From the NCBI RefSeq assembly GCF_007753265.1, contig NZ_CP036349.1, forward strand, positions 496,001 through 560,000: a stretch of 64,000 nt of DNA, in the 5' to 3' direction. The stretch comes from Botrimarina mediterranea. Its GTDB lineage: Bacteria > Planctomycetota > Planctomycetia > Pirellulales > Lacipirellulaceae. A model generated the notes under the pieces. The model was not told the DNA's origin. It saw nothing but the letters and a program-made list of their open reading frames with translations, and did no database searches. Both the position numbers and the translations under genes were made by a program. Within the stretch, counting starts at the first letter, position 1, and each line of letters opens with the position of its first letter. Positions 1-64,000 of the stretch are shown here, one piece after another.

Positions 1-242
1 GGGTGAGCCCGCCGTTTAACGGTAAGCAAGGCCGCTTCCACCCGCGGCTAGCGCCGACGGCTCACATCGATTCCGCGGTCGCCTTGGTCATTTGGGCTTG
101 GTCATTGGTCATTCCCCAACTAACTCCTCTGCGTCTCCGCGTCTCCGCGCGATATGCTAGCCCCGCCGCAGTCGAGGACGACGCGGCTCTCGCCCTTCCT
201 TACTGCTGCGGTCTGCCCGCTGCCCCTGCCTGCTAGCACCTT
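1..242. other. Intergenic edge with palindromic repeat remnants
   Basis: I see no gene here. A copy of the repeat CACCCGCGGCTAGCGCCGAC lies at 39-63 and recurs at 9207-9230 (inverted) and 43959-43984; its outer end GTGAGCC (3-9) pairs with GGCTCAC (59-65). A CTCTGCGTCTCCGCGTCTCC stretch near 127-146 matches the repeat at 38962-38990. The reading frames present are arginine/proline-rich shadows. Confidence 0.5.
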
Positions 243-1184
243 ATGGTCAACAAGCCCTCCAAGCACATCGGCCCCTCCGCCCGTAAGCCCGCGGAGCCGA
301 TGGACGTCGCGCCCGACTTCTCGCTCGATGCGCGGAAGCAGGTGCTCCCGCCCGAAGTCGAGGCCAACCGCGAGGCGATCCTCGCTTCTCCCACCTACGT
401 GCTAGCGGAGAAAGACACCGAGTGGCTCCGCGACTCTTCAATGCGACCGGTGCGGATGCAGCTGGAGCTGCAGAAGACCGAGCTCTTGCTGGTCCGGGCC
501 GGCATCAAGAGCACCGTTGTTGTCTTTGGCGGCACACAGATCGTCCCGCGCGAAGAGGCCGAGTCGAAGCTCGCCGCGGCGAAGGCGGAGCTCGCCGCAG
601 CGCCCGACAGCCAAACCGCAAAGCGCGCCGTCGTCCGCGCCGAAGCCCGCCTCAAGAAGAGCCGCTTCTACAACGAGTGCCGTGAGTTCGCGAAGATCGT
701 CAGCGGGCGTTGCCAGCTCGACGGCAAGTGCGAGTTCGTCGTCACCACCGGCGGCGGGCCGGGCGTCATGGAGGCGGGCAATCGCGGCGCGTTCGAGATC
801 GGCGCCAAGACGATCGGCCTCAATATCGAGCTGCCGCACGAGCAAGAGCCAAACCCTTACATCACACCGGAGCTGTGCTTTCAGTTTCACTACTTCGCGA
901 TGCGGAAGTTCCACTTCATCCTCCGCGCGGCGGCATTGGTGGTCTTCCCTGGCGGCTTCGGCACGCTCGACGAACTATTCAACACGCTCTGCCTCCGTCA
1001 GACCGGCCGCATGCAGGCGATCCCGATCATCCTCTACGGCAAAGAGTACTGGGACTCGGTGATCAACTTCCAGGCGCTCGCCGACGAGGGCGTCATCGCC
1101 GACGAGCACCTCGACCTGATCAGCTACGCCGAGACACCCCAAGAGGCATGGGACCTCATCGCGAAGTTCCACAACGTGGTGTGA
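243..1184 (+). CDS. LOG-family (TIGR00730-type) Rossmann-fold protein
   Basis: A 313-aa protein of the LOG / lysine-decarboxylase-like family, whose characterised members release cytokinin-type bases from nucleoside 5'-monophosphates or act as nucleotide phosphoribohydrolases. The two diagnostic motifs are intact: GGGPGVMEAGN at about residues 170-180 and PGGFGTLDE at 236-244. Compared with the ~190-aa plant-type LOG proteins it carries a long N-terminal region (about residues 1-160) with an alanine/lysine-rich helical insert (105-145), as in the longer bacterial TIGR00730 group. It is predicted cytosolic, with no signal peptide. The start is the ATG ahead of VNKPSKHIG. The substrate cannot be read from sequence. 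Confidence 0.88.
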   Translation: MVNKPSKHIGPSARKPAEPMDVAPDFSLDARKQVLPPEVEANREAILASPTYVLAEKDTEWLRDSSMRPVRMQLELQKTELLLVRAGIKSTVVVFGGTQIVPREEAESKLAAAKAELAAAPDSQTAKRAVVRAEARLKKSRFYNECREFAKIVSGRCQLDGKCEFVVTTGGGPGVMEAGNRGAFEIGAKTIGLNIELPHEQEPNPYITPELCFQFHYFAMRKFHFILRAAALVVFPGGFGTLDELFNTLCLRQTGRMQAIPIILYGKEYWDSVINFQALADEGVIADEHLDLISYAETPQEAWDLIAKFHNVV

Positions 1185-1218
1185 TCCGCTGCGGCTCGAG
1201 TTACACTGATTCTCAGCG

Positions 1219-2550
1219 ATGCGGCCTCAAGGCTCAGCTGCCTTCGAGGCTAGTGCCCATATCCCAACGACAACCCATCTTTCAACGACAACAACGTTGA
1301 GAAGCAACTTGTTGCACCGACAAACGACGAAGATTGCGACGTGGCTTAGTGTTGGCTCCGCATCGCTGTCGGCGGCGTGCGCGATGACGTCAACGGGAAC
1401 TTTCATCGATCGCCATCGACCTGACGACTTGCGAGTCGTCAGCTACAACGTCTACTTCAATAGCGCTTTGTTCTCTAACAACGGCGCTGACCCTACGACG
1501 CCAAGCCGCTTTCAGCGGCTCGTCAAGGCGATGGACCCGGACATACTCGCGCTTCAGGAGATGTCGCCCGGGACGGCCGAGGAGGTCGCGACGTTGCTCA
1601 ACGGATTAATCCCATTACCCGGAAGCGCCGGCTGGCAAACGCACCAAGTCTCAGACAACGTTATCGCCAGCCGGCACCCCTTTCTCTTGACGACGGGCAG
1701 CGTCGGCCACGCCGACGCTTTGATCGACTTGCCCGACGATCGGCACGCATCGGACATCTACGTGATGAACGATCACTGGCCCTGCTGCACCAACGAGATA
1801 GGACGGCAGAGGGAGGCGGACCGCATGGTCCGTTGGATCGACGGATTGCGCAGTCCCGACGGACTTGCTACTGAGACCCCCTTTGTCGTGGTGGGCGATC
1901 TAAACACGGTTGGAAGCGGTCAGCCTCTACGGACTCTACTGACAGGCGACATTGTCGACGCGTCCCTGGGAGCCGACTCTCCCCCCGACTGGGACGGCAC
2001 GCCTCTTTCAAATGCTACGCCACTTCATAACGGCGTAGGACCCGATCGCTACACATGGCGCAACGACTCAGACGTCTTCGATCCGGGCGTCCTCGACCAC
2101 ATCATTTACACCGACAGTGTTCTCGAGACGGCGAACCGCTTCGTTCTCAACACGATGGCGATGAATGAGGTGGAACTGTTGGCGACTTCTCTCGAGGCCG
2201 AAGATGTTATGATCACGACTTCTCAGGGTTTTTACGATCACCTGCCGCTGGTTGTCGACTTTCGCGAGCGTCCGTTGTCGATGGTGGGTGACTTTAACCG
2301 AGACGGTTTCGTCGACGAAGCCGACTACGATACTTGGCGCCTCCAGTTCAATGCGGTGAGCGCGCCTCCGGCCGACGGCAATGGAGATGGCGTCGTCAAC
2401 GCGGCCGATTACACGGTCTGGCGCGACGCACATAGCGCTTCTCTAATGGCGTCTGCATTGCCGGAGCCATGCAGCCTATCGCTTGTTGCGATTGCATTGG
2501 TCGTTTGCCCCACCGGCGATCGCAGATTCCGTGCCCGTGACGAAGCCTAA
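1219..2550 (+). CDS. Secreted endonuclease/exonuclease/phosphatase-fold protein with dockerin-like and PEP-CTERM tail
   Basis: A 443-aa exported protein. After a Ser/Thr-rich leader (about 1-65) comes an EEP (DNase I-like) domain: VVSYNVYF (73-80), LQEM (112-115, metal-binding Glu), GDLNT (226-230), LDHIIYT (292-298) and YDHLPLVVDF (339-348), the usual metal and catalytic positions. Residues 356-403 hold two Asp-rich repeats (DFNRDGFVDEADY, DGNGDGVVNAADY) like planctomycete type I dockerin modules. The end is LPEP, a hydrophobic stretch and an Arg-rich tail, a PEP-CTERM sorting signal. Members of this fold cut nucleic acids or phosphodiesters; which one is unknown here. Its GC content looks lower than that of the housekeeping neighbours. 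Confidence 0.85.
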   Translation: MRPQGSAAFEASAHIPTTTHLSTTTTLRSNLLHRQTTKIATWLSVGSASLSAACAMTSTGTFIDRHRPDDLRVVSYNVYFNSALFSNNGADPTTPSRFQRLVKAMDPDILALQEMSPGTAEEVATLLNGLIPLPGSAGWQTHQVSDNVIASRHPFLLTTGSVGHADALIDLPDDRHASDIYVMNDHWPCCTNEIGRQREADRMVRWIDGLRSPDGLATETPFVVVGDLNTVGSGQPLRTLLTGDIVDASLGADSPPDWDGTPLSNATPLHNGVGPDRYTWRNDSDVFDPGVLDHIIYTDSVLETANRFVLNTMAMNEVELLATSLEAEDVMITTSQGFYDHLPLVVDFRERPLSMVGDFNRDGFVDEADYDTWRLQFNAVSAPPADGNGDGVVNAADYTVWRDAHSASLMASALPEPCSLSLVAIALVVCPTGDRRFRARDEA

Positions 2551-2668
2551 CGCCGCTCCACAGGGCGTCCCAGCCCACGTAACGACGGGCAGCAACGAAG
2601 GTTTCTCACAGAGAAGAGACAGCGGCGGAGGAATGATTCTCCGTCCGATGCTAGTCAGGAGGGCCAGG

Positions 2669-3496
2669 TCATTTCCTCGCGTCGCTCCGCGAATCGCGTC
2701 GCCCCTGCGCACGGCGTTCTCGGGCGGAGACATGACCGCGTACCCGCGAATTCAGGCCGCTTCGGTCGATGCGTTCCTGCTTGGCGACGGTCTTGGCCCG
2801 ACGCTGAGTCTTCTTGTTAACCGGCCCGACAGGTCCGGACTCGGTGGAAGGCGCGCCACCGTCGACGGCGGTCGAACTCACCGACTTTTCGAGTTTCTTC
2901 TTCACCGCCTTTTTCGCGCGAGCGGCGTAAGCGCCTTTCTTGGCAGCCTTCTTCTTGGCGACCTTCTTCTTCGCGACCTTCTTCTTCGAGGGCTTCTTCT
3001 TAACAGCGTCTGACGCCGCGATCTTCTTGGCGGTCTTCTTCTTTGCCGACTTCTTCTTTGCCGTGGCGGCGTTCAATTCTTCGCGTTGGGCCTCGAGCGT
3101 CGCTCGCTTCGACGCCCGGTCGGCGCGATGATCAGGTGTCCGCGCGGATTTGGTGGACTTCTTCTTCGGCGCGGCCTTGCTTGAACCGCCGCCCGACGCG
3201 GAAACTTTCGCGAGCTGCTTCTCAAAAGCCGCGAGCGCGGCGTCAAATACCTCCACCTTCTGCTCGCTCCGCTTCTCACCGTCCGCTACGCGGGCATTGT
3301 GGCGCTGCTGCGTGTCGCGCCGCTGCTTGGTCGCCTGATCACGCCACTTGTCGCGGAGCTTCCGCGCCTTGGCGACGTGCTGCTTGAGCGCCGCGGCGTC
3401 GTGTTGGCCGATCTGGGGCCGGCGGCTAGCCTGCACTAAATCGTATTCGGCCGCGGTGCAGAGGGCTTTGACCTTCGCGAGGGGAACGTTCGCCAT
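2669..3496 (-). CDS. Lysine-rich protein with histone-H1-like C-terminal tail
   Basis: About 275 aa. The N-terminal ~100 residues (MANVPLAKVKALCTAAEYDL onward) are predicted helical and may be folded; the rest is low-complexity and very basic, with repeated AKKK/KKKVAKK blocks resembling bacterial histone-H1-like and other nucleic-acid-binding tails. The frame is open further upstream, but I chose the ATG at 3496 because AAGGAG sits about 10 nt before it. The tail ends with AQGRRDSRSDARK. Binding to DNA or RNA is inference from composition; no catalytic motif is visible. Confidence 0.75.
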   Translation of the reverse strand: MANVPLAKVKALCTAAEYDLVQASRRPQIGQHDAAALKQHVAKARKLRDKWRDQATKQRRDTQQRHNARVADGEKRSEQKVEVFDAALAAFEKQLAKVSASGGGSSKAAPKKKSTKSARTPDHRADRASKRATLEAQREELNAATAKKKSAKKKTAKKIAASDAVKKKPSKKKVAKKKVAKKKAAKKGAYAARAKKAVKKKLEKSVSSTAVDGGAPSTESGPVGPVNKKTQRRAKTVAKQERIDRSGLNSRVRGHVSARERRAQGRRDSRSDARK

Positions 3497-3689
3497 GATG
3501 AGGGGGCTCCTTGAGGGTCGCAGGTGAGAGGCGAAGTAGTCCGCCACCAGCTACGATAGGTGTGAGTCGTTATCTTGAGAAGCCTGACGGCCGCAAGGGA
3601 GCGAGCAACCCGCGCGCCGGGCGACGGTAGCTGCGATGGTGAGCCGACCCGCACAGTCATTCAATTCCTTCAACGTCGTGATATCGCTG

Positions 3690-4847
3690 ATGACTTCTTT
3701 CGTCCGCACTCTCGCGTTATTCCTTGCTCTTTCCGCTCTGCCCGCCGCCGCCGAACGGGTCATGGTTGGTTACTTCGCCACGTTCGGGAATCTCGCCGTC
3801 GAACAGATCCCGTGGGACGGACTCACGCACCTAAGCCACTGCTATTTAAGCCTCGACGCCGGGGGGAAGGTCCTCGCGACCGATGCGGTTCCCAACGGCG
3901 CGCTCACCGCTGAGGGCCGCAAGAACGGCGTGCCCGTGCTCGTTGTGGTGGGCGGCGGGAACTCCGTGGCGGGGCTTGAAAAGGCAACGGCTGCCGAATC
4001 TTCGACGAAGCAACTCGCCGCCGACATCGTGAAGGTCGTCGCCGACGGCAAGTACGACGGCGTCGATCTCAACTGGGAGTTCCCGCGCGACGCCGCCACA
4101 AGCGAGGGCCACGCCCGCCTGCTCGCCGAGCTGCGTCGCCAACTCAATGCCGAGGCGAAGCGGATGCAACGCAAGTCGCCCTACCTAATGACGACCTCTG
4201 TCAGCGCTTCGCCTGACTTCGGTCAGTGGATCGACGCCAAGAGGATTGTCCCGCTTGTCGATTGGCTCGGCGTCATGGCGTACGACATGGCCGATCCCTG
4301 GTCGTTACACGCCGCCCACCACGCGCCGCTCTTCCCATCGTCGCTCGACCCCGAGCGAGAGAAACGCAGCGTCGCTACGGCGACACGGTACTGGGAGCGG
4401 CAGCGCGGCGTGCCCAAGGACAAGCTCGTCGTCGGCGTCCCCTTCTACGGCCGTTCGATGCCGGTGGCGAAGCCATTTGAGCAACTCGATCCCGAGCAGC
4501 GACGGCGTCACCAAGTCATGGCGTTTTCGGCGGTTCGCAAGCTTGTCGACGAAGGCTGGCGCGCCGAGTGGGACAACGAGAGCCGGGCGCCGTGGCTCAG
4601 CAGCCCCGAACCGCCGAACGAGCCGAATGCAGAGAGTGACGCGCCGCTCAGGACCGTCGACGAGAATGTCTACGACGGGCCGGTGTTAATCAGCTACGAC
4701 GACCGCAACTCGGTCCACGGCAAAGCCGTCTGGGCCAACGAGCAGGGCTATCGCGGCATGTACTTCTGGGCGATCCACCAGGACCGCATGCCCGACGGCC
4801 GCCACTGGCTCATCGACGCCGCAAACAACGCATGGCCCAAGGAATAG
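3690..4847 (+). CDS. Glycoside hydrolase family 18 (chitinase-like) secreted protein
   Basis: About 385 aa with a clear signal peptide at the chosen ATG (hydrophobic core FLALSALPAAA, cleavage near residue 21). The body is a GH18 TIM barrel: VGYFATFG on strand 1, VVVGGGNSV on strand 3, the strand-4 active-site motif DGVDLNWEFP at 123-132, VMAYDM and GVPFYGR on later strands, and a closing MYFWAIHQD strand with the Trp typical of the family. The catalytic Glu (130) is present, but the Asp two positions before it in the DxxDxDxE motif is Asn (128). It is predicted periplasmic or extracellular and to act on beta-1,4-GlcNAc polymers, with reduced or altered activity possible. It ends just before a palindromic repeat. 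Confidence 0.88.
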   Translation: MTSFVRTLALFLALSALPAAAERVMVGYFATFGNLAVEQIPWDGLTHLSHCYLSLDAGGKVLATDAVPNGALTAEGRKNGVPVLVVVGGGNSVAGLEKATAAESSTKQLAADIVKVVADGKYDGVDLNWEFPRDAATSEGHARLLAELRRQLNAEAKRMQRKSPYLMTTSVSASPDFGQWIDAKRIVPLVDWLGVMAYDMADPWSLHAAHHAPLFPSSLDPEREKRSVATATRYWERQRGVPKDKLVVGVPFYGRSMPVAKPFEQLDPEQRRRHQVMAFSAVRKLVDEGWRAEWDNESRAPWLSSPEPPNEPNAESDAPLRTVDENVYDGPVLISYDDRNSVHGKAVWANEQGYRGMYFWAIHQDRMPDGRHWLIDAANNAWPKE

Positions 4848-4849
4848 AC

Positions 4850-4929
4850 GGCGAGCCGGCGACGTTAGTCGTCGGTGGGAGGCGAGCACACCAAGGTTCC
4901 ATCAACGACGAACGTCGCCGGATCGCCCA
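4850..4929. repeat. Imperfect palindromic repeat (GCGAGCCGGCGACGT family)
   Basis: The left arm GCGAGCCGGCGACGTTAGTC (4851-4870) is mirrored by GACGAACGTCGCCGGATCGCC (4909-4929). The left arm recurs almost unchanged at 61941-61968 and, inverted, at about 48957-48985. It lies between the convergent GH18 and GT2 genes and reaches to within a few bases of the GT2 stop codon. Confidence 0.65.
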
Positions 4930-4934
4930 CGTTT

Positions 4935-5840
4935 TCAATCCCAAAACGCGTAGCGTCCAATGCACCACAGCGCCCGGAAGGCGTCGCGTGGGCCGATCTT
5001 CTTCCCCTCTTCCCACCCGCGGCTGTTGTAGGCGATCGGGACCTCTTTGAATCGGCAGCCGCGGCGGGCGAGCTTCGCGGTGATCTCGGGTTCGAAGCCG
5101 AAGCGGTTCTCGCGGATGAGAACGCCGCGCAGCGCGTCTCGGCGCATCGCCTTGTAACAGGTCTCCATGTCCGTCAGGTGGAGCCCCGTCGTCAGGTTTG
5201 ACGCGGCGGTGAGCATCCAGTTGCCAAACCGGTGCATCCGCGACGGGTCCTGCTCGGCGTTCACGAGGAACCGCGAGCCATAGACCACGTCGGCCTCGCC
5301 CCGTTGGATAGGCTCGATCAGCTTGGCGTAGTCGGCGGGGTCGTACTCGAGATCGGCGTCTTGAACCAGGACGATATCGCCTCGCGCATGCGACAGCGCC
5401 GTCCGCAGCGCCGCGCCCTTGCCCTTGTTGTAACCGTGCAGGACGACACGCACGTCGTCGCACTCGCGGTCCAACTCAATCAGCACATCGCGCGTGCCAT
5501 CGGTGCTGCAATCGTCAACGATCAGGACCTCGTCGTGCCGCGCTTGATCGCGGACGCGGGCGACGATCTCACGGATCGTCGCCATCTCGTTATAGACCGG
5601 CATCAAGACCGAGACCTTGAGCCGCGTGTTAACGGGGCGGTCGGTCTTGCGACGCGCAGGAACGTCGAGGGCCAAGTCGCCGTGGCGACGGGCTTCTTCG
5701 AGCGCTGCCTCGGCCTCGGCGAGAGTCCGTTCAATCCGCCTATGAATCGCCTCTTCCGCTGCTGGCGGTTCGTAAGCAGCGGAATGGGGCGTCGCGACAG
5801 TGGCGGCGACTTCTTTCTCAAGCTGTTCTAGCAGACTCAT
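4935..5840 (-). CDS. Family 2 glycosyltransferase (polyprenyl-phosphate sugar transferase type)
   Basis: 301 aa, cytosolic. After a charged helical N-terminal extension of about 70 residues comes a GT-A fold: VSVLMPVYNEMATI (76-89), VDDCSTDGT (108-116), GYNKGKGAAL (136-145), DADLEYDP (161-168, DxD metal site) and YGSRF (187-191). This pattern is that of dolichol/undecaprenyl-phosphate mannosyl- or glucosyltransferases, which charge a lipid carrier with a sugar. No C-terminal membrane segment is present. The ATG is preceded by AGGA. It lies 13 bp behind a polytopic membrane protein resembling GT-C enzymes, which use such lipid-linked sugars, so the pair is probably functionally linked (inference). 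Confidence 0.9.
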   Translation of the reverse strand: MSLLEQLEKEVAATVATPHSAAYEPPAAEEAIHRRIERTLAEAEAALEEARRHGDLALDVPARRKTDRPVNTRLKVSVLMPVYNEMATIREIVARVRDQARHDEVLIVDDCSTDGTRDVLIELDRECDDVRVVLHGYNKGKGAALRTALSHARGDIVLVQDADLEYDPADYAKLIEPIQRGEADVVYGSRFLVNAEQDPSRMHRFGNWMLTAASNLTTGLHLTDMETCYKAMRRDALRGVLIRENRFGFEPEITAKLARRGCRFKEVPIAYNSRGWEEGKKIGPRDAFRALWCIGRYAFWD

Positions 5841-5853
5841 GTTGATTCCTCAC

Positions 5854-7662
5854 TCACCCTTCATTGTACGGTTTAGCGGGGGCGTCGGCGCCGCGGCCCG
5901 CGACTTCAGTGAGGCCCGTCGTGGAGGGCTGAGGCGTCTTCAGCCGCGGCAAGGCTGGCCACTGAACGGCCGTGTGTGACAGGTGCTCCGAGACGAAACG
6001 CCGGTCGGGCGGCACGAATTGCGAGGACGACACTTCGTCAACCACGTCGCGCCGGCCCCAGACCTGAGCGACCGCGTCCTGATAGACGAGGGTCCACTCG
6101 GAGTCCTCAGCTTCACCAGCGTTTGCCATCACGCTGACGGCGTTCTGGTACTTGCGATCGACCAGCACGTAGTCGGGCCGATCGATCTCTAGCGTGCGGG
6201 CGCCGTCGATAGGCCCCGAGGTCTCACTGCGGAAACGCGGAGAGCCGTCCCCAAGCAGGAAGTCGAAGTGTCGATCGATGACTTCCTGCGGGTAGCAAGT
6301 ACGGAACCGACCATCGAACTGCACCCGCATCTCCGGCGCCAACGCGGCGAGGGCGTATTGGGCCCAGTTGAAAGAGACCAGCAGGTTGCCCGCAGCACGC
6401 TGCTCGGACATCCACTGCAGCGCATCGACCGGGTACCAGGACCGATAAACGGGGAAAGCAGCGATCCGTTGTCCAAGGAACAATGCCTGCAAGCCAATCG
6501 CGCCGGCAAGCGCCGACGCGATTCCTACACGCATCCACGAGTTGAGGTGCGCCGTGGGCAGTCCTTCCACCGCCCGGTTCCGTAGGCGCCCGGCGATCGA
6601 CTGGAGGTGAGGCGGCAGCCAGAAACCGCACAGCAAGGCGAAGAAGGCGATGTGACGGAGATGCGAGGCGGCCTGCCAGGCGACCAACGCGAGCACGACC
6701 ATCTTCACCGCGTCGCGGCGGCGATCCGTGAAGGCATAGGCAGCGATTGAAAGGGCGAGCAGCGAGACGAACGGCCAGAAGACCGGGTTGCCCGGCTGCG
6801 GCGCGAGCCATTCGGTAATCTCCGGCCGGGGCTGTCCCAGCGACCCTTTCATCCATAAGTGGAGCCCGTAGCCATAGGGCGTGGCCAGCGTAGCGGCGCC
6901 ACAAGCGGCGCCCACGCCAAGCAGCCCCATCGCACGGCCGACGCCAGCGGCGCCCAATCGGTACACCAGCTCGATCGCCCTGCCGCCGAGGATTGCTGCT
7001 AGCAGCACGAGACCCAGGGCAAACCCACCGTGGGAATTCGCCCACACCACAAACAGCACGGGCAGCCCCATGAGCCAACGCCACTCGATCGGGGAGTTGT
7101 CGGACTTGCGACGGGTGTTGGTGAAGTCGGTGCGGCGATATCCCCAAGCGTCAAAGGCCCGCTCGATTACGAAGAGCATGACGGCGCAGCACAAGAAGCT
7201 CAGCAACTGGGGACGTAGCGGGAAGAACGCATGCAGGTTGTACGAGACGAGCAAGAACGTCGCCCAGGCAGCGATCGGTCGGACGCCTTGCCGCTGTGCC
7301 GCGAGCGACATCAGCAGCAAAATGGCCATCCCCAGCACGACCTTCGCCGCCAGCATCCCGGGCACGCCGAGCGTGCGGAAGCCGTAGGCGAGGGCCAACT
7401 CGGCGAGGTTCTCGTGGTTGACCCACGGGTGACCCTCGGCCGTGTACGTGTGGGTCGCGGTGCGGGGAAGCTTGCCGTCGGCAATCCACTCCTCGGCGTA
7501 GAGGACATGGCCCCACAGGTCGGGGTCGGCGACGTTGAGCGCCAGCGGTCCCGCGCACGCCACGACCAACAGCGCAATCACCAACCGGCGAAAGACCTGG
7601 TAGTCGCGCCGAGCGCCGCCGTCGTCGGCGCTGGACGGCAGGGCGGCGGGGGACGGGGTCAT
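5854..7662 (-). CDS. Polytopic membrane protein, GT-C glycosyltransferase-like
   Basis: About 602 aa from the ATG of MTPSPAALPSS; the frame is open further upstream but reads an Arg/Gly-rich shadow. The N-terminal two thirds contain roughly ten hydrophobic segments. After the first one comes NVADPDLWGHVLYAEEW and later THTYTAEGHPWVNHENLAEL, an acidic first periplasmic loop of the kind seen in GT-C and PMT-like proteins (DPD.W.H ... SYT..G.pW..hE). The last ~200 residues are a soluble domain with FNWAQYALAAL and FDGRFRTCYP. I do not recognise a named family. Function as a lipid-linked-sugar transferase is inferred from the acidic loop and the GT2 gene 13 bp downstream. Confidence 0.75.
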   Translation of the reverse strand: MTPSPAALPSSADDGGARRDYQVFRRLVIALLVVACAGPLALNVADPDLWGHVLYAEEWIADGKLPRTATHTYTAEGHPWVNHENLAELALAYGFRTLGVPGMLAAKVVLGMAILLLMSLAAQRQGVRPIAAWATFLLVSYNLHAFFPLRPQLLSFLCCAVMLFVIERAFDAWGYRRTDFTNTRRKSDNSPIEWRWLMGLPVLFVVWANSHGGFALGLVLLAAILGGRAIELVYRLGAAGVGRAMGLLGVGAACGAATLATPYGYGLHLWMKGSLGQPRPEITEWLAPQPGNPVFWPFVSLLALSIAAYAFTDRRRDAVKMVVLALVAWQAASHLRHIAFFALLCGFWLPPHLQSIAGRLRNRAVEGLPTAHLNSWMRVGIASALAGAIGLQALFLGQRIAAFPVYRSWYPVDALQWMSEQRAAGNLLVSFNWAQYALAALAPEMRVQFDGRFRTCYPQEVIDRHFDFLLGDGSPRFRSETSGPIDGARTLEIDRPDYVLVDRKYQNAVSVMANAGEAEDSEWTLVYQDAVAQVWGRRDVVDEVSSSQFVPPDRRFVSEHLSHTAVQWPALPRLKTPQPSTTGLTEVAGRGADAPAKPYNEG

Positions 7663-8094
7663 CAAACGGCCTGAACGGAATCGTGGGCCGCGGCGGACCG
7701 CCTGCGTACGCCCGAGGCGCACCGCGACTTGAAAGCGTACGACACTCCCAGGCGGCGCACGGTCCCCAAGCGGTAAATCCCGCCAAACGCCAGGCTGCGC
7801 AAAGCCCCCAAGCTGGCGAATCGGCGCCGCCCACACGTCCGGAAAGGCGCGGTCGAGAAGCCTTTGTCAGGCGGCGTCAAGTGCAACTGGCGCAATGCTT
7901 TGAGGCGCCGGCGTCTTAACGATTCTTTCGCCTTGGCACGCTCAAGGAGGTTCTGATAGTTTCCCCCCTGCCGCGGACGTCGGGGCCCCAACGGATGGGT
8001 TGCCCACTACGATCTCCGCCGGCCTAATCGAATGGACGGAACCACCCGGCCCGCCGCTCAGCGACGCACCGGTTATCGAGACAGGAGCTCAACG
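7663..8094. other. Intergenic region between divergent genes
   Basis: This 432-bp stretch separates the GT-C-like gene and the rimI-like gene and should hold both promoters. Frames on both strands are Arg-rich shadows without recognisable domains. I see no repeat, terminator or clear operator. The only functional site I can point to is AGGAG at 8083-8087, the ribosome binding site of the gene starting at 8095. Confidence 0.4.
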
Positions 8095-8619
8095 ATGCCG
8101 ATCACCGAAACCTACACGCGGCTCGACGTCCACATCCGCTGGATGATCCGCCGCGATATGGAACAGGTGCTCCAGATCGAGAAGTCGGCGTTCGAGTTCC
8201 CATGGAGCGAGGAAGACTTCGTCGCCTGCCTGCGCCGCCGCAACTGCATCGGCATGGTCGCCGAACGCGGCGACCGCGTGCTGGGCTTCATGATCTATGA
8301 ACTCCACAAAACGCGCCTCCACCTGCTGAACTTTGCCGTCGCCGCCGACACACGCCGCCGCCATGTCGGCTCGCAGATGGTCGAGAAGCTGATCGCCAAG
8401 CTCAGCAGCCAGCGCCGGACGCGTCTGTCGCTCGAAGTGCGTGAGACCAACCTCGACGCGCAGCTCTTCTTCAAGCAAACCGGCTTCCGCGCCACGAGCG
8501 TCCTCCGTGACTTCTATGACGACTCGCCGGAAGACGCCTACCTGATGCAGTACTACCACCGCGCCGGCGAGATCGAGTTCCTGCCGGTCGATGGGGCGAA
8601 TTTGCGGATGGCGGGCTGA
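8095..8619 (+). CDS. rimI: RimI-like GNAT N-acetyltransferase
   Basis: 174 aa from the ATG at 8095, which has AGGAG eight bases upstream; the longer frame lacks such a site. It is a GNAT fold: RRDMEQVLQIEKSAFEFPW is the RimI-like N-terminal signature, LHLLNFAVAADTRRRHVGSQ is the acetyl-CoA pyrophosphate-binding segment (motif A, R/Q-x-x-G-x-G/A region as RRRHVGSQ), and NLDAQLFFKQTGF the C-terminal conserved loop. RimI acetylates the N-terminal Ala of ribosomal protein S18; related enzymes modify other N-termini. It is a stand-alone gene, so the exact substrate is not certain. Confidence 0.85.
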   Translation: MPITETYTRLDVHIRWMIRRDMEQVLQIEKSAFEFPWSEEDFVACLRRRNCIGMVAERGDRVLGFMIYELHKTRLHLLNFAVAADTRRRHVGSQMVEKLIAKLSSQRRTRLSLEVRETNLDAQLFFKQTGFRATSVLRDFYDDSPEDAYLMQYYHRAGEIEFLPVDGANLRMAG

Positions 8620-8632
8620 GTGGAAGAGGACA

Positions 8633-8707
8633 GAGGATAGATGGCAGAAGGTAGAGCACCAGGCGTCGCTTGCGCTCTAACATCTATCATCTGCCATCTA
8701 TCCCCTC
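8633..8707. repeat. Palindromic repeat (GGATAGATGGCAGA family)
   Basis: Left arm GGATAGATGGCAGAAGGTAG (8635-8654) is mirrored by ATCATCTGCCATCTATCCCC (8686-8705). It lies between the convergent rimI-like and phosphoesterase genes and abuts the stop codon of the latter. Confidence 0.6.
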
Positions 8708-9191
8708 ACGAGACACCCACGTGTGTCGCTTCCACTGTCGGCAGCTCTACCACCGCGATCGTGTGCCGGTCCGCGCGATAGAGCGCCCCGGGGTTGAGCA
8801 CCAGCGTGTCGCCCTGCTTGTCGGCCGCGGCGATGTGCGTGTGGCCGTAGCAGACGAGGGCGTAATCGCCCGACTGGATGGCGCTGCGGAACGCGCCGCG
8901 GTCGTGGCTGTGTAGCAGCGCGATCCGCACGCCGGCTAGCTCGATATCGCCGAACAGCTCGTGGCACGTCTGGCCCGCCGCCTCGATCGCGCGGCGCAAC
9001 TCAGCCTGGTCGTAGTCGCAGTTGCCGAACACAAAGTGCGTCGGCCACGGGGCGAACATCTCAACCAGCTCGGCCGACCCGATGTCGCCGCAATGCAGCA
9101 CGACCTCGACCTCCAGCGACTCAAGCATCCGAATCGCCGGCCGCGTGTGATCGACCGAGCCGTGGGTGTCGCTAACAACGCCAATACGCAT
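8706..9191 (-). CDS. YfcE/MJ0936-type calcineurin-like phosphoesterase
   Basis: 161 aa, cytosolic. All metal-ligand blocks of the metallophosphoesterase fold are present in order: VVSDTHG (5-11), LHCGDIGS (32-39), FGNCDYD (55-61), LLHSHDRG (93-100) and CYGHTHIA (114-121). Length and motif spacing match the short YfcE-like phosphodiesterases, which hydrolyse artificial phosphodiesters and in some cases cyclic nucleotides; the natural substrate is generally unknown. The stop codon touches a palindromic repeat. Confidence 0.87.
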   Translation of the reverse strand: MRIGVVSDTHGSVDHTRPAIRMLESLEVEVVLHCGDIGSAELVEMFAPWPTHFVFGNCDYDQAELRRAIEAAGQTCHELFGDIELAGVRIALLHSHDRGAFRSAIQSGDYALVCYGHTHIAAADKQGDTLVLNPGALYRADRHTIAVVELPTVEATHVGVS

Positions 9192-9206
9192 AAGAGTCTC
9201 TGAATT

Positions 9207-9230
9207 GAGCCGTCGGCGCTAGCCGCGGGT
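9207..9230 (-). repeat. Dispersed repeat copy overlapping a stop codon
   Basis: GAGCCGTCGGCGCTAGCCGC (9207-9226) is the inverse of the repeat at 39-63 and 43959-43984. The TAG stop of the ATP-grasp gene (9219-9221) lies inside it. Confidence 0.6.
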
Positions 9231-10373
9231 AGCGAACCGGGCAAGCAAGATTTCAGCGAGAGCATCCAGCCCTTCCGCAACCGCTGAGCAAGACTCTGAT
9301 TCTACCAAGATCGTACAGATCGGTTCTCCCGCCCCGATCGCCGTCCCCGCGCGAGGGACATCCGCCACGCGACCCGCGCGATGAAGTTCGAGCAATTCGC
9401 CAGCGAGCGACTCTCCAACCTGGATCGGCTCCGCAGCGTAAAGGATGCGTTTGCCGACGTGCTTACCGGGTTGTGACTCAGTACCCGGTTCAAGCCCCTC
9501 AGCAAAGCACGCCGCATGCGCCGCGACCGCCGAAACGCCGTTCGCTCGTTCGATCACTTCGACCGACGCCGTGTAGCGAGGGTTGATCTCGATTACGCAA
9601 AGAAGCTGCTCAAACTGAATGAGATCGACACCGACAACCCCTCGAAGACCGAGCGAACTGCTTAGGCAACGGCCAAGGTTGTCCAAGGTGATCGCGTGAG
9701 AAACAGAAGGCGCCAGCGGGCCGATCGACCCTCGGTAATGGAATTCGTTGTCACTATCTCCGACAAGTTGTTCGGACAGTCCAAGCAGCGTTGCGCCTTG
9801 GGTATCGGCGACAAACAAGGCAGAGAGACTCTCGCCCTCCTGCAGGTGATCCTGGATATACATTCCGAGATTGACTGCTCGATCGTAGTCGTCTTGGTTG
9901 TTGATCCGCCATACGCCCGCCCCGTTACTTTGCCGGTACGATTTGGCCAGTGACGGCCCCCATGGCCAGTAAGTTTTGTAGGATTTACCTGGAGTTGCTC
10001 TTATCGTCGCGGGATAGGGAACATCCGCCTTGAAGAGATGGTAGCCGTATTCAGAAGGATCACGGCATCGCCGCAGCGCCTCACCGCTCACACCCCACAG
10101 CGGCCTAATCGCCGCCATCTGATCGACAAGGTCCGGGTAGTTCTCCAGCGCCCCCGTGTACATCCACGCATCGACATCCTGCTTCGCAAGCCAATCGACG
10201 AAGCCGTGCGGGTAATCCTCGATCTTCGTGATCGGACAAACCCCATCAAGATCGGCGTCGGCAAACAGATCGGCGCCAACCACCTCAAACCCTGCCCGCA
10301 GCGCCGACTGCGCCGCGGCGCGGACACTGGCGCCGACGATCGCGAGGCGAGTTGGTCGTTCTGAAGGAACCAC
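9219..10373 (-). CDS. ATP-grasp superfamily protein, substrate unknown
   Basis: About 385 aa from a GTG at 10373. The longest frame begins at another GTG (10442), but that part translates a palindromic repeat. The N-terminus RLAIVGASVRAAAQSALRAG is a preATP-grasp Rossmann-like domain. Then follow a lysine-bearing segment KSYKTYWPWGPSLAKSY, a mid region with VGDSDNEFHYRGSIGPL, and the late metal-binding block VGVDLIQFE...VIEINPRYTAS, where the E and N of EINPR coordinate Mg-ATP. This arrangement resembles COG2232-type ATP-grasp ligases found in planctomycetes and methylotrophs; linkage to methanopterin-type C1 chemistry is only a guess. No partner gene lies nearby. GC is lower than in the neighbours. 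Confidence 0.75.
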   Translation of the reverse strand: MVPSERPTRLAIVGASVRAAAQSALRAGFEVVGADLFADADLDGVCPITKIEDYPHGFVDWLAKQDVDAWMYTGALENYPDLVDQMAAIRPLWGVSGEALRRCRDPSEYGYHLFKADVPYPATIRATPGKSYKTYWPWGPSLAKSYRQSNGAGVWRINNQDDYDRAVNLGMYIQDHLQEGESLSALFVADTQGATLLGLSEQLVGDSDNEFHYRGSIGPLAPSVSHAITLDNLGRCLSSSLGLRGVVGVDLIQFEQLLCVIEINPRYTASVEVIERANGVSAVAAHAACFAEGLEPGTESQPGKHVGKRILYAAEPIQVGESLAGELLELHRAGRVADVPRAGTAIGAGEPICTILVESESCSAVAEGLDALAEILLARFATRG

Positions 10374-10467
10374 GGATGACACGGATATCACGGATGAAAA
10401 AAGACAAGCCGCTTCGCTGTCACAACAGATCAAACACGTCACTCGACATCCGTGTCATCCGTGGTTC
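10367..10467. repeat. Palindromic repeat with perfect 20-bp arms (ATCCGTGTCATCCGTGG family)
   Basis: GAACCACGGATGACACGGAT (10367-10386) and its exact reverse complement (10448-10467) flank a 61-bp spacer that holds a further half-copy (ATCACGGATGAA). The right arm ends at the first base of the MazG-like gene's stop codon; the left arm overlaps the likely start of the ATP-grasp gene. This sequence type is widespread between genes in planctomycetes and some other phyla (established observation; I cannot count copies). Confidence 0.8.
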
Positions 10468-10871
10468 TAATCCTTCGGGCGCTCATAACTCGGCTTCCCG
10501 CGGAACACCGCCGCCGGGTACTTCTCATGGTTGCGGCGCATTTTGGCCCGCACGGTTTGCGAGAGGTCCACGCCCAGCGCGCCCGACATCGCGAAGCAGT
10601 AGCCCACCACATCGGCCAGTTCTTCTGCGGCGGCGGCACGCTTTGTTGGGTCGGCGACGACGGCCTGGGCTTCGGCCGGGTCGAGCCACTGAAAGTGCTC
10701 CATCAGCTCGGCCGCTTCGATCGCGATCGACATCGCCAGGTTCTTTGGCGAATGATAACGCGACCAGTCGCGCTCGGCGACGAAGTCTTCAACAAGCTGA
10801 CGGAGTTCGGCGACGGTGGTGGCGTCGTCGCCGCGATCGGCCCTGTTAGCTTCGGTTCGTTCGGTTGGCAT
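10467..10871 (-). CDS. MazG-like nucleotide pyrophosphohydrolase
   Basis: 134 aa. The EExxE-12/28-ExxD-type metal signature of the all-alpha NTP pyrophosphatase superfamily is visible: IEAAELMEHFQW followed by EELADVVGYCFAM. The short single-domain form with the WSRYHSPKNLAMSIAIEAAE block is the MazG/RS21-C6-like group that hydrolyses dCTP or other (modified) nucleotides to monophosphates, a house-cleaning role. Its ATG shares one base with the stop codon of the upstream response-regulator-like gene (TAATG), so the two are likely co-translated. Confidence 0.87.
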   Translation of the reverse strand: MPTERTEANRADRGDDATTVAELRQLVEDFVAERDWSRYHSPKNLAMSIAIEAAELMEHFQWLDPAEAQAVVADPTKRAAAAEELADVVGYCFAMSGALGVDLSQTVRAKMRRNHEKYPAAVFRGKPSYERPKD

Positions 10872-11746
10872 TAAGCGGCTTTCGAGGCTGGCGTTACTTG
10901 GGCGGGAACCGCCCGAAGATAACGCCGCCGGTAAGCCTCGGCCAAGTGAACGACCGCTTCGAAGAGGAGCCGATCGGCCTCGTCACGGACCGCCTGGGCC
11001 GCCCGAGGGGCCAGTCCGGCGACCGTGTCATTCACCGCCGCCAGATGCAGCTCCAAGAGCCGCGGGCCGGTGATGCCCTCGTCGGCGAGGTCATCCGCGA
11101 GTCGCGTAAGTTCGTCGCTCCGTGGCGAGCCGGAAACCACCGCCCGCCGCAGAAGGTCGGAGTAAGCGGCGCCCGCGTCGCGATTGAGTCGGAGTGTCGT
11201 CACGACGTCGGCGAGCGGCTGATCGGGGAGCATCCGCAACTCCGCCACCAAACGCTGCTGCGACTCGACGAGCCGCCGAGACTGCTCTTCGTCGCGTGCG
11301 AGCTGCTGTTGCTCGGCGAGCAACGCCCGCCGCATCTCTCGCAGTCGCTCACGCGCCTCGATTGCCCGCCGCATCCGGCCGGCGAGTTGCGCGGCAGTCG
11401 TCTCGGCAAGACAGGCGTACTCATCGGCGCCGGCGTCCCAAGACGCCGCTTCCAGGTCGATCGCCCGCGCAGCGCCAAGAATCGCGACCGGCGTTTCGTC
11501 CCCTGCCCCACGCAACGCGCGAGCCAAGACTAAGGCGTCGACGGTTGGGGGCTCATGCAACGCCACCAGCGCGTCGAACGGCTCGCGACGCAGCGCAGCC
11601 AGGGCCTCGGCCACCGTCGCCACCAGCACCGGTTCCGCCGCGTCGAACGCCGACGCTACACTCGCCGCCAACGACCGCGCACGACGCACGTCGGCCGCGA
11701 CGGCGACCAGGCGGAGCGGCGGTTGGTGATCGAGCGGCATCGGCAT
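10871..11746 (-). CDS. Response-regulator-like protein with helical C-terminal domain
   Basis: About 291 aa from MPMPLDHQPPLRLV; a longer frame to 11887 reads through the palindromic repeat at 11821-11885 and is rejected. Residues ~8-120 look like a degenerate receiver fold (LRLVAVAADVRRARSL, PFDALVALHEPPTVDAL, ETPVAILGAARAIDLE, GADEYACL), but the acidic pocket and phosphoacceptor Asp are not clear: the position expected for D-V-V/L reads LVALHEP. A coiled coil (about 130-190) and an alpha-helical tail follow. I do not recognise the tail. It probably does not accept phosphate (inference). It overlaps the MazG-like gene by one base. Confidence 0.6.
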   Translation of the reverse strand: MPMPLDHQPPLRLVAVAADVRRARSLAASVASAFDAAEPVLVATVAEALAALRREPFDALVALHEPPTVDALVLARALRGAGDETPVAILGAARAIDLEAASWDAGADEYACLAETTAAQLAGRMRRAIEARERLREMRRALLAEQQQLARDEEQSRRLVESQQRLVAELRMLPDQPLADVVTTLRLNRDAGAAYSDLLRRAVVSGSPRSDELTRLADDLADEGITGPRLLELHLAAVNDTVAGLAPRAAQAVRDEADRLLFEAVVHLAEAYRRRYLRAVPAQVTPASKAA

Positions 11747-11820
11747 CGGTCCGGGCGAGACGGAAAGCTCATGGACGCTAGGAAATCGATGAGGGTGGGT
11801 CAACGGCGAAGCTCCCGTTC

Positions 11821-11885
11821 GAGCCGCGCCCGTCAGGTAGCGGAGCCGCCCCGCTAGCAACTCCGCTACCTGACGGGCGCGGCTC
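11821..11885. repeat. Perfect 25-bp-arm palindrome (GAGCCGCGCCCGTCAGG family)
   Basis: Arms at 11821-11845 and 11861-11885 are exact reverse complements around a 15-base spacer; the arm begins GAGCCGCGCCCGTCAGGTAG. Single arms recur at 31717-31745 (with AAGCGGAG in place of TAGCGGAG) and, inverted, at 42637-42664. It sits between divergent genes upstream of larC. Confidence 0.85.
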
Positions 11886-11946
11886 AAAGTTTGCTAAACT
11901 CCGCCATTGCTCGCTAACCGCTAACGACTAACCGCCAACTGCTTCT

Positions 11947-13152
11947 ATGCGTATCGCTTACCTCGACTGTGCTAGCGGCGTCAGCGGTGATATGACGCTG
12001 GGCGCCCTCGTGGACGCCGGCGTTGATCTCGCCGCGATCCAGGCCGGGCTCGACTCGCTCGCCTGGCCCGACAACACGCCCAACTGCCGCCTCATCGCCA
12101 CACAGGTCAAGAAGCAGGGTTTCCGGGCGACGCAGGTCGTCGTCGAGCACGAGCCCGAGCACGCCCACCGGCACCTGCACCACATCCAGAAGATGATCGA
12201 CGGCGGGTCGCTCACGCCGCGGGCCCACACGCTAGCGACCGCCATCTTCCGCCGCATCGCCGAGGCCGAGGCGAAGGTCCACGGCTCGACGCTCGAGAAG
12301 GTCCACTTCCACGAAGTCGGCGCCATCGACTCGATCGCCGACATTGTCGGCGCCGCAATCGGCTGGGACCTCTTGAACGTGGACGAAGTCCACTGCGCGC
12401 CGGTGCCAACTGGCAGCGGCTTCATCCAGATCGCCCACGGCCGCTGCGCAATCCCCGCGCCGGCGACGGCCGAGCTCTTGATGGGCGTGCCCCTCGCCGA
12501 GCACCCGCCCACGGGTCCGGTCGTCGGCGAGCTCACGACGCCCACCGGCGCCGCCATCGTCAAAGAGCTCGCCAAGTCGTTCGGTCCGCTGCCGGCGATG
12601 ACGATCGAGCGCATCGGCTTCGGCGCGGGCCAGAAGGACTTCGATCACCCGAACGTGTTGCGACTTGTTGTCGGCACGAAGAGCGGCGAAGCGGCGCCAT
12701 CGAGCGACCCCGTATCGACGATCGTCCTGTTGGAAACGAATCTCGACGACTCGTCGGGCGAGGCGATCGGCGACTGCGTCGAACGCCTCTGGGCCGCCGG
12801 CGCGCTCGACGTGGCGCTGTCGCCCTTGCAGATGAAGAAGCACCGCCCGGGCGTGTTGCTCACCGTGCAAGCGACGCCCGCCGATGCCGAACGGCTCGCC
12901 ACCATCGTTTTCCGTCACACCACGGCACTAGGCATGCGTCGCCAAACGGTCGAGCGGATCGTCCTGCCACGGCGGAAGGTGACGGTTACCACTCCCTGGG
13001 GCGAGACGTCCGGTGTCGTCGCCACGCTCCCCGGCGGGGCCGGCGAACGATTCACGCCCGAGTACGAGGATTGCAAAGCCCTCGCTGACGGCGCAGGCGT
13101 AACGGTCCGTGATGTGAGCCAAGCCGCAAGCGCCGCTTGGGGCGGACAGTAA
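11947..13152 (+). CDS. larC: Nickel-pincer cofactor biosynthesis protein LarC
   Basis: 401 aa in a single uninterrupted frame. LarC is the CTP-dependent cyclometallase that inserts nickel into the pyridinium bis-thiocarboxylate mononucleotide precursor to give the cofactor of lactate racemase-type enzymes. The N-terminus RIAYLDCASGVSGDMTLGAL matches the family's D..SG.SGDM signature; VHFHEVGAIDSIADIVGA (around 120-137) and TTPTGAAIVKELA (about 198-210) are further conserved blocks, and ETNLDDSSGEAIG opens the C-terminal (LarC2) domain. In Lactobacillus the two halves are joined by a programmed frameshift; here they are fused. larA, larB and larE are not in the window. Confidence 0.9.
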   Translation: MRIAYLDCASGVSGDMTLGALVDAGVDLAAIQAGLDSLAWPDNTPNCRLIATQVKKQGFRATQVVVEHEPEHAHRHLHHIQKMIDGGSLTPRAHTLATAIFRRIAEAEAKVHGSTLEKVHFHEVGAIDSIADIVGAAIGWDLLNVDEVHCAPVPTGSGFIQIAHGRCAIPAPATAELLMGVPLAEHPPTGPVVGELTTPTGAAIVKELAKSFGPLPAMTIERIGFGAGQKDFDHPNVLRLVVGTKSGEAAPSSDPVSTIVLLETNLDDSSGEAIGDCVERLWAAGALDVALSPLQMKKHRPGVLLTVQATPADAERLATIVFRHTTALGMRRQTVERIVLPRRKVTVTTPWGETSGVVATLPGGAGERFTPEYEDCKALADGAGVTVRDVSQAASAAWGGQ

Positions 13153-13163
13153 GACTAAATGAT

Positions 13164-13243
13164 CCACGACGGAACAAAGGAACGAAGGAAGGCCACAGCT
13201 CAGGCGGCGATTCCGCTTCTTTGTTCCTTCGTTCCTTTGTGGT
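13164..13243. repeat. Palindromic repeat (GGAACGAAGGAAC family)
   Basis: ACAAAGGAACGAAGGAA (13174-13190) and its exact reverse complement (13225-13241) flank a 34-base spacer. It fills most of the gap between larC and the next small gene. Confidence 0.65.
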
Positions 13244-13252
13244 GAGCTCTTT

Positions 13253-13636
13253 ATGCCCCTGGCGTTGCTAGCCGCCGATACGCCCTGGCTTCCCGCCGCG
13301 ATGTTCGCCGCCGGGTGCGCAGCGCTCACCTTTATTCTGCTGCGGATCAATTGGCGCCGGCAGAGCAAACGCACTCGCGGCGGGTCCGGGCCACCGCTCG
13401 ACGCCCAGCCTCGTCCAACGCACCAGTGGGACGGCTCCCAAAATGACACGGCGGCGAAGTTCGACCGACAACAAGTCGAACTGCACGAATTGGCCCGCGA
13501 CCTCACCGGCCAGATCGACACCAAGCTTGTTCTGCTGCAACAGCTCCTCGCTCAAAGCGATGAACAGATCAAACGACTCGAGACGCTCTTGCACGAGGCC
13601 GAGGTCAAGAAGGGAGGCCAAGGGACGACCGATTGA
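13253..13636 (+). CDS. Small membrane-anchored coiled-coil protein
   Basis: 127 aa, unrecognised. One N-terminal transmembrane helix (about residues 14-32, AAMFAAGCAALTFILL) is followed by a basic, polar linker and a C-terminal heptad-like helix (DRQQVELHELARDLTGQI...LLQQLLAQSDEQIKRLETLLHE, about 70-118). The topology suggests a bitopic inner-membrane protein with a cytosolic coiled coil. It stands alone after larC, separated by a repeat. The start is the ATG in TTTATGCCCC; no strong ribosome site is visible. Confidence 0.65.
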   Translation: MPLALLAADTPWLPAAMFAAGCAALTFILLRINWRRQSKRTRGGSGPPLDAQPRPTHQWDGSQNDTAAKFDRQQVELHELARDLTGQIDTKLVLLQQLLAQSDEQIKRLETLLHEAEVKKGGQGTTD

Positions 13637-13802
13637 GCGAAAGCCGGGTCACATGGCGCCTGCCTCACATCGGAGACGGTTAGTGTCGCGGGCCGTTTAC
13701 CGTAGGTCTTACGAGACTAATCCTCGCAAGCCAACCGTGCCTTCTGCCGGCAGCCCGAGCCACTCAGCGGGGGGCCGATGGTAGAAAGCCGCGTCAACAT
13801 AG

Positions 13803-13876
13803 CACGCCCGGCAGGGCTCGAACCTGCGACCTGCGGATTAGAAGTCCGCTGCTCTATCCAGCTGAGCTACGGGCGC
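13803..13876 (-). tRNA. tRNA-Arg (anticodon TCT)
   Basis: A 74-nt cloverleaf reads on the minus strand: acceptor GCGCCCG pairing with CGGGCGT (one G-T), D-stem GCTC/GAGC, anticodon stem GCGGA/TCCGC around loop CTTCTAA (anticodon TCT, reading AGA/AGG), variable loop AGGTC, T-stem GCAGG/CCTGC with loop TTCGAGC, discriminator G. No CCA is encoded directly after the discriminator (TGCT... follows). Confidence 0.95.
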
Positions 13877-13958
13877 GTGACGGGCGTCTAAAGGGTGACG
13901 CCGTCGCCATAGCTTAGCACGCCGGCGGCGAGGCCACAGAGTGGGCGGTTTCGTGCGG

Positions 13959-15062
13959 TCAGCCGGCCTGTTTGCCGACGGCGACATGCCGTTCGACGAT
14001 CGGCTCGGTGATCTGCACCGCTTTGCGGCCCTTGAAGGCGCCGGGCGACGCGTGGAACTTCTTGCGGCCCTCGACCGACACCACCAGTGGGGCGTGGATG
14101 TCTTTCTCGGTTGTGATGATGTCGCCGACTCGCAGGCCCACGAGGTCCGCCGTTGAGATCTGCGAGGTCGCCAGATCGACCGACAGCTCGACGATCGAAT
14201 GACCCAACCGGTCGCTGATCTGCTGCACCGACTCCGGCGTCGAAGGCTTCTTGCTGTAAGTGACCCAGCTGTTGGCGCTGAGCTTGCCGCCGATCCGCTC
14301 GATCGAGTTGAACGGGATGCAGAGGTTCATCATGCCGCGGACGTCGCCGATCGTCAGCTCGAAGCTGATTAGCACGATCACTTCGTTCGGCGGCACGATC
14401 TGCACGAGCTGCGGGTTGCTCTCGACGTGATCGATCTCCGGCGAGAGCTCGATCACGTTCATCCACGCGATCTTGATCTCGTTAAGGAAGAGCGACGTCA
14501 CGCGGCTCGCCAGACGCAGTTCGATCTCGGTGAGCGGCCGCCGCGCGGGGTTCGACGCGTCGGCCGTGCCGCCGAGCAAGCGGTCGATGATCGGGAACAG
14601 CAGCGACGGGTTGATGTCGAGGATCAACTGACCTTCGAGCGGCGGGGCGTTGATCAGGTTGAAGCAGGTGGGGTTCTCGAGGCTAAAGACGAACTCGCTG
14701 TAGGTGAGTTGGTCGACGCTCGTGAGCTTCACCTCGACGATGGTTCGCAGCAACGCCGAGAGGGCGGCGCCGTAGTTACGGCTGAAACCCTCGTGCATCG
14801 TCTGGAGCGCGCGCATCTGCTCTTTGCCGACGCGCTCGGGACGCTTGAAGTCGTAGGTGGTGACCTTCTCGGTCGGCGCCGGCAGCGGCGCGATTGTCGG
14901 AACAATCCCCTGGCCGCCGAACGAGACCGGCTGCGAAGACGGCGCGGGCTGGGTAACGGCCGCTTTTGACGCCGCTTTGGACTCCGCCTTCTTCGGCGCA
15001 GCCGGGGCCGCCTTGCCGAGCAGGCTCTCGATCTCGTCTTGGCTGAGGACTTCGTCGGACAC
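13959..15062 (-). CDS. fliM: Flagellar motor switch protein FliM
   Basis: 367 aa. FliM forms the C-ring with FliG and FliN and receives phospho-CheY. The N-terminus VLSQDEIESLLGKA is the conserved CheY-binding peptide. An Ala/Lys-rich linker follows, then the FliM middle domain (FKRPERVGKEQMRALQTMHE ... LTSVDQLTYSEFVFSL ... LLGGTADASNPARRPLTEIE) and a C-terminal SpoA domain (VDLATSQISTADLVGLRVGD ... FHASPGAFKGRKAVQI). Length and order are normal. No other flagellar gene is in the window, so the motor genes are dispersed in this genome. The tRNA gene lies downstream on the same strand. Confidence 0.95.
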   Translation of the reverse strand: MSDEVLSQDEIESLLGKAAPAAPKKAESKAASKAAVTQPAPSSQPVSFGGQGIVPTIAPLPAPTEKVTTYDFKRPERVGKEQMRALQTMHEGFSRNYGAALSALLRTIVEVKLTSVDQLTYSEFVFSLENPTCFNLINAPPLEGQLILDINPSLLFPIIDRLLGGTADASNPARRPLTEIELRLASRVTSLFLNEIKIAWMNVIELSPEIDHVESNPQLVQIVPPNEVIVLISFELTIGDVRGMMNLCIPFNSIERIGGKLSANSWVTYSKKPSTPESVQQISDRLGHSIVELSVDLATSQISTADLVGLRVGDIITTEKDIHAPLVVSVEGRKKFHASPGAFKGRKAVQITEPIVERHVAVGKQAG

Positions 15063-15080
15063 GGGTCGCTGCGCGACAGA

Positions 15081-15200
15081 GGCTAGATGATAGAGGCTAG
15101 AGGCTAGGCAATTGCCGACAACATTGCACGGTCAGTTGTGCCGCCCCGGCCCGCGCAGCCCTCTCGTAGGCCGTCTGCTAGCAAACCTCTAGCCTCTGAT
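15081..15200. repeat. GAGGCTAGA inverted repeat between fliM and proA
   Basis: GAGGCTAGATGATAGAGGCT (about 15081-15100) is mirrored by CTAGCAAACCTCTAGCCTC (about 15178-15196). It occupies most of the fliM-proA gap, and the proA stop codon (15189-15191) lies inside the right arm. Confidence 0.5.
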
Positions 15201-16472
15201 TTGTCCCGTCCCCGTCACCACGTACTTGTACGTCGTCAACTCGTCGACGCCGCAGGGGCCGCGGGCGTGGAACTTGTCGGTGCTGATGCCGATCTCGGCG
15301 CCGAGACCGAACTCGCCGCCGTCGTTGAAGCGGGTGCTAGCATTGACGACGACCGCAGCGCTATCCACCGCGGCTGTAAACCGCTGGGCCGAGGCCAGGT
15401 CGGTTGTGACGATGGCGTCGGTGTGGTGCGAGCCGTAGCGGTTGATGTGGTCAATCGCCGCTTCGAGCGAATCGACCACTGCGGCGGAGATGATCGGCCC
15501 GAGGTACTCGGCGCCGAAGTCTTGCTCGCTCGCCGGCTTCGCGGTTGGCACGAGCTTGCGGACACGCTCGTCGCCGCGGACCTCGACGCCCGCGTCCGTT
15601 AGCGCCTTAGCGACCCGGGGCAGCAGCCGCTCGGCGGCGTCGGCGTGCACCAGCAGCGACTCGGCCGCGTTGCAGACGCCGTAACGGTGCGTCTTGCTGT
15701 TGAGCGTGATCCGCTCGGCGAACTCCGGGTCGGCCGACGCGTCGAGGTAGACGTGGCAGTTGCCGTCGAAGTGCTTGATGACAGGCATCGTCGCCTCGGC
15801 CGCGACGCGGCGGATGAGGCCCTCGCCGCCACGCGGGATCGCCACGTCGATGAAGTCGTTCATCGACAGGAAGTGGCCCACCGCCTCGCGGTCGGTGGTG
15901 CTCACTAGCTGCACAGCGTCTTCGGGGAGGCCGATCTCTTGTGCGGCTTGGGCGAGCAGATCGACGATCGCCTGCGACGAATGGATCGCTTCCTTGCCGC
16001 CGCGGAGGATGACGGCGTTGCCCGCCTTCACGCAAATCGCCGCGGCGTCGGCGGTGACGTTGGGTCGCGACTCGTAGATGAAAAAAACCACGCCCAGCGG
16101 CGCCCGCACCTTGTCGATCCGCAGACCATTGGGCCGCACCGTCGAGTCGATCACCGCGCCGATCGGGTCGCGGAGCGCCGCCACTTCTTCGAGCGCCGCA
16201 GCGATCGACTCAATGCGTTCGGGCGTCAGCCGCAGGCGGTCAATCGCGGCGTCGGTGAGGCCGTAGCCCGGCGCCGCGTCGAGGTCGAGCTGGTTCGCTT
16301 CGGCGAGCCGCTCTGAGCTGGCGCGGAGCAGTTCGGCCGACCGCAGCAGCCACGCAATCTTCACCTCGCCGAGCACTGTGGCGAGGGCGGCGGAGGCGCG
16401 TTTGGCGCGCTGAGCGACGTCACGGCAGTAAGCGGCTAGGTCTTTCACGGCGGGGGTGTCGAGAAGGGACAT
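15189..16472 (-). CDS. proA: Gamma-glutamyl phosphate reductase
   Basis: 427 aa from the ATG of [16 protein letters not shown]; the longer frame is a non-conserved extension. ProA reduces gamma-glutamyl phosphate to glutamate-5-semialdehyde with NADPH, the second step of proline synthesis. Visible signatures: [40 protein letters not shown] (NADPH site), and [16 protein letters not shown] with the catalytic Cys. GTGQIRG at the C-terminus is followed by a stop codon lying in a repeat. proB is not adjacent; folP and asnS lie upstream on the same strand but are separated by spacers, so an operon is uncertain. Confidence 0.95.
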
Positions 16473-16559
16473 AACGGTTCTTGCAGACTTTGAAAGCGAA
16501 TTCCTCCCATTATCGCCGATGTGGTGGCTAAAACCAACAACCAAATGGGAAACGTCTAT

Positions 16560-16636
16560 GCGAGCCGGGAAGCGTAAGCTCCCGGAGTTGCAGCGAGTAC
16601 CAGACACACTCCGGGCGCTGACGCTTACGGCTCGCT
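16560..16636. repeat. Palindromic repeat (GCGAGCCG..AAGCGT family) overlapping folP stop
   Basis: GCGAGCCGGGAAGCGTAAGC (16560-16579) is mirrored by CGCTGACGCTTACGGCTCGC (16616-16635). The final codons AGC GAG CCG TAA of folP are read from its right arm. Confidence 0.7.
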
Positions 16637-17434
16637 AGAAGCAACCGCGTGGAACGCCTTCAGCGCCTCGACGGTTAGCCGGACGTCGTGGACGCGGATC
16701 ACTTGCACCCCTTGTGAAGCGAGCCACAGGGACACGCCGAGCGTCGCGGCGGTTCGGTCGGCGGTCGGGTCGCCGAGGACCTCGCCGAGGAACCGCTTGC
16801 GAGAATGCCCTACGAGCAGCGGGCAGCCCAACTCGTGGAACTCGCCGATCCTCCGCAGCAACTCGAGGTTGTGCGCGCCGTTCTTGCCGAAGCCGATCCC
16901 CGGATCGAGCAAGATGCGATCGCGGCTAACGCCGGCGACTTCGAGCGCGTTGCGCCGCTCGGCCAAGTAGCCCATCACCTCGCCGACGACGTCGTCGTAT
17001 TGCGGGTTGTCTTGCATCGTCCGCGGCGTGCCCCGCATGTGCATGACGCAAACGCGGCAATCGCTCGCAGCAACGACATCGAGCATCTCTGCGTCACCCG
17101 CCAGGCCCGTGATATCGTTGATGAGGGTAGCGCCGGCAGCCAATGAATCGCGCGCGACAACGGCCTTGCTGGTGTCGATCGAGATCGCAACGTCGGACTG
17201 CGCCGCAACCCGCTCGATCACCGGCACGACACGCCGCAACTCTTCATCGACCGAAACGGACTCAGCGCCGGGACGGGTGCTCTCACCGCCAATGTCGAGG
17301 ATCGCCGCGCCTTCGGCAGCGAGTTGCAGTGCGTGTTCAACCGCGTGGTCGGCGTCGAAGAACCGCCCGCCATCCGAGAACGAATCGGGCGTCACGTTGA
17401 CGACACCCATGACAACTGGGATTGAGCGGTCCAT
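16625..17434 (-). CDS. folP: Dihydropteroate synthase
   Basis: 269 aa from the ATG of [20 protein letters not shown]. FolP condenses p-aminobenzoate with dihydropterin pyrophosphate in folate synthesis. All landmarks are present: [60 protein letters not shown] and IRVHDVR. Length is normal. It starts 61 bp downstream of asnS on the same strand. Its last residues (SSEP) are encoded within a dispersed palindromic repeat. Confidence 0.95.
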
Positions 17435-17495
17435 ACACGACGAGCATAGAAAGGCAGAGGTCTCAAGCGAACCGCATCTTGGCAAGCCGTGACCC

Positions 17496-18902
<1,407 letters not shown>

Positions 18903-19344
18903 GGCGTCGTTTTTGATAAAGGGGATAGGGGGATGTTGGTGATAGGGGGGATCGCAAGCGAATAGGGAACCAGGCTGTGAGATCGAGACGCTATCGGCGT
19001 GGTGGGCGTTTGACGTGCTGTTTGGGGATAACCGGCCAGCCGCTACGCGGCTGGCAAACAATCTCCGACGGCGTCTCGATGCGCTCATTACGTCAGTTGG
19101 GTTTGGTGGGAGGGAGACCGAACCGTCCGCTTGCGATCCCCCCTATCACCAACATCCCCATTATCTCCTTTCCCGAAGGCCCGCGTTTTCAGCCATCACG
19201 CTGCGAATTAGGTGCTGAGATTCTATCTTCGCGTCTCAGGGCAGCGCCGACGAGGGGCGTTCTCGGGTTGAACCGCTGGCGCCAGCAGGCGATAACCTTC
19301 CCGGGCCCCCCGGCCCCCTCGTTGCTTCTCAAGACGGATGATCT
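18903..19344. other. Intergenic region between divergent asnS and MFS genes
   Basis: 442 bp with no gene. Most of it is composite element A. The remaining 172 bp before the MFS start should hold its promoter; I see no convincing -35/-10 pair or operator. The reading frames over the region translate the repeat. Confidence 0.5.
18918..19172. repeat. Composite palindromic element, copy A (255 bp)
   Basis: Left end GGGATGTTGGTGATAGGGGG (about 18930-18949) continues into GATCGCAAGCG and is mirrored by CGCTTGCGATCCCCCCTATC ... AACATCCCC (19128-19159). The interior holds AGCCGCTACGCGGCTGGC (about 19039-19056) and TCTCGATGCGCTC (19074-19086). Copy B at 20745-21005 has the same parts in the same order and orientation. 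It lies upstream of asnS and upstream of the MFS gene. No coding capacity is seen. Confidence 0.8.
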
Positions 19345-20724
19345 ATGTCTGCGCCCGCTACCGAGACCGTCGTCGATAACCGCCCCTGGTTCCGGCAGTT
19401 GACCGCCTACCACTGGTTCGTGTTCGTTGTCGCGTCGCTGGCGTGGTTCTTCGACTGCCTCGACCAGCGTCTGTTCTCGCTCGCGCGGGTCGCCGCTATC
19501 GCTGAGTTGAGCCCCGCCGACGCCACCGCCGGCCAGGTGCAGGACCTCAGCAAGATCGTTACCGCGGTCTTCCTCGTCGGCTGGGGCATCGGCGGGCTGA
19601 TCTTTGGAGCCATGGGCGATCGCTACGGCCGCGCGCGGATGCTCACCATCACCGTGCTCATCTACTCGGTCTGCACCGGCGCCAACTTCTTCAGCCAGAA
19701 TGTCTGGGAGTTTGGGCTGTTTCGATTTCTCACGGGATTGGGAGTGGGAGGGGTGTTCGGGCTCGCGGTGGCGCTGATCGCCGAGACCGTCCCGTCAGGC
19801 GCCCGAGCCGGCGCGCTCGGCATGCTGCAGATTCTCTCGACAATCGGCAACGTGACGTCGGTGTTCGTCAAGCAACAGATCGACGCGCTCGAGATCGCCG
19901 GCACGATCGAGATGGGCCAAGGGTGGCGCTACATGTTCTTGGTCGGAGCCGTCCCCGCGGTGCTGGTCGTGTTCATCCAGCTGTTCCTCAAAGAGCCCGA
20001 GTCTTGGCTCCGCGCAAAGGAGGCGGGGACGCTTCCCAAGGGGGCGATCATCGCCCCGTACGCCGATCTGTTGGCGGAGTCGCGATGGCGGCGAAACCTG
20101 GTCGTAGGCTCGCTGATTGCCTCGGCGGGCGTCATCGGCCTGTGGGCGATCGGCGAGTATGCGACCGACTTGCAGAAAGTCGTCTTTGATGACTACTACA
20201 GCGCACAAGGACTCGAAGGCGCCGAACTAGCCAAGACCGTCAAGGACGCACGCGGCTGGGCGTTCCTCGCTCAAATGCTCGGCGCCGCGCTGGGCATGTG
20301 GGTCTTCACGCAGATGGCGACCCGTCTGGGCCGCAAGCCGGCCTTCGCGATCGGCTTTACCTTGGCGCTGGTGGTGACGGCCTACAGCTACCTCTACATG
20401 GAGACGCCCACCGACGCGTACTGGATGATGCCGCTGATGGGCGCGACGCAGCTCGGTCTCTTCGCCGGATACGCGATCTACCTACCGGAGTTGTTCCCTA
20501 GCCGCCTGCGGAGCACCGGCACGAGCTTCTGTTACAATCTGGGCCGCTTCGCCGCAGCCGGCGGGAGTTTCGTCTCGGCGTGGATCGCCGCCCAGATGTT
20601 CGGCCAGTACGACTCCCCCCTCCGCGAGCGCTACGCCGCCGTAGCGATGTGCGCGATCTTCCTGGTGGGCCTCGCCGCCCTCCCCTTTGCGCCCGAAACG
20701 AAAGACCAACCCCTGCCGGAGTAG
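19345..20724 (+). CDS. MFS transporter (sugar/organic-acid symporter type)
   Basis: 459 aa with about 12 hydrophobic segments. The loop 2-3 signature of the major facilitator superfamily is clear (FGAMGDRYGRARML), with a cognate loop 8-9 motif (ATRLGRKPAF) and the helix 4-5 block RFLTGLGVGGVFGLAVALIAE, where RxxxGxGxGG..A...AE recalls sugar and aromatic-acid:H+ symporters. The substrate cannot be assigned. The start is the ATG of MSAPATETVVDN. The gene is bracketed by two direct copies of a ~260-bp palindromic element, which could allow its loss or amplification by recombination (inference). Confidence 0.88.
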   Translation: MSAPATETVVDNRPWFRQLTAYHWFVFVVASLAWFFDCLDQRLFSLARVAAIAELSPADATAGQVQDLSKIVTAVFLVGWGIGGLIFGAMGDRYGRARMLTITVLIYSVCTGANFFSQNVWEFGLFRFLTGLGVGGVFGLAVALIAETVPSGARAGALGMLQILSTIGNVTSVFVKQQIDALEIAGTIEMGQGWRYMFLVGAVPAVLVVFIQLFLKEPESWLRAKEAGTLPKGAIIAPYADLLAESRWRRNLVVGSLIASAGVIGLWAIGEYATDLQKVVFDDYYSAQGLEGAELAKTVKDARGWAFLAQMLGAALGMWVFTQMATRLGRKPAFAIGFTLALVVTAYSYLYMETPTDAYWMMPLMGATQLGLFAGYAIYLPELFPSRLRSTGTSFCYNLGRFAAAGGSFVSAWIAAQMFGQYDSPLRERYAAVAMCAIFLVGLAALPFAPETKDQPLPE

Positions 20725-20744
20725 TCTTCATTGCGGTGAGTTTT

Positions 20745-21005
20745 GGAAAGGAGATGAGGGGAGGTTGGTGATAGGGGGGATCGCAAGCGGTCGTTTAACC
20801 GTTTGCGTAAGGGACGCTTGTCCGCCGTAGAACGCGAGTCGTAATACCGTTGGAGGTAAACGAGCAGCCGCTATGCGGCTGGCGATCAAAATCCCCAATG
20901 GTTTCTCGATGCGCTCTCTACGAAGGCAGACCTGAGGATAAGAGGGATCGCAACCGTCCGCTTGCGATCCCCCCCTATCACCAACATCCCCCTATCCCCT
21001 TCTCC
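20745..21005. repeat. Composite palindromic element, copy B (261 bp)
   Basis: It begins GGAAAGGAGATGAGGGGAGG, runs through TTGGTGATAGGGGGGATCGC, has interior blocks AGCCGCTATGCGGCTGGC (about 20865-20882) and TCTCGATGCGCTC (20904-20916), and ends with CGCTTGCGATCCCCCCCTAT ... CATCCCCCTATCCCC. Compared with copy A, the ends and the two interior blocks are conserved and the spacers are diverged. It separates the convergent MFS and trxB genes. Confidence 0.8.
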
Positions 21006-21008
21006 TGG

Positions 21009-22067
21009 TTAGATCCCCTGCGCGGCCAACCAGCGCTCCGCGTCGAGGGCCGCCATGCAGCCGGTTCCGGCGGCGGTGCAGGCTTGGCGGTAGTAGTCGT
21101 CCGACACGTCGCCCGCGGCGAAGACGCCCTCGACGCTCGTGTTGGTGCGGAACGGCACGGTCCACTTCAAGTAGCCCTTCTCGTTCATCTCGAGTTGGCC
21201 CTTGAGGAACTTCGTGTTGGGCGTGTGGCCGATGGCGACAAACATGCCAGCGGCGTCCATGTCGCGGTCGGGCTCGCCGACGGTCGAAGTAAGTTTCACG
21301 CCCGTCATCCCCTTCTCGTCGTCGCCGTAGACCTCGCTGACCTCGGTGTTCCACACCAGCTCGATCTTCGGGTTCTTCTCGGCGCGCTCGGCCATGATCT
21401 TCGACGCCCGCAGCGCATCGCGACGGTGGACCAAGAAGACCTTCTCGGCGTGCTTGGTGAGGTAGTCCGCTTCCTCGACGGCCGAGTCGCCGCCGCCCAC
21501 CACCACCAACGGCTTGTTGCGGAACCGCGGCAACGCCCCGTCGCAGACCGCACAGGCGCTGACGCCGCGGTTCTTGAATCGTTCCTCCGACTCCAGGCCG
21601 AGGTAGTTCGCGCTGGCGCCGGTGGCGATGATGACCGAGTGGGCTTCGATCTCCTGGACCTCACCCGTCGAGCCGGCGCTCTTGAGCTTGAACGGCCGTT
21701 GGCTGAAATCGACTTCGGCGATGTCGTCGGTGACGATCCGGGTGCCGAAGTTCTTGGCCTGCTGGCGCATCAGGTGCATCAGCTCGGGGCCGCTGACGCC
21801 CTGCTTGTGGTGCATGTCGGCGAGCCAGCTGTGCTCCTCGTCGAGCGCGCTCTTGAGGTAACCCGAAAGGTCGCCGGCGGGCCAGCCGGGGAAGTTCTCG
21901 ACCTCGGTCGTCAGCGCCAGCTGCCCCAGCGGGAGGGTGCCCGATTGACGGTTTTCCTCGCTGATGGCGCCCTCGAACACCAGGGGGTTCAGGTTCGCAC
22001 GGGCGGCGTAAACAGCGGCGGTCCAGCCGGCGGGGCCGCTACCGATGATGACAACGTGTTCGGGCAC
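21009..22067 (-). CDS. trxB: Thioredoxin reductase
   Basis: 352 aa, cytosolic flavoprotein that passes electrons from NADPH to thioredoxin. FAD site: [20 protein letters not shown] at the N-terminus; redox dithiol CAVCDG in the family position; NADPH site [20 protein letters not shown]; second FAD site [14 protein letters not shown] near the C-terminus. The ENFPGWP block is also typical. It is about 30 residues longer than E. coli TrxB. No thioredoxin gene is adjacent. The next gene on the left is the convergent MFS gene across the palindromic element. Confidence 0.95.
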
Positions 22068-22438
22068 GGGAGCAAATCCTTGAGAATGATCGCGACGCGG
22101 AGGCGGGGACTACGGCCGTCGGCCGAGGGGGGGTAGACCCCCGAGTATAGTGGCCTCTTCGGCGATCGGGAACGTACGCCTACAGCACCAAAACCGCATA
22201 GAACGCATGCATCCCACGCATCGCCGCATCCCCAACGATGCGTTTGAGCCGTGGGCGCGAGCCCTCGGTGCACGGCGCGAAATGACTTCAGCCACAAAAA
22301 GGCACAGAGAGCACAAAGGCTTAGCTTCACAAGCAATCTCCGACCTAGAGACAGTCCGTTTGTGACCCTTGTGCCTTTTTTTGGTCCCCCTTGCTGCGCG
22401 CCAGGTATCGGTGGGCTAGGACGGCCGGCGCCCACGGC
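22068..22438. other. Intergenic region with an AAAGGCACA inverted repeat
   Basis: 371 bp without a gene. An imperfect inverted repeat pairs CCACAAAAAGGCACAGAGAG (about 22291-22310) with CCCTTGTGCCTTTTTTTGG (about 22366-22384), another dispersed intergenic type. The trxB promoter should lie at the left end. Frames over it are low-complexity shadows. Confidence 0.5.
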
Positions 22439-23116
22439 TCAGACGCTACTGGGTGGTGGGCTAAACGCCAGCGCCGCGACGTGCTCCATGTCGATCGCCA
22501 GCGGTTCGACCCAGCAGCGGTCGATCCCCAGCTCGTTTCCTGGCAGCCCCGTCGCCCAGCCGGCGCCTTCGGCCGGCGTCAGCACCTTCGGCAGCGACTC
22601 GCCGACGCCAACGCCCACAAGCTTCAGCGCCGCTTCCTTCATCGTCCAAGTACGGAAGAACTCGGCGAGTGGTTCCGGCGCCGCGGCGATGCGGGCGACC
22701 TCGTCCGCATGGAACCAACGCTCCGCAAGCGCCGTGGCGTTCTTTATCGGCCGGATCCGCTCGACATCGACGCCAACCGGCGCATCGGCAAACGCGCATA
22801 ACGCAAGGTCGCCCGTGTGCGCGACGTTGAATTGAACGCCCTCTGCCGCGGGCTTGCCGTTGGGGCCGTAGCGAAAGGCGACATCCGCCGGCGCCACGCC
22901 GATCCGCTCGCCAAGGCGCTCGCGCAATCGCCCCCGCGCAACGATGAACCGCCGCCGCGGCTCCTCCCGCACAAACGCCGCCGCGCGGACGCGTTCATCC
23001 TCGCTAAGAAGAGCGAACAGCGAATCAACCACCTCGGCGGGTTCGCTAAGCGACCAAGTCGCGACAGCGATTGCATTTCCCTCGTCCCCCGTCCCCCGTC
23101 CCCCCTCTCCTGTCAT
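22439..23116 (-). CDS. 4'-phosphopantetheinyl transferase (Sfp type)
   Basis: About 225 aa from the ATG of MTGEGGRGTGDEGN. Sfp-type enzymes transfer phosphopantetheine from CoA to a carrier-protein Ser. Conserved blocks: RFIVARGRLRERLG, GPNGKPAAEGVQFNVAHTGD, VGVDVERIRP with the Mg-binding Asp and Glu, and FRTWTMKEAALKLVGVGV with the W..KEA...K signature. It starts 10 bp after the upstream TIM-barrel gene. The first codons are built on a GGGGGAC tandem repeat (23080-23106), so the start is less certain; it may extend further upstream, overlapping its neighbour. The target carrier protein is not in the window. Confidence 0.87.
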   Translation of the reverse strand: MTGEGGRGTGDEGNAIAVATWSLSEPAEVVDSLFALLSEDERVRAAAFVREEPRRRFIVARGRLRERLGERIGVAPADVAFRYGPNGKPAAEGVQFNVAHTGDLALCAFADAPVGVDVERIRPIKNATALAERWFHADEVARIAAAPEPLAEFFRTWTMKEAALKLVGVGVGESLPKVLTPAEGAGWATGLPGNELGIDRCWVEPLAIDMEHVAALAFSPPPSSV

Positions 23117-23126
23117 ATCGGCCTCA

Positions 23127-24047
23127 TCAAAAGCTATCCGCCTCACGATACGCAGCCAACAACGCCTCATCCCCTTCGCGGCCGCCCTTGCTCTTCCCGT
23201 GCTCCATCCCAATGATCCCGTCGAAGCCCTTCGACTTGATGAACTTGAACACGTTGCGGTAGTTGATCTCGCCGGTGCCGGGTTCGTTGCGGCCCGGGTT
23301 GTCGCCCGATTGGAAGTAGCCGATCTCGTCCCACGCCATCTCCATGTTGGGGATCAGGTTCCCTTCCTGGATCTGCTGGTGATAGATGTCGAACAAGATC
23401 TTGCAAGACGGGCTATCGACCGCGCGGCAGATCTCGTAGCCCTGCGCGATCTTCCGCAAGAAGAGCCCCGGGTGGTTCGTCCACCAGTTGAGCGGCTCGA
23501 GCACCATCACGAGGCCGTGCGGCTCGAGCACTTCGGCGCAGCGCCGCAAGAGGTCGACGCACCGCGCCGTCTGATAGCCCTCTTCGAGTCGGTTGTTGTA
23601 CGCGCCGGGCACGACCGTCATCCACTTCGCGTTGACGCGCTTGGCGACCTCGATCGACCGGCGGACCTCTTCGACCGCTTCGTCTTGGAGCTTCTTGTCG
23701 CTGCCGGTGAACGACAGCTTGCCGAACGATCCGATCCCGTAGGCGACGAAAACGCCCATGCGGATGTCGAGCCGCTCCATCGCCTTAGCGAGCCGCTCCT
23801 GCTCCTCGACCGGGAAGCCCGCCATGCCGTTCTCTTCCCAATCGCGGAAGCCGACCGACGCGGCGTACTCCAGCTGCGCGACGCGGTCCTTGCCGGCCAC
23901 GTTCTCGAACAGCCCGAAGTGCGGCGCGTAGCCGAGCTTGAAGGGCTTGTTGTCCGCGGACGAAGCGTCGTCGGCCGAGGCGGTGGCGAAGGTCGTAGCC
24001 GCCGCAGTCGCGGCCCCGGCAGCAGTTAGGAAGTCGCGGCGCTTCAT
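23127..24047 (-). CDS. Tat-exported hydroxypyruvate isomerase-like TIM-barrel protein
   Basis: 306 aa. The N-terminus MKRRDFLTAAGAATAAATTF is a twin-arginine signal (RRDFL). The mature part is a xylose-isomerase-like TIM barrel: CAEVLEPHGLVMVLEPLNWW, CKILFDIYHQQIQEGNLIPN and YFQSGDNPGRNEPGTGEINY carry the Glu, Asp/His and Asn/Arg residues of the hydroxypyruvate isomerase (Hyi) family, and GMEHGKSK near the end supplies the last metal Glu. Hyi normally works in the cytosol; a Tat-exported version is common in planctomycetes and its substrate is unknown. The chosen ATG gives the Tat signal directly. Confidence 0.87.
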   Translation of the reverse strand: MKRRDFLTAAGAATAAATTFATASADDASSADNKPFKLGYAPHFGLFENVAGKDRVAQLEYAASVGFRDWEENGMAGFPVEEQERLAKAMERLDIRMGVFVAYGIGSFGKLSFTGSDKKLQDEAVEEVRRSIEVAKRVNAKWMTVVPGAYNNRLEEGYQTARCVDLLRRCAEVLEPHGLVMVLEPLNWWTNHPGLFLRKIAQGYEICRAVDSPSCKILFDIYHQQIQEGNLIPNMEMAWDEIGYFQSGDNPGRNEPGTGEINYRNVFKFIKSKGFDGIIGMEHGKSKGGREGDEALLAAYREADSF

Positions 24048-24171
24048 CGGTGCAATCTCGGGCGGTGAAGAGGAGGGGGTCGAGAGGCATGCCATGATAA
24101 TTGCCGGCAAGACGAAAAGGGCAGGGGCGCCGAAGAAGCCAATAAGCAGAGAATCGCGAAGCGATCCAGTA

Positions 24172-24328
24172 TTCCCCCTCTCTTTCAGGGAGGGGCTAGG
24201 GGAGGGTCGGCGGCATCCGGCGCACCCACGCTAATTTGGCTGGTCGATTTCGCATCGTCGGTACACAGCCCGCATACTACCGGATACGTCCTCACCCTCC
24301 CCTAGCCCCTCCCTAAAAAGGAGGGGAA
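24172..24328. repeat. Palindromic repeat (AGGGAGGGGCTAGGGGAGGGT family)
   Basis: A 21-bp arm starting AGGGAGGGGCTAGGGGAGGG at 24187-24207 is exactly mirrored at 24294-24314; the match extends imperfectly to TTCCCCCTCTCTTTC on the left and AAAAAGGAGGGGAA on the right. The 86-bp interior looks unique. It lies upstream of the Tat-signal gene. Confidence 0.75.
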
Positions 24329-24340
24329 CATGGGCGCCGC

Positions 24341-24538
24341 CTATGGCGTCGAGGGTTCGCTGACTTCGGCCGCTTTCTGTTGCGGTTCAACTGCCGCCTT
24401 CTCAGCCGGCTGCGGGCCGCGCCACACCGCCCCCAACCACTGCGAGAAGACGATCCCCGCCGCGATGGCGACCATCGTTAGCACCGGCCATTTAACCCGC
24501 TGAAGACGCGGCGACAACTCTTCGTTCTTCGTTTCCAT
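24341..24538 (-). CDS. Small single-pass membrane protein
   Basis: 65 aa, unrecognised. A charged, basic N-terminal segment (METKNEELSPRLQRVKW) is followed by one transmembrane helix (about 18-38, PVLTMVAIAAGIVFSQWLGA) and a Pro/Glu/Ala-rich tail. It starts with ATG 48 bp downstream of the PhoX-type gene on the same strand, so co-transcription is plausible. The amphipathic-then-hydrophobic pattern and the clean start support it being real, but no family is recognised. Confidence 0.5.
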   Translation of the reverse strand: METKNEELSPRLQRVKWPVLTMVAIAAGIVFSQWLGAVWRGPQPAEKAAVEPQQKAAEVSEPSTP

Positions 24539-24586
24539 ATCATCCCAGCCGCTTGCGGCTTAGCGGCGGCTCCGACCCGCGCCCCA

Positions 24587-26032
24587 TTACAACTTAGGCC
24601 AAGCCCCCGTGATCGCCAGCGTCATCCCCGCCGTCTGCAAGTTCACGAACAGCGTCGAGCCGTCGGGGCTGAACGTCACGCCGGCGAACTCACCCTTCAC
24701 ATGGTTGTGCGCCAGCGTATAGCACTCGCCGGCCGGCGTCACGCCGACCAGCCGCACGACGTCCTCTTGCCGATCCTCGCAAACCACCAGATCGCCCCAC
24801 GGCGCCGCCGTAAGGTTGTCGGCGTTTTGGATCAGCCGTGAATCGTTCGGTTCGAGGAACAACTCGAGCACGCCCGGCTCGGTCTTCTCGCCCGACTGCC
24901 CTTCAACCGAACTCGGCGTGTACTTCCAGATCTGTCCGATCCGCTTCACGCCGCCGGAGGTACAGGCGAAGTAGATCGACCCACTCGTGTCGTCGCCGAC
25001 GTGCCACATCCCCTCGCCGCGCGCGAACCGCGCGGCGCCCTTCGCGAACGCCCGCTTCCGCAAGTCGTCGTCGGGCGCTTCGGGGTGATCGAGATCGACC
25101 CACTCGACCTCGAAACGATCCCCCACCGAAACGTCGTGCGACTCCCAGTTGCGAGTGTCGAGCGCCTGGTTGCCGCGGACCTTGAGCGCTTGCAGCTTGC
25201 CGCCGGCAACGAGCTTCCCGGGCTGGCCGTCTTTGCCGGGCTGGTCGGGCAAGAACCGATAGACGCCGCTTTCGTCGATGTCTTCGGTCTCATAAACAGC
25301 GCCCGAGCGCGGATCGACCGCGATCGCCTCGTGCCGCATCCGGCCCATCGCCACCAGCGGAATTGGGTCGGCAAGCTTCGCGTCGGCCGTTGCCGGGACT
25401 TCGAAGCAGTAGCCGTGCTCCTTCGCAACCGTGAAGGTGTCCTCCGTGTCGAGCAAGAAGCCGGGCTTATCGACGGTCTCTTCGCACGTGACCCAACTCC
25501 CCCACGGCGTTGGCCCGCCCGCGCAGTTGCGCTCGGTGCCGGCGAGGCTCTGGAACTGCCGCACCACGCGCTGGTTCTTTGTGTCGTAGACGACGGTCGA
25601 GGTTCCCCCGACGCCCGGCGTGCGCCCCGCGCCGTCGTCGTAGAAGCGGCTCAGCAGGCTCTTGTCGAGGCGTTCGTAGTTCGCGCCGAACGGCCCGTCG
25701 TCGCCGGGCTTCGTCTCGTGGTTGCGAACGAGGATCGTCAGACCCTCCGGCCCGGCGAACGTCGCCATGCCATCCGGCGCGCCGGACACCAACAGCCCGT
25801 CGTCCATCACGTCCCCCGTGCGGCTGACGACGCGGTAAGAGAACCCGGCCGGCAAGTCGAGTAGGCCCTTCGGGTCCGCCACCAAGTCGCCAAAGCCCAC
25901 CGCGCCACGCGTCGCCGCCGCCCGCGCCAGCGACGGATGAATCGCCATCCGCAGCCCAGCAAACCCTGCGGCAAACGCAGCGGACGAACGCAAGAACTCA
26001 CGACGAGAGGCGGGCATGACAGCGCGGGGCAT
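24587..26032 (-). CDS. PhoX-type (DUF839) Tat-exported phosphatase
   Basis: About 481 aa. The N-terminus carries SRREFLRSSAAFAAGFAG, a twin-arginine signal; starts at 26032 or 26017 (both ATG) give it. The remainder matches the PhoX/DUF839 beta-propeller family: LPAGFSYRVVSRTGDVMDDG, ILVRNHETKPG, NCAGGPTPWGSWVTCEETV, GRMRHEAIAVDPRSGAVYET, YFACTSGG and NLTAAPWGDLVVCEDR are its recurrent blocks. PhoX enzymes are Ca/Fe-dependent alkaline phosphatases of the periplasm; the Cys in the GPTPWG block and the E-rich sites seen here are those of the family. No phosphate-regulon site is evident. Confidence 0.88.
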   Translation of the reverse strand: MPRAVMPASRREFLRSSAAFAAGFAGLRMAIHPSLARAAATRGAVGFGDLVADPKGLLDLPAGFSYRVVSRTGDVMDDGLLVSGAPDGMATFAGPEGLTILVRNHETKPGDDGPFGANYERLDKSLLSRFYDDGAGRTPGVGGTSTVVYDTKNQRVVRQFQSLAGTERNCAGGPTPWGSWVTCEETVDKPGFLLDTEDTFTVAKEHGYCFEVPATADAKLADPIPLVAMGRMRHEAIAVDPRSGAVYETEDIDESGVYRFLPDQPGKDGQPGKLVAGGKLQALKVRGNQALDTRNWESHDVSVGDRFEVEWVDLDHPEAPDDDLRKRAFAKGAARFARGEGMWHVGDDTSGSIYFACTSGGVKRIGQIWKYTPSSVEGQSGEKTEPGVLELFLEPNDSRLIQNADNLTAAPWGDLVVCEDRQEDVVRLVGVTPAGECYTLAHNHVKGEFAGVTFSPDGSTLFVNLQTAGMTLAITGAWPKL

Positions 26033-26152
26033 CAAGGCAGGGCGGTGGAGGGGCGCTCAGTATAACTGGGATCCGTGACCACTCCGTGATTCTGAAAGAG
26101 AGACTTTAGACAGCAGCCGCGTTAAGCGAGAATGAAGAGCCGTGATTCGGCT

Positions 26153-26237
26153 GTGGGAGGCGTCTCCAGAAGCCGATGAGGGCATCCATTCCGATACGGC
26201 ATGGTGCACGAAATCGGGGTCTGGAGACCCCTCCCAC
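26153..26237. repeat. Palindromic element (GTGGGAGG..TCTCCAGA), copy 1
   Basis: 85 bp beginning GTGGGAGGCGTCTCCAGAAG and ending GGTCTGGAGACCCCTCCCAC. Read in reverse complement it matches the element at 31125-31210. A 22-bp tandem duplication of its right flank (GAGACCCC[TG]CCCACATCGAG) follows directly to about 26266. It lies between the PhoX-type and uvrA genes. Confidence 0.8.
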
Positions 26238-26302
26238 ATCGAGGGAGACCCCGCCCACATCGAGAAGGCCCTTCGTGCTTCTTGTGCATTCTCGTGGCCC
26301 AC

Positions 26303-29281
26303 TCAACCGCCCAGCGCCCGACCCAACCACTCCGAAGTCGGCCCCGTCCCTTTCGCGGCCACATGCTCCGGCGTCCCCGCCGCGACGATGCGGCCGCCGC
26401 CCGCGCCGCCGTCGGGTCCGAGATCGATGATCCAGTCCGCGACACGCATGACATCGAGGTGATGCTCGATCACCAGGACCGTCGCGCCCGCATCGACGAG
26501 CCGCCCCAGCACACCGAGCAATCGACGTACGTCGTCGGCGTGCAACCCCGTCGTCGGCTCGTCGAGCAGGTAGAGCGTCCGCGCCGGCACGCCCCCCTTG
26601 CTCGAACCACCCAACTCCGCGGCGAGTTTCACCCGCTGCGCTTCGCCGCCCGAGAGCGTGTTCGCCGGTTGACCAAGCGACAAGTAACCAAGGCCCACCG
26701 CGACGAGCGCCTCGAGCGGCGCGTGGATCGCCGGCGTCTCGGTGAACAGGGGCAAGACCTCTTCGAGCGGCCGCGTTAACAGGTCGGCGACCGTCAGGCC
26801 CTTGTAGCGCACCGCGAGCGTCGCCCGGTTAAACCGCGCGCCGCGGCACGCGTCGCACGTCACGTAGAGGTCGGGCAAGAAGTTCATCTCGATCTTCCGC
26901 TGCCCCTGCCCCTGGCACTCGTCGCAACGGCCGCCTTGCACGTTGAAACTGAACCGGCTCGGCTTGTAGCCGCGCTGCCGCGACAACTTCGTCTTGGCGA
27001 GCAGCTTACGGACCTCGTCGAAGACCCCCGTGTAGGTCGCGGCGTTCGAGCGCGGCGAGCGGCCGATCGGCGATTGGTCGATCTCGACGAAGCGGTCGAG
27101 GTGCTCGACGCCTTCGAGCGCTGTGTGTGGCCCGGGCTTCGCGCCGGCGCCGCTGAGCTTGCGGGCGAGCGCCCGCGCCAGCGTGCCGACGACGAGCGAC
27201 GTCTTGCCGCTCCCGCTGACGCCGCTGACGCAGACCAGCTTTCCGAGCGGCAACTCGAAGTCGTCGCCGCGCAGGTTGTGCAGCGTCGCGCCGCGCAGCG
27301 CGAGCGTCGGTTCGGGGCACGTGGCGACGGCTTTGCCGTTGAGCCTGGTGGTGATGCGGCGCTCGGTTGGCGTCGCGATCCGTTCGGCGCCCGACAGGTA
27401 GCGTCCCGTCACCGACTCGGCGCACGCGGCGATGTCGGTCGGCGTCCCTTCGGCGACGAGATAACCACCCCGCGCGCCGGCGCCGGGGCCGATGTCGATG
27501 ACCCAGTCGGCGGCGCGGATCACCTCTTCGTCGTGCTCGACGACGATCACCGTGTTGCCCTGCCGGCGCAGGTCGCGGATCGCGTCGAGCAGTCGGTCGT
27601 TGTCGCGCGGGTGCAGGCCGATCGATGGCTCGTCGAGCAGGTACATGACGCCGACGAGCCCGCTGCCGACGCCCGTCGCCAGCCGAACGCGTTGCAGCTC
27701 CCCGCCCGAGAGCGTGTCGGCCGAACGCTCGAGCGTCAGGTAACCGACGCCCGCTTTGTCGAGGAACGCCAGCCGCCGATGGATCTCACGCACCAGCGGC
27801 TCGGCGATCGGCAACCGGTCCGCCTCGAAGGCGGCGCCATCGACCAGGCCCGCGAACCACTGGGTCGCCTCGCTGATCGGCATTGCGCCGACGTCGAAGA
27901 TGCGCTGGTCCGCGATGCGGCACGCCCGGCCCTCGGGCCGCAGGCGGGTCCCTTCGCAATCGGGGCAGCGGATCGCGTCGCGGAAGGCGTCGAGCTTGCC
28001 ACGCGCGTCGTCCTTCTTGGTGGCGAGCCGTTCCTCTTCCAGGTGCAGCAGCACGCCCGCAAAGCTCTTGCCGTCGCCGGTGAGCAGCTTCTGCACGCCG
28101 CCGCGCGGCCAGTCGGCGAGCGGCGTGTCGATCGTCACCTTCAGCGAAGTCAGCAGCGGCTCCACGATGTCGAAGCGCTTCTTCCGCCCCGCGTCTGTCG
28201 CCGACCGCCACGGCGCGACGGCGCCTTCGGCGAGCGATTTCGATAAGTCGGGCACAACCAGTTCGGGGTCGAACGCCTCGACAACGCCCATGCCGTCGCA
28301 CCCCGGGCAAGCGCCGTACGGGCTGTTGAAGCTGAAGGTCCGCGGCTCGACCTCGGCGACGCCCACTTTGCAGTCGGGGCAAGCGTAGCGGGTGTTGAAG
28401 AGCCGCTCTTCCCAACCGCTCTGGGCGTTGTAAGCCGCCGCGCCATTGGCGCCGCTGGTCGCGGCCGCCGCTTTTGCCTCGGGCGTCTGATAGACGATCC
28501 GCACGACGCCGTCGCCGTGCTTGATCGCTAGCCGCACCGACTCGGCGAGCCGGGTGTCGATCCCTTCGCGGATCACGATGCGATCGACGACCGCCTCGAT
28601 GTCGTGCAGCTTCTGCGCGGTCAGCTCCGGGACGTCCTCGATCGGATAGGCGAGCCCGTCGATCCGCAGCCTGACGAAGCCCGCCTTGCGCGCGGTCTCG
28701 ATCACCTCGGCGTGTTTGCCTTTGCGGCCGTGGATCAGCGGCGCCAAGAGCATCGCGCGCGAATCGACCGGCAGCGCCGCCACTGCTTGCTCGATCTCGC
28801 TGGACGACTGCTGCGTGATCGGCTGGTCGCATTCGGGACACGCCATCGACCCGGCCCGCGCGAACAAGAGCCGCAGGTAGTCATGGACCTCGGTGATGGT
28901 GCCAACGGTGCTCCGCGGGCTATGCGACCCCTGGCTTTGATCGACCGCAACGGCCGGCTGCAACCCATCGATACGATCGACGTCGGGCCGCTCGCGCTGT
29001 TGAAAGAACTGCCGCGCGTAAACGCTCAGCGAGTCGATGTACTGGCGCTGCCCCTCGGCCAGCAGCGTGTCGAAAGCCAGCGAGCTCTTGCCACTGCCGC
29101 TGACGCCGGTGATGACAACGAGCTTGTTACGCGGGATGTCAACATCAACGCTACGCAGGTTATGCACCCGCGCCCCACGAATGCGAATCGCGCCGCCGGT
29201 CAACGCTCCGTTAGTCCGGGAGCCGGCGACGTCCCTCATCGGGGAGCCCGTCGTCGGAGTGTCGTCCAAGGCGTCAATCAC
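26303..29281 (-). CDS. uvrA: Excinuclease ABC subunit A (UvrA)
   Basis: 992 aa from a GTG; an ATG at 29239 (MRDVAGS) would remove 14 residues and is an equal candidate. UvrA recognises DNA damage and loads UvrB in nucleotide excision repair. It has two ABC modules: Walker [14 protein letters not shown] and [13 protein letters not shown], signatures [14 protein letters not shown] and [14 protein letters not shown], Walker [17 protein letters not shown] and [15 protein letters not shown]. Zinc motifs are CPDC...CPGC and CDEC...CDAC. The UvrB-interacting insert after the first Walker A is retained, unlike class II UvrA. No uvrB or uvrC is nearby. Confidence 0.93.
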
Positions 29282-29591
29282 AGGCGTGGCGGCGTCGCTA
29301 GCGGCGAGGACTCCCCCTACAGACCCCGCGGCCCGCTGGGTAATCCGGTTAGGGTACCGCGCCGTGGCTAGATGCTCAAACTCCTGTCGCTAAACCGGGG
29401 GCTAAGGCCCCGCGGCTGGTAAGCCCTTCGCCAGGAAAAATCAGCCGGCACGCCTTAGCGTCCGGTTCTTTCGCTTTGCTTTTTCATTGCGGTGAATCTA
29501 ACGAACGGTCCGCACAGCGGACCCTACAAGGCGAGCCGGACGCGTCCGCGACCGGAGTGAATCACAAGCAACGCCTGTCAGCAGCAGACCC
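29282..29591. other. Intergenic region with repeats
   Basis: 310 bp without a gene upstream of uvrA. Contents: the AACCGGGGGCTAA palindrome at 29393-29470 and a short perfect hairpin GGTCCGC-ACA-GCGGACC (29507-29523). The uvrA promoter should lie within the first 100 bases; no LexA-type box is recognised. Confidence 0.45.
29393..29470. repeat. Palindromic repeat (AACCGGGGGCTAA..CCGGTTCTT), copy 1
   Basis: Left arm AACCGGGGGCTAAGGCCCCG and right arm CGGCACGCCTTAGCGTCCGG form an imperfect palindrome (AACCGG..GCTAA.G / C.TTAGC..CCGGTT). A second copy with the same arms is at 33868-33941; only the ~25-base centre differs. Confidence 0.75.
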
Positions 29592-30953
29592 TCACTCCGC
29601 CGCCAGATTCACCCGCACCAACTCCTTGTCGTTCCGCGCGAACACTGCCTTGTTCGCGAACGCCGGGTGGCTCCACAGCACGGGGCGGCCGAAGGCGTCG
29701 CCCGTGGGTTCCACCAGCGGTTGGCGTGCGATCTCTTCGTAGCCTGCGGGCGTCAGCCGCGCGAGGATCAGGTGGCCCGTCTCGCTGGTGAGCCAGTAAC
29801 GATCGGTCTCGCCTTGGCGGACGACGAACACCGTGCCGTGCCGCGCGCGGTCGCGGCCTTCTTTGCCGAATGTCGGCTTTTGCGTCTCCCAGAGACGCTC
29901 ACCGTTCTCGGGGTCGATCGCCACGAGCGAACTGCCGTTCGCTTCGACGGCGTAGATTGCCTGGCCATCGGGTCCGGCGATCGGCGAGGCGTTCGCCGAT
30001 GACGCCGATGTCTTCGGCGTCCCCGACCATACGACCTCGGGCTCGCCTCCCCCATCCGGGACGGAGAAGAAGACCGACGGCCCGCCGTACCCCGTCACGA
30101 ACAGCCGATCGCCCATCGGCAACGGCTGCGCGATCGACATGCCGTACGACGGCTCGATCGGCACACTCCACAGCACCTCGCCCGTCGCCGGGTCGAGACC
30201 GCAGACCGCTTCGGGGTCGAAGACCACCAGCACCTTCTTGCCGTCGTGCTCGATCATCGACGGCGGGCAATAGCCCACCTCATTCTTCATCAATGGCGTC
30301 GACAGCGCCCGCCACTTCTCTTCGCCGGTGAGCTTGTCGAAAGCAACAACGACACTCCCTTCACCACCGACGAGACAATACAGCGTGTCGCCGTCCACCA
30401 GCGGGTGCGACGAGTGCCCCCACAGCGGCGTCGGCGCCTTGAAGTCGTCAACAAAGCTCTTCTTCCAGACGACCGAACCGTCGGCCGTCTTCAAACAGGC
30501 GAGGTCCCCTTCGGCGCCGAGGATGTAAACCCGCTCGCCATCAACGGTCGGCGTGCAACGCGGGCCGCTCGGGTACGAGATGAAGTAATCGCGGTCGTAC
30601 TCATAGCGCCACAGCTCATCGCCGGTGTCGGCGTCGAGTTTGCGGAGGCGTTCGATACCCGTCAGCTTGTCGCGGTCGCCGGGCCGGTCGGTGACCTCGC
30701 CCTCCGTCTTCTCGTACTCGAACAGATACACAGCGCCGTCGGCGACCGCGGGGCCGGCATAGCCGTAATTCACGGGGATGCGCCAGACGTAGTCGAGCCC
30801 CTCCTCGGGGAGCGTCTCGACGAGACCTTCCGTACGCCAAACGCCATCACGCTCGGGCCCACGCCACTGCGGCCAATCGTCAGCGTCCGCGATAGCGGCG
30901 GACAGCAAGCAGGCAGGCGACAGCGCAAACCGCAAGAGCCAATCACGGACCAT
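29592..30953 (-). CDS. Secreted PQQ-type beta-propeller protein (BamB-like)
   Basis: 453 aa. I chose the ATG of MVRDWLLRFALSPACL because GGAG lies eight bases ahead and it gives a signal peptide cleaved near residue 23. DDWPQWRGPERDGVWR opens the mature protein, the typical N-terminus of planctomycete PQQ-like WD proteins. Repeated propeller strands follow, e.g. GDELWRYEYD, GSVVWKKSF, GEEKWRALS, GEVLWSVPIE and GERLWETQKP, each with the tryptophan-docking G-x-x-x-W pattern. The family includes BamB scaffold proteins and quinoprotein dehydrogenase relatives. No PQQ-binding vicinal Cys pair is seen, so a binding or scaffold role is more likely. Confidence 0.85.
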   Translation of the reverse strand: MVRDWLLRFALSPACLLSAAIADADDWPQWRGPERDGVWRTEGLVETLPEEGLDYVWRIPVNYGYAGPAVADGAVYLFEYEKTEGEVTDRPGDRDKLTGIERLRKLDADTGDELWRYEYDRDYFISYPSGPRCTPTVDGERVYILGAEGDLACLKTADGSVVWKKSFVDDFKAPTPLWGHSSHPLVDGDTLYCLVGGEGSVVVAFDKLTGEEKWRALSTPLMKNEVGYCPPSMIEHDGKKVLVVFDPEAVCGLDPATGEVLWSVPIEPSYGMSIAQPLPMGDRLFVTGYGGPSVFFSVPDGGGEPEVVWSGTPKTSASSANASPIAGPDGQAIYAVEANGSSLVAIDPENGERLWETQKPTFGKEGRDRARHGTVFVVRQGETDRYWLTSETGHLILARLTPAGYEEIARQPLVEPTGDAFGRPVLWSHPAFANKAVFARNDKELVRVNLAAE

Positions 30954-31124
30954 GGGCGGGAACTCCAAGAGGCGGGTCGAGTCAGGCTCACCCGAGGCGA
31001 GCCGATCGGCATCCTACGCAAGCCGGGACGATTTGGCTCGCCCCCGAACGGTGCGATGGCCAGAATCCGCCGCGAGTAACCAAATGCCGCTTTTGTGGCG
31101 GAGGCGCGTTTGTGTGGGGCTATT

Positions 31125-31210
31125 GTGGGAGGGGTCTCCAGACCCCGATGACGCGCACCATGCCAAATACGGTCAAGACACCGTAATCGGCGTCTGGAGA
31201 CGCCTCCAAC
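31125..31210. repeat. Palindromic element (GTGGGAGG..TCTCCAGA), copy 2
   Basis: 86 bp beginning GTGGGAGGGGTCTCCAGACC and ending GGCGTCTGGAGACGCCTCCA. It matches the reverse complement of 26153-26237 over both arms and a central GCACCATGCC block. It sits between two minus-strand genes. Confidence 0.8.
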
Positions 31211-31227
31211 AAGCGAACTCGCTAGGT

Positions 31228-31656
31228 CTAGCGACGTGCCAGCCGCGAGTAGCCGAAGCCCAGCACGGTCGCCGCCGCTAGATCGCTGGCGAGCCACCAC
31301 CGGGCCGTGTCCGGATCGGAAGATTGCCCGGAGAGGTGCAGCATCGCCGCCCATGCGACCGAGATCAGCAGCAAGTACATCGCCGCATGAAAGCGGCGGA
31401 CAAAGCCGGCGACGATCGAGGGGTTCATCCCCCGTGGGAGGTCGTCCCCCTGGGCGGCGATCGCCTCACGCAGCCGCCGAGCGATGTCGGCGTCCGACCC
31501 GATCCCGATCAGGGCAAAGCTCGCCAGCAGCGGCCCCGAACCGCTCGACAGCGTGATCGCCACGCCGGTGATGCCAATCCCGATCCACCAAGGCGCAGCC
31601 TGGCTGATGCGGTCCGGCAGCGCGTCGGTATACGGGTGGTGCATGACTCCCAGCAT
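31228..31656 (-). CDS. Small membrane protein of unknown function
   Basis: About 142 aa from the ATG at 31656; an ATG at 31644 is the alternative, and the longest frame would need a TTG at 31680. There are about three or four hydrophobic segments: WWIGIGITGVAITLSSG and LLASFALIGIGS near the N-terminus, AAMYLLLISVAWAAMLHLSG in the middle and LAAATVLGFGYSRLARR at the end, with a polar stretch of about 30 residues between. No family is recognised. It is flanked by repeats on both sides and has no evident partner. Confidence 0.55.
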   Translation of the reverse strand: MLGVMHHPYTDALPDRISQAAPWWIGIGITGVAITLSSGSGPLLASFALIGIGSDADIARRLREAIAAQGDDLPRGMNPSIVAGFVRRFHAAMYLLLISVAWAAMLHLSGQSSDPDTARWWLASDLAAATVLGFGYSRLARR

Positions 31657-31716
31657 AACGAGTCCCCCCGCCGAGGGCAAAAAACATCGAAAATCACCTG
31701 CGCCGTCAAGAAAGTC

Positions 31717-31745
31717 TTTGAACCGCGCCCGTCAGGAAGCGGAGT
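31717..31745 (+). repeat. Single arm of the GAGCCGCGCCCGTCAGG family
   Basis: TTTGAACCGCGCCCGTCAGG (31717-31736) followed by AAGCGGAG matches the arm at 11821-11845 and the inverse of 42637-42664. Confidence 0.6.
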
Positions 31746-31765
31746 TCACGAAACGCAGTTCACAA

Positions 31766-31806
31766 GAAGGAGATACGGGGAGGTTGGTGATAGGGGGATC
31801 GCAAGG
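31766..31806. repeat. Solitary left end of the composite palindromic element
   Basis: GAGATACGGGGAGGTTGGTG (about 31770-31789) followed by ATAGGGGGATCGCAAGGG matches the left end of elements A and B. No interior blocks or right end follow; the PEP-CTERM gene's stop codon is 26 bp further on. Confidence 0.65.
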
Positions 31807-31831
31807 GATGCGGAGGCCTGCGATTTGGGGG

Positions 31832-33772
31832 CTAGTTCTTCCGGCGGGCAGCGCCGATCGCGATGCCAAGCAGGCAAAGAAGCGCGGCGGCGGCGGCGGG
31901 CTCGGGGATGGCGTGGGTGGCGCTCGACGTCCTGCTTCGGCCGTAGTGGTCGGCCCAGACTTGGTAATCTCTCTCACCAATAGGGCCGACGGTCGCAGGC
32001 CTGCGATTGGGCAAGTAAGCGGCGCCAACGTTGTCACGCCAGACGGTGTAATCGGCGGCGTCCACCACGCCATCGACGTTGTAGTCGCCAACAATCCCGC
32101 CGCTGGGCTCGAAGACGGGGATAAGCTTGGAATCGATCAGCACCAGCGAATCGTGATAAGACAGATCGTTCGCTCCGGCGAGGCTGAGGTCCTCCATCGC
32201 CATCAGCGTCCACTCTTCATTCTGCAAGAAGGCGAACTGATCCAAGTGGCCCCAATTCGCTCTCGCATCGGAAGCATTTGGGAAGACGAAAGCGGTTCCC
32301 TCTTGGACGTAGCTATACCTTGCATTCGACATCAGTCGCAAATACTCGTCTTCATCGACTGCCGAGAGTTTTTCCAGCGTCGCATAAGTGCTGGCCCGAA
32401 TGCTCTGTGCCGCCGGGTTCATGTCTTGTCGATAATTTAGGAAGCGAATCGTTCCGTGAGGCGAAAAATTAGTCGATCTGTCCGTCTCGAACTCCAAAAA
32501 GCCTATCTCGACGCCTGCCCCAACGGTGATGGTGTCTACGATGCCGTCGTTGAAGTCGCCGCAGCCATTGGGGTCCGACCCGAAGGCGCAGTTAGAACCT
32601 CGGCTCAGATTAAGTGTCGTGTACGCGGCGTCGAAGGCCTGCTTCCAGTAAGCCATCGGCTCGTTGATCGGATCAGCGGCGACTTCCGCCACCGGAAACA
32701 CGGCAACGAGAGAAGATTGACCGCGGAGAAATCGGAACGTCAGGTCCACCATCTCACCAGGCTCACCCGGTACAAGAAAAGTGCTTGCCGTCGTCTCTTC
32801 CCAGCCGGTTGAGACATCGAACTCATTCCACAGTCGATTCGGCCCCTGAAGCAACTCCCTCGCGCTCTCATTCAGCGTCGTGACGCCGACGTAGTTGCGA
32901 TTGAAGCGCTCAGCGTCGATCGACTCGACGAGACGGTTCTGCGGCATCGTCGCTAGCAGCGAGCCGTCTTGTCCGATCGCCAAGTCCGTTGCAAACGGCA
33001 CGGCGTAACCTGTGTTGAGAAGCTCACCGGTCGGCGACAGATTCCGAATCGTGCCCGACACGTCGTCGGTCACGTAGAACCCGTTCGGAGCGAAGCTGAA
33101 GCCTCGCACTAATTCGTTGTTGATCTTCGTGTTCTCAATGGAGAACGAGCGGTTCAGAACGCCCCCCATGTCGTAAACGTCAACCGCCGCCGAGCTATCG
33201 TCGCGACGGACGTAGAGCTGGTTGTCGGCGCCGTAGAGAATGTCTCGCCACGCGTCGGTCGGGCGCTGGACGATCGGCGTCAGAACATTCGATACGTCTG
33301 CGGACGCTACGATCCGTGGACCGACTACCACGAGTTGATCGTTCGGCCCGACGACCACGCCGCTAAGCCCGTGTCCCGTGTAACGCCGGTCGTGCAACAA
33401 ATCGCCTGTCGCCGAATAAGACGCCAAGCCACTCGCCGCGGCCTGCGTGGCTCGGCCATAGTCGTCAACCGTCGTCCACGTCGCATGGACGGCGCCTAAG
33501 CTGTCGATCGCTAAACCCGTAATGCTGTTGGTCGTCCCTTTCGTCGGCGAGTCGAACGCGCCGAGGAAGTCTCCCGCCGACGTGAAGCGTCGAATGGATT
33601 CCGTAGCTTCATCAGCGACGTAGAAGGAACCATCGGGCGCGACCGCGATCTGCGTTGGGGCGAACGCCAGACTTTCGAGCGGCTGCTGCAAGACGCTCTG
33701 CGCCACGCCCAGCGAGGCAGACGACAGGACTAACGCGCCCACGAGCGCTGAGAGATGGCGCAACCGGTTCAA
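31832..33772 (-). CDS. Secreted beta-propeller-like protein with dockerin-like repeats and PEP-CTERM tail
   Basis: 646 aa. The only starts are TTG codons (33772 or 33763), both giving a signal peptide (LSALVGALVLSSASLGVAQS). The first ~280 residues read as NHL-like propeller strands (IAVAPDGSFYVADEATESIR, GLAIDSLGAVHATW, FSFAPNGFYVTDDVSGTIRN, DLAIGQDGSLLATM). A middle region of about 250 residues is unrecognised; it includes SNCAFGSDPNGCGDFNDG. Near the C-terminus come Asp-rich dockerin-like motifs (GDYNVDGVVDAADYTVWRDN, then a degenerate copy), and the end is IPEPAAAAALLCLLGIAIGA plus ARRKN, a canonical PEP-CTERM signal. It is presumably a surface or biofilm protein. Confidence 0.82.
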   Translation of the reverse strand: MNRLRHLSALVGALVLSSASLGVAQSVLQQPLESLAFAPTQIAVAPDGSFYVADEATESIRRFTSAGDFLGAFDSPTKGTTNSITGLAIDSLGAVHATWTTVDDYGRATQAAASGLASYSATGDLLHDRRYTGHGLSGVVVGPNDQLVVVGPRIVASADVSNVLTPIVQRPTDAWRDILYGADNQLYVRRDDSSAAVDVYDMGGVLNRSFSIENTKINNELVRGFSFAPNGFYVTDDVSGTIRNLSPTGELLNTGYAVPFATDLAIGQDGSLLATMPQNRLVESIDAERFNRNYVGVTTLNESARELLQGPNRLWNEFDVSTGWEETTASTFLVPGEPGEMVDLTFRFLRGQSSLVAVFPVAEVAADPINEPMAYWKQAFDAAYTTLNLSRGSNCAFGSDPNGCGDFNDGIVDTITVGAGVEIGFLEFETDRSTNFSPHGTIRFLNYRQDMNPAAQSIRASTYATLEKLSAVDEDEYLRLMSNARYSYVQEGTAFVFPNASDARANWGHLDQFAFLQNEEWTLMAMEDLSLAGANDLSYHDSLVLIDSKLIPVFEPSGGIVGDYNVDGVVDAADYTVWRDNVGAAYLPNRRPATVGPIGERDYQVWADHYGRSRTSSATHAIPEPAAAAALLCLLGIAIGAARRKN

Positions 33773-33867
33773 AGCGATTCACTGATTGATGAGATGTTCC
33801 AGCAAGGTACAGCCTCCGTCCGTCCAGCCACCTTACCCGCAACGTACTAGCTCAACAAACGAAAACG

Positions 33868-33941
33868 AACCGGGGGCTAACGCCCCGCGGCTGATAGTCG
33901 CGGTCAGATATTCAGCCGGCACGCCTTAGCGTCCGGTTCTT
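33868..33941. repeat. Palindromic repeat (AACCGGGGGCTAA..CCGGTTCTT), copy 2
   Basis: Arms AACCGGGGGCTAACGCCCCG and CGGCACGCCTTAGCGTCCGG are the same as at 29393-29470; the inner spacer differs. It lies between the PEP-CTERM gene and the fusA terminator. Confidence 0.75.
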
Positions 33942-33962
33942 CGACCGCACGAAGGACCACAA

Positions 33963-33993
33963 CAAAAAGAAGGCGGCTGCTTCCGCAGCCGCC
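33963..33993 (-). terminator. Intrinsic terminator of fusA
   Basis: On the minus strand a perfect 9-bp stem GGCGGCTGC/GCAGCCGCC with loop GGAA is followed by TTCTTTTTGTT. It lies 34 bases past the fusA stop codon. Confidence 0.9.
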
Positions 33994-34027
33994 CTCTCAT
34001 AGGTCTTTCCTAAACTTACCTTCCAGA

Positions 34028-36145
34028 TCAAGCCTCCGCCATTTCCTTTTTACGGGCTTCGACGATCTCGGTCTGGAGGTTCGACGGCATCGGGGCGTAC
34101 TTGTCCAGTTCCATCGTGAACGTCCCCTGGCCCTGCGTTTGGCTGCGCAGGTCGGTCGAGTAGCCGAACGTTTCGGACAGCGGCACTTCGGCGATGATCT
34201 TGCAGACGCCGCCGTTGGTCTCGGTCTCGACGATCATCCCACGCTTGGAGCTGACCTGACCGACCACCGAACCCTGGAAGGACTCGGGGCACTCGATCTC
34301 GACCTTCATGATCGGTTCGAGCAGCACCGGCTTCATCCGCGCGAAGTTCTCACGGAAGCACTCGCGCGCGGTGAGCTTGAACGCCATGTCGGACGAGTCG
34401 ACGTCGTGGTACGAGCCGTCTTGCAACTCGACCGTCAGGCCGACCACCGGGTAACCGGCGAGCGGGCCCTTCTCCATCATCTCGTCGAAACCCTTCTGCA
34501 CCGCCGGGATAAACTCCTTGGGGATGCGTCCGCCGGTGACCTTGTCGAGGAACGTCAGCTCCGTGGAACCCTTCTGCTTGGTTTCCCCAGCGGCCTCGCG
34601 GTCTTCGGGAGTTGTTGGGCGCATCTCGCCGACGATGTGGCCGTACTGACCCGAACCACCCGTCTGCTTCTTCCGCTTGTGGTCGAAGCTGAAGGCCTGT
34701 TGTCCCTGCTCGCGGTAGCTCACCTTCGGGGCGCCGACCTGCACCTCGACGCCATACTCGCGGCGGATGCGCTCGACGTAGATCTCCAGGTGCAACTCGC
34801 CCATGCCGGCGATGACCGTCTCGTTGGTCTCGTCGTCGGTGAAGACGTGGAACGTCGGGTCTTCCTTGCGGAACCGCTGCAGCGCCTTGGATAGCTTGTC
34901 GGTGTTGTCGCGGCTCTTGGGCGTCACGGACATCTTGATCACCGGTTCGGCGACAAAGATGTTTTCCAGCGAGATGTAGTTGGGCTCGCTGCAGTAGGTG
35001 TCGCCCGACGCACAGTCGATGCCCATCACCGCGATGATGTCGCCGGCCGACGCCGTGTCGATCTCTTCACGCTTGTCGGAATGCATCCGCACCAGGCGGC
35101 TGAAGCGTTCCTTCTTGCCGGTACGCTGGTTGAAGTACGAGCCGCCCTTCTCGACCTTGCCCTGGTAGATGCGGGTGTAGGTGAGCTGGCCGTACTCGTC
35201 GTCCGTGATTTTGAAGCCCATCGCCACGAGCGGCTTGTTGGCGTCCGGCTCGAGCTTGACCTTCTTGCCCTCTTCCGCCGGGTCGTTGCCGTAGTTGCTG
35301 ACCTCGGTCGGCGAGGGGAGGTAACGCATGACCGCGTCGAGCAGCGGCTGCACCGACTTGTTCTTGTAGGCCGAGCCCATGAACACCGGCGTGAACGCCT
35401 GTTCGATGACCGCCTTGCGGGTGATCTTGTGGATGTCCTCGTTGCTGATGGGCTCGTCGCCGAGCATCTTCTCCATCAGCGCGTCGTCGTACATCGCGAT
35501 CGCCTCGAGCAACTCGTGGCGGTACTCCTCGGCCTGCTCCTTGAGGTCGGCGGGGATGTCCTCGACGCGGATGGTCTCGCCCTTCTCGCCGTCGTTGTAA
35601 TAGGCCTTCATCTCCACGAGGTCGACGACGCCCTTGAAGTTGTCTTCTTTGCCGATCGGCAGTTGGTACAGCACGGCGTCGGCGCCGAGCTTCTCACGGA
35701 CCGCCTTGACGACGCTGAACGGGTTCGAGCCGGTGCGGTCCATCTTGTTGATGAACGCCAAGCGCGGAACCTTGTAACGCTTCATCTGGCGGTCGACCGT
35801 CATCGACTGCGACTGCACGCCGCCCACCGCACAGAGCACGAGGATGGCGCCGTCGAGCACGCGGAGCGAACGCTCGACCTCGACCGTAAAGTCGACGTGG
35901 CCCGGGGTGTCGATCAGGTTGATCTTGTGCTCTTTCCACTCCAGCGACGTGGCCGCCGAGGTGATCGTGATGCCACGCTCCTTCTCGAGCTCCATGTGGT
36001 CCATGGTGGCGCCGTCGCCGCCGCCGCGGACGTCTTCGATCTTGTGGATCCGACCGGCGTAGAACAGGATCCGCTCGCTGAGGGTCGTCTTGCCCGAGTC
36101 GATGTGGGCCGAGATGCCGATGTTGCGGACTTTCGCGAGGTTCAT
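34028..36145 (-). CDS. fusA: Elongation factor G
   Basis: 705 aa from the ATG of [23 protein letters not shown] is the translational GTPase that drives translocation. G1 AHIDSGKTT, switch [10 protein letters not shown] and G4 NKMD are intact, and [15 protein letters not shown] is the family switch I region. Later domains show [40 protein letters not shown] (domain III) and [20 protein letters not shown] (domain IV). The extended upstream frame is a shadow. It is not clustered with rpsL, rpsG or tuf, consistent with planctomycete gene scattering or with a paralogue. A strong terminator follows. Confidence 0.95.
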
Positions 36146-36551
36146 GTTCGGGGTCCTTGGGCGGCGCCCAGGGCGGGCTCGGGAAGAGCCGGCGCGGGCG
36201 TCGCAAGCGAGCTTGCTGAAGGGGGTAGGAAGCGGAAGGCAATCGGGGAGCGATCCGGCTGATCCGCCCACGAGGGCGTCTGCCCGACCCGCGCACCGAT
36301 AGCGCAGGCCGACCAACAGGCCGGAGCCCCGTATCTTACCGACCTCCCGCCGGGGCGATAGGGCAAACTTCGCGACGAAGTCGCGGCCGGCAGAGGGAAT
36401 TTACGACGGGGCGCTGGCGCCCCAGGCTACTCCCGACGCCGGCTTTTTGGACTCTCCGTCCGCCGGTTAGCGAAGGGGTCGCAGGGGAGCCCTAAGCGCC
36501 GGCGTCGGGAGTGAGGTACTCTTTACGCTCTGCCTCGTAATCAGGTTCTGA
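36146..36551. other. Intergenic region with hairpins, between divergent fusA and CPBP genes
   Basis: 406 bp without a gene. A palindrome with perfect 13-bp arms TCCCGACGCCGGC (36431-36443) and GCCGGCGTCGGGA (36498-36510) lies near the CPBP start. A short hairpin GGGGCGC-TG-GCGCCCC is at 36408-36423 and another, CGCGAC-GAA-GTCGCG, at 36371-36385. The fusA promoter must be in the left part; I cannot place it. Confidence 0.5.
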
Positions 36552-37364
36552 ATGCACGCCGACACGTCCGAAGACGACCTCGACTCCCCGCCGCCCCCTT
36601 CCGGCCGCTGGCTCGACGCCGAGAACCCGTGGACCTACATCCTCCCGATGGCGGTCTACATGCTGATCACCAGCTACGAGCCCTCGGCCCCCCTGCCGGG
36701 GCAGGCGCCCGAGCCAGGGCTGTTTGGACTGACTTACGATCACTACCCGGCGATCTACGCCTTCAAGCTGGTCGCCACCGCCATCACCCTCTGGATGTGC
36801 CGTGCCGCCTGGATGCAGTGGCGGTTCAAGGTCTCGCCGCTAGCAATCGCCGTCGGCGTGGTGGGCGTCGTCCTGTGGGTCGCCTGCTGCGAGGTCCGGC
36901 TCGAGAGCCGCCTCGTAGAGGCCGTAGGAGGCCCTGAGAGCCCCGCCATGAGCGTTCTGGGTCTATTAGGCCTCGGCGCCGAGCGGCCCGCATTCAACCC
37001 GCTAGAGCGGCTTGAGAGCCCCGTCGAGCGGTACACCTTCCTCGGCGTGCGGTTTCTGGGCCTGGCATTGCTGGTGCCGATCTTCGAGGAGCTGATGCTC
37101 CGCGGCTGGCTGATGCGGACCGTGATCAGCCCCAACCTCTGGCGGGTCCCCTTCGGGCGGGTGACGTTGCTGTCGGTCGTCGTTGGCACCGCCTTCCCGA
37201 TGCTCTACCACCCGGAGAAGCTGGCGTCGCTCGTCTGGTTCTCGCTGGTGACGTGGCTGATGGTCCGTACTAAGAACTATTGGGACTGCGTCGCCGCGCA
37301 CGCGGTCACGAACTTGCTGCTGGGCCTCTACGTGCTCTGGTTCAGCCAGTGGCATCTCTGGTGA
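36552..37364 (+). CDS. CPBP-family intramembrane protease (PEP-CTERM CAAX-protease-related type)
   Basis: 270 aa with about seven hydrophobic segments. The CPBP (Abi/CAAX) signature is present: FEELMLRGWLMR (about 181-192, EExxxR motif) followed by a histidine in the block FPMLYHPEKLASLVWFSLVT and by CVAAHAVTNLLLGLYVL, where the His and Asn fit motifs 2 and 3. The N-terminal topology and length resemble the CAAX-protease-related proteins that accompany exosortases in PEP-CTERM systems, which fits the two PEP-CTERM proteins in this window. No exosortase is adjacent. Substrate and role are inference. Confidence 0.8.
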   Translation: MHADTSEDDLDSPPPPSGRWLDAENPWTYILPMAVYMLITSYEPSAPLPGQAPEPGLFGLTYDHYPAIYAFKLVATAITLWMCRAAWMQWRFKVSPLAIAVGVVGVVLWVACCEVRLESRLVEAVGGPESPAMSVLGLLGLGAERPAFNPLERLESPVERYTFLGVRFLGLALLVPIFEELMLRGWLMRTVISPNLWRVPFGRVTLLSVVVGTAFPMLYHPEKLASLVWFSLVTWLMVRTKNYWDCVAAHAVTNLLLGLYVLWFSQWHLW

Positions 37365-37925
37365 CACCACCGCTTCGGAGCAGCGCCATTCAGCAAGCTG
37401 GACCCAAGCTCGCAACCGCGGGCGAAGGCCCTCGGTTTCGTCGCCATGCCCGACCGATCAGCCGGCGTTTCCCACAGCCTCCGACAGCTTCACATCGTCG
37501 GCGCGAGAGCTCGAAGCGCTTTCAGTCGTCGGCTTGCGATGTGACGAGGAGATGGAAACAAAAAGAGCCGCACGGGGGGCTGCCCCAGGAAGCCCGTTAT
37601 TTAAAACGAACCAGCCACCTGCACCCCCGCGCGGCTACGGCGTCGCCAGAGAGCGTCGCCTCAAGTTTATCTATCGCCCGCTTGTAGCCGGGGTGAAATC
37701 ACCAGTTCAAGTGATTTCGCAGTGCATTATTCGGCGGTACTTACGAGACCATTTTGCACGGATTGGGTCGTTACTTCTGTTGTGCGGTGATTGCCAACTT
37801 CATTGAATGAACATCGAGTAGCTCTGCTGCCCTTAAACGTTAGTATCGGAACCGATAAGTGGACATGCGGGTCTTGGTAGACTAAAAAGGCACGCAGGCG
37901 AACCTCCTCGGAAGTCGCGCGGGAT
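37365..37925. other. Long intergenic region upstream of the LuxR-type gene
   Basis: 561 bp. Frames through it are not convincing as genes. The right-hand 250 bases are richer in A+T than the surroundings, as expected of a promoter region. They contain the perfect dyad at 37695-37718. I see no terminator for the CPBP gene. Confidence 0.45.
37695..37718. promoter_or_regulatory. Perfect dyad GAAATCAC-N8-GTGATTTC, possible operator
   Basis: An 8+8 bp palindrome with an 8-bp spacer, centred about 220 bp upstream of the LuxR-type regulator start. Symmetry and position suit a dimeric regulator's operator, possibly autoregulation. This is inference; no second copy is seen in the window. Confidence 0.35.
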
Positions 37926-38732
37926 ATGTCCTTCTCCTTTGGCGCTGACCAGCGATTTGTCGATCTCCTCGCCCTCGCATTGACGCTTGATGGCACGCTA
38001 GAGGAACGCGTACTGGCGGTGCTGGAGCATGTCCGCAGGCGCCTGCTTGACGACTGCGAGGCCGTCCTTGTCTCGCAAGACCAGTTCGATTTTGACGCCC
38101 GCCATTTGATTCTAGGGCTGCCTGTCGGCGCCGTTCGCGCCGATATCGACGCGTCAATCTACCAAGTGCTGCGAGCCCCTGGTTTTCTTCAACGGATGGA
38201 CCAGGCGTTCCCAGAGTGGACCGACCGGATTGTTCGGGACAACGGTAAGAGTTCCGGTATGTGGCTGTGTGACACTGCCGCCGCGGCCGGCGTTGATGTG
38301 ACAGAGTGGCGTCGAGAGCAACTCCACCCGGTCGGCATCGAAGACGTTTGGGGAGCTACCGCCTTAGTCGGAAAGGACTCGTTTCTCAGTGTCCTCATCC
38401 CGCTCCATTGTGATCGTCCGCGCCCCACCTCGGACCAGCTCCAGTTCCTTTTGAATCTCCCCCATGTGCTCGCCCCGATATTGGTATCGAAGACGCCTTG
38501 CGACCCCACTTCGAGAGTTAAGGAAGCAATTAGCAATGGCCTTAGCGAAGCCCAGGCCCGTGTGCTTAGTCACGCTCTCAGCGGCTTAACGGAGAAAGAG
38601 ATCGCACACCGCATCCACCGCAGTCAACACACCGTGAATAGCCATCTCCGCGCGATCTACCGCCACTACAACGTCAGCACCCGGGCCGAGCTGATGGCCC
38701 GAGCCATCGAAGGCAATCTCAAGGGCCGGTAG
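37926..38732 (+). CDS. LuxR-type transcriptional regulator without receiver domain
   Basis: 268 aa. The C-terminal ~65 residues are a LuxR/GerE helix-turn-helix: LSEAQARVLSHALSGLTEKE, IAHRIHRSQHTVNSHLRAIY and RHYNVSTRAELMARA, with the conserved E-I-A...S..TV..H...I..K/H. The N-terminal ~195 residues have no receiver Asp and no recognisable AHL-binding or GAF motif; they may be a divergent sensory domain (several Trp and Asp residues, WTDRIVRDNGKSSGMWLCDT). No sensor kinase or synthase is adjacent, so it is a solo regulator. GC is lower than in the flanks. The ATG is close to the end of an A+T-richer stretch. Confidence 0.8.
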   Translation: MSFSFGADQRFVDLLALALTLDGTLEERVLAVLEHVRRRLLDDCEAVLVSQDQFDFDARHLILGLPVGAVRADIDASIYQVLRAPGFLQRMDQAFPEWTDRIVRDNGKSSGMWLCDTAAAAGVDVTEWRREQLHPVGIEDVWGATALVGKDSFLSVLIPLHCDRPRPTSDQLQFLLNLPHVLAPILVSKTPCDPTSRVKEAISNGLSEAQARVLSHALSGLTEKEIAHRIHRSQHTVNSHLRAIYRHYNVSTRAELMARAIEGNLKGR

Positions 38733-39053
38733 CCTCGCATCGGCGCGCTTGGCGTCTTCGATGGTCTGATGCCCTCGTTAGAGCAGACTTCTTTTTTCCG
38801 TATCGTCTCGCGCAGAGACGCCCAGAGCAGGCAGCGAAGACTCACGCAAAGCCGCCAAGGCGCAAAGACAAAGTCCTTGAGGAATGAGCGCAGCCGCAAC
38901 GATTGCGCAGGAGCACGTTCTCTGCGGCTCAACGCCTTGGCGAGGGTCTTAAAGACATCCCACTCTGCGTCTCCGCGTCTCTGCGCGAGACCTATCCAAG
39001 TTGCTGCGTGGATCAGCGCGAGGCTAGAAACGGACGGCTATGCGAAGCGCGTT
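38733..39053. other. Intergenic region with CGCAGAGACGC inverted repeat
   Basis: 321 bp without a gene. TCTCGCGCAGAGACGCCCAG (38806-38825) and GCAAAGCCGCCAAGGCGCAA (about 38855-38874) on the left are mirrored by CTCTGCGTCTCCGCGTCTCT (about 38962-38981) and CAACGCCTTGGCGAGGGTCT (about 38931-38950). This is a dispersed repeat type; a fragment also occurs at 127-146. Confidence 0.55.
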
Positions 39054-41684
39054 CTAGATCGCCAAATCACGCCAAACGATGTCGCCTCCATCAACGCCCC
39101 AGTCGGCGTCGAAATAGCCCGCGGCGCGGACGTCCTTCGCTTGGCCCGGTTCGTCGGGTGAGTCGATCGCGGTGGGGCCGTAGAGCAAGAAGTCGGGGTA
39201 CTCGACGCCCGACCAGAAGTAACGCAGCCGCGTCGTCATTCGCATGCCGGTGACGCCGGTCCCGCCGACGATGGCGATCGCCGCCTCGCTCGAGCCCGGC
39301 CGCGGGCGGATGGCGAGCACCGAGAGGTCGTCGCCCGACTCGGGCCGTTCGCCGAGCCAAGCGGCGCCACGCTCAACGCGGACCGTGCGGCTGCGGTGGA
39401 AGATCGCTTCCTGCTGCAACAGGAACCACGCCGAGTTCGTCTGCGCGGCGCCGTAGAGCACCACCGAACGGCTCGCGTCGCCACCGACACGGAGTGAATT
39501 GCGGATGTCGTTGTCGGCGACGACTTCCAGCAGCCCGGCGCCGCGGTACAAGAACAGGTGGGCGTCGTAACGCGCCTTCGCCGCCATCCAGGCGTCTTCG
39601 TCCTGCGAGCCACGGGTGCCATAGACGAGCTGTGGCCGGCAGCAGAAAGCCGACTTGAGCGCGCCGGCGCGCTCGGGGTTCTTGAAGAAACCACCGATCG
39701 CCGTGTCGCCGGGAGTGGCGCGCCACACGCCCGACACCGAGCGGGCCAACGAGAGCACCTCGCCGCTGCGGCCCGGCCGGAACTTGATCGGCCTGCCGCC
39801 GTCGAGCCGCACGGTCACGGCGCCGCGGTCACGGCTCCCGGTGCGGAACGCATCGAGCGAAATCCGCAACCGCCTCACGTTGGCGGTTGTGCCGGTCACT
39901 TCACGGCTCTCGAGGTCGCGCGTCAGCCGCACCCGGGCGACCTCGCCTTGCACGACGGGCGTGACGATCGTCGCCCAGCCGAGCGTCGACGCGGCGCCAA
40001 CGCTCGGCGTGGCGAAGTCGATGGCGTCGGCGGCCGCATTGTCTAGCAGCGTACGACTCGTGAGCCAAGCGACTTGTTCGCTGAGCAAGGCGCGCTGGTC
40101 GCCCCCAGCGGCGTCACGGTAAGCGAAGTCGTTGTGGAACTCGCCGAGGCGTTCGCGGAGGAACTGCGCCTCACTCGGCGACACGTCGCGGTGGCCGGCG
40201 TGCAGCAGCGACACCCCCATGCCGCTCAAGTTCTCGATCACCCTGAGCGGGTCGTCCGCCGACGGCGCACGGCCGAGCAGACGGGCGACGGCGGTTGCGT
40301 CCGACGGCGTGACGCGGGCTCCCCCCTGCGTGTAGAAGCTCAACCAGCCGTCGGTGACGCCCACGGCGACGAAGCGATCGGGACGGAGCGTCGCCAGCCG
40401 CAAGGCGCCGTGGCCGCCCATCCCTTCGCCAATCACCGAAACACGGCTCTCATCGACCGCCGCGCCGCGTGACTTCTGGCGAGTGATGAAATCGTCGAGC
40501 GCCTCCAGCGCATCGTCGCGACTCCAGTCTTCCCAATCGAAGCCCCACCGCCCCCGACCAAACGGCGCGACGATGTCGGCGTCGGGGTGCGCGGTGTGCT
40601 TCGCCAGTCGCTCGGCATGCGACTCGCCCGCATCATGCAGCGAGAGGACGACGCCGCGCTCGGTCGCTTTCCCCGCGGCCGGCAACACCCCGTAGGGCTG
40701 AACCGAGCCGTCGAACTTGCTGACGAACGTGTCGGTCCGGGCATCGACGGGGCTAACAACTTTCAAGTCGAGCTCGACGGCAGCGAGCGGCGTGTCGTCG
40801 GCGCCGGCGGGCAAGACCTCGAGCGTCACTGTCAGAGTTTCGCCGGCCTCCAGCTTGCCGTTCGGCGGTGGCAGGGTCACGACGATCGGCGTCAACAGCA
40901 GCGAGTCGATCGCCCTCAGTGGGGTGATGGTTGGTTCGCCGTCGCCCCAACGGACCCGCAGCCGGCAGCCGGCGAGTCGTTCGGTCGTGGCGTTGCAGAA
41001 CGGGACCGACACAGCCATCGACTCGGCGCGTCCAACAACGATGTTCGGGAGCGTCGCCGCTGCAGGGACGAACGCCTGCGGCGCCGTGGGCCTCACGAGC
41101 TTGGGCGCCGCCGTCGGCGAAGCGAGGTGCGTCACCAGCCAGTTCTCCCCCTCCACGACTTTGACGGGGACTCGGAACCAGCCGTACCCGTAGGGGTCGC
41201 CGGGGACCCACTCGCCGTTGACGCAGACCGCCGCGGCGCCGGGGGCTTGCAGCAGCATCACGCCCGCCGTCGGCGCCTCGAACGTGGCGTAGGCGTATCC
41301 GCCGGCCAGTTCGCGGCCCCGAGGGCCGGCGTCGGCCCGCCAGGCGGTCTCGACGCCCGTGGCGTCGGTGACCTCGTCCCCAGGAGCGGGCGCCTCCCAG
41401 TCGCCGCGGGCGATCGCCGCTTCGACCGGATCGACATGCAGCGCGGCTCGGTGGTAGTCACCGACACGGGGAAGGACCGTTTGGGGGGCGGGGGTAATCT
41501 CGGACGGGAGCTCGGCGGCGGGCTCGGAGGGCGTCCCTTCCGCCTCGGTTGACTCAGCCGCCTCGGTTGACTCCGCGGCGGCCCCGCTAGCGGCCGGCTG
41601 GGGAGCGTCGTCCGCGGGGGCGGCGAGGGCGACCAGCCAGAGGGCGGTCGCTACGAGGGCGGCTGGGCGGCGGAAGAGCGTCAC
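39054..41684 (-). CDS. Large secreted alpha/beta-hydrolase-like protein lacking the nucleophilic Ser
   Basis: 876 aa from a GTG. The signal peptide (LVATALWLVALAAPA) is followed by an acidic, Ala/Glu-rich low-complexity stretch (about 25-65). Residues ~70-310 are beta-rich with no assigned family. From about 340 comes an alpha/beta-hydrolase core resembling prolyl-oligopeptidase/esterase-D proteins: GVVLSLHDAGES, DADIVAPFGRGRWGFDWEDW, and the nucleophile elbow VSVIGEGMGGHGALRLATLR (about 415-434). The elbow normally reads G-x-S-x-G, but here the central residue is Gly (421), so hydrolysis by the usual mechanism is unlikely. The C-terminal ~350 residues are unrecognised. It is predicted periplasmic. 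Confidence 0.75.
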   Translation of the reverse strand: MTLFRRPAALVATALWLVALAAPADDAPQPAASGAAAESTEAAESTEAEGTPSEPAAELPSEITPAPQTVLPRVGDYHRAALHVDPVEAAIARGDWEAPAPGDEVTDATGVETAWRADAGPRGRELAGGYAYATFEAPTAGVMLLQAPGAAAVCVNGEWVPGDPYGYGWFRVPVKVVEGENWLVTHLASPTAAPKLVRPTAPQAFVPAAATLPNIVVGRAESMAVSVPFCNATTERLAGCRLRVRWGDGEPTITPLRAIDSLLLTPIVVTLPPPNGKLEAGETLTVTLEVLPAGADDTPLAAVELDLKVVSPVDARTDTFVSKFDGSVQPYGVLPAAGKATERGVVLSLHDAGESHAERLAKHTAHPDADIVAPFGRGRWGFDWEDWSRDDALEALDDFITRQKSRGAAVDESRVSVIGEGMGGHGALRLATLRPDRFVAVGVTDGWLSFYTQGGARVTPSDATAVARLLGRAPSADDPLRVIENLSGMGVSLLHAGHRDVSPSEAQFLRERLGEFHNDFAYRDAAGGDQRALLSEQVAWLTSRTLLDNAAADAIDFATPSVGAASTLGWATIVTPVVQGEVARVRLTRDLESREVTGTTANVRRLRISLDAFRTGSRDRGAVTVRLDGGRPIKFRPGRSGEVLSLARSVSGVWRATPGDTAIGGFFKNPERAGALKSAFCCRPQLVYGTRGSQDEDAWMAAKARYDAHLFLYRGAGLLEVVADNDIRNSLRVGGDASRSVVLYGAAQTNSAWFLLQQEAIFHRSRTVRVERGAAWLGERPESGDDLSVLAIRPRPGSSEAAIAIVGGTGVTGMRMTTRLRYFWSGVEYPDFLLYGPTAIDSPDEPGQAKDVRAAGYFDADWGVDGGDIVWRDLAI

Positions 41685-41766
41685 GGGGGAGGCCGGTGCG
41701 AAGAAGGGCGTCGGAAGTCGCTCCCTACAGCCTAGCCCGTCGCAGCCCCGATAAAAGCGAGGGGCA

Positions 41767-41803
41767 AAAGAAGCGACGGGCCGTCCAAGTGGACGGCCCG
41801 TCG
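41767..41803 (-). terminator. Intrinsic terminator of the 77-aa protein gene
   Basis: On the minus strand a perfect 12-bp stem GACGGGCCGTCC/GGACGGCCCGTC with a 4-base loop is followed by GCTTCTTTTG. It lies 31 bases after the stop codon of the upstream small gene. Confidence 0.8.
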
Positions 41804-41833
41804 GGAGGGCTTTCTCTAAATTATTATTCGCGA

Positions 41834-42067
41834 TCAGTCACGCGGACGCACAGCGCCCGTCAGGCCGCTGTAATCAACGCGGTCGGCCTCGTGCCACAGC
41901 GGGAAGCCGCTGCGGACACGCTCGGCGAGGATCTCGAGCTTCTCGGGCGATCCGGCCGGCGCCGCCGTCGGAACGAACTCCTCGTCGTGGGCGCGGGGGA
42001 CAAAGTCCTCGTCATGGCCGTACTTGAGGATCGCCTCGAAGACGTTGCTGAGGGTGGGGTCGGGCAT
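41834..42067 (-). CDS. Conserved-looking 77-aa acidic protein
   Basis: 77 aa, beginning MPDPTLSNVFEAILKYGHDE. AGGAG lies five bases ahead of the ATG and a strong terminator follows, so this is a well-delimited single-gene unit. The sequence has a helical N-terminus, a duplicated DEDFVPRAHDEEFVP motif (about residues 19-33) and a C-terminal WHEADRVDYSGL. There is no membrane segment or known domain. The internal repeat DE-[DE]-FVP suggests a short binding motif. Function unknown. Confidence 0.75.
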   Translation of the reverse strand: MPDPTLSNVFEAILKYGHDEDFVPRAHDEEFVPTAAPAGSPEKLEILAERVRSGFPLWHEADRVDYSGLTGAVRPRD

Positions 42068-42729
42068 GGGGGCTCCTTTTCAGTAGCGGACAACCGCCGG
42101 ACGGGCCGCCTGTCAGGCCGCCGGGGGGGTGTCCTATGTGTCAAGCAATCGCCGGGGCGCGACTATTACGCCTCTGACGGCTTTTTTCCGCCTCGCAGTG
42201 ACACATCCATGCGTCGATCGCCAAAACTCCTTTTCAACTCGCCGCTACGCTGCCTTCCCCGAAAAGGTTCCCAATCTCGGGCGGTCGCGAGCGTTCAATA
42301 CCGGGGACTATCCGCTGGGAGTCGTCGCTGTTCCGTAAGAGTCGAATCTACTGCGGCAAAAAACGCCCGCACCTGCGGCGGTAAATACCAAGGGACGGGC
42401 TTCCCGCGACGGTTCGGCCCGGGCTTGGTCGCCTACGGGCCAATTGTCGCGAGTAGACCTCATCGGCCTTCGGGGAGCCGCTCTATGGCGAATCCCACCA
42501 GCTGTGAGGTCGAGCGATTATCACTGCCGCAACTGTGAAGTCAAGTTTTTTAGGGGCGTCAACCCGGGGGGATGCGCCGCCAACGCCGGCGCGCTGTCAA
42601 GGGGCGCCGACTGGGGGGAGTCGGGGAGCGCTGCGACTCCGCTTCCTGACGGGCGCGGCTCAAAAAGAGAGGCGCCGAGATCCATAGCGCTTTAAGCCGC
42701 GCCGCCCAGGTAGCTCAGCTAGCGGAGTT
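42068..42729. other. Long intergenic region with repeat arms
   Basis: 662 bp with no credible gene: frames present are short and contain no recognisable domain. The right third carries an inverted arm of the GAGCCGCGCCCGTCAGG family at 42637-42664 and a degenerate opposing arm (AAGCCGCGCCGCCCAGGTAG, about 42694-42713). A run of G residues and short A tracts around 42540-42620 have no obvious structure. A non-coding RNA cannot be excluded. Confidence 0.4.
42637..42664 (-). repeat. Inverted arm of the GAGCCGCGCCCGTCAGG family
   Basis: CTCCGCTTCCTGACGGGCGC followed by GGCTCAAA is the reverse complement of 31717-31745 and matches the 11821-11845 arm with one change. Confidence 0.6.
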
Positions 42730-43380
42730 CTAGAACGCAAACACCTGCCCCCACGCCGTGGTGACCCTTGTCGCATCGCCCACAAGGCCCACAACGGCCG
42801 CGGCAAGGATCGCAACGCCCGCGCCCAGCAATAACCACCCCCGCGGGTTAGGACGCGTCACAACGCCACGTAGGGCCCTCTCAACGACACGATTGAGGCG
42901 ACGCCAGCCCGCCAGGTCTTGCCGGCCGCCGCCGGCGATGAAGCTCGTGTTCCGCATCCAAGCGAACGGCTCGACATAGCCATGCACGCCGATCGTCGGC
43001 AGCGTCAGGTTGTCTCCCGCCCAGCGGCCGGCGCTGTCGAGGCTACGGACCGCCTCGGAGAGGACGGGCCGTAGCTCTTCGGCGGACAGGTTGTAGACCA
43101 CCAACCGCGGCCGGCAGAGCATCGCCGTCAGGGTCACCCAAAGCAGGTAGAACGCCGCCAGGAAGAGCCAGACGTAGTTCCCTAGCTCGACCGTGGCCGC
43201 GTCGGGGCGGAACAGGGCGATCGGGCCAACGAACGCCAACCCCCCGAGAGCGACGCCCAAAGCCCCGAGGTCGCCGCCGCCGGTCGCCAACGTCGGCCGC
43301 CGGCGGAGGTTCACCAGCCCCAGTAGGATCAGGTAGGCCGCGAGCGGCACGGCGACAATGGCAAAACGCAGAGGGTCCAT
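42730..43380 (-). CDS. Membrane protein, unknown (coupled pair, second gene)
   Basis: 216 aa with about four transmembrane segments: residues 5-24 (FAIVAVPLAAYLILLGLVNL), about 40-60 (LGALGVALGGLAFVGPIAL), about 70-92 (YVWLFLAAFYLLWVTLTAML) and 185-205 (WLLLGAGVAILAAAVVGLVG). The soluble part between holds LPTIGVHGYVEPFAWMRNTS. No family is recognised. Its ATG overlaps the upstream stop codon (ATGA), so translation is coupled and the two proteins probably act together. Confidence 0.75.
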   Translation of the reverse strand: MDPLRFAIVAVPLAAYLILLGLVNLRRRPTLATGGGDLGALGVALGGLAFVGPIALFRPDAATVELGNYVWLFLAAFYLLWVTLTAMLCRPRLVVYNLSAEELRPVLSEAVRSLDSAGRWAGDNLTLPTIGVHGYVEPFAWMRNTSFIAGGGRQDLAGWRRLNRVVERALRGVVTRPNPRGWLLLGAGVAILAAAVVGLVGDATRVTTAWGQVFAF

Positions 43381-43841
43381 CAGCGACCTTTCCCCTCCGT
43401 GTCGCTAGACACCTTGTACTGTGCCTTCGGTTGGGCCTTCCGTTGAGACTCGACGAGCTGGGCCAGCGACCGGGTCTCGTCGGCGAGCCGTCGACGGCCT
43501 TCGGCCCGGTAATACCGGCTCGAGGCCCAAGCGTCGCCGACCCCCAGCAGGAAGATCAGCCCGGCAAGTGAAACCAGCACGGCCATGTAGGCCGCCACCC
43601 AAAAGGGCTCCCGCGGCGTCACCGGCCAGAGGGCGACAAGCACCCCAACAACGGCGATCGCGACCGTGGCCGAGTTGCGACGCACCACACGCCGCCGAGC
43701 GAAGCGCCACTGGGGCGAGGCGTCGTCACCGCGCTGCCTCTCAACCCGCGCGACCGCCCACTCGCGCCGATGCGAGTCGAGTAGCACGCCCGCCAGGGCG
43801 AGCAGCACGAGCGACAAGATCGATGTAGCGAGCATCGGCAT
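43380..43841 (-). CDS. Membrane protein, unknown (coupled pair, first gene)
   Basis: About 153 aa from the first of two close ATGs (43841 or 43835); the longer frame is a shadow. There is one N-terminal transmembrane helix (MLATSILSLVLLALAGVLLD), a basic segment (RRVVRRNSATVAIAVVG) leading into a second helix, and a third (YMAVLVSLAGLIFLLGVGDA). The C-terminus is a charged helix (YYRAEGRRRLADETRSLAQL) and a Lys/Gln tail. No family is recognised. The stop codon overlaps the next start by ATGA. Confidence 0.7.
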   Translation of the reverse strand: MPMLATSILSLVLLALAGVLLDSHRREWAVARVERQRGDDASPQWRFARRRVVRRNSATVAIAVVGVLVALWPVTPREPFWVAAYMAVLVSLAGLIFLLGVGDAWASSRYYRAEGRRRLADETRSLAQLVESQRKAQPKAQYKVSSDTEGKGR

Positions 43842-44182
43842 ACGGGCGTAGGGCAGGGAAGGGCGTCCTATTAAGAATACCGGCCAGCAGCCCCGATGTC
43901 GCGTCGCCTCTAAACAGAGGGCGAGCCGGCGATCGTTGTGGTAACTCGCTCGTGACGCCACCCGCGGCTAGCGCCGATGGCTCGTTAAGGTGTCGCAGCT
44001 TGCGACATTCGCTGTGCAGGATCGTACACGACCTGGTTTGGGATAGACGAGTCGGAAGGGGTTCGTCGTGTGCAATCACGGCGGGGTAGCGGTGTGAGTG
44101 TCGCGGCGCGGAAGTTGCTCTACTTGAATCGCTCCAATCAAGGCTTACTTCGCATCGCATTGGATGGCGCCCGGAACCGCCC
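43842..44182. other. Intergenic region with dispersed repeat, between divergent genes
   Basis: 341 bp without a gene. GGCGAGCCGGCGATCGTTGT (43919-43938) recalls the 4851 repeat family, and CACCCGCGGCTAGCGCCGAT (43959-43978) is the same repeat as at 39-63. The right half should hold the promoter of the VWA gene; none is convincingly identified. Confidence 0.5.
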
Positions 44183-45085
44183 GTGTTTGCAGTCTTCGAT
44201 AATCACGCCGCCGACAAACCGAACAACGCCGACCGCGGGCCCGCGGTGCTGTTCTCGGTGCTGTGCCACTTGGCGCTGTTGCTGCTTTTGGCGTTGCTTA
44301 CCAGCGCGGGACAAGGCGACGGGCCGCTGACGCTCTTGGCGAGTTTCGACGACGGCCTCGACGCCGAAGAGAGCCTCGAAGGCGTGCCATCGGTCCAACT
44401 CGAGTCCGAACTCGAAACGCCCGCTGCCCTAGAGCTGAGCGAACTCCTCGAAGAATCGCCTGTCGAGGCGCCTCGCATTGACGTCGGCCTGCTGCCCAGC
44501 GGCGCTTCGCCCGGAGAGGTCTCGGCGAACGACTCCGGCTCGTTGTCGTCATCGGTTCCCGGCGCCCCCCAGGCCGAGTTCTTCGGCGTGGGGTCGGGCG
44601 GACGATCGTTCGTCTACGTCATCGACTGCTCAACGAGCATGATCGAGCAGGGCAAGTTCGAACACGCCAAGCAAGAACTCATGCGATCGCTCCGAGCACT
44701 TCAGCCCAGCCAGAAGTACCTGATCGTGCTGTTCAGCGATGGCGCCTACCCGATGGACGACCTCGAGCCCATCAAGGCGAACAAGCGAAACCTCGACAAG
44801 ACGGCGCAGTGGCTGTACGCGCTGGAGCCCGAAGGGGGCACCAATCCGCTGCCGGCGTTGCTCTACGCGTTGTCGCTTGAGCCCAGCGCCGTTTTCTTTC
44901 TCTCCGACGGCCGCTTCGAGCCGCTGGTAATCGAGACCATCCGCAAGGAGAACCGCCCCGGTCGCGACCAAGTTCCGATCCACACAATCTCGTTCTACAC
45001 CCGGCAGACCGAAGGGATGATGAAGTTCTTAGCACGGCTGTCGGGCGGGACGTACAAGTTCGTCGCGCCGCTTGAGCAGCCATAA
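44183..45085 (+). CDS. Membrane-anchored VWA-domain protein
   Basis: 300 aa from a GTG with no strong ribosome site. One transmembrane helix (about 22-42, AVLFSVLCHLALLLLLALLT) is followed by an acidic Glu/Leu/Ser-rich linker (about 50-130) and a von Willebrand factor A domain: VYVIDCSTSMIEQGKF with an intact MIDAS DxSxS, GGTNPLPALL with the MIDAS Thr, and VFFLSDGRFE with the MIDAS Asp. The layout predicts a periplasmic metal-dependent protein-binding domain tethered to the membrane by an acidic stalk. The partner is unknown; no AAA+ (MoxR) gene is adjacent. Confidence 0.82.
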   Translation: MFAVFDNHAADKPNNADRGPAVLFSVLCHLALLLLLALLTSAGQGDGPLTLLASFDDGLDAEESLEGVPSVQLESELETPAALELSELLEESPVEAPRIDVGLLPSGASPGEVSANDSGSLSSSVPGAPQAEFFGVGSGGRSFVYVIDCSTSMIEQGKFEHAKQELMRSLRALQPSQKYLIVLFSDGAYPMDDLEPIKANKRNLDKTAQWLYALEPEGGTNPLPALLYALSLEPSAVFFLSDGRFEPLVIETIRKENRPGRDQVPIHTISFYTRQTEGMMKFLARLSGGTYKFVAPLEQP

Positions 45086-45086
45086 A

Positions 45087-45206
45087 ACAAGAAGAGAGCC
45101 GGAAGCGTTTGCGCCAGGAGTTGTGTGCGATCAACGCTTTCAAGCATGTTGACCCACTTCAACTCCGGGTGCTATCGCTCCCGGCTCTCCAAGTTCTGCT
45201 TGTTCA
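45087..45206. other. Long rod-like hairpin between convergent genes
   Basis: Nearly the whole 138-bp gap folds on itself: ACAAG...GAGAGCCGG pairs with CCGGCTCTC...CTTGT, then AGCG/CGCT, GCGCC/GGTGC (one G-T), GGAGTTG/CAACTCC, GTG/CAC and TCAAC/GTTGA, separated by small internal loops, and capped by GCT-TTCA-AGC. It could be a bidirectional terminator, a palindromic repeat or a structured RNA. There is no U-tract of the usual kind. Confidence 0.6.
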
Positions 45207-45223
45207 ACCGTGAACGCCTGCGA

Positions 45224-45430
45224 TCACCAGGGCTTCAACTTCCACCCGAGGACGAAGCCCACGCCGAAGCACCACATCGCGGCGACGTCGGGATTCTGGC
45301 GCGCGTAAGTCGTGACGTACGTGACGAGGTCCGGCAAGGCTTCGCACGTCTCGTCTTGATTGACAACGTGGCTGCTTCTAGCTGCGTCAGAGGTTTGTTG
45401 CGGAATGGATTGCGTTGCGGCGTTGCCCAT
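45224..45430 (-). CDS. Small membrane protein with YqjD/ElaB-like tail (operon gene 6)
   Basis: 68 aa. A polar N-terminus (MGNAATQSIPQQTSDAARSS) leads into a short helix and the C-terminal pattern YARQNPDVAAMWCFGVGFVL plus GWKLKPW: a basic/polar turn with Pro, then a Gly-spaced hydrophobic helix ending in basic residues, as in the ElaB/YqjD/DUF883 tail anchors. Its ATG shares one base with the stop of the holin-like gene (TAATG). It is the last gene of the six-gene unit. Confidence 0.65.
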   Translation of the reverse strand: MGNAATQSIPQQTSDAARSSHVVNQDETCEALPDLVTYVTTYARQNPDVAAMWCFGVGFVLGWKLKPW

Positions 45431-45888
45431 TATTCAGCTCCGTTAGGATAGGGGTCACTGGAGGAAGCACTTGTGCGGACAGTGGAAGCGGGCTCGCCGG
45501 CGAGCGAACGCAGGTTGAGTTCTAAGTCACGGACCGGGCTGATGAGCGCTTTGGCCGAACGACGGGCGATGCGATAGCCGGCAATCATCGCGACGCTCAT
45601 CAGGACCATCGCGATGACCGCGACAATCGCCAGCGACGCGGCGAGCGGCAGCTCAGCGCTAGCGCTGAGTTGCAACGCGCCGGCGGCGAGCAACAGCGGA
45701 ACCGCCGCCATTAGCAGCACCCCGCCGGTTATCGTCAGCAGGACGGCCTTCTGTAGCGAGGCCGAACTGCGGCGGAACTCGACGGCGAACAGCCGGCATT
45801 GCAGCGCCCCAAGGTCCACCAGATGCGTCCACAGACGGCTCACGTCTTGCTGGAGCGAACTCGAATTCTCTGCTGGGTGACGTATCAT
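45430..45888 (-). CDS. YqjE-like / phage-holin-fold membrane protein (operon gene 5)
   Basis: 152 aa. An N-terminal amphipathic helical region (SLQQDVSRLWTHLVDLGALQ, CRLFAVEFRRSSASLQKAVL) precedes two long transmembrane helices (about 50-75, LLTITGGVLLMAAVPLLLAA, and 85-108, LAASLAIVAVIAMVLMSVAM). This matches the Phage_holin_3_6 / YqjE family; in E. coli yqjE follows yqjD. The start overlaps the previous stop codon (ATGA), and the stop overlaps the next start (TAATG). Confidence 0.75.
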   Translation of the reverse strand: MIRHPAENSSSLQQDVSRLWTHLVDLGALQCRLFAVEFRRSSASLQKAVLLTITGGVLLMAAVPLLLAAGALQLSASAELPLAASLAIVAVIAMVLMSVAMIAGYRIARRSAKALISPVRDLELNLRSLAGEPASTVRTSASSSDPYPNGAE

Positions 45889-46085
45889 CGTTTCACCAAT
45901 CGCCCGATGAGGAGTCCGACCGCCGCCGCGACGCCTAGGGTTACGAGGGGGCGCTCTTGCAAGTTGCTACGAACGAACTCCACCGCTTTCCCTTGAAGGG
46001 GATGCAGGCCGCCACTTGGTCCAGTGGACTCACGGGTTGGCCGGGTTTCAGAAGAAGCGGGGCTCGTCGGGATCACGGGGCTCAT
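45885..46085 (-). CDS. Small YqjD/ElaB-like tail-anchored protein (operon gene 4)
   Basis: 66 aa. A Ser/Thr/Pro-rich N-terminus is followed by LHPLQGKAVEFVRSNLQERP, VTLGVAAAVGLLIGRLVKR: the (R/N)xRP-hydrophobic-GxxxGxxxGR pattern of DUF883/YqjD C-terminal anchors. The ATG lies 38 bases inside the preceding gene; no in-frame ATG lies downstream, so the overlap appears real. It ends with an ATGA overlap into the holin-like gene. Confidence 0.65.
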   Translation of the reverse strand: MSPVIPTSPASSETRPTRESTGPSGGLHPLQGKAVEFVRSNLQERPLVTLGVAAAVGLLIGRLVKR

Positions 46086-46599
46086 AAAGGGAAGTATCTG
46101 GTTGAAGCCGTCCGGCCCTTTGATCAGGGGCCCGGCCGTTTGATTTCTGGTCGTTTGATTTCTGTTGATTGAGTAACGCCGACTCGATCCTTGCCGCGGC
46201 GTGGCTCAAGAGAGCCCGACCCGCGAAGGCGCCGACTGCCAGCATCACGCTCGACATGAGGCCAGCCGACTGAGCGTCGGGCTGGTCCACCTTCAGTTGT
46301 ATATTCTCATTCTTCGCGAGCTTCCTGACCTGACGGTCGCTGAGTTGGACGACACGCTTGGCGGTGGGGGCGAGCAGGAAGCCCGCCGCCGCCGCCAAGC
46401 CAACCGAAAGAAAGGGATGCGATTGCACATGCGATTTCCAATCCACGAGACGATGAGCGTCTTCACTGGTAGCCTGCGCGTCGCGATGGATCTCCCGACG
46501 GAGCTCCTTCATCGCTTGCCGAATCTGATCCGGGTCGTGACGTCCATTCGTCAGCGGCGCCTCGGGCGGCAGCCGTGAAGGTCGGTGCGAGCCATCCAT
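46048..46599 (-). CDS. Membrane protein with YqjD/ElaB-like segment (operon gene 3)
   Basis: 183 aa. A helical, charged N-terminal part (QIRQAMKELRREIHRDAQAT) leads to WKSHVQSHPFLSVGLAAAAG and FLLAP, an ElaB/YqjD-like Pro-plus-glycine-zipper membrane segment. A second hydrophobic stretch follows (SSVMLAVGAFAGRALLSHAA, about 114-133), and the tail is polar with two QKSN repeats. Its ATG overlaps the stop codon of the upstream gene (TGATG). Confidence 0.7.
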   Translation of the reverse strand: MDGSHRPSRLPPEAPLTNGRHDPDQIRQAMKELRREIHRDAQATSEDAHRLVDWKSHVQSHPFLSVGLAAAAGFLLAPTAKRVVQLSDRQVRKLAKNENIQLKVDQPDAQSAGLMSSVMLAVGAFAGRALLSHAAARIESALLNQQKSNDQKSNGRAPDQRAGRLQPDTSLYEPRDPDEPRFF

Positions 46600-46886
46600 C
46601 AATGGCCTCCAAACTGGGTTTGCAAGGCGCTGTAACCCGACTTGGCCGCCTCCTCCATCGAGTTGAGGAACTGGGAGCCGAGCCGCGTGGCGAGGTTGCC
46701 CGTCTCTCGGCGGTGTTTGGTGTAGCCGCTCTCATGCCGGCTCATGGCGGTACCGACCAAAAGGCCCGTCGCCAGACCTGCCGCCAAGCCAACACAGACG
46801 CTGGCCAGCGGCGCCTCTTCGATCCACTCCTGCGCGGTGTTTGCACAGGCGGTGTACGTGTCGCACGCTTCTTTCTGAGCGTCCAT
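46599..46886 (-). CDS. Small glycine-zipper membrane protein (operon gene 2)
   Basis: 95 aa with an excellent ribosome site (AGGAG, eight bases before ATG). MDAQKEACDTYTACANTAQE is followed by a single transmembrane helix with Gly every four residues (CVGLAAGLATGLLVGTAMSR, about 31-50), then an amphipathic C-terminal helix (LGSQFLNSMEEAAKSGYSAL). It contains four Cys in total, three in the first 31 residues. It resembles DUF883-type proteins in reverse order. It begins 46 bp downstream of the CsbD-like gene and is coupled to gene 3. Confidence 0.7.
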   Translation of the reverse strand: MDAQKEACDTYTACANTAQEWIEEAPLASVCVGLAAGLATGLLVGTAMSRHESGYTKHRRETGNLATRLGSQFLNSMEEAAKSGYSALQTQFGGH

Positions 46887-46932
46887 CGTTCTAGCTCCTA
46901 GGAGAATTTGAGCAGGGGGCGACGCGGTTCAC

Positions 46933-47352
46933 TCAGCGCGATCGCGTCGTCAGCGCGACGATGACGCCCGCAATGAGGCCGGCGCCGAAGGCAATCGCGA
47001 CCGACTCGGCGGGGCGACGGCGGACCATCCGCACCGCTTCGGTCTGACCGGCGGCGATGTTGTCGCGGACCCGTTCGACGCCGTCGCTGGCGGCGTGGCC
47101 GATCGACTCGGCGTACTGCGACGCGGTCTGCCTAGCGCGATCGAACATCGGCCCGGCTTGGTCGTTCATCTCTTTCACCCAGTTCTGGACGGACTCTTTG
47201 GCCTCGCCCGTCTTGCGCTGCAGCAAGCCGATGAACTGGTCGGTCGAGCCTTCGAACTGCAGCAGTTCGTCTTCGGAGAGCTGGCCCCACTTCTTCTTGG
47301 CTTCGCCTTTAAGTTGGTTCCAACCGCCTTGAATTTCTTGCTCGGTGACCAT
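46933..47352 (-). CDS. CsbD-like protein fused to a YqjD/ElaB-like membrane tail (operon gene 1)
   Basis: 139 aa. Residues 1-60 match the CsbD family of general-stress proteins (IQGGWNQLKGEAKKKWGQLS, followed by DELLQFEGSTDQFIGLLQRK). The middle is a charged helix (VQNWVKEMNDQAGPMFDRAR). The end VRMVRRRPAESVAIAFGAGL plus IAGVIVALTTRSR is the YqjD/ElaB-type tail: basic residues, a Pro and a Gly-spaced membrane helix. CsbD proteins are normally soluble and ~60-70 aa; this one would be held at the inner membrane. It is the first gene of the unit. Confidence 0.8.
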   Translation of the reverse strand: MVTEQEIQGGWNQLKGEAKKKWGQLSEDELLQFEGSTDQFIGLLQRKTGEAKESVQNWVKEMNDQAGPMFDRARQTASQYAESIGHAASDGVERVRDNIAAGQTEAVRMVRRRPAESVAIAFGAGLIAGVIVALTTRSR

Positions 47353-47803
47353 GATCCTTGCATCCCCAATGAATTGTGAGTCTTAATCGACGATCGGTGA
47401 GCGACGCGCTTCTGGACGAGAGGGCGTTCGCTTCGACGCAACCCACCTGGGGCAACTGCCGCGCCAATCGATAAACCCGCAGAAACCGAGGGCGACCTTT
47501 GGCTCACAGCGTCAGCGCTGAACGCGCATCGCTCGCACTGGTCGCCGTCGAGCCAGCGTTAGCGCGGGCGCCAGCGACGGCCTCGCGGAGCTAAAGAGAA
47601 CCATTAAGAAGCAAAGAGCTCGACCGAAGTCGGTCACTCCAGTATTCGGACAGGCGTGATTCCGCGAGTCTTCCCTACCAGACTAACTTGCCCTTTCCGC
47701 CAGGGTGATCCCGTTCTCGCAGCGGTGGGTACGCGACTTGCTGATGGCGGAGCGTCCAGCTTGTTCGCTGGCGTTGCACTTCGCCATCGGGAGATTCTGG
47801 ATC
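47353..47803. other. Intergenic region between divergent CsbD-like and AI-2E-type genes
   Basis: 451 bp with no gene. It should contain the promoter of the six-gene membrane-protein unit (left end) and of the permease (right end). I see short imperfect palindromes (AGCGTCAGCGCT, 47510-47521) but no convincing operator, and no copy of the dispersed repeats found elsewhere. Confidence 0.4.
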
Positions 47804-48943
47804 ATGACCGTAAGCCCCTCTGTCGCCCCCGCCGCGGAGCGTCTTGCGGACCTGACGCGGATCGACGGCGTCTCGGCGAGCCTGTCGGAAAAGGCGATGA
47901 CACGCTCCTACACAGTAATGGTGTGCCTTGTGGTGTTGACAGCTTTGGCGGTGCTGACGGCGATGTACTTCGCCCGTCCGGTGCTGCTGCCACTGACGAT
48001 GGCCGTGGTGCTGAGCCTCGTGATGCGGCCGGCGGTGACGGCGCTGCGGAGCTACGGCGTGCCGAACGTGGTCGGCGCGTCGGTGCTGTTCGCCCTGCTG
48101 CTCGGCGCCGGCGTTGTGGCGGTGACGACGCTCCGCGCCCCTGCGCAAGCCGTGCTCGCCCAAGTGCCGATGACGCTCGACTCGGTCACCGACCGGTTGC
48201 AGGGCTACCTCAAGCCGCTGAAAGACTTGCAAAGCGCCGGCGTCGAGATGGACGAGATCACCAAGTCGCCCGGCGAGCGTGATCCTCTTCCCGTGCGTCT
48301 AGAACAGCCCGCCCTAAGCGGCGAGATGCTCAACACTACCGGCGAGTACGTCGCGGGCGTCACGATCACGCTCGCGCTGTGGTACTTCCTCCTAGTGTCG
48401 GGCGATCGCTTCCTTGAGAAGACGGTCACGCTTGCGCCGACCTTCCGCGGCAAACGCGAAGTCGTCGCCACCGTGCGCGAGATCGAGGCCCGGATCGGCC
48501 GCTACCTCGGTGCGATCACTCTAGTGAACGCCGGCCTCGGCGTGGCGATCGGCCTCGGCCTGTGGGTGATCGACTTCCCCAACCCCCTGCTCTGGGGCGT
48601 CATCGCCGCGCTGCTGAACTACTTGCCATTCGCCGGACTCGCGATCGGCACAGCGCTGATGGCGGTCACGGGGATCGCGACGTTTGAGAGCCTGCCGCAC
48701 GCTCTCTTGGCGCCCCTGATCTACCTGGTGGCGAACGCCATCGAAGCGAACCTGGTGACCCCGATGCTGCTGGGCCGTTCGATCGACCTCAACCCCGTCG
48801 TGATCCTGCTGGCCGCGCTGTTGGGCGGCTGGCTGTGGGGCGTGGTGGGCATGTTCCTCGCCGTCCCTCTGCTGATCATCGCCCGGGTAATCTGCGAGAG
48901 CGTCGAGTCGTTGCACCCCGTGGCGGTCTACTTGGCAAGATAG
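47804..48943 (+). CDS. AI-2E / PerM-family permease
   Basis: 379 aa from the ATG of MTVSPSVAPAAERLADL with GGGAGA upstream. About eight transmembrane segments lie in the family arrangement: two N-terminal (TVMVCLVVLTALAVLTAMYF, VLLPLTMAVVLSLVMRPAV), a long amphipathic region (about 115-200), then a C-terminal bundle with LWGVIAALLNYLPFAGLAIG, the hallmark L.x(G/A)x.NxIPxVGP.IG-like block, and NAIEANLVTPMLLGRSIDLN plus PVVILLAALLGGWLWGVVGM. Family members export autoinducer-2 or act as Na+/H+ antiporters; many have unknown substrates. It is divergent from the stress-type small-protein unit. Confidence 0.87.
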   Translation: MTVSPSVAPAAERLADLTRIDGVSASLSEKAMTRSYTVMVCLVVLTALAVLTAMYFARPVLLPLTMAVVLSLVMRPAVTALRSYGVPNVVGASVLFALLLGAGVVAVTTLRAPAQAVLAQVPMTLDSVTDRLQGYLKPLKDLQSAGVEMDEITKSPGERDPLPVRLEQPALSGEMLNTTGEYVAGVTITLALWYFLLVSGDRFLEKTVTLAPTFRGKREVVATVREIEARIGRYLGAITLVNAGLGVAIGLGLWVIDFPNPLLWGVIAALLNYLPFAGLAIGTALMAVTGIATFESLPHALLAPLIYLVANAIEANLVTPMLLGRSIDLNPVVILLAALLGGWLWGVVGMFLAVPLLIIARVICESVESLHPVAVYLAR

Positions 48944-48956
48944 CAGTAAAGACACT

Positions 48957-48985
48957 GCCTACCGAGTGACGTCGCCGGCTCGCCG
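48957..48985 (-). repeat. Copy of the GCGAGCCGGCGACGT repeat
   Basis: GTCGCCGGCTCGCC (48971-48984), preceded by CCGAGTGAC, is the reverse complement of the repeat core at 4851 and 61941. It lies between the permease and the anti-sigma gene. Confidence 0.5.
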
Positions 48986-49005
48986 ACTTTAGTCAGGGCT
49001 GCGTC

Positions 49006-49956
49006 TTACGGCGCTGGCTTTAGCTGAATCCGCAGGATCACAAAGCGTCGCTGCGTGGCGCCGGGGTGCTGTTGCTGACGGAGTTGCTGTTGCTGGAGCA
49101 GCGCCGCGATCTGCTCGGGCGTGAGCTTCACCCGCAGCGGCACGGCGCGGACGTTCGGCGCCGGCTGGGGGACGGCTTGCGGCACGGTCTTGGGCTTGGC
49201 GGTTTGGCCGGATGCCGACTGGTTTGGAGCGACCGTCACGAGAGAGCCCTCCTCGCCATCGTCCAGTTCGCTGAGGAGGCGGTCGAGTTCGGCCTGTTCG
49301 CCTTCGACGTAAACGAGTTGATCCTCGGCGTCGGCGTTATTGGCGGGCTCGCTGACGGCCATCAGTGCGCCGGGGAGCTGCGTACGCTGCGGCTGCTGGA
49401 ACGCCAGCCGCTGACGCAGTTGCCGCAATCGCTCGGGCGTCGCTTGATAGTTGACCACCTGCATGCCGGGCGACGCTTGCTTCATCGCGTTGAGGTACGA
49501 GGCGAGCTGCTGCGAGCGAACCGCGGCGTTCTGCTGGGCGATCTGCGCGCGGCCCTGCGGCGCCTCAGGACGCCCGAAGAAACCGATCATCACCGCCGCC
49601 GCCGCCGCCACGACGGCCCACACCCAGCCGCGCGAGCCCTTGCCGAGCGGCAGGCCGTAGTAACTCTCCGGCTCGGCGAGGTCCTCGTCGTTATTAGCTT
49701 GACCCGTCGCCTGACGACGCAGCGCCTCCGCCACGACGCTCGACGAAAGGTCGCGGGTGAACGTCGGCGCCGGCGCCGCATGGCAGAGCTGACCCAGCGA
49801 ACGCAAATCGTCGGCGAACCGCCGCGCAGCGGGGTCGCTCGCCAGCAGCCGCTCGACGTCGGCCGCCTCACGCTGCGAGAGCTCGCCGTCGAGGTAGGCG
49901 CTGATCCGTTCGCCCAGCTCTTCGGGGAGTGTCGTGCTATTGGGAGGGGTGCTCAT
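49006..49956 (-). CDS. Membrane anti-sigma factor-like protein
   Basis: 316 aa. The N-terminus ELGERISAYLDGELSQREAA followed by DVERLLASDPAARRFADDLR resembles the anti-sigma (ASD/RseA-like) helical domain, without the HxxxCxxC zinc motif. A single transmembrane helix (WVWAVVAAAAAVMIGFFG, about 110-127) follows. The periplasmic part is Gln/Pro-rich, with QQQQLRQQQHPGATQRR near the end. It lies 157 bp downstream of an ECF-type sigma gene on the same strand, so the two very likely form a sigma/anti-sigma pair. The signal sensed is unknown. Confidence 0.75.
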   Translation of the reverse strand: MSTPPNSTTLPEELGERISAYLDGELSQREAADVERLLASDPAARRFADDLRSLGQLCHAAPAPTFTRDLSSSVVAEALRRQATGQANNDEDLAEPESYYGLPLGKGSRGWVWAVVAAAAAVMIGFFGRPEAPQGRAQIAQQNAAVRSQQLASYLNAMKQASPGMQVVNYQATPERLRQLRQRLAFQQPQRTQLPGALMAVSEPANNADAEDQLVYVEGEQAELDRLLSELDDGEEGSLVTVAPNQSASGQTAKPKTVPQAVPQPAPNVRAVPLRVKLTPEQIAALLQQQQLRQQQHPGATQRRFVILRIQLKPAP

Positions 49957-50113
49957 CGGTCGCTTCCCGATCGGGTTCCATGAGAGTTGCTAATCCGTGC
50001 CACGAATCGCTCGTGGCGAGCTCTCTTTGTTCCTAGGGCATTGGTCGCAGTTGGTTGAAAATTGGTTCCCGCCGCTAGCCGCCGGTGAATCACGTTGTCG
50101 CTGTCTCGCTCAT

Positions 50114-50848
50114 TCAATCCTCGCCCAGCAGCGACGCGAGGCGATCGCGCAACTGCGCTCGTGCTCGGAACAGCCGGCTCCTGACGGTGCCGATGGGGGC
50201 GCCGATCACTTCGGCGATCTGCTGGTAGTCCATGTCCTCGAACTCACGGAGGACAATCACCTGGCGGTGGTCCTCTTCGAGCTCGGCGATCGCGGCGTGC
50301 AGCAGCTCGGCGCGCTCGACTTGGACGGCCGGTTCGGTCGGGCCATCGGCTTCGGCGACGGGCTCAACGCCGCCCGACTCTTGCACCACGTTCAACGACA
50401 CCCGCGGTCGCCGTTTGCGGCTCTTGCTGATCGCTTGGTTGAACGCGATGCGGTAGATCCAGGTGTAGAACCGGCTGGAGCGTTGGAAGCTCGACAGCTT
50501 GAGGTACGCCTGGACGAAGGCCTCTTGGGCGACGTCTTCGGCCTCTTCGGCCGAGCCCGTCAGCCGCAGCAGCGAGCCCCGCAACCGGTCTTGGTAGCGA
50601 GCGACCAGCTCGCCGTAAGCGGAAGACTGGCCCGAGAGCGTCCGGTCGATGAGGCGGTCGTCGATCACCTGCTCGGCGTCGAGCGGCTTCGCGACGTCTT
50701 GGTCGGACGTCGCACCCTCCCCGATGGCGCCGGCGAAGGCCGCGCCGAGGGCGTGCGACAGGGGGATCGATACGCTCGACAAGCCGTCGTTCTCGCGGTC
50801 GGAATCGTCGTCCTTGGGCGATTCGTCGGAAGGGGGTGGATCGGTCAC
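50114..50848 (-). CDS. ECF-type RNA polymerase sigma factor
   Basis: About 244 aa from a GTG (VTDPPPSDE) with GGAG just upstream; the frame stays open to 51034, but that portion reads a palindromic repeat and has no ATG except inside it. Region 2: YGELVARYQDRLRGSLLRLT, EDVAQEAFVQAYLKLSSFQR and FYTWIYRIAFNQAISKSRKR. Region 4: AIAELEEDHRQVIVLREFED, MDYQQIAEVIGAPIGTVRSR. An acidic N-terminal extension (about 60 residues) is unusual for this group. The anti-sigma-like gene follows; no target promoter is recognised. Confidence 0.85.
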   Translation of the reverse strand: MTDPPPSDESPKDDDSDRENDGLSSVSIPLSHALGAAFAGAIGEGATSDQDVAKPLDAEQVIDDRLIDRTLSGQSSAYGELVARYQDRLRGSLLRLTGSAEEAEDVAQEAFVQAYLKLSSFQRSSRFYTWIYRIAFNQAISKSRKRRPRVSLNVVQESGGVEPVAEADGPTEPAVQVERAELLHAAIAELEEDHRQVIVLREFEDMDYQQIAEVIGAPIGTVRSRLFRARAQLRDRLASLLGED

Positions 50849-51179
50849 GACGCTCCGCACAGCGAAGGAGAGAGCGGCGTCGTCAGCTGGGACGCCCCCC
50901 ACGGGGGACAAGTTCCCAATGCCCGCCGCCGCAGGTTGAGACAGCGAGTAAAGCGAGACGCCGCAGTGGTTTACGGCAGCCGAATCGTTGAGTTTGGAAG
51001 GTCTACTGCCAATTTGGAACCGCCAAGACGCCAAGAGCGCCTAGGGTCGCCAGGGGGCATTAGACAGGATGAACAGGATTGGCGGGATGCTGTCGCTCAT
51101 CCCGTTGATCCTGTAAATCCTGTCTAATTGATGGTTCTTGGCGATCCTTGGCGCTCTTGGCGACTTGGCGGTTCCTGCA
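50849..51179. other. Intergenic region between divergent sigma and bioF genes
   Basis: 331 bp, or less if the sigma factor starts further upstream. The right-hand half is the nested palindrome; the left half is open in the sigma-factor frame and may belong to it. No promoter is recognised. Confidence 0.4.
51016..51175. repeat. Nested double palindrome upstream of bioF
   Basis: Outer arms GGAACCGCCAAGACGCCAAG... (51016-51054) and ...CTTGGCGACTTGGCGGTTCC (51137-51175) agree at about 35 of 39 positions. Between them lies a second palindrome, GACAGGATGAACAGGATTGG (51063-51082) mirrored at 51099-51124 (ATCCTGTAAATCCTGTC end). Two different repeat families are thus stacked, one inserted in the other. 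Confidence 0.8.
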
Positions 51180-52340
51180 ATGAGCTCACTGGACTGGTTG
51201 TCGGAAGCCCTCGACGGGCTCACCCAGGAGGGGCTGCGCCGGGAGCGGCGGGTTGGATCGGGGCTGCCGGCGGGGGCGATCGACTTTGGGTCGAACGACT
51301 ACCTGGGCATCGCCGGGGACCCGCGGCTCGCGCTGGCGGCTGCTGAGGCGTCCAAAAAGGGCCCTTGGGGGGCCGGGGCGAGTCCGGTGGTCTCGGGACG
51401 CAGTTCGCTCCACGACGAGCTAGAAAGGCGTCTGGCGGCCTTTGAAAGGGCCGAGGCTGCCATCGTCTTCCCCAGCGGATTCGCAGCCAACGCCGGCGTT
51501 GTGCCCGCCCTCGTCGATGAGGGGGACGTGGTCTACGCCGACGCTAAAAACCACGCTAGCCTGATTGATGGCTGCAGGCTAACGCGGGCCGAGCGGCGGG
51601 TTTACCCGCACAACGACGTCGCTGTGCTGGAAATGATGCTGAAGCGGGATTCGGGCCAATCCCGCCGCCGGCTGATCGTGACCGACGGCCTGTTCAGCAT
51701 GGACGGTGACTTCGCCCCGTTGGCGGAGTTAGGCGAGCTAGCCGAGCGGCACGACGCGATGCTCCTGGTGGACGAGGCCCACGCCACGGGCGTCTGGGGC
51801 CCCCACGGGAGGGGTTCGATCGAGCACGCCGCCGTTCAATCGCCGCGGCTGCCGGGGCAGGTAGCGGTCCACGTGGGGACGCTCAGCAAGGCCCTCGGCT
51901 CGGCAGGCGGCTTTGTTAGCGGCAGCGGCGCGCTGATTGACTGGCTTTACAACCGGGCCCGGCCCTACGTGTTTTCCACCGCGAGCCCCCCGGCCGTCGC
52001 GGCAGCGTCGATCGCGGCCCTCGAGATCGTCCAGGCCGAGCCAGAACGCCGCGAAGCGGTCCACCGCAACGCCGCATTGCTCCGCGAGCTGCTGCACGCC
52101 GCCGGCTGGAGCACCGGCGCCTCGGTGAGTCAGATCGTGCCGATCCACGCCGGTGAAGCAGAGGTCGCCCTTGCGCTCTCTTCCCAACTCGCCGAGCGGG
52201 GCTTCTACGTCCCCGCGATCCGGCCCCCATCGGTCCCAGTGGGCGAGTCGCTGCTGCGGGTGTCGGTGTCGGCTCGACATTCGGCGGAGGACCTGCGGCG
52301 GTTGGTCGAAGCCCTTGGTTCGCCCCGGAAAACGGAGTAA
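51180..52340 (+). CDS. bioF: 8-amino-7-oxononanoate synthase (alpha-oxoamine synthase)
   Basis: 386 aa from the ATG of MSSLDWLSEALDGLTQEGLR. BioF is the PLP enzyme that condenses pimeloyl-thioester with alanine in biotin synthesis. Family signatures: FGSNDYLGIAGDPRLALAAA, WGAGASPVVSGRSSLHDELE, VFPSGFAANAGVVPALVDEG, DEAHATGVWGPHGRGSIEH, and the PLP lysine in HVGTLSKALGSAGGFVSGS. Length is that of BioF, but close relatives (Kbl, HemA, SptA-like) share these motifs, and no other bio gene is in the window. The first bases follow the nested palindrome directly, so the start is close to a repeat. Confidence 0.88.
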   Translation: MSSLDWLSEALDGLTQEGLRRERRVGSGLPAGAIDFGSNDYLGIAGDPRLALAAAEASKKGPWGAGASPVVSGRSSLHDELERRLAAFERAEAAIVFPSGFAANAGVVPALVDEGDVVYADAKNHASLIDGCRLTRAERRVYPHNDVAVLEMMLKRDSGQSRRRLIVTDGLFSMDGDFAPLAELGELAERHDAMLLVDEAHATGVWGPHGRGSIEHAAVQSPRLPGQVAVHVGTLSKALGSAGGFVSGSGALIDWLYNRARPYVFSTASPPAVAAASIAALEIVQAEPERREAVHRNAALLRELLHAAGWSTGASVSQIVPIHAGEAEVALALSSQLAERGFYVPAIRPPSVPVGESLLRVSVSARHSAEDLRRLVEALGSPRKTE

Positions 52341-52601
52341 TCGTTCCGACCCGATTCAGGACCGGTGCGCCAGAACCAGGGGCAAAGCCCCTCGGTAGAG
52401 GCAAGTACTTGCCGCGGGGGGACTTACGTTCTTTAACGCCCTGCTGGCGATTCGTTGACCGGCAAGGCCGGCGTGTTTACGATCGGTCTTGGTTCACTGT
52501 CTTTCCCAAAACCCGCAGACGGCCTTTCCGCCGGGCTGTGGCTGACGTGGGCTAGTGGTCCGTTGCGACCCTAAGCCCCACCCGGAACGGAACGCCCCGC
52601 C

Positions 52602-53954
52602 TTGATCGTTACTATCCTGCTCGGCGTCGTCACGCTGTTCGTCCTGGTGGGGGCGTTCTTCGCCTCGAAGTACTGGCACTGGGCCCACGTGCTCGTGCTG
52701 GTCGCCTTCTACTTCGCAGCCGTTGGCTACGCGATTCTGGCTGCCCGGTCGCTCGACACGCGACTGCAGTATCAGAAGCAGCTCGCCGAAGCCGAGGTGA
52801 ATCTCGAGCAGCAAGTTGTCCTCAACGACGCGATGAAGCGCGGCACGCAGGACCCGCAACTCGTGAATCAGCTCGCGGCGCGAGAGATCCTCGCTGCGCA
52901 GGATGCCGAGTCGTTCCCCGGTGTCGTGCAGCAAGAGCACGTGCTGCGGATGCAGAACCGATCACGTGGCCGCGTGTGGCGGAACGTGATTCCGCTGGGC
53001 GCGCCGAACCCCGAGACCGGCGCCGTCGAAGTGGGCTTCAACGAGAAGCGTCCCGCCGGCGCGGCGGCCGAAGGTGAAGCCATCGAAGGAGAAGAGCCGC
53101 CGATCGAAGGTGAAGAGGCCGCGGCCGAGCCCGCGGAGCGGACGCCGCTCGAACTCGAGCCGGATTCGATCGTCTACGTCTTCGAGGCCGGTCCACTCGA
53201 GGGAACCGACGGCCAGTCCACGAACCAATACCTCGGCGAATTCCGCATCGATTCGGTCGAGCCGGCAGCACGCACAGCGGTGTTAGAGCCACTCGATCAC
53301 TTGGCGACCGACCCCTACGCGACCGACCGCCTCATCAAGAGCTCGCAACGCAACGCCCCCTGGATCGTCTACCGATCAATGCCCGCCGACGACCGCGACC
53401 TGTTCGCCGGCATGGACGAGGAGACCCTCCGCCGCTTACTCCCCGAGCAAGTGGTCGAGGAGTACCTGCGCGATGGAACCCCGGCCCAGCCAGACGACCC
53501 CGAGGCGCGCCTCGTTTCGATCGACGCCGACGGCAACATTGTCCCGCCCGACGAGGCCGAAGAGCGCGGCGTCGCGAAGATCTATCGCCGCCGGATGCGC
53601 GACTACGCCCTCATCCTCAACAACCTCGAAGCCCAGCGGGCCGAGCTGGTGTCGCGCCGGCTGTCGTTGGAGTCGGACATCGCCAAGCTCAACACGGCCC
53701 TCGCCGGCGCCAAGGAGCTGACCGCTTATCGCGAACAAGAGCTGGCGAAGTGGCAAGCCGACTTTGCCGCGGTCGAACGCGAGCGACAAGCCATCAATAG
53801 CCACAAGGCGGCGTTGCTCGCCCAGGTCGACAACGCGCGGCGGTTGCTAGACCAGACCCTCGAGCAGAACGCACAACTCGCCTCGGCGCGCCTCTCAGAA
53901 CGCGGCTCGCTCACTCCGATCGGCCCCGGCGAACTCGACGTGGACGCGCTGTAG
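52602..53954 (+). CDS. Membrane-anchored coiled-coil protein, planctomycete-type hypothetical
   Basis: 450 aa from a TTG that directly precedes two transmembrane helices (about 1-20, IVTILLGVVTLFVLVGAFFA, and 27-47, WAHVLVLVAFYFAAVGYAIL). A coiled coil follows (DTRLQYQKQLAEAEVNLEQQ), then a beta-rich middle domain (about 110-290) interrupted by an acidic repeat (EGEAIEGEEPPIEGEEAAAE). The C-terminal ~130 residues are a long coiled coil (NNLEAQRAELVSRRLSLESD, and more). No catalytic motif is seen and no family recognised. The TTG start is uncertain, but no ATG lies before the hydrophobic segment. Confidence 0.7.
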   Translation: MIVTILLGVVTLFVLVGAFFASKYWHWAHVLVLVAFYFAAVGYAILAARSLDTRLQYQKQLAEAEVNLEQQVVLNDAMKRGTQDPQLVNQLAAREILAAQDAESFPGVVQQEHVLRMQNRSRGRVWRNVIPLGAPNPETGAVEVGFNEKRPAGAAAEGEAIEGEEPPIEGEEAAAEPAERTPLELEPDSIVYVFEAGPLEGTDGQSTNQYLGEFRIDSVEPAARTAVLEPLDHLATDPYATDRLIKSSQRNAPWIVYRSMPADDRDLFAGMDEETLRRLLPEQVVEEYLRDGTPAQPDDPEARLVSIDADGNIVPPDEAEERGVAKIYRRRMRDYALILNNLEAQRAELVSRRLSLESDIAKLNTALAGAKELTAYREQELAKWQADFAAVERERQAINSHKAALLAQVDNARRLLDQTLEQNAQLASARLSERGSLTPIGPGELDVDAL

Positions 53955-54042
53955 ATCGCGGTCAGCTTTCAGCGGTCAGCTTTGCGGTACAATCCGTGAG
54001 TTGGATGCTGATCGTTGAATGCGACACCGCAGGAGTTCCGCC

Positions 54043-54357
54043 ATGCTGTTGGCGACGACCACGACGCCCGATCGGGCGACCGCCGACGCGATCGCCTCGG
54101 CGCTTGTTGAAAAACGGCTCGCGGCTTGTGTGCAGGTGTCGGGGCCGATCACCAGTGTCTATCGCTGGCAGGGCGCCGTGGAAACGAGCGAGGAGTGGCT
54201 CTGCACGGCGAAGACGACCGTCGAGCGTTGGCACGACTTGATGGCGCTGGTGCAGGAGATGCATCCGTACCAGACGCCCGAGATCATCGCGACGCCGATA
54301 GACCAGGCGTCGGAAGCGTACGAGGTTTGGGTGCGCGGGGAGGTTTCGGCAGAGTGA
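54043..54357 (+). CDS. cutA: CutA-type divalent-cation tolerance protein
   Basis: 104 aa from an ATG with AGGAG seven bases upstream. It is a small trimeric PII-like-fold protein: LLATTTTPDRATADAIASAL, VEKRLAACVQVSGPITSVYR and WQGAVETSEEWLCTAKTTVE carry the CutA signatures (TTxPD, LAACVQ, Y.W.G.......E). The HPYQTPEIIATPI block near the end is also typical. The Cys in LAACVQ is the family copper-ligand candidate. The molecular role of CutA proteins is still debated. Confidence 0.93.
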   Translation: MLLATTTTPDRATADAIASALVEKRLAACVQVSGPITSVYRWQGAVETSEEWLCTAKTTVERWHDLMALVQEMHPYQTPEIIATPIDQASEAYEVWVRGEVSAE

Positions 54358-54362
54358 GTTGG

Positions 54363-54406
54363 TTTGATTCTTAGCCGGGGGCTGCCGCCACCGGCTAAGA
54401 ATCAAA
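54363..54406. repeat. Perfect 16-bp-arm hairpin between cutA and the wza-like gene
   Basis: TTTGATTCTTAGCCGG (54363-54378) and its exact reverse complement (54391-54406) flank a 12-base loop. It lies six bases after the cutA stop, with no T-tract on the plus strand. It may act as a bidirectional transcription barrier between convergent genes or be a repeat (a similar CTAGCCGTGGGCGGTAGCCC lies at 54432-54451). Confidence 0.75.
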
Positions 54407-54481
54407 CGAAGGGTTCGCGACTCGAAGGCGTCCTAGCCGTGGGCGGTAGCCCTCGGAGAACCTCACGGCAAGCGTTCAACC

Positions 54482-55792
54482 TCACCGTGTCGTAATGATC
54501 GAGCTCACCGACCCGAACCCCTGCCCCCACAAGACCTCGACGGGGACCGCCGCGTAAACGCCGCGGGTGAAGACCTGCTCGATGAAATCGTCGAGCACCT
54601 CGATCGGCGACTTCGGCACGAGCACGATGTCGGAGTCGTTCAGCCAGATCTCGTCGGCGGGGACAGGCCGCTTACCGTACAACGCGCCGCGGACGTCGAC
54701 CATCGTCGCCATCAGACGCCAGTCGTCGCCGCGGCGGAAGACGACGACCTGACGCAGGTTCGAGCCATTGGTCCAGCTGCCGGCTAACGCGATCGCTTGC
54801 ATGACAGTCGTCGGGCCTTTTAGCTCGAACTGACCGGGCTGTCCGACTTCGCCGAGCACGTAGATGAATCGCGGCGCGCGTTTCTCGAGCGCCACGGTGA
54901 CCGTCACGCCGGGGATGACCGAGGCGTAGCGGGCGTCGATCTCGCGCGACGCCTCTTCTAGCGTCAGACCTTGCAGGTAGACGCCGTCGATCGACGGCAG
55001 TTGGATCGTTCCTGACGGCGTGATCGTCTGCGTGATCTGCCGCCCGCCGATGATGCCGCCTCTGCCGTCGACGGTCTCGAGCAAGTCCTCGAGCTTCGTG
55101 TTGACCTGGATCGGCGTGACGGTGATCGCGGGGACGTTGTAGTATTTCTTGAATCGCTCTTCGAGGTCTTCTTGCAGAGCGACAATGCCGCGACCCGCCG
55201 CGGGGACGCGACCCACCAGCGGCAGCGTGATCATCCCGTCGGGCTGGACGACGACCTCGCGGCTGAGGCTGTCTTGCGACGTGGCGCCGGCCGTCTCGGC
55301 GCTAGCCGATGCCGACACGCCCGCCGTCAAGGACTCGACGCGGACGCGGTCGCCGACTTCGAGTTCGTAAGGCTTCGACAGGACCTGACGGCTGCGCATG
55401 AAGCGGAGCGTCAACGAGTCGTCGACGCGTAGCCGGTACTCGGGGACGTGCGCCGTACGGGCGTGGCCGACGTATTCGCCTTGGGCGTAGCGTTGCCAGT
55501 CAATGGCGCCGCGCGAGTCCCAGCCAACCTCGCCGCCACCGTCACAGCCGTTGCACGCCGTTGTGCCATCGACGCCCCAGATGGCGTGCGGCGCGGCGGG
55601 GTTCGCGCACGGGCCCGCGACGCAACTGCCGGGGCCGTCCTGCTCGACGCAGGGCTGCGTCGCGCAGGGTTGGGTCGCGCAGGGCATCGGATCGACGAGC
55701 ATCGCCGGCGGCGCCGCGAGCGCGCTCACTGCCAGGCTAAGCAAGCCGAGCAGGGCGATCGCGGGCTTCGTCGTGGAGAGTCGAAGGGTCAT
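54482..55792 (-). CDS. Polysaccharide export protein (Wza-like, SLBB domains)
   Basis: About 436 aa from MTLRLSTTKPAIALLGLLSL, which opens a signal peptide. Directly after it comes a Cys-rich stretch with nine Cys in about 60 residues (e.g. CATQPCATQPCVEQDGPGSC, then ACNGCDGG). Then poly-export: EYRLRVDDSLTLRFMRSRQV, YELEVGDRVRVESL, VVVQPDGMITLPLVGRVPAAG, and SLBB-type repeats (TITPSGTIQLPSIDGVYLQG; APRFIYVLGEVGQPGQFELK, GPTTVMQAIALAGSWTNGSN). Such proteins form the outer-membrane channel for capsule or exopolysaccharide. No lipobox is obvious; the Cys-rich segment is not typical. The TPR-like gene precedes it by 20 bp. Confidence 0.87.
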   Translation of the reverse strand: MTLRLSTTKPAIALLGLLSLAVSALAAPPAMLVDPMPCATQPCATQPCVEQDGPGSCVAGPCANPAAPHAIWGVDGTTACNGCDGGGEVGWDSRGAIDWQRYAQGEYVGHARTAHVPEYRLRVDDSLTLRFMRSRQVLSKPYELEVGDRVRVESLTAGVSASASAETAGATSQDSLSREVVVQPDGMITLPLVGRVPAAGRGIVALQEDLEERFKKYYNVPAITVTPIQVNTKLEDLLETVDGRGGIIGGRQITQTITPSGTIQLPSIDGVYLQGLTLEEASREIDARYASVIPGVTVTVALEKRAPRFIYVLGEVGQPGQFELKGPTTVMQAIALAGSWTNGSNLRQVVVFRRGDDWRLMATMVDVRGALYGKRPVPADEIWLNDSDIVLVPKSPIEVLDDFIEQVFTRGVYAAVPVEVLWGQGFGSVSSIITTR

Positions 55793-55812
55793 CGTCAGAC
55801 CAAAGGCCTCGG

Positions 55813-57588
55813 TTAGCGGTAGACGCGTGGCTGCGATGCGACGGCGGGCGGCGCGGTGGGCTGCGGCTGGAAGGCCGGTTCTTTCGACCAGCCCGTCGCC
55901 CGTTTGGCGCGCTCGACGAAGCCCCGCCACCCGCTCGGTTGGGCCCGCTGCGGCGCCGGGGCTTGTTGCGGCGCCGGGGCCTGCTGCGACGCGGGGGCGT
56001 AGACCTGCCGGGTGTTGGACGATCCAACGGGAGCGGCGGCGGGCGTCGCCGCCGCGACGCTCGGCGCCCGACCCGCGGGTGGCGATTGTCGGAAGGCGTT
56101 CGGATCGACCCACTCGACGCCGTGGCGACGCGACACTTCGCCCGCCGCGCGTTCGCGTTGCGCGAGCTTCTCACTCTCCTGCTTGGCGGCGACGGCGGCT
56201 TGTTCGCGGCCGAGCTTGTCTTCGATCGCGGCGAGGTTGGCGTGCACCGTGGCGATCGCGCCCGGCTGCGACGCGGCGGCCTGCAGCACACGGCTTGCTT
56301 GTTCGTAGCGCCCGTCTTGTGCGAGCCGCACGCCGAGCTCGTTCGCCGCCAGGAAGTTTTGCGAGTGGGCATCCACCGCGGCGCGGTACATCACGAGGCT
56401 CTTGCGGCCGGCGGTCGCGTCGCCGCCCTGGGCCTCGAGCCGGGCGTACGACTTGCCGAGGCCATACAACGCCATCGAACCAGCGGGCTCGTCGGCGACC
56501 GCTTCGGCGAGGCACACCGCGGCGTGCTGCGAGTACTGGGCGATCGCCTCGTGCGGCGCGACGGGGCCCGCTTCGTTCGTGAGCCGCACGCCGTGCGAAC
56601 TGGCGATCGCGGCGACGTCGAGTTCGGCCTCGAGCGCGGTCCCCTTGGGGACGAAGTCGTCGGCCTCGTCGAGCTTGCGCAAGCCCTCGGCGAGGACCGT
56701 CGCGCACCGCGTCGAGCCTTCGGTGGCGTCTTTCGCGAGCGCGACCTTGCGGAGCACCTCGATGAACTTCGCGCGGGCCGCATAGACGGCGCCGCTCTTG
56801 CCGAGCTCGAAGCCGGCCTGCACCTCGGGCTCGAGTCGGCGGCTGAGGTCTTTGGTGGACGCGGTGTAGCTAAGCAACGCCTCGTTGTCGGCCGTTGCGA
56901 GTTCGAGGAGCTCGCGCGGCGTTGTGTCGGGCACGATGGCCTTCAAGACGGGCTTTGCCGGTTCATTGATCGCCGACGTCTCGGCGCCACCCGACGGCGG
57001 CGCCGCGGCTTCGATCGAGGTTGACGCCGTGGTGGACTTGAAGCTCGGAGGCCCTTCCCAGTGGCCCGGGTTGGGGTCCAGCGTCTTCGGGAAAGCAGGG
57101 CCTCCGGCGGCGCGCGCCGCCACGCGCGGCGGGGGTTGCATTGTCGGCAAGCCGGGGATCGAGTCGTCCTCGGGAGGGCCGAACGCCGCCGGGTTGTAGA
57201 TCATGGTGGCGCCCCCTTCGACGTTGGTCGTTGGGAAAGGGGCCGTTATCGGGTAGTCGGCCGTTCGGGCGGCGACGGGCGTCGTCACCGGGACCGTCGG
57301 CGGGGTGACGGGTTCGTAAGCCGGCGGCTCGAACGAAGGCGGCGTGGCCATCGCCGTTGCGAGATCGTCGTCGCCAAGCGGCGAGACGGCGCCCTCCGGC
57401 AGGTGGTACGACGCGATCGGCTCGGCGGAGACGTCGATCGGCGCTTCGCTGACTGCGACTACCGGCGCGCCGCCGTACCGCTGGGCGAGCACGACCACCG
57501 TCGCGACGCCGAACGCCAGCGTCATCAGCACGCCGCCCAAGGCGGCGGCTAGACGGAGGGTTGCTCGCTTCGGATTCGCGGCTTCCAT
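55813..57588 (-). CDS. Membrane-anchored TPR-like protein, partner of the export gene
   Basis: About 591 aa from the ATG of MEAANPKRATLRLAAALGGV; a TTG 69 bases upstream is less likely. One transmembrane helix (about 15-37, LMTLAFGVATVVVLAQRYGG) is followed by a Pro/Thr-rich periplasmic linker (about 60-200) and a helical-repeat region (about 225-480) with TPR-like pairs: AVCLAEAVADEPAGSMALYG, LGKSYARLEAQGGDATAGRK, FLAANELGVRLAQDGRYEQA. The C-terminus is a Gln/Ala/Pro low-complexity stretch (APAPQQAPAPQRAQ). It is 20 bp ahead of the Wza-like gene, so a joint role in polysaccharide export is inferred. Confidence 0.78.
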   Translation of the reverse strand: MEAANPKRATLRLAAALGGVLMTLAFGVATVVVLAQRYGGAPVVAVSEAPIDVSAEPIASYHLPEGAVSPLGDDDLATAMATPPSFEPPAYEPVTPPTVPVTTPVAARTADYPITAPFPTTNVEGGATMIYNPAAFGPPEDDSIPGLPTMQPPPRVAARAAGGPAFPKTLDPNPGHWEGPPSFKSTTASTSIEAAAPPSGGAETSAINEPAKPVLKAIVPDTTPRELLELATADNEALLSYTASTKDLSRRLEPEVQAGFELGKSGAVYAARAKFIEVLRKVALAKDATEGSTRCATVLAEGLRKLDEADDFVPKGTALEAELDVAAIASSHGVRLTNEAGPVAPHEAIAQYSQHAAVCLAEAVADEPAGSMALYGLGKSYARLEAQGGDATAGRKSLVMYRAAVDAHSQNFLAANELGVRLAQDGRYEQASRVLQAAASQPGAIATVHANLAAIEDKLGREQAAVAAKQESEKLAQRERAAGEVSRRHGVEWVDPNAFRQSPPAGRAPSVAAATPAAAPVGSSNTRQVYAPASQQAPAPQQAPAPQRAQPSGWRGFVERAKRATGWSKEPAFQPQPTAPPAVASQPRVYR

Positions 57589-57855
57589 GCCAGACAGCTC
57601 GGAGTTGCGACGCGGTCCGCCGGCGTCCTTGCCAAGCGGCGAACGGCGGGCTTTCAATCGATGGGGCTACTGCGGATGCAGCAGTTCCACCGACATAATG
57701 GCGCGGTCGTCCGCCTGTAGGTTCGGAAGCACACAACCCGGGCGACTAGCAAAACCGGCAACCGCTTCACGCCGTTTGCTAGCCCGTCGTGGCGCATCCG
57801 GCAAAGCTTGCCCGGGCGCTGCTAGCAACGCCCCAACGCTGCCAGCAGCGACAGC

Positions 57856-58839
57856 TCAGAAGAGCCGCTTCTGCGGTTCGGGCGCCAGCGGTTCGGCGTT
57901 CCAACCGCGGGTGCGCAGCTCGTCGACAAACGACCGCGGCCCGTGCGTGCAGAGCACGCGCGAGGGTTCGACGCGTTCGACGAATTCGATCAGTTGGTCG
58001 AAGTCGGCGTGGTCTGAGAGCGGGAGGGCGTGGTCCACGTTCAGGCGATAAGGGGCGTTCGGCGCCGCGGCCCAGCCCGTGACGGCGATCGACGTGACCG
58101 CCCCGAGTCCCGGCAATCGGTAAGCCTTCATCCCTTGAGGCAGCGTGACCACGGCGTGGCCGGCGAGCGGCCGGGCGCCGTTGCGGACCTCGTAGCAGGT
58201 CACGTCGGCGTCGCCGGTTGCTAGCGTCACGCCACAGGCCTCGTAGACGCGGCTCATCTTCCAGACCACCGGGTGCTGCATCACGGGGACGCCGTGCTGG
58301 GTGAGCAGCTTAGTGACCTCTTGGCTCTTGCCGAGGGCGTAAGCGTGGATGACGGGAGTGCGCCCGTCGGCGAAGGCGCCGTGGACCGTTTCGAGCAGTT
58401 GCTGGATGACCACGCTGCGTGGCGGCAGGCGGTAGTCGGGCCGGCCGAAGGTCGACTCCATCACCAGCCAGTCGGCGTGGCGGGGCTCGCAGGGGGCGGC
58501 CGTGGCCGACTCGCCGAGCTTGAAGTCGCCCGTGTAGAGCAGCGACCGCTCGCCGTCGTCCGCCAGCAGCATCGCCGACCCGAGGCAGTGGCCCGCCCCC
58601 AATGCCGTCAGCCGCAGCGGCCCGAAGTCGATCGCCTCGCCCAGCCGCATCTCCCGAACCGCCCGCCGCCCCATCCGGGCCTGGTACAGCCGGCCGGTCT
58701 CGGGCGTGCAGAGCGCCAGCTCGTGCCGGGCCATATGGTCGGCATGGGCATGCGACACAAACGACCGCGCCTGACGACGGCGAACGTCGAGCCAGAGGCG
58801 CGCCCCGGTGAGAAGCAGTCCGTCTTCGTAAGCAAACAA
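57856..58839 (-). CDS. Metallo-beta-lactamase/beta-CASP hydrolase (exonuclease-like)
   Basis: 327 aa from a TTG. The metal motif SHAHADHMARHE is near the N-terminus, followed by GAGHCLGSAMLLAD and TGDFKLGES, then LVMESTFGRPDYRLPPRSVV and the beta-CASP-type AYALGKSQEVTKLL. LPLSDHADFDQLIEFVERVE supplies the late His of the CASP group. The N-terminus (EDGLLLTGARLWLDVRR) and length resemble the MBL-fold exonucleases that accompany DNA ligase in ligase-associated repair clusters or COG1236 RNA-processing relatives. No ligase is adjacent. The gene is divergent from uppP. Confidence 0.83.
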   Translation of the reverse strand: MFAYEDGLLLTGARLWLDVRRRQARSFVSHAHADHMARHELALCTPETGRLYQARMGRRAVREMRLGEAIDFGPLRLTALGAGHCLGSAMLLADDGERSLLYTGDFKLGESATAAPCEPRHADWLVMESTFGRPDYRLPPRSVVIQQLLETVHGAFADGRTPVIHAYALGKSQEVTKLLTQHGVPVMQHPVVWKMSRVYEACGVTLATGDADVTCYEVRNGARPLAGHAVVTLPQGMKAYRLPGLGAVTSIAVTGWAAAPNAPYRLNVDHALPLSDHADFDQLIEFVERVEPSRVLCTHGPRSFVDELRTRGWNAEPLAPEPQKRLF

Positions 58840-58844
58840 TGTCG

Positions 58845-58968
58845 CGAAAGGGGGAAAGTGGAAAGGGGAATGCGGAAAGCTTCGCAGCCGAGCATAATAC
58901 GGCCCCGCCTAATCGGCGCCCCCCGCTTGCGTCGTTCCCCTTTCAACTTTCCGCTTTCCCCTTTTCCC
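58845..58968. repeat. Purine/pyrimidine-biased inverted repeat (GGGGAAAGCGGAAAG family)
   Basis: GGGGGAAAGTGGAAAGGGGA (about 58850-58869) on the left is mirrored by CCCCTTTCAACTTTCCGCTT (58937-58956) and TCCCCTTTTCCC on the right. It ends two bases before the uppP ATG and occupies the whole promoter region between the two divergent genes. Confidence 0.6.
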
Positions 58969-58970
58969 GC

Positions 58971-59813
58971 ATGGGTTGGACCGAAATCCTCCTGCTCGCC
59001 ATCGTCCAAGGTCTCACGGAGTTCTTGCCGGTGAGTTCGTCGGGCCACTTGGTGGTCGGCAACGCGCTGCTGGGCGCCCTCGGTTATCCGCTGGCGAAGG
59101 ACTTGGTGGAGGTGAGCATCGCGCTGCACATGGGGACGCTGGCGAGCGTGCTGGTGTACTACCGCCGCGAAATCGCGCGGATGCTCGGAACGGATCGGCG
59201 AGTGATCCCGCTCTTGATCTTGGCGACGATCCCCGCAGCGATCGTTGGCGTCGGCATCAAGAAGGGGCTCCCCGAAACGGTGCAAACACAGGTGCTCGAC
59301 AACATCGTGCTGGTGGGCTTCATGCTGCCGGTGACCGCGATGATCCTCGTCGCCGCCTCGCGCCGTATGGCGGGAACGACCGAGTACCCGCAAATGAGTT
59401 GGGGCCAAGCGCTCGCGATCGGCGTGGCGCAGTCGTTTGCGATCCTGCCAGGCGTCAGCCGGAGTGGTTCGACGATCGCGGCGGGCCTCGGCGCCGGGCT
59501 GACGCGCGAGAGCGCTTCGACGTTCGCCTTCTTGATGGCGATCCCCGCGATTCTCGGCGCCGGCGTGCTGGAGATGCTCGACGTGCTTAAGGAGGGGACA
59601 ACGGGCACGCCTGTCGCGCGGCTCGCGGTGGGGTTTGTGGTCTCGTTCGTCGTCGGACTGGCGGCGCTCGCGCTGCTGATACAGTTCGTGAAACGCGGCA
59701 GGCTCGCCGTCTTCGCTTGGTACCTCGTCCCGCTGGGGATCGCGGTGCTCGTGTGGCAGCTGGGTCTTGTGTCGCAATGGGGCTTCGCCGGCGAGGTGGC
59801 GACGGGAGGATGA
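58971..59813 (+). CDS. uppP: Undecaprenyl-diphosphatase
   Basis: 280 aa from the ATG of MGWTEILLLAIVQGLTEFLP; the longer frame reads the repeat. UppP removes a phosphate from undecaprenyl pyrophosphate so the lipid carrier can be reused in cell-wall and polysaccharide synthesis. Signatures: GLTEFLPVSSSGHLVV (motif 1) and ILPGVSRSGSTIAAG (motif 2), with about eight transmembrane helices. It overlaps the downstream methyltransferase by ATGA. Confidence 0.95.
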   Translation: MGWTEILLLAIVQGLTEFLPVSSSGHLVVGNALLGALGYPLAKDLVEVSIALHMGTLASVLVYYRREIARMLGTDRRVIPLLILATIPAAIVGVGIKKGLPETVQTQVLDNIVLVGFMLPVTAMILVAASRRMAGTTEYPQMSWGQALAIGVAQSFAILPGVSRSGSTIAAGLGAGLTRESASTFAFLMAIPAILGAGVLEMLDVLKEGTTGTPVARLAVGFVVSFVVGLAALALLIQFVKRGRLAVFAWYLVPLGIAVLVWQLGLVSQWGFAGEVATGG

Positions 59814-60733
59814 ACAGCGCAAGCGACAACACGGCGGGTGACAGGGCGGGGAGCGACTGGCCCGACTACGAGCTGGTGGACTTCGGCGCCGGCCGGCGAT
59901 TGGAGCGCTTTGGCGAATGGCTGCTCGACCGCCCCTGCCCTGCCGCGATCGACGGCGCCAAGCAAACGCCCGCCGCGTGGCGCGACGCGATCGCGCGATA
60001 CGACGGCGCCCGCGCGACCGACGGCGATTGGACACCCAAGCCGAAGAAGTGGGCAAACGATGCGGCAATCAGCGTCCCGCTCGGCGGTGACCGGGAGTTC
60101 ACGCTCGGTCTAACGCCCACACCCGCGGGGCAGATCGGCGTCTTTCCTGAGCAACTGGTGAACTGGCGCTGGATCGCGGAGCGAACCGCAAGGCTCGCCG
60201 CTCTGCGGCCTAGCGACCCACCAAGGGTGCTGAATCTCTTCGCCTACACCGGCGGGAGCACGCTCGCCGCCGCGGTCGCCGGCGCCGCGGTGACGCACGT
60301 CGACGCGTCAAAGCCTTCCGTCGAACTCGCCAAGCAAAACGCCGAGCGTTCGGGCCTCGCCGACGCGCCGGTGCGGTGGATCGTCGAGGACGTGCTGCGT
60401 TACTGTCAGCGCGAAGTGAAACGCGGCTCGCGCTACGACGCGGTGATCCTCGACCCACCAACCTACGGCCACGGCCCCAAGGGCGAAGCGTGGCGCCTCG
60501 GGCGCGACCTGCCTGTGCTGCTCGAACTCTGCGCGACGCTCGTCGACCGCGCCCCGCAGTTCTTCCTGGCGACGTGTCACACGCCCGGCGTCGGCCCCGC
60601 GGAACTGTCGGCGTACCTCTCCGACGCGGTCGTCGGCCACTGCGGCCAACCCCCGGCGAGCGGCCGCTTGTGGCTGGCCACTCCGACGGGCCGGCGCCTG
60701 GAGAGCGGCGTGTGGGCCCGCTGGCCTCGGTAG
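59810..60733 (+). CDS. Class I SAM-dependent methyltransferase (RlmI/RlmK-like)
   Basis: 307 aa from an ATG overlapping the uppP stop. The fold is clear: motif I VLNLFAYTGGSTLAAAVAGA, the acidic end VTHVDASKPSVELAKQNAER, and motif IV VILDPPTYGHGPKGEAW, with the DPPxYG block of RlmI-type 23S rRNA cytosine-C5 and related methyltransferases. The N-terminal half (WPDYELVDFGAGRRLERFGE, PKPKKWANDAAISVPLGGDR) is that of the planctomycete/cyanobacterial SAM-methyltransferase group rather than a PUA domain, so the exact RNA target is uncertain. A C-terminal catalytic Cys is suggested by FFLATCHTPGVG. Confidence 0.82.
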   Translation: MNSASDNTAGDRAGSDWPDYELVDFGAGRRLERFGEWLLDRPCPAAIDGAKQTPAAWRDAIARYDGARATDGDWTPKPKKWANDAAISVPLGGDREFTLGLTPTPAGQIGVFPEQLVNWRWIAERTARLAALRPSDPPRVLNLFAYTGGSTLAAAVAGAAVTHVDASKPSVELAKQNAERSGLADAPVRWIVEDVLRYCQREVKRGSRYDAVILDPPTYGHGPKGEAWRLGRDLPVLLELCATLVDRAPQFFLATCHTPGVGPAELSAYLSDAVVGHCGQPPASGRLWLATPTGRRLESGVWARWPR

Positions 60734-60770
60734 GGCGGTATACTCTTTCGATGACACCGAGGGATAACTC

Positions 60771-60980
60771 ATGATGGTTCTAGAAGTAACAATCATCGAA
60801 GGCAACCCGGCGTTAGTTCTTCCAACGGAACTTGCTGATCGATTGGGATTGGTTGAAGGAAGCCAAGTCGAAATCGACGATGCGAACTTTCGACCGATTG
60901 CCGAGCACGAGCGGCAAATGCAGGTCGCTAGAAGTATCATGCGTGAAGACAGTGAGGCTCTGCGCGATCTCGCAAAGTAG
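60771..60980 (+). CDS. Orphan AbrB/MazE-type DNA-binding protein
   Basis: 69 aa from the first of two ATGs. The N-terminal ~45 residues (EVTIIEGNPALVLPTELADR, LGLVEGSQVEIDD) fit the swapped-hairpin AbrB/MazE/SpoVT fold; the tail is a charged helix (MQVARSIMREDSEALRDLAK) as in antitoxins. GC is clearly lower than that of its neighbours. No toxin follows: the next gene, five bases on, is an alpha/beta hydrolase. It is an orphan antitoxin or a small transcription factor; the low GC hints at transfer. Confidence 0.75.
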   Translation: MMVLEVTIIEGNPALVLPTELADRLGLVEGSQVEIDDANFRPIAEHERQMQVARSIMREDSEALRDLAK

Positions 60981-60985
60981 AACCG

Positions 60986-61981
60986 ATGTCAGATACGACT
61001 GTTGACGAAGCCCCCAAACGCCGTCGCTGGCTGCGCATTCTGCTGATCGCCGCCGTGGCGTTTGTGCCGCTGCATCTCTTGGCCGACATGGTCTACACGG
61101 CCTATGTCGCGTGCGCTATCGATGCATGGGAAGAGACGATCACCCGCGACTTGAACGGCGTCATTGAAGGCTGCGACACCTTCGACGTGCCGCCCAGCGG
61201 TGATGCCGATACCGACACGGCGATCCTGCTCGTGCATGGGCTCGGCGCTTCACCGCAACATTACGAGTTCATCGCTGAGGACCTCGCCGAGCGCGGCTAC
61301 CACTGCCGGTCCGTGCGGCTGCCGGGGTTTGCCGAGCCGGTGGCGAAGTACCGCGAATCGACGTCAAAGGCATGGCTTGAGAAGGTGCGGAGTGAGCTGG
61401 CGTCGCTGCGGAAGGAGCACGACCGCGTCGGCGTCGTCGGCCATTCGCTTGGCGGCGCGGTGACGATCGGCGTGTTGCTCGACGACCCGCAAGCGGCCGA
61501 CTTCGCGGTGCTGCTGGCGCCGGCGGTGGAAGTTTCCGACGCGCGCAGCCCGGTCCTCTCGGCCCGTACGTGGCACGAGGTCTCCGAACGCTCGCTCGTG
61601 TTCGTCAACGTGCTGAGCTCGCCCTACCCGCTCGATTGCCGCGACCCGGAGCGGTCGGACCACCCGGGCCGGACGCCGTTCACGCCAAAGGCGATCGTCG
61701 ATCAACTCTTCAAGCTGATGGACCGCAACCGCGGCCGCGCGGAAGAGATCACCGTGCCGACGACGGTCGTGGTCGCCATCGACGACCCAATCGTCGATAC
61801 GCCTGCGGCCGAGCGGTTCTACGAGCACCTGGGATCAACCGACAAAGACCTCGTGCGACTCGACAACAGCGGCCACGAAGTGACCCTCGACTGGCAATGG
61901 GAAGAAGTCGCAAACGCGATCGCGCAGCGAGCGAGTGCTGGCGAGCCGGCGACGTCAGTCGTCGGTGGAACCCCAGAGTAA
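60986..61981 (+). CDS. Membrane-anchored alpha/beta hydrolase
   Basis: 331 aa. A basic N-terminus and one transmembrane helix (about 15-37, WLRILLIAAVAFVPLHLLAD) precede an alpha/beta-hydrolase domain: AILLVHGLGASPQHYEFIAE (oxyanion region), nucleophile elbow VGVVGHSLGGAVTIG, acid VVVAIDDPIVDTPAAE and the catalytic His in LDNSGHEVTLDW. It is of the carboxylesterase/lysophospholipase type. The last residues GEPATSVVGGTPE are translated from the dispersed GCGAGCCGGCGACGT repeat, so the original C-terminus may have been replaced. It follows the MazE-like gene with a 5-base gap. Confidence 0.85.
   Translation: MSDTTVDEAPKRRRWLRILLIAAVAFVPLHLLADMVYTAYVACAIDAWEETITRDLNGVIEGCDTFDVPPSGDADTDTAILLVHGLGASPQHYEFIAEDLAERGYHCRSVRLPGFAEPVAKYRESTSKAWLEKVRSELASLRKEHDRVGVVGHSLGGAVTIGVLLDDPQAADFAVLLAPAVEVSDARSPVLSARTWHEVSERSLVFVNVLSSPYPLDCRDPERSDHPGRTPFTPKAIVDQLFKLMDRNRGRAEEITVPTTVVVAIDDPIVDTPAAERFYEHLGSTDKDLVRLDNSGHEVTLDWQWEEVANAIAQRASAGEPATSVVGGTPE
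61941..61968 (+). repeat. Dispersed repeat copy inside the hydrolase C-terminus
   Basis: GCGAGCCGGCGACGTCAGTC followed by GTCGGTGG matches 4851-4878 with one difference. It encodes GEPATSVVGG at the end of the alpha/beta hydrolase. Confidence 0.7.
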
Positions 61982-62000
61982 TCCCACTCGCGGCGCAACA

Positions 62001-62020
62001 CCCCCGATTAACATCGGGGG
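62001..62020. terminator. Hairpin between convergent genes, possible terminator
   Basis: CCCCCGAT-TAAC-ATCGGGGG is a perfect 8-bp stem with a 4-base loop, midway between the convergent hydrolase and PIN-TRAM genes. There is no T-tract on either side, so termination is only plausible. Confidence 0.4.
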
Positions 62021-62040
62021 CTCACGGTCACTCGGTGACG

Positions 62041-63117
62041 CTACGCTGAATCCGCGTGCTGAGCTTCGCCGTTTTCGGGCTTCGATGGCGCCGCTTTCGC
62101 CACCGAGCGGTCGAACTTCGCGAAGACCATCCGCCCCGCGTTGGTTTGCAGGACGCTCGTGACGAGCGCCGTCACTTGTTCGCCGAGGTGTTGGCGGCCG
62201 TTCTCGATGACGACCATCGTGCCGTCTTCGAGGTAGCCGACGCCCTGGTGCGTCTCTTCGCCCGGCTTCATGACGCGCACCGTGACCTCTTCGCCCGGCA
62301 GGAAGATCGGCTTGAGGGAGTTCGCCAACTCGTTAAGATTCACGACGCCGACGTTCTGGACCTTCGCCACCTTGTTGAGGTTGAAGTCGTTGGTGACAAC
62401 CTTGCCGTCGAGGTGCTTGGCGAGCAGCACCAGCTTCTGGTCCACCGGCTGCCCCTCGAACTCGGGCAGATCGCGGTCGAAGATCACCATGTCGATTTGC
62501 TTGTCGCTCCGCAGGCGGTTGAGCACGTCGAGGCCGCGGCGGCCGCGGTTGCGGCGGAGCTTGTCGCTGCTGTCGGCGATGGTCTGCAACTCGGCGATGA
62601 CGAACTGCGGCATCACCAGCTGCGACTCGAGGACGCGCGTCTCGACCACGTCGGCGATGCGGCCGTCGATGATCACGCTCGTGTCGAGAATCAGCGGCGT
62701 GTTGCCCTTCGCCTTGCGCTGGAACTCGACGTAGGGAATGATAAAGCGGAAGTCGTCCTTCGTCTGCAGCAGGACGCTCGTGCACGTGTAGCAGAGCGCG
62801 AGACCCAGGACCATCGGCACGTAGGTCGCGAGCAGCGTCCCCTCCTCGGGGAGGACCGGCGTTAGTGCGAGCTTGACGATGTACGTCAGGAACAGGCCGA
62901 TGATCAGGCCGAAGTAGACGGCCGTGATAACCTCGATACGCTTGCGGCGGATGAGGACGTCGATCACCAGCACGGCGACGGCGACCACCACCACCAAGCC
63001 GAACGCCAGCGGCGGCAGGTTGGGCGGGTACTTCGGCAACAGTTCCGAGCTGGCGATCTGAATGCCGAGGCCCACCGCGACCATCAGGAAGACCAGCCTG
63101 AGGATGATCAGGGCCAT
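62041..63117 (-). CDS. PIN-TRAM domain membrane protein (YacL-like)
   Basis: 358 aa. Four N-terminal transmembrane helices (about 1-20, 34-52, 65-85 and 94-115) are followed by a PIN nuclease domain: LILDTSVIIDGRIADV (acidic Asp pair), MPQFVIAELQTIADSSDKLR, RRGLDVLNRL and LLAKHLDGKVVTNDFNLNKV (last Asp). A C-terminal TRAM domain follows (LPGEEVTVRVMKPGEETHQG, VGYLEDGTMVVIENGRQHLG). This is the YacL family, predicted membrane-tethered RNases. The tail is Ala/Lys-rich. The start ATG is the only candidate before the first helix. Confidence 0.92.
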   Translation of the reverse strand: MALIILRLVFLMVAVGLGIQIASSELLPKYPPNLPPLAFGLVVVVAVAVLVIDVLIRRKRIEVITAVYFGLIIGLFLTYIVKLALTPVLPEEGTLLATYVPMVLGLALCYTCTSVLLQTKDDFRFIIPYVEFQRKAKGNTPLILDTSVIIDGRIADVVETRVLESQLVMPQFVIAELQTIADSSDKLRRNRGRRGLDVLNRLRSDKQIDMVIFDRDLPEFEGQPVDQKLVLLAKHLDGKVVTNDFNLNKVAKVQNVGVVNLNELANSLKPIFLPGEEVTVRVMKPGEETHQGVGYLEDGTMVVIENGRQHLGEQVTALVTSVLQTNAGRMVFAKFDRSVAKAAPSKPENGEAQHADSA

Positions 63118-63275
63118 CGTGGGCTTGGGTCGGTGTGAGGGTCGGGAACGGTTCGGGACTGGGTCTTTAGTCTACAGGGCCGGCGGCTCAGTTACACCGA
63201 ACCCCGCCCGCCGTGAGTGGACCCGCCCCGCCCCTTTGGCCGTAGGACCGCGCCAGATGGCGCGACCGGCCCCGC

Positions 63276-64000
63276 TCAAGCCGGTCGCCAGGCTTCCAGG
63301 ACGGCCCGGTCGGTCAGCGTCGCCACGTAGTCGCCCGCCGCCCGCGGCAGCGAGTCCTCCGCCGCGATCGCCGCGAACGGCGCCGGCAACGTCTCGGGCG
63401 CCTTCATCGAGTGAGCGAAGCAGTACTCCAACGCCGCGGTCGCCTCGGCCCGGTGACCAAGCACCGAGGGGTGCCGGTAGACCGCGCGGAAGAGGAATGA
63501 CTCGAGTTCCAGCTTCTGCTCAGCCATAGCGTCCGAGTGCCGGGCGATGACGCCGGCCGCTCGCAATGTTTCGACCGAGTCGATCCCCCGTCCCTCGATC
63601 GCCTGCGTGACCATGGTAAAGAGGTCGTTCACTTGTCGATCGATTAACTCGTGCACCGTCGCGCGGCGGAGGTCGGCGTCGCTGAGCGCCGTGTAGCGCT
63701 GCCGCATCTTGTCGGCCGACTCGCGCCACAGCGTGATCGTGTCGAGCTCGCCGAGCGTGAGCAACCCGAGTTCGAGCGCGTCGTCCGCGTCGTGTGAGTC
63801 GTAAGCGATGCTGTCGGCGGCGTCCACAACCTGCACCTCAAGGAGCGGCGTCTCGGCATCAATCGGCTGGGGTTCGAGCTGCTCGATGCTCCGTGCGGGC
63901 TTCGTGGCGCGGCGGCGCTGGCCATCGAGCACCTCGGCCGTGAGGTTGAGCCCCGGGCGATCCGGGTAACGGCGTTCGAGCAGCGTGAAGAGCCGCACGG
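63276..64000 (-). CDS. dgt: dGTP triphosphohydrolase-like protein, N-terminus beyond the window
   Basis: About 240 C-terminal residues are visible; the frame runs off the end of the window. The segment matches bacterial dGTPases (HD-domain dNTP triphosphohydrolases): LEVQVVDAADSIAYDSHDAD carries the late HD-domain Asp and the Y-x-x-H/D-D-x-x-D/E block, followed by LELGLLTLGELDTITLW and LFRAVYRHPSVLGHRAEATA. The HD motif itself would lie in the missing part. The family hydrolyses dGTP (or dNTPs) to deoxynucleoside and triphosphate. Confidence 0.82.
   Translation of the reverse strand, partial: VRLFTLLERRYPDRPGLNLTAEVLDGQRRRATKPARSIEQLEPQPIDAETPLLEVQVVDAADSIAYDSHDADDALELGLLTLGELDTITLWRESADKMRQRYTALSDADLRRATVHELIDRQVNDLFTMVTQAIEGRGIDSVETLRAAGVIARHSDAMAEQKLELESFLFRAVYRHPSVLGHRAEATAALEYCFAHSMKAPETLPAPFAAIAAEDSLPRAAGDYVATLTDRAVLEAWRPA

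What the first reader, a model, noticed from the sequence alone, without database searches (positions are those of the whole stretch)
45224..47352. Expanded YqjD/YqjE-like operon of six coupled small membrane proteins led by a CsbD-tail fusion
Seen: six consecutive minus-strand genes, mostly joined by start/stop overlaps (TGATG, a 38-base overlap, ATGA, TAATG). At least four of the products carry the same membrane segment pattern: basic or polar residues, a Pro, then a glycine-spaced hydrophobic helix ending in basic residues (e.g. LQERPLVTLGVAAAVGLL, RRRPAESVAIAFGAGL, SHPFLSVGLAAAAG, RQNPDVAAMWCFGVGFVL). One product is a two-helix YqjE/phage-holin-fold protein. Known: in E. coli, yqjD and yqjE are neighbours, and YqjD/ElaB tails anchor proteins at the inner membrane and bind ribosomes in stationary phase; CsbD is a general-stress protein. 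Inference: a planctomycete version in which several tail-anchored adaptors, one carrying CsbD, are made together, perhaps to tether ribosomes or nucleoid to the membrane under stress.
Basis: partly seen in the sequence, partly recalled or inferred. Interest (0 to 1): 0.72.

Follow-up and report, generated by a model that had tools for sequence, protein, structure and literature searches.

The report
Sigma-54 stress operon of membrane proteins
Six small genes that sit together in this planctomycete encode membrane-anchored stress proteins related to E. coli YqjD, YqjE and CsbD; the set is kept together in many planctomycetes behind a conserved sigma-54 promoter, so it is a real stress-type module whose molecular job is still unknown.

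Summary
In detail: six tightly packed minus-strand genes (A-F) lie at the stated coordinates with the stated junctions. Profile tests bear out the family claims: A is CsbD plus a DUF883_C-like tail, D passes the DUF883_C cut-off, E passes Phage_holin_3_6 (YqjE family), and profiles of A and E recover E. coli YqjD and YqjE. Gene order is conserved: of 33 stretches examined, 23 have C and F, and all 23 also have A and E; 56 of 80 named loci collected with F show A-(B)-C-D-E-F, within class Planctomycetia. F is a conserved family without a Pfam or NCBIfam name, ending in GWKLKPW (77 of 396 genomes of the order). And a sigma-54 (-24/-12) promoter precedes A: at most 2 mismatches in 16 of 23 and 28 of 47 loci, wrong spacers giving 0-4; the window's site is 47451-47466. 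Ribosome or nucleoid tethering is not supported: YqjD's N-terminal domain was not found. Best reading: a sigma-54-switched inner-membrane stress module, an enlarged relative of yqjDE. New variant of a known kind.

The parts
47451..47466 (-). Predicted sigma-54 (-24/-12) promoter TGGCGC-N5-TTGCC, 114 nt upstream of the ATG of gene A (2 mismatches to TGGCAC-N5-TTGCA)
   Evidence: conserved at a similar place in relatives:
46933..47352 (-). Gene A, 139 aa: CsbD domain (6-56), amphipathic helical linker, C-terminal glycine-zipper tail (109-133)
   Evidence: Pfam CsbD 1.1e-14, DUF883_C 0.0076, below its cut-off; 23-sequence alignment; solved CsbD relatives 1yww, 1ryk
46599..46886 (-). Gene B, 95 aa: related to the tail part of A, plus a further C-terminal part; a variable position in relatives (missing in some, a DUF1328-like gene in others)
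   Evidence: hhalign A vs B probability 98%, 0 of 30 block shuffles as high; DUF883_C 0.053
46048..46599 (-). Gene C, 183 aa: helical N-terminal part, conserved W..(Y)V..HP hydrophobic segment, then a second helical half
   Evidence: DUF883_C 0.0017 at residues 58-76, below cut-off; 22-sequence alignment; model pLDDT 69
45885..46085 (-). Gene D, 66 aa: small DUF883_C tail-anchored protein ending in KR
   Evidence: DUF883_C 6e-07, 29.4 bits vs cut-off 27; a D-type ORF in 22 of 23 loci
45430..45888 (-). Gene E, 152 aa: YqjE / Phage_holin_3_6 family, two strong hydrophobic segments
   Evidence: PF07332 3.8e-08, 33.8 bits vs cut-off 28.4; 23 of 23 homologues; its profile finds E. coli YqjE over residues 6-132
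45224..45430 (-). Gene F, 68 aa: conserved family without a name in Pfam or NCBIfam, C-terminal Y..(P)..A..G.GF..GWKLKPW
   Evidence: 10 invariant columns in 23 sequences; no family match over cut-off; 77 of 396 genomes of the order
47705..48943 (+). Divergent neighbour, probably not part of the unit: AI-2E family transporter (PF01594); similar-looking divergent genes upstream of A in a number of relatives (by eye)
   Evidence: 1e-47, window gene only

Best explanation
The six genes form one transcription unit, switched on by RNA polymerase with sigma-54 (RpoN) through an NtrC-type activator in response to an envelope, osmotic or starvation signal. The products build an inner-membrane stress module. 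A displays a CsbD domain and an amphipathic helical linker on the cytoplasmic face, held by a glycine-zipper tail. B, D and F (and the hydrophobic segment of C) bring related short glycine-zipper helices that pack with it and with the two-helix YqjE-like protein E. The module most likely protects or remodels the inner membrane and slows growth under stress, as an enlarged relative of yqjDE/PA3040-3042. Shown here: the genes, family matches, conserved order, conserved promoter element and an rpoN gene. Inferred: single transcript, use of the promoter, membrane insertion, assembly with one another, stress induction and function.
For: Of 33 stretches examined (window plus 32 fetched), 23 have C and F; all 23 also have A and E, and 22 have D (A is on the other strand in L064). 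A-(B)-C-D-E-F in 56 of 80 named loci. Family matches. Among nine E. coli proteins, YqjD is found by the A profile (8.8e-8, residues 19-98) and YqjE by the E profile (2.8e-5), E-values scaled to 5000 proteins. Tail profiles of A, B, D and F resemble one another beyond block-shuffled controls, apart from a weak A-F score. Sigma-54 site: at most 2 mismatches to TGGCAC-N5-TTGCA in 16 of 23 loci and, in a set examined only afterwards, 28 of 47 (shuffles mean 2.19, max 7); spacers of 3, 4, 6 or 7 and three strand controls give 0-5; 33 of 352 other genes in the same loci reach this against 16 of 25 upstreams labelled A (Fisher 5e-10, loci taken as independent). rpoN present. ORFs with NtrC-type activator motifs including GAFTGA lie in the fetched stretch in 7 of 22 relative loci. 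Relatives' neighbours include DUF892, DUF1328 and short CsbD genes. PA3040-3042 (yqjD/yqjE relatives) is an envelope-stress operon (PMC11302039, title and passages).
Against: No expression, localisation or interaction data. No activator gene lies near the operon in the window's genome; the nearest of 19 PF00158 matches is about 240 kb away. The degenerate sigma-54 pattern is not over-represented in this genome (39 matches, reversed control 48), so the window's own site rests on conservation. 7 of 23 and 19 of 47 loci lack a site within 2 mismatches. No shared enhancer was found. In Rhodopirellula baltica rpoN is itself down-regulated under high salt and not regulated in heat shock (PMC2754498, passages); whether that species has the operon was not tested. 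The operon is patchy: F was found in 18 genomes of the family, and at least two of the window's genus lack it. F's helix is only weakly hydrophobic. Structure models are of low confidence.
Confidence: 0.6

Rival explanations
1. Ribosome tether/hibernation platform: as with YqjD, the membrane-anchored proteins bind idle ribosomes in stationary phase and silence them.
For: The profile of A matches 80 residues of YqjD (19-98), not only the tail; D and E stand to each other as yqjD and yqjE do; YqjD associates with 30S (PMC10502375, passage).
Against: PF05957, the N-terminal DUF883 domain, is not matched by the six proteins and only weakly by 4 of 23 A homologues. The linker similarity may be generic amphipathic helix: the A homologues also match apolipoprotein profiles. 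The D homologues as aligned are only 56-79 residues long, leaving little outside the tail.
Confidence: 0.18
2. Surface protectant: A works like a membrane-anchored drying/osmotic protectant (apolipoprotein-like amphipathic helix plus CsbD) and the other proteins only spread or anchor it.
For: 23 of 23 A homologues match the apolipoprotein profile at E up to 1, best 6.4e-6; 7 of 80 loci have A and F without C, D, E between (two of the seven are near-duplicates); CsbD genes are general-stress genes (established knowledge).
Against: Amphipathic-helix profiles match many unrelated helical proteins; C, D and E are kept in most loci and would need their own role.
Confidence: 0.2
3. Lysis or prophage cassette: E is a holin and the operon is of phage origin.
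For: The Pfam name of PF07332 is a putative holin.
Against: The tested window neighbours are an AI-2E transporter, a VWA protein, an anti-sigma-like protein and an ECF sigma factor; conserved order across the class with stress-type genes beside it; in PHROGs the one strong match is an unknown-function family to residues 4-65 of A, tail-protein families match A only weakly (0.0046 and up), and no lysis family appears; E. coli YqjE is found by the profile of E.
Confidence: 0.02

Closest known systems
E. coli yqjCDEK operon (YqjD DUF883, YqjE, YqjK)
   Same: A DUF883 tail protein directly before a YqjE-family protein, tightly spaced; profiles of A, B, C and D find YqjD (8.8e-8, 4.6e-4, 6.6e-3, 9.8e-4) and that of E finds YqjE
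   Different: Here a CsbD fusion leads, there are several tail proteins and a new last gene F, none of the profiles finds YqjC or YqjK, no DUF883 N-terminal domain was found, and the promoter element is sigma-54; yqjC/yqjD transcripts depend on RpoS (PMC10746276, passages)
P. aeruginosa PA3040-3042
   Same: yqjD- and yqjE-like genes plus a third small gene in one operon, part of the envelope stress response (PMC11302039, title and passages)
   Different: Three genes; PA3042 has no recognised domains; neither CsbD nor sigma-54 is mentioned in the passages seen
CsbD / YjbJ family (solved: 1ryk, 1yww)
   Same: The N-terminal 65 residues of A
   Different: The two solved chains are 69 and 85 residues; here the domain is fused to a helical linker and a membrane tail
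Sigma-54 regulon of Planctomycetia predicted by Carrera-Reyna et al. 2025
   Same: Same sigma factor and class; MscS, UspA and chaperone groups predicted under it (PMC12316311, passages)
   Different: CsbD does not occur in that paper's main text (0 occurrences)

Membership tests
CsbD (PF05532) | Profile match over the curated cut-off | tested here: met
   A: 54.4 bits vs 40; 23 of 23 homologues match at E up to 1
ElaB/YqjD (DUF883) | C-terminal DUF883_C glycine-zipper region over cut-off | tested here: met
   D only: 29.4 vs 27 bits; A 16.3, B 13.6 and C 18.4 bits are below the cut-off, F has no match
ElaB/YqjD (DUF883) | N-terminal DUF883 domain (PF05957) | tested here: not met
   No match at E up to 5 in the six proteins; 4 of 23 A homologues, best 0.021
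ElaB/YqjD (DUF883) | Binding to the 30S subunit or ribosomes | not testable with these tools
   Needs biochemistry
YqjE / Phage_holin_3_6 (PF07332) | Profile match over the curated cut-off, two hydrophobic helices | tested here: met
   E: 33.8 vs 28.4 bits; 23 of 23 homologues match at E up to 1; two strong hydrophobic segments
Phage holin (function) | Linked endolysin or phage genes | tested here: inconclusive
   Four window neighbours tested, none phage-like; neighbours in relatives were read by eye from an output that was cut, not searched one by one
Sigma-54-dependent operon | -24/-12 element with 5-base spacer, conserved upstream | tested here: met
Sigma-54-dependent operon | RpoN encoded in the genome | tested here: met
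   PF04552 5.3e-63 at C1:374657-375130
Sigma-54-dependent operon | Cognate activator and its enhancer identified | tested here: inconclusive
   Activator-type ORFs near the operon in some relatives, none near it in the own genome; no shared enhancer
Sigma-54-dependent operon | Transcription lost without RpoN | not testable with these tools
   Needs a deletion strain and RNA data

The most novel reading that the evidence does not exclude
A sigma-54-switched membrane platform of Planctomycetia: four or five different glycine-zipper proteins (A, B, D, F and C) assemble with a YqjE hairpin into one mixed complex that stores ribosomes or reshapes the inner membrane on entry into dormancy, with F, ending in GWKLKPW, as a previously unrecognised subunit needed by the CsbD anchor protein (A-F being the minimal pair).
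Probability: 0.25. Interest if true: 0.78.

Novelty: new variant of a known kind. Interest (0 to 1): 0.58.

Why it matters
YqjD, YqjE and CsbD are widespread stress proteins whose joint role is unsettled even in E. coli. A conserved operon that joins all three kinds, adds a new small protein family and puts them behind one activator-dependent promoter gives a direct handle: one promoter to mutate, one regulator to find, one six-gene deletion to test. It also adds to the predicted role of sigma-54 in planctomycete stress responses.

Tried and rejected
Phage or lysis cassette: rejected. Ribosome tether as the main reading: lowered, because the N-terminal DUF883 domain is missing. Counting k-mers and dyads upstream of A gave nothing clear above shuffles; the sigma-54 element was seen by eye in that output, so the scoring matrix was partly shaped by those 23 loci. 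It was therefore re-tested with a plain recalled consensus on 47 loci not looked at before. The label A covers 25 called genes (more than the 23 loci, because calls starting within 130 nt of A were counted), and some control genes are themselves stress-type genes. Enhancer search: nothing above shuffles. Genome-wide count of the degenerate promoter pattern: no excess. Weak hhalign scores of about 24-27 (A-F, C-F, C-A, C-B) are not taken as homology, since A, B or C against E also exceed shuffles at 21-27. Structure models were not searched against fold libraries because mean pLDDT was 59 and 69.
Full report
What is there. The window belongs to a 5.87-Mb single-contig genome. Its genus mate G001 has a contig of the same length (2,080,178) as a Botrimarina colliarenosi record, so the host is very probably a Botrimarina (inference).

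Families. Pfam gives A: CsbD 1.1e-14 plus DUF883_C 0.0076; B: DUF883_C 0.053; C: DUF883_C 0.0017; D: DUF883_C 6e-07 (over cut-off); E: Phage_holin_3_6 3.8e-08 (over cut-off); F: only Mitoregulin at 0.089, below cut-off. Scanned as families at E up to 1, CsbD matches 23 of 23 A homologues, PF07332 23 of 23 E homologues, and DUF883_C matches 16 of 23 A, 12 of 22 C, 9 of 22 D, 2 of 12 B and 1 of 23 F. As a direct test of the claimed likeness, profiles were run on nine E. coli proteins of the yqj/yha region (E-values scaled to 5000 proteins). A finds YqjD at 8.8e-8 (residues 19-98), B at 4.6e-4, D at 9.8e-4, C at 6.6e-3, F only at 2.8, and E finds YqjE at 2.8e-5 (residues 6-132). In profile-profile comparison A-B, B-D, B-F, D-F, A-D and C-D score 34-62 against block-shuffled maxima of 18-29 (0 of 30 each); A-F, C-F, C-A and C-B score 24-27, close to the shuffled maxima; E against D or F is not above shuffles, though E against A, B or C is at 21-27. 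So A, B, D and F share a kind of glycine-zipper tail, C less clearly. hhalign also aligns A and B beyond the helix (probability 98%).

Conservation. I fetched 32 stretches around PF07332, CsbD and DUF883_C matches of relatives. With the window, 23 of 33 have matches to both C and F, and in all 23 A and E are present too; a D-type ORF is present in 22. The other ten (L065-L074) were taken for other PF07332 or DUF883_C matches and are not this operon; L070 has a marginal F match (0.026). The 23 are 21 loci from 18 genomes of the family plus one each from two other families of the order. In L064 A lies on the opposite strand, and C is broken by a frame change in one Adhaeretor copy. The F profile finds a match in 77 of 396 genomes of the order (40 of 144 genera) and in 19 of 392 across the phylum, 18 of them in the class and one weak one outside (6.5e-4). 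Among 80 named loci collected with F the order upstream is A-(B)-C-D-E-F in 56 (10 of these with an extra tail- or CsbD-type ORF), CDEF in 8, ACEF in 2, CEF in 2, DEF in 1, A and F without C-D-E in 7, F alone in 3, and none scored in 1. Some contigs are cut short, 12 of the 80 repeat family loci, and the set was collected by F, so it says nothing about operons without F. The full-length A fusion is found in 12 of 294 phylum genomes, all in the class; two more matches outside cover only the CsbD part and contain a stop. Absence matters too. F was found in 18 genomes of the family; of the 36 family genomes the other 18 have no F match listed, 4 of these not being named in the cut listing, and at least 6 further family genomes lack it, as do two of the window's genus.

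F. The 68-residue last protein has ten invariant columns in 23 sequences (Y42 P47 A51 G56 G58 F59 G62 W63 K66 W68) and ends GWKLKPW. No Pfam or NCBIfam family is matched over its cut-off (10 of 23 resemble Mitoregulin at best 0.013), and no solved structure at better than 0.86. Its helix is only weakly hydrophobic, so membrane insertion is an inference.

Promoter. While reading the upstream sequences a -24/-12 element became visible. With a matrix partly shaped by that view, 17 of 23 loci score 10.5 or more (shuffles mean 1.0, max 4). The cleaner test used the plain recalled consensus TGGCAC-N5-TTGCA on 47 further loci: 28 have at most 2 mismatches (shuffle mean 2.19, max 7) and 12 at most 1 (mean 0.18, max 3); the 23 family loci give 16 and 7. 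Spacers of 3, 4, 6 and 7 give 0-4, and the reversed, complemented and opposite-strand patterns 0-5. Other called genes in the same loci reach 2 mismatches in 33 of 352 cases, upstreams labelled A in 16 of 25. The best site falls 60-130 nt before the start codon in 17 of 23 family loci and in 27 of the 32 high-scoring named loci, 7.9 expected. The window's site, TGGCGC-GGCAG-TTGCC at 47451-47466, is 114 nt from the ATG. The genome has rpoN and 19 PF00158 matches, none near (that family also rings in all 14 control genomes, so only strong matches count). In relatives, ORFs with activator motifs including GAFTGA lie in the stretch fetched around the operon in L044, L050, L054, L055, L058, L060 and L064 (7 of 22); four of these are one genus. 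In Isosphaeraceae-type loci a regulator without GAFTGA sits between E and F. Genome-wide the degenerate pattern is not enriched, and no enhancer emerged.

Context. The divergent neighbour is an AI-2E family transporter; similar-looking genes stand upstream in a number of relatives (by eye, whose output was cut). Relatives carry DUF1328, DUF892 and short CsbD genes nearby (one DUF1328 and one DUF892 gene were profile-tested). Some of these neighbours also have sigma-54-like sites.

Reading. YqjD associates with 30S through its N terminus, and its expression depends on RpoS (PMC10502375, passages); [quoted passage not shown] PA3040-3042 belongs to the envelope stress response (PMC11302039, title and passages). 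With no N-terminal DUF883 domain found here, ribosome binding cannot be carried over. I therefore favour a sigma-54-switched membrane stress module, with protection or remodelling of the inner membrane as the likeliest role and ribosome storage as a live rival. Against stress induction by sigma-54 stands that in Rhodopirellula baltica rpoN is down-regulated under high salt and not regulated in heat shock, although the same paper proposes a sigma-54 promoter for a stress-induced thioredoxin gene (PMC2754498, passages); CsbD is not mentioned there (0 occurrences). Models of A and C (pLDDT 59 and 69) add only that the CsbD part is helical with fair confidence and that C is helical.

Print. Searches for CsbD with DUF883, planctomycete, desiccation (first 8 of 26 listed) and RpoN, for YqjE/YqjD/YqjK/operon and for YqjE/phage holin family/DUF883/Planctomycet listed, by title and start of abstract, no paper describing this operon. 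The sigma-54 regulon paper PMC12316311 does not contain CsbD in its main text. The library holds open-licence papers only.

Noticed in passing
window 50902-50114 and 49956-49006 (minus): ECF-type sigma factor followed by a zinc-finger anti-sigma-like protein, beyond the divergent AI-2E gene; no sign that they belong to the operon.
   Followed up: partly
window 44183-45085 (+): von Willebrand factor A domain protein, convergent with gene F.
   Followed up: partly
L044, L050, L060 between A and C; L064 beside A: A DUF1328-like gene (56-57 aa) stands in the place of B (the one in L044 was profile-tested; the others by eye); in L064 a similar gene lies beside the oppositely oriented A.
   Followed up: partly
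L066, L067, L069, L074: Loci of other families of the order carry a shorter three-gene set: a 105-109 aa protein (the L069 one has no Pfam match), a C-like protein and a Phage_holin_3_6 protein.
   Followed up: no
L071, L072: A separate operon with a strong Phage_holin_3_6 gene next to a roughly 410-420-aa gene that looks like the DUF3618 type (name recalled, not tested).
   Followed up: no
L050 2576, L058 8834, L054 6633, L059 3984, L062 6394, L064 4415: Small membrane-protein genes and a DUF892-looking gene near the operons also have sigma-54-like sites 99-140 nt upstream, hinting at a wider sigma-54 stress regulon.
   Followed up: partly
L001 1403-1418: The second, short CsbD gene of the own genome (C1:919409) has a 2-mismatch sigma-54-like site about 98 nt before the domain match.
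   Followed up: no
L054 3774-4159 (same locus as L096 2784-3196): Gene C is split between two reading frames in one Adhaeretor copy; decay and assembly error not told apart. In L135 and L136 the A match is likewise spread over two frames.
   Followed up: no
L163, L167, L168, L171, L172: In Isosphaeraceae-type loci the C-D-E genes and F lie about 2-3 kb apart, with an opposite-strand regulator carrying Walker A and WPGN motifs but no GAFTGA between them.
   Followed up: partly
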